Assembly: GCA_021161545.1 (NCBI GenBank) | Contig: JAGHAJ010000241.1 | Coordinates: 1 to 7,802 of the forward strand | Direction: 5' to 3' | DNA length: 7,802 nt | DNA from: Synergistota bacterium | Lineage (GTDB): Bacteria > Synergistota > JAGHAJ01 | In this document: positions 1-7,802 of the stretch, piece by piece | Layout of the letters: each line of letters begins with the position of its first letter | Position numbering within the stretch: the first letter of the stretch is position 1 | Notes under the pieces: generated by a model | Seen by the model: the letters and a program-made list of their open reading frames with translations, nothing else | Databases searched by the model: none | Told to the model about the DNA's origin: nothing | Program-made: the position numbers and the translations under genes

Positions 1-118
1 TCAAAGACGAGAAAACCCTTCACACACTTACATACAACGGTTCATGTAGAGACTCTTGTAATCTTTGAGAATACCACTAACCATTATCTTTACATCTGCA
101 TAAAGAGTAAACACTGGA
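1..118. other. Unassigned flank of the IS remnant
   Basis: No gene can be supported here. A plus-strand frame is open from base 1 to a TAA at 205-207, but it runs straight through the antisense of the transposase remnant and shows no recognisable motif. A minus-strand frame of about 28 codons (including VFTLYADVKIMVSGIL, ending at a TAA near position 20) is also open. It could be a fragment of whatever the insertion sequence landed in. Neither has a start codon with a ribosome binding site. Confidence 0.3.
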
Positions 119-146
119 GAGGACTATCCATAGATCTGTGTAAATT
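119..146. mobile_element. Probable terminal end of a degraded IS256-family element
   Basis: Directly beyond the stop codon of the transposase remnant (146-286, minus) lies a stretch reading GGACTATCC, then TGTGTAAA on the plus strand. From general knowledge, many IS256/Mutator-type elements end in short imperfect inverted repeats holding a TGTGTAAA-like block close to the transposase stop codon, and the position fits. No matching opposite end is visible in the window, so the element is at best one-ended and cannot be delimited exactly. No target-site duplication could be assigned. Confidence 0.4.
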
Positions 147-286
147 CATTTTAACCTCTCCTCAAAAAGAATTGATATCTGAGCATATACCGACGGCCAA
201 CTCCTAACATACCTGCTCCATTTCTTCTCCAGCTTCATATACAAACACTCTAACGAGGCATTGTTGAAAGAAAATTTGACATTAGT
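146..286 (-). pseudogene. 3'-terminal remnant of an IS256/Mutator-type transposase
   Basis: A minus-strand frame stays open for 46 codons from 286 down to a TGA at 146-148, bounded upstream by an in-frame TGA at 287-289. The peptide contains FSFNNASLECLYM, then KKWSRYVRSWPSVYAQISIL, then FEERLK at the end. This matches the layout of IS256-family C-termini: F-x-N-E/N-x-A/S, then hydrophobic L-Y, then KW with a second W about eight residues later, and a closing F-x-x-R-L. The full protein is usually about 400 residues, so only roughly the last tenth survives, and the catalytic DDE residues are absent. It cannot be an active element. The match is by eye to the family pattern; a profile search of this 46-residue peptide would settle it. 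Confidence 0.6.
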
Positions 287-304
287 TCAAGACGGGTGTA
301 ATAT
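276..304 (+). promoter_or_regulatory. Sigma-70-type promoter for the secreted peptidase gene
   Basis: A perfect -35 hexamer TTGACA (276-281) is followed by a 17-nt spacer and TAATAT (299-304), with a TG just upstream of the -10. Transcription would start near 311 and give a leader of about 98 nt before the GTG at 409. The -35 hexamer falls inside the reading frame of the transposase remnant, so the promoter straddles the edge of the dead insertion sequence. Confidence 0.6.
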
Positions 305-348
305 ATTAGTGTAATTTCAAAAAATTAAAATTGTTCTGTAAATAGTAA

Positions 349-359
349 AAGGAGGTGAT
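349..359 (+). promoter_or_regulatory. Full-length Shine-Dalgarno sequence in the leader
   Basis: AAGGAGGTGAT is an 11-nt uninterrupted complement to the 3' end of 16S rRNA. It lies 50-60 nt upstream of the annotated GTG start at 409, which has its own SD (GGAGGAGGTG, 392-401, spacing 7). It therefore probably serves a separate short ORF, best placed at GTG 365. Confidence 0.5.
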
Positions 360-364
360 GAAGG

Positions 365-412
365 GTGGGAAGGCAGTTAAACGGCAGTTACGGAGGAGGT
401 GAATTGAAGTGA
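365..412 (+). CDS. Possible 15-codon leader peptide, stop overlaps next start
   Basis: A GTG at 365 sits 9 nt after the GGAGG core of a perfect SD and opens a frame reading MGRQLNGSYGGGELK before TGA at 410-412. That stop overlaps the GTG start of the downstream peptidase gene as GTGA, the classic arrangement for translational coupling. An alternative ATG at 358, only 2 nt after the core, would give MKGGKAVKRQLRRR and stop at 400-402. No known leader peptide is recognised, and an ORF this short can arise by chance. The support is the SD quality and the stop/start overlap only. Confidence 0.3.
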   Translation: MGRQLNGSYGGGELK

Positions 413-1128
413 AAATCAGACTGAAGCTTTCTCAAACAGAGACCATACTAATTGGAATACTAATAGCCATTCTAATCAGTACATTGATACCAACTACTGC
501 CATAGCAGGAAAATACAGGACAATAGAAGCACATCTCCAGCACAAAACACAGCCTTGGAGTCAGGTCCTCAACAGCAGGGGGTATCCCTGTGGGTGCGGT
601 GCTACGGCGTGGACTATCGTGTTTGGATACTGGAAGGAATATCATGGCAAAAGCAGGCTACTTGAAGGTGGCGAAAGCGCACTTTCAAAACACATGAACG
701 AAATTGCAAAGACCATGGGCACAACATATGGAACATTCAAGGGAGAAAAGTGGGGACGAACCATGCCAAGGAAGATGCTAAAAGCCAGCAAATATATTAC
801 AAAACGAGGCTATAAATGTTCAATAAATAGGGTTAGAGGCACGGAGTTCAACAAATTTTGGAAGGTAAAAAAAGCCTTAGACCACAACAGGCCTGTTATC
901 ATCCTGATTAACAACCCACAAAAACCACTTACCTCGCTTCACTATCCAGTCATCGAAAAGGCAGAATTAAAGCAGAAAAAAGTGTTAGGGAAATGGAGAA
1001 ATAGGGATGTTCGCTACTTCGTCAACATGCAGGGCAGCCTTTACAAGTGGATATGGGTGCGTGAAGTTGGCCGCAACACTCACAAACACACAGGTTCTTT
1101 TTCTATGTTCTTCTCGAGTATCCATTAA
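409..1128 (+). CDS. Secreted papain/C39-like cysteine peptidase homologue
   Basis: The 239-residue product starts at GTG 409 with SD GGAGGAGGTG 7 nt upstream; an in-frame TGA at 400-402 excludes a longer form. Residues 12-33 are a hydrophobic Sec signal peptide, probably cut after AIA (33), with no lipobox. The mature part carries the layout of papain-like/C39-like peptidases. A nucleophile block is CGCGATAW at 61-68, followed by a hydrophobic stretch and YW, with Cys63 the likely nucleophile. A His block is LHYPVIEKAE with His178. An Asn block is YFVNMQG with Asn206 at about the usual distance. The family normally has CGPT/CGPTA; here Pro is replaced by Ala. Specificity is unknown, and no transporter or bacteriocin gene is adjacent, so a bacteriocin-processing role is not indicated. 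It converges on the transport operon and ends in a UUCG hairpin. Enzymatic activity is an inference from the triad. Confidence 0.6.
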   Translation: MKIRLKLSQTETILIGILIAILISTLIPTTAIAGKYRTIEAHLQHKTQPWSQVLNSRGYPCGCGATAWTIVFGYWKEYHGKSRLLEGGESALSKHMNEIAKTMGTTYGTFKGEKWGRTMPRKMLKASKYITKRGYKCSINRVRGTEFNKFWKVKKALDHNRPVIILINNPQKPLTSLHYPVIEKAELKQKKVLGKWRNRDVRYFVNMQGSLYKWIWVREVGRNTHKHTGSFSMFFSSIH

Positions 1129-1133
1129 GCAAC

Positions 1134-1157
1134 AGCGGGTATCTTCGGATGCCCGCT
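1134..1157 (+). terminator. UUCG-capped hairpin between convergent genes
   Basis: AGCGGGTATC pairs with GATGCCCGCT (10 pairs, one G-U) around a TTCG loop closed by C-G, the extra-stable cUUCGg tetraloop on the plus strand. It begins 5 nt after the TAA of the peptidase gene and is followed by the moderately T-rich TATCTTAAT. On the minus strand the same hairpin lies 26 nt after the ATPase stop, but its tail (GTTGCTTAA) is poorer in T. It may act in both directions. Confidence 0.6.
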
Positions 1158-1182
1158 TATCTTAATCAATGTTCCAGCTCCC

Positions 1183-1941
1183 TTAACTATCAAGAGGTAC
1201 CACAAGCGGTACATCTCTGTAACTTACTATCTCTGCCTCTATGCCGTATGCCCTCTTTATGTTCTCCGGAGTGATAGTATCAAACCCTCCGCACGAAAGT
1301 ATCTTCCCATTCTTGAGTATGAGAAAATCATCGGCATATCTCATCGCAAGGTTTATATCGTGAAGCGCAACAACAGCAGACATATCCCTTTCTGCCACAA
1401 TCTCTTTTATAATCCTCATTACCTCTATCTGATTCCTTATGTCAAGGTTATTAGTAGGTTCATCTAAAAGCAAGACTTTGGGTTGCTGAACCAATGCCCT
1501 GGCTATGATTACCTTTTGCAACTCCCCTCCACTTATCTCGTCTATACGCTTTAAAGATATATTTTCCAACCCCATCTTTTGAATAGTATCTTCTACAATC
1601 CCTATATCCCTTCTGGAAACATCCCACCTTATATATGGCTTTCTTCCAAGAAGAATTGTATCAAACACGGTAAGCATGCCTTCACTATACCTCTGCGGAA
1701 CATAACCAATATACTTAGCAATTTCATTCTTGCTCATTTCCGCAAGATTTTTCTTTTCCACATACACAGTTCCTACCCTGGGCTTCAAAACACCATCTAT
1801 GCACTTTAAGAGAGTCGTCTTACCGGCACCATTCTCACCAAGAATGGCACACACCCTACCCCTCTTTAACTCAAATTCTATATCCTTAAGCGTTACTTCA
1901 CCATTATAACCAAATCTGATACCCTCCACATACAAAATCAT
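1183..1941 (-). CDS. ABC transporter ATPase, FepC/BtuD type
   Basis: This 252-residue cytoplasmic ATPase powers import of a metal chelate or cobalamin-like compound by the upstream permease. All nucleotide-binding motifs are intact: Walker A GENGAGKT (35-42), Q-loop Gln83, signature ISGGE (136-140), Walker B VLLLDE (156-161) and switch His194. The length and the C-terminal region (GFDTITPENIKRAYGIEAEI) fit the FepC/FecE/BtuD family. I chose the ATG at 1941 because it overlaps the permease stop as ATGA and lies downstream of GGAGG. The in-frame GTG at 1953 is inside that SD sequence and would add four residues. It is the last gene of the operon. Family assignment is firm, but the substrate cannot be read from the ATPase. 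Confidence 0.93.
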   Translation of the reverse strand: MILYVEGIRFGYNGEVTLKDIEFELKRGRVCAILGENGAGKTTLLKCIDGVLKPRVGTVYVEKKNLAEMSKNEIAKYIGYVPQRYSEGMLTVFDTILLGRKPYIRWDVSRRDIGIVEDTIQKMGLENISLKRIDEISGGELQKVIIARALVQQPKVLLLDEPTNNLDIRNQIEVMRIIKEIVAERDMSAVVALHDINLAMRYADDFLILKNGKILSCGGFDTITPENIKRAYGIEAEIVSYRDVPLVVPLDS

Positions 1942-3011
1942 ATCCCCTTCCACCTCCTCGTGAGGATATACAGGAACAGGGGAGCTCCCATAAAAGACGT
2001 CACTATTCCAACAGGAAGAACAACTGGAGCTATGACTCTCCTTGCCACTGTATCAGATACAAGCAGAAGAAGGCTACCACCCACAATCGAAGCAGGTATA
2101 AGGAATCTGTGGTCCGAACCTACCATCCTCCTCATAATGTGTGGTCCAACAAGCCCTACAAACCCTATGATACCAAGAAAGGCCACTACAACCGCCGTAA
2201 CAAGAGAAGCAAAAAGCATACCGTATATCCTTATTCTCTCCACATCCACCCCCAAGGAGCGTGCACTATCCTCACCCGCATCCAATGCATTATAGTTCCA
2301 CCTATTTAGCATGGCATAGAGAGAAAAGGCGACCATAATGATAGTCATTATACATACATCTCTCCACGTTGCACGTCCAACATCTCCAAACGTCCAGAAA
2401 ACAATAGAAGCAACCTCTATATCCGTAGCAAAGTATTCAACAAGCATGGTCGCAGCTGTGAACAAAGAACCCATTGCTACACCCGCCAGAATCATCGCTT
2501 GGGGTGTAACTCTCGCAAATCTCGTCAGAAGAAGTATAACAACAGTGGATATAACAGAGCCCAAAAAGGCACAACCCGTTACAGTTAAAGGGCTGTTTAC
2601 TATAACAGCATCTGAACTACTACTATGGATACTACCTGCACCCAGAACAACTATTGCAAATGCCGCTCCAAACGCAGCCCCCTGAGAGACACCAAAGGTA
2701 TACGGCGAGCCTAAAGGATTCTTTAACAGGCACTGCATTACACTACCAGCTACAGAAAGTCCTGCACCTGCAATCACAGCAGCCAGTAACCTCGGCAACC
2801 TTATATTCCATATAACAATGTGCTGTGTTCCCTTCCCACCCTCAAACAGGACAGAAAGTACCTGCCACACAGACAAATGTATAGAACCAACGGATATAGC
2901 ATATACGGCCATTGCAAAAAGCAGTGCAGAAGAAAGCAATATAAATTGATACTTCCTCTTTACATACCCCGCATACTCTTCACTTAACTTCAACCCTCTT
3001 GAAACCCCCAA
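1938..3011 (-). CDS. FecCD/BtuC-type ABC transporter permease
   Basis: This 357-residue inner-membrane permease has the usual length and multi-helix pattern of the FecCD family, which forms homodimers with about 10 membrane helices each. Family hallmarks are RLPRLLAAVIAGAGLSVAGS near 71-90, then KNPLGSPYTFGVSQGAAFGA, GIIGFVGLVGPHIMRRMVG, and the C-terminal SDTVARRVIAPVVLPVGIVT. The proposed start is a TTG at 3009-3011, with GGAGG 6 nt upstream. This overlaps the preceding binding-protein gene by 32 nt; no in-frame ATG occurs before the first membrane helix. The stop overlaps the ATPase start as ATGA. A single permease gene serves two upstream binding proteins. The substrate class (iron siderophore, haem, cobalamin or other metal chelate) is not resolved. 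Confidence 0.92.
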   Translation of the reverse strand: MGVSRGLKLSEEYAGYVKRKYQFILLSSALLFAMAVYAISVGSIHLSVWQVLSVLFEGGKGTQHIVIWNIRLPRLLAAVIAGAGLSVAGSVMQCLLKNPLGSPYTFGVSQGAAFGAAFAIVVLGAGSIHSSSSDAVIVNSPLTVTGCAFLGSVISTVVILLLTRFARVTPQAMILAGVAMGSLFTAATMLVEYFATDIEVASIVFWTFGDVGRATWRDVCIMTIIMVAFSLYAMLNRWNYNALDAGEDSARSLGVDVERIRIYGMLFASLVTAVVVAFLGIIGFVGLVGPHIMRRMVGSDHRFLIPASIVGGSLLLLVSDTVARRVIAPVVLPVGIVTSFMGAPLFLYILTRRWKGI

Positions 3012-4065
3012 AATCAGCCTCCATCCTGCTATACACTGGCTTACCTACCAAAAACTTATAAGTATCATCTGCCTTCTTTATAGGCTCAACCGAAGAAAAT
3101 ATGTCAGGATAAAGAATCTTACCTACATAGTAAGCATCTGAAAGGGCCGTCCCTATATTGGTGGTATAGAAGTTATACGGTAATAAGCCATACACCTTCC
3201 CTCTCTTAAACGCCTTCAAAGAACGATAAAAATCCGGATGACTCTTGTAATCCAACCTCCATACAGAAATGCCTCCTTCATCAATAAATACCACATCTGG
3301 ATTCCACACCAGTATTTTCTCCCTATCTACAGAAACCCATCCTTCAACTCCAAGACTATCCACAACATTCCTCGCATTAACCACCTGAAACGGAGGATAC
3401 TTTCCCATCGTGCTTTCTATACCATGCATCCCCTTATGTCCTATACCACCAACATAAACACCAACCTTTTTACTTTCCGAGATGTCAGCCGTTTTATGCT
3501 GCAGATATGAAACATTGTTTCTGATAAAAGATACAATGCTATTGGCTCTGTTTGAATCACCCAGAACCTCACCCAGTATCTGCAGAGAGCGAAATACATA
3601 CCTATTTGTGAATGTCGCCAGTTTCCCGTAGGAAAGAACTACAACAGGAATGCCAAGTTTCTGCTGAAGGGCATTGGCTGAGTCTGCGCTCATATATGTA
3701 GCTATTATTACATCAGGATGCAACTTCAATGTCTTTTCGAGGTTTGGGCCCTCCCCTATAGCCTGAGGTCCACCTCTACCTATGCTGGGAAGTTTAAGCA
3801 ATTCTCTATGCGCCAATATATAAGGCCTACCCACTGCTCCCCTTTTCTTCTCAAAATCTTCCACTCCAACAACCCTTTCAGCAGCACGCATATACACAAC
3901 CAATCTCAACGCTCCCGGGCCAGAGCACACAATCCGATTAGCCCTGCTGGGTAAACTAATCCTCCTACCAGCCATATCAGTCAGAGTAAACGCAAAAACC
4001 GTTCCTATAGAAAAGATAAAGACAAATAAACACACAAAAAAGAGTAAGAACCACCTTCTAAACAT
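2980..4065 (-). CDS. Periplasmic binding protein, FecB/BtuF type (second paralog)
   Basis: This 361-residue class III solute-binding protein (Peripla_BP_2 type) would deliver cargo to the FecCD permease. Residues 1-25 are a Sec signal peptide ending VFA with no lipobox, so the mature protein is free in the periplasm. The mature N-terminus FTLTDMAGRRISLP is the standard family opening, followed by RIVCSGPGALRLVVYM and HPDVIIATY. A His-containing segment, GMHGIES around His214, precedes YPPFQVVNARNVV (223-235), and a similar segment occurs in the upstream paralog. The ATG at 4065 is preceded by GGGGTGAT. It overlaps the permease gene by 32 nt. Residues about 309-339 are almost identical at DNA level to the upstream paralog, although the rest has diverged. 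Cargo is unknown. Confidence 0.88.
   Translation of the reverse strand: MFRRWFLLFFVCLFVFIFSIGTVFAFTLTDMAGRRISLPSRANRIVCSGPGALRLVVYMRAAERVVGVEDFEKKRGAVGRPYILAHRELLKLPSIGRGGPQAIGEGPNLEKTLKLHPDVIIATYMSADSANALQQKLGIPVVVLSYGKLATFTNRYVFRSLQILGEVLGDSNRANSIVSFIRNNVSYLQHKTADISESKKVGVYVGGIGHKGMHGIESTMGKYPPFQVVNARNVVDSLGVEGWVSVDREKILVWNPDVVFIDEGGISVWRLDYKSHPDFYRSLKAFKRGKVYGLLPYNFYTTNIGTALSDAYYVGKILYPDIFSSVEPIKKADDTYKFLVGKPVYSRMEADFGGFKRVEVK
3049..3140. repeat. 92-bp near-identical patch, copy in second paralog
   Basis: Positions 3049-3140 match 4273-4364 at 88 of 92 positions (differences at 3062, 3097, 3130 and 3133), in the same orientation. Only one difference is clearly an amino-acid change (Thr335 against Ile). 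The flanking parts of the two genes are much less alike. Confidence 0.85.
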
Positions 4066-4203
4066 CTATATCACCCCACAGTCAAAGCAACAACAGACTA
4101 ACCTTCATAAAAGACATCATAATGCTGCGCGTATTTCTCCTTCTCCAATAAAAACTTCTCATACTCATAACAGGCATTCCACTCAACTCCTTTACACTAA
4201 ATT
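4066..4203 (-). other. 138-bp spacer between the two binding-protein genes
   Basis: This is the only sizeable gap in an otherwise overlapping operon. One frame has a real SD (AAAGGAG, 9 nt spacing) before ATG 4177 and encodes 31 residues (MPVMSMRSFYWRRR..., ending SLLLL) to a TGA at 4082-4084. A different frame (4098-4196) lacks a start codon but reads more like ordinary protein, including YEYEKFLLEKEKYAQHYDV. No hairpin followed by a T-run was seen, and no convincing promoter. It may be a small gene or leftover coding sequence from the duplication that made the paralogs. Confidence 0.35.
4082..4177 (-). CDS. Possible small ORF of 31 codons
   Basis: The ATG at 4177 follows AAAGGAG by 9 nt, and the frame ends at TGA 4082. 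The peptide is basic, then hydrophobic at its end (SFYWRRRNTRS followed by FMKVSLLLL). No family is recognised. The competing frame on the same strand looks more protein-like, so this ORF may be spurious. Confidence 0.2.
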   Translation of the reverse strand: MPVMSMRSFYWRRRNTRSIMMSFMKVSLLLL

Positions 4204-5295
4204 TTATCTTAACTCAATCCTCTTAAATCCTCCAAAGATTGCCTTCATACGATTATAAAGAGGCCTTCCCAACAAAAACTTATAAATATCATCTGCCTTC
4301 TTTATAGGCTCAACCGAAGAGAATATGTCAGGATAAAGAATCTTACCTACATAATAGGCATCTGCAAGGGCTGTTCCCTTGTTGTAAGCAAACCAACAAT
4401 ACGGAAGGACTCCGTATATCTGTTTATGTTTGACTGCATACAGCTCCGCATATATTGGGTCTTTTATCTGCGATAACACAGAGGAAATAGAAGATTCGCT
4501 CACAAATATGTAGTGAGGATTCCATTTCATAAGTGCCTCCTTACCAACACCAACTCCCTTACCAAATTTTGAGATCCCACTTGCAACATTCCGGGCATTC
4601 ACCCATTCAAAAGGTGGCCAGTGGGGATCTGTTCCTAACAAACCATGTGAACCGTAATATGCCCTGCCAGCAATATAGACACTCTCTTTCTTTGATACAT
4701 TCCGGGTAAGTTTATTTAAGCTTGCAATATTGGAGTTTATATAGTCTACAACAGCTACAGCCCTCTTTTCTCTACCAAGGACCTTTCCCATTATAGAAAG
4801 CGACCTAAAATACATACGCCTCTGCTTAATCGTCCCAATGGGACCAGCATATACTACGACAACCGGTATCTTCAATTTCTCCTGGAGCTTCTCCGCATCT
4901 CCAGCAGTAATAAACGCCACAAAGACAACATCGGGAGAGAGCTTAACTATCTCCTCTAAATTAAGGGCACCTCCCTTTCTAACAGCAGGCAATTTGGAAA
5001 ACGAAGGATATGCCATCATGTAAGGTAAATCCGTTCCACAAGGATATTTGCCTTCTTGCCTTTTGAGCATCTTTTCCCTCGCTTCAAGTCCAACAACCCT
5101 ACTCAGACTCTCACCTTGCAGGAGATAAACCACTTCCCTCAAAGAACAGGAAAGCGCAAGGACCTTCTTTGCAACCCCCTGGAGAACCACCCTTCTACCC
5201 GCCATATCCACCAGACTGATAGATGCCATCGACACACTCGCCATTACAAAGAGCAAAACCGACAGAAAAACAAGCATCAAAGCTCTACTTCTCAT
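4204..5295 (-). CDS. Periplasmic binding protein, FecB/BtuF type (first paralog)
   Basis: This 363-residue Peripla_BP_2-type binding protein has a signal peptide of about 24 residues (cut after SMA, no lipobox). The family opening SISLVDMAGRRVVL follows, then LSPDVVFVAFIT (119-130) and IPVVVVYAG. The segment GSHGLLGTDPHWPPFEWVNA (215-234) parallels the downstream paralog and includes a shared HG (His217) and NARNV. It shares the whole C-terminal stretch GTALADAYYVGKILYPDIF, then SSVEPIKKADD, with that paralog. The ATG at 5295 overlaps the methyltransferase stop as ATGA, with AAAGGGGGG 6 nt upstream, so the two are probably translationally coupled. That makes a functional link with the methyltransferase likely. 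Cargo is unknown; both paralogs may present related ligands to one permease. Confidence 0.88.
   Translation of the reverse strand: MRSRALMLVFLSVLLFVMASVSMASISLVDMAGRRVVLQGVAKKVLALSCSLREVVYLLQGESLSRVVGLEAREKMLKRQEGKYPCGTDLPYMMAYPSFSKLPAVRKGGALNLEEIVKLSPDVVFVAFITAGDAEKLQEKLKIPVVVVYAGPIGTIKQRRMYFRSLSIMGKVLGREKRAVAVVDYINSNIASLNKLTRNVSKKESVYIAGRAYYGSHGLLGTDPHWPPFEWVNARNVASGISKFGKGVGVGKEALMKWNPHYIFVSESSISSVLSQIKDPIYAELYAVKHKQIYGVLPYCWFAYNKGTALADAYYVGKILYPDIFSSVEPIKKADDIYKFLLGRPLYNRMKAIFGGFKRIELR
4273..4364. repeat. 92-bp near-identical patch, copy in first paralog
   Basis: This is the partner of 3049-3140, 1,224 bp away as a direct repeat. It encodes the C-terminal helix region (residues about 311-341) of the first binding protein. 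Recombination between the two patches would delete the second paralog's body or fuse the two genes in frame. Confidence 0.85.
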
Positions 5296-6323
5296 TGCTT
5301 ACCCCCCTTTCTCGCCACAACAAGCTTATCTGCATTACTAAAATCCTCAACCCTTATCGCCTTAAAGCCAAGACCTTCCAGAAAATCAACATACCCTTCA
5401 AGAGATACATCTCCTTTAAAGCTATACATTCTCCTATCTTTCTTCATGCCATCAACTGTCCACATATACCACCAGAGTTCGTCTATAGAACTTTTATCTC
5501 TTCCATCAACAGGAAAACTCTGCTTTGAGACAAACATACCACCATCATTGAGTGCATTGTATATTTTTTTCACAACTTCCGGATTCTTCCCTCCTGGATT
5601 ATAGGAAGAAAACACCATATCATAGCCCTTCCCAATATCATCTTTAAAGAAATCACCCGATAAAACATGGACCCTATTCCCAAGCTCAAACCTCTCTATA
5701 TACCGTTTTGCTTCTCTTGCCACCTCCGGAAGGTCAAAAATATACCCTCTCATTTCCGGATTCGCAAGCGCAAATCCGACAGTATAAATGCCGTGCCCCC
5801 CACCTATATCGAGCATCCTCCTCACATTTCTGAATGCTGAAATACTACACACTACATCAAGCGTCTTCTGAAGCTCCCCACACATTGCTTCCACACACAT
5901 TCTATGTATAACATGCCTTGCAAAAAACTCACCCTTAGAAAGTTTGAATGGTCCCTCCTTCAAAAGCTCAGACAGCTTTGCCCAGATGGAAATATCGTTG
6001 GAGAAACTCTCTATTGCATCACACACAGAAAAAGGGCTCCTTTTAGTCAAGTATCTGCTCGTTACACTGGTATTCACATACCCATCTTCATCTTTCCTGA
6101 GAAATCCAACCTCAACCAAGGCATTACAAAGACCTTCAAGTATCAGAGGTTCGCAAGAAAGCTCGCAAGAAAGCTCACTTACACTCTTTGGAGACTCCAC
6201 AGCATCAAACAAGGACAGTTTCACTGCAGCTAACAGCATGTAGTAGAGTTTGAGTTGCTCCATTGAGTTGGAAATAACACTCCACAACTTCTCTAACTCT
6301 GCTCCATCGCTGAAAACTAACAT
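5292..6323 (-). CDS. SAM-dependent methyltransferase, O-methyltransferase (Methyltransf_2) fold
   Basis: This 343-residue protein (using ATG 6323) has an N-terminal dimerisation/winged-helix region (about 20-95) and a C-terminal Rossmann domain. The domain holds the SAM-binding motif LDIGGGHGIY (171-180), an acidic residue after the second strand in FDLPE (Asp197), and LSGDFF (222-226). This is the plan of acetylserotonin/caffeate-type and bacterial small-molecule O-methyltransferases. Where those enzymes carry the LHDW catalytic segment, this one reads MVFSSYNPGGKNPE (236-249), so the usual catalytic His is missing. The substrate and even the methylated atom are uncertain. I prefer ATG 6323 because GGAGG lies 5 nt before it; ATG 6335 has no SD and overlaps it. 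As first gene of a transporter operon, with an ATGA overlap to a binding protein, it probably acts on the imported compound. Confidence 0.8.
   Translation of the reverse strand: MLVFSDGAELEKLWSVISNSMEQLKLYYMLLAAVKLSLFDAVESPKSVSELSCELSCEPLILEGLCNALVEVGFLRKDEDGYVNTSVTSRYLTKRSPFSVCDAIESFSNDISIWAKLSELLKEGPFKLSKGEFFARHVIHRMCVEAMCGELQKTLDVVCSISAFRNVRRMLDIGGGHGIYTVGFALANPEMRGYIFDLPEVAREAKRYIERFELGNRVHVLSGDFFKDDIGKGYDMVFSSYNPGGKNPEVVKKIYNALNDGGMFVSKQSFPVDGRDKSSIDELWWYMWTVDGMKKDRRMYSFKGDVSLEGYVDFLEGLGFKAIRVEDFSNADKLVVARKGGKQ
6151..6174. repeat. 12-bp perfect tandem duplication inside the methyltransferase gene
   Basis: TCGCAAGAAAGC occurs twice in tandem and yields the repeated tetrad in ELSCELSCE (residues 50-58) of the dimerisation region. 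It keeps the frame. Confidence 0.85.
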
Positions 6324-6351
6324 CCTACCCTCCATAAAATAATACTCATCG

Positions 6352-6370
6352 TATAGATAATAATACTATA
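6352..6370. promoter_or_regulatory. Candidate operator at the operon start point
   Basis: A 19-bp element with TATAG and CTATA arms overlaps the predicted transcription start (about 6367). Around it, AATAATACT occurs twice as a direct repeat (6338-6346 and 6359-6367), 21 bp apart, about two helical turns. AT-rich sequence makes chance matches likely. It is only a weak match to a Fur box (about 11 of 19 by eye). Confidence 0.3.
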
Positions 6371-6373
6371 AAT

Positions 6374-6401
6374 ATAATAGCACAAAAGGGAAGGATGTCA
6401 A
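6374..6401 (-). promoter_or_regulatory. Promoter of the methyltransferase-transporter operon
   Basis: On the minus strand, TTGACA (6401-6396) is followed by a 16-nt spacer and TATTAT (6379-6374). This gives a start near 6367 and a leader of about 45 nt, too short for a cobalamin riboswitch. No other strong promoter was seen within the operon, so it probably drives all five genes. Confidence 0.65.
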
Positions 6402-6438
6402 CCACAAAATTGGGGCTTTCAAGAAGTATAAGAGCAAA

Positions 6439-6460
6439 AGGGGCACATTGAAGTGCCCCT
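6439..6460 (-). terminator. Rho-independent terminator of the LivJ-like gene
   Basis: On the minus strand, AGGGGCAC and GTGCCCCT form an 8-bp stem around the 6-nt loop TTCAAT, starting 8 nt after the TAG stop. It is followed by TTTGCTCTTAT (the last base of the stem and the tail together make TTTT). It separates this gene from the downstream operon promoter. Confidence 0.75.
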
Positions 6461-6468
6461 AAAACCAG

Positions 6469-7584
6469 CTAAGGATTAATGGTGGTTACATAGACAAATT
6501 TTCCATCTTTTACCTTCTCGATTACGGCACTCTTAACGGCATTGCCATGCTTGTCTATGGTAATAATACCAGTTGCACCTTTAAATCTCTTTGTAGACGC
6601 TATAGCATTTCTAATTTTCACAGGGTTAAAGGAGCCAGCCCTCCTCATAGCGTCAGCCACAACCATATAAGCATCAAATCCCAATGCAGCAAGAGCAGGT
6701 GGTGTTCCCTTAAACTGTTTACGATACATAGAAACAAACTTTCTGCCAAGTGGTGTAGCAGCAGCCTCTTCTGCAAAGTGTGTTGTTAAGGCAAGCCCCT
6801 CAACTGCCTTCCCACCGATCTTCACAAGCTGTGGTGCCTGTGCACCATCTCCTGAAATTATTGGCACCTTTATACCGAGTTCCCTCGCCTGTTTTGCTAT
6901 AAGAGCATCCTCTGTATACCAACCCGGGACATATAGAACATCAAACTTCTTCTTAGATAAGTCTGTAAGTTGAGCAGTAAAATCTTGATCACCTGTCTGG
7001 AAATGTATCCAGCCAACCACTCTTCCCCCAAGCTTCTGGAAACTCTCCTTAAAGGCCTTTGCCAACCCAACACTATACGCATTTCCTATGTCAAATAGCA
7101 CTGCTGCCTTTTTTGCCTTCAGGTTTTTCGCAGCATAAATGGCAGCCACCTTACCCTGAAACGGGTCAATAAAACAAACTCTAAAAACATACTTCTTACC
7201 CTGTGTAACGAGGACATTCGTCGCTGATGGTGTAACAATAGGGATGTGTGCTTTTTCAGCTATGGGACCTGCTGCAAGTGTATTTGGAGTGGTAACTGGC
7301 CCTACTATAGCAACAACCTTATTGTTTTCTATCAATCTTGCTGCACCATTTGCCGCTTCAACCTTATCGCTCTTGTCATCAACCAAAATGAGCTTTACCT
7401 TCCTGCCAAGCACAGTTGGCTTCAACTGATGTGCAAGTTTAACTCCACTCCACGCCTGTTCACCATAAGCTGCAACCGCTCCAGTCATAGGAAAAAGAAC
7501 ACCTACATTCACACTCCCAGCTAACGCCACACCTGCACTAAAAGCAATAAGAACAAACAAAACAATTCCCACAACTTTCCTCAT
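6469..7584 (-). CDS. LivJ-like periplasmic amino-acid-binding protein
   Basis: This 371-residue binding protein is of the branched-chain amino acid/amide family (Peripla_BP_6 type). A 22-residue signal peptide ends VALA, with no lipobox. The mature start GSVNVGVLFPMTGAVAAYG is the standard family opening, followed by KLILVDDKSD, the ligand-lobe segment VAIVGPVTTPNTLAA (91-105), PIVTPSATN (115-123), and the late ALGFDAYMVVADAM. Length is typical. I chose ATG 7584 because AAGGAGGTG lies about 8 nt upstream; the in-frame GTG at 7593 is inside that SD. It is monocistronic, with its own promoter and terminator. No LivHMGF partners lie in the window, so it must share a transporter encoded elsewhere. 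The ligand may be Leu/Ile/Val, another amino acid, an amide or urea; sequence alone cannot tell. Confidence 0.88.
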   Translation of the reverse strand: MRKVVGIVLFVLIAFSAGVALAGSVNVGVLFPMTGAVAAYGEQAWSGVKLAHQLKPTVLGRKVKLILVDDKSDKVEAANGAARLIENNKVVAIVGPVTTPNTLAAGPIAEKAHIPIVTPSATNVLVTQGKKYVFRVCFIDPFQGKVAAIYAAKNLKAKKAAVLFDIGNAYSVGLAKAFKESFQKLGGRVVGWIHFQTGDQDFTAQLTDLSKKKFDVLYVPGWYTEDALIAKQARELGIKVPIISGDGAQAPQLVKIGGKAVEGLALTTHFAEEAAATPLGRKFVSMYRKQFKGTPPALAALGFDAYMVVADAMRRAGSFNPVKIRNAIASTKRFKGATGIITIDKHGNAVKSAVIEKVKDGKFVYVTTINP

Positions 7585-7602
7585 AAAAAACACCTCCTTG
7601 AT

Positions 7603-7615
7603 AACAAATCTTGTT
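7603..7615. promoter_or_regulatory. Operator-like palindrome O1 of the LivJ-like gene
   Basis: AACAAATCTTGTT has 5-bp inverted arms (AACAA/TTGTT) around a 3-bp centre. It lies just after the predicted start of transcription (minus strand), between the promoter and the SD. It is repeated in inverted orientation at 7638-7650 with 12 of 13 matches. Confidence 0.45.
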
Positions 7616-7623
7616 AATTACTG

Positions 7624-7632
7624 ATTATATCA
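7624..7632 (-). promoter_or_regulatory. Extended -10 promoter of the LivJ-like gene
   Basis: On the minus strand this reads TGATATAAT: a consensus TATAAT (7629-7624) with the TGn extension (7632-7630). At 17-nt spacing the -35 region is only GAAACA, so the extension would carry recognition. Start is expected near 7617. Confidence 0.55.
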
Positions 7633-7637
7633 TATAT

Positions 7638-7650
7638 ATCAAGATTTGTT
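7638..7650. promoter_or_regulatory. Operator-like site O2 of the LivJ-like gene
   Basis: ATCAAGATTTGTT is the reverse complement of O1 except at one base. The common part forms a perfect 11-bp inverted repeat (7603-7613 with 7640-7650). It covers the -35 side, so O1 and O2 bracket the -10 element. Confidence 0.45.
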
Positions 7651-7686
7651 TCATTCCCTCTTCATTATCCTGAAAAAAGGTAGTGT

Positions 7687-7698
7687 ACAATTAATTGT
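7687..7698. promoter_or_regulatory. 12-bp perfect palindrome, possible operator/-10 region
   Basis: ACAATTAATTGT is a perfect palindrome overlapping TACAAT (7686-7691), a possible plus-strand -10. Such a start would fall right before the structured leader at 7702. No good -35 hexamer is present, so the promoter call is weak. Confidence 0.3.
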
Positions 7699-7701
7699 GT
7701 C

Positions 7702-7762
7702 ACCCCCTTGAAGGACGAGAGGCTATAGTGTAACCTCTCATTAAAAATCCCTTCAAGGAGGT
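7702..7762 (+). ncRNA. Structured 5' leader that can bury the ribosome binding site
   Basis: An outer helix pairs 7702-7714 with 7750-7762: nine pairs CCTTGAAGG/CCTTCAAGG, then a C-A mismatch and three more, 12 of 13 in all. An inner stem, GAGAGG (7717-7722) with CCTCTC (7734-7739), closes the 11-nt loop CTATAGTGTAA. The outer helix contains the entire SD AAGGAGGT (7755-7762) of the gene at 7771, so the folded form should block translation. This suggests a cis-acting switch, thermosensor or protein-binding leader. No class is firmly recognised. Confidence 0.5.
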
Positions 7763-7770
7763 CGAACAAA

Positions 7771-7802
7771 ATGAACAATTTAATTATCACACAACTTCTA
7801 AA
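7771..7802 (+). CDS. 5' end of an unidentified gene, cut by the window edge
   Basis: ATG 7771 follows AAGGAGGT (7755-7762) with 8-nt spacing and begins MNNLIITQLL before the window ends. Ten residues are too few to name a family. The hydrophobic start allows, but does not prove, a membrane protein. It is divergent from the LivJ-like gene and carries the SD-sequestering leader described at 7702-7762. Confidence 0.6.
   Translation, partial: MNNLIITQLL

Follow-up and report, generated by a model that had tools for sequence, protein, structure and literature searches.

The window, i.e. the whole stretch of DNA analysed here, is a complete 7802-bp contig from a Synergistota-related genome (1.58 Mb in 288 contigs, 82% complete). 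ORF and Pfam analysis placed five minus-strand genes in a single unit, encoding a methyltransferase (MT), two binding proteins (SBP1 and SBP2), a FecCD permease and an ABC ATPase. All five proteins scored well over the Pfam cut-offs, in agreement with the earlier note, which had described a Methyltransf_2 enzyme heading a FecBCD/BtuFCD-type operon with two binding proteins. The features are:

6460..6439, minus strand: intrinsic-terminator-like site of the upstream LivK-type gene, parting the two units (consensus match only)
6401..6374, minus strand: candidate sigma-70-like promoter of the operon's own, TTGACA-16-TATTAT (11/12 consensus matches; called by pattern match alone, with 1.2 chance matches expected over the 500 bp scanned)
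6335..5292 or 6323..5292, minus strand: MT (Methyltransf_2 and Dimerisation), first gene; PF00891 54.8 bits, PF08100 41.4 bits
5295..4204, minus strand: SBP1 (Peripla_BP_2); PF01497 71.4 bits
4066..4203, minus strand: 138-bp gap between the SBP1 and SBP2 genes, with a 32-codon open stretch lacking a start codon
4065..2980, minus strand: SBP2 (Peripla_BP_2); PF01497 59.2 bits
3011..1938, minus strand: FecCD permease, listed with a TTG start and overlapping SBP2; PF01032 307.8 bits
1953..1183, minus strand: importer ABC ATPase (ABC_tran); PF00005 113.6 bits

The MT and SBP1 genes share an ATGA, readable directly in the sequence (GGGGTAAGCAATGAGAAG), which confirms the coupling noticed earlier. 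Since a Shine-Dalgarno-like GGAGG lies upstream of the second MT ATG, 6323 is probably the true MT start, as the earlier note had it. The open stretch in the SBP1-SBP2 gap (CKGVEWNACYEYEKFLLEKEKYAQHYDVFYEG) is perhaps a gene remnant; no relative was found among the neighbourhood loci compared. At its 3′ end the operon converges on a plus-strand gene. The product of plus-strand positions 409-1128 is probably secreted and matches Peptidase_C39_2 only weakly, below threshold. A search of the window against Rfam matched zero RNA families, so by this measure there is no cobalamin riboswitch; that part of the earlier claim that nothing else is in view stands, whilst the missing TonB receptor and biosynthesis genes reflect the limit of the contig, the window being all of it. 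Contamination, or a stray archaeal contig, was ruled out because the tetranucleotide profile of the operon agrees with that of its own genome (r 0.81-0.88) and because the SBP signal peptides, judged by eye, have no lipobox Cys.

The MT consists of a Dimerisation domain and a Rossmann SAM domain with a DxGGGxG motif, both domains exceeding their Pfam gathering scores (54.8 versus 22.3 for the catalytic domain, PF00891, and 41.4 versus 25.6 for dimerisation). Its AlphaFold2 model (pLDDT 90) was matched by Foldseek to 3mcz, RedM, ASMT, DsyB, DtpM and BchU, with TM values of about 0.62-0.72. Small-molecule methyltransferases of the Methyltransf_2 family methylate O, N, S or C, and the fold therefore does not reveal the substrate. 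Against the curated model for BchU, the bacteriochlorophyllide C-20 methyltransferase (TIGR02716), the MT scored below the cut-off (36.5 versus 276.1). We also compared the active sites. The window MT reads SYNPGGK where it aligns to the LHDW segment of ASMT, which we take to be the site of the catalytic His, and so departs from the classical plant/ASMT-type O-methyltransferases. The motif S-x-N-P-G/S-G-K/R occurs in nearly all 60 main-clade rows, with single-residue departures in a few (YIPGG in L135 and L143); a Trp and a Tyr are also conserved across the clade. Sister clades next to NifDK-like or DUF364-like genes do not have the NPxG motif. As judged from this replacement of LHDW, the MT is not a classical His-base O-methyltransferase.

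The importer has the make-up of a FecBCD/BtuFCD-type system: Peripla_BP_2 binding proteins, FecCD permease and ABC ATPase in one operon. Its proteins match many models for iron, haem, B12 and F420-0 uptake, none at the curated cut-off. With NCBIfam, the scores were 227.8 (cut-off 334) for BtuC, 125.1 (281) for BtuD and 20 (234) for BtuF; 190 (261) for the haem ATPase and 30 (298.65) for IsdE of the HmuTUV/IsdE test; and 199 (372.4) and 201 (437.35) for the F420-0 importer. The ATPase matches FecE-, haem- and F420-0-type models, all sub-cut-off. SBP1 and SBP2 are tandem paralogues, 44% identical, and the nearest solved structure to both is 2etv, TM0189 of Thermotoga maritima (9e-71 and 5.8e-117, respectively); we found no open-access paper on the ligand of TM0189. 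MolA (HI_1472, 3psh) is also among the SBP homologues. In the SBP tree, the two are sisters (support 82) inside a 17-row group marked 98*, which holds 12 SBPs of archaeal MT loci and three from Synergistota and is separate from the usual Synergistota FecBCD SBP clade. The branch to SBP1 is the longer (0.96 versus 0.40), which marks SBP1 as fast-evolving. Compared with 41 relatives, SBP2 keeps the family residues at most positions whereas SBP1 has lost near-invariant ones: S49(Gly), C50(Gly), A209(Gly), G221(Ser), S266(Asp), C300(Asn) and F302(Tyr). This pattern fits a changed ligand for SBP1.

To place the MT among its relatives we scanned 84,980 species genomes by motif and recovered 80 loci. 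The top-ranking relatives come from archaea (Archaeoglobus, Methanothermococcus, Methanoregula, Methanosarcina and Bathyarchaeia), and the window MT both carries the NPxG motif and falls in a starred, mostly archaeal clade of 30 rows; this and the other trees were built quickly, with SH-aLRT as the sole measure of support, and the genes counted on them are not independent. The archaeal MT genes are internal to FecBCD operons or close them, follow directly on a five-gene NikABCDE-type importer, or neighbour ZnuABC-type genes. The order SBP-MT-permease(-ATPase) was seen at at least eight loci, and SBP-permease-ATPase-MT at others. The earlier note had raised conserved adjacency of the MT to importers as the point to survey, and the clade indeed lies mostly beside metal importers: a metal-type ABC importer was found within 4.5 kb of 35 of the 48 genes from the MT clade and its sisters (the other 13 were unlinked) versus 3 of 43 other Methyltransf_2 proteins, a difference for which the Fisher value of 4e-11 is only a guide, since the rows are relatives of one another and were sampled for their resemblance to the window.

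We also searched 294 archaeal genomes, drawn evenly from the phylum to which a Methanoregula MAG belongs, with an MT threshold of E<1e-70. The MT was found in 46 genomes; 24 of the 43 copies examined were importer-linked (15 Fec, 8 Nik and 1 Znu) and 19 were unlinked within 4.5 kb, mostly belonging to two compact subclades, with an icd-like or a metK-like neighbour, or to Methanosarcina-type genomes. Of the rows in the combined tree, 32 were labelled Fec, 14 Nik and 5 Znu, with 26 unlinked; the importer labels required 18 changes versus 36.6 when shuffled, i.e. repeated switches that are yet clustered. In L236-L239, from Methanomicrobiales-type genomes, MT-clade genes are divergent from an archaeal MetK-like gene and far from importers. 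In Methanosarcinales/Methanophagales-type genomes (L134, L144, L149, L158, L241 and L243), methyltransferases of the sister clade stand in tandem, accompanied by PNPOx-like, cupin and NifDK-like genes.

In Bacteria, by comparison, the clade was present in 2 of 299 Bacillota genomes, both times near ZnuABC-type genes. Within Synergistota, an SBP1 relative occurs in 69 of 149 genomes and the SBP-FecCD-ATPase unit is common; an MT adjoined that unit in none of the 19 neighbourhoods examined. A 20th neighbourhood, G025, was picked for its related gene and reads permease, ATPase, SBP, MT and DUF364-like gene; it is the only other place in 185 Synergistota genomes where a Methyltransf_2 gene adjoins FecBCD genes. 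We rejected G025 as an orthologous case because its MT sits in the DUF364-linked subclade. A plasmid search returned only generic methyltransferases with <60% identity. With the clade mainly archaeal and its bacterial carriers rare, the window's lineage may have acquired the gene by transfer.

The company kept by the MT copies bears on the metal. Of 77 copies, 9 have a gene for a CooC-like ATPase no more than 4.5 kb away, the nearest PDB entry of this ATPase being the CooC of CODH (3kje). FmdE genes are equally close to 9 of the 77. At L089, a five-gene MT-linked importer has both permeases over the curated nickel cut-offs (Opp2B 375 versus 350, Opp2C 318 versus 300), with its SBP below. The window's own genome holds a fragment of CooS, the CODH catalytic subunit, with ferredoxin and NikR at one locus (G000:C77, L253), as well as a NiFeSe_Hases-family gene and a distant CooC-like gene (29%). 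Taken together, the CooC-like neighbours, the L089 permeases and the CooS, NikR and NiFeSe genes make nickel the favoured metal. None of the nickel-specific family models covers the window's importer, and upstream of the MT neither of two classical NikR-type operator motifs was present, nor any 8-mer in common with the nikR/CODH upstream region. FmdE was not found in the genome (82% complete). TrmO_N-FmdE fusion proteins adjoin FecBCD-MT operons at L103:2542-3642 and L090:8604-9434. In Methanosarcina barkeri, oligopeptide/nickel-type SBPs and a neighbouring pair of ‘iron(III) dicitrate-binding’ SBPs change with the Fe/S source (PMC10846266).

Since the MT clade accompanies three unrelated importer classes (FecBCD, NikABCDE and ZnuABC), the shared factor is probably a metal and not one transporter, and it is to the metal that the job of the MT is most likely tied. 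Our preferred reading, held at a little short of even confidence, is that the operon serves the import of a divalent metal, with nickel the favoured candidate, and that its MT is an accessory enzyme methylating a small metal ligand. Two periplasmic binding proteins would be served by one FecCD/ATPase translocator; a dedicated SAM-dependent MT would be co-produced with the importer in this anaerobic Synergistota-related bacterium; and the MT would methylate a small common metabolite, thereby making or tailoring a metal ligand for uptake or cytosolic hand-over. We infer the metal, the ligand, the atom methylated, the reaction and its direction (making or unloading) from this pattern. A wider proposal is put forward more tentatively still: anaerobic archaea and a few bacteria would have an undescribed metal-ligand chemistry whose only dedicated enzyme is the NPxG methyltransferase, which, by methylating a common metabolite, would make or unload a carrier of nickel or a related metal on behalf of three unrelated importer classes.

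The direction could be reversed. If a metal-ligand complex were imported, the MT might methylate the ligand in the cytosol so that affinity drops and the metal is freed, which would suit its tight coupling to the SBP genes, the many archaeal operons in which its gene separates SBP from permease, and the want of synthesis partners nearby. ZnuABC-type partners are generally thought to take in bare ions, however, and no ligand is known, and we regard unloading as doubtful, though worth keeping in mind. The same partners bear on the earlier note's argument that the enzyme acts on the imported compound: the survey ties the MT to metal-chelate import, as argued, but action on the compound itself is weakened because NikABCDE- and ZnuABC-type importers handle different ligands or bare ions. 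Of the cargoes then suggested, a corrinoid, haem or other tetrapyrrole modified by the MT is now disfavoured, and we think it very unlikely. The BtuC and haem-importer models do score well, and there is the weak BchU similarity (36.5 bits), but all B12 and haem models stay under cut-off, the cobalamin riboswitch is absent by Rfam and tetrapyrroles ill suit Nik- and Znu-type partners. Moreover, a separate locus in the genome (G000:C182, L263) encodes CbiK (match below cut-off), FecCD, ATPase, SBP and a CbiA-like protein, and probably serves corrinoid supply.

Molybdenum or tungsten could replace nickel, as in DUF364-linked FecBCD systems. DUF364-like genes adjoin distant MT relatives (G025, L102), FmdE genes neighbour MT copies, MolA is among the SBP homologues, and one FecBCD-type locus with DUF364-like and MoeA-like genes (L078 in G022) points the same way; yet the window MT lies outside the DUF364-linked subclade and the window has no DUF364 gene, which leaves a Mo/W module improbable. 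In full, L078:3474-11444 encodes DUF364-like, MoeA-like, SBP, small methyltransferase, NTPase, second SBP, ATPase and permease proteins, resembling a Mo/W-type FecBCD system. About equally improbable is that the operons shared with importers are incidental, the MT serving some unrelated pathway. The two subclades that have the same active-site motif away from importers, adjoining icd-like or metK-like genes, would agree with this; the repeated pairing with three importer classes, far commoner than among outgroup methyltransferases, would not.

The uptake of nickel, cobalt and iron by strict anaerobes in sulfidic water, above all by methanogens and Archaeoglobi, is little understood. A recurrent MT beside the metal importers of anaerobic archaea hints at an undescribed step in trace-metal acquisition, and its recurrence next to three importer classes offers a concrete handle on anaerobe metal uptake, testable in a genetic model, e.g. 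Methanosarcina.

Compared with known FecBCD/BtuFCD-type importers (class III SBP), the window shares the SBP, permease and ATPase families, and its SBPs match 2etv strongly; it differs in that one permease is paired with two tandem SBPs and the operon opens with an MT gene, all cargo-specific models being sub-cut-off. With the Methyltransf_2 enzymes matched by Foldseek the MT shares domains and DxGGGxG, differing from ASMT in its SYNPGGK. DUF364 proteins (PF04016), whose genes have been noted in a metal-transport context (PMC2954201), are likewise cytosolic, Rossmann-type, substrate-orphan proteins adjoining metal ABC importers, but are of another family, and their genes turned up only close to distant relatives of the MT (G025, L102, L133 and L146). 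Opine metallophore systems (staphylopine Cnt, nicotianamine-like) have in common the idea of a small ligand with a dedicated ABC importer; unlike them, the loci examined had no recognised synthase or dehydrogenase gene, or other ligand-synthesis gene, with the MT. The open-access literature gave no description of a link between this MT and metal importers, most subscription papers being outside its coverage. The importer is thus known in kind, whilst its enzyme partner appears to be undescribed.
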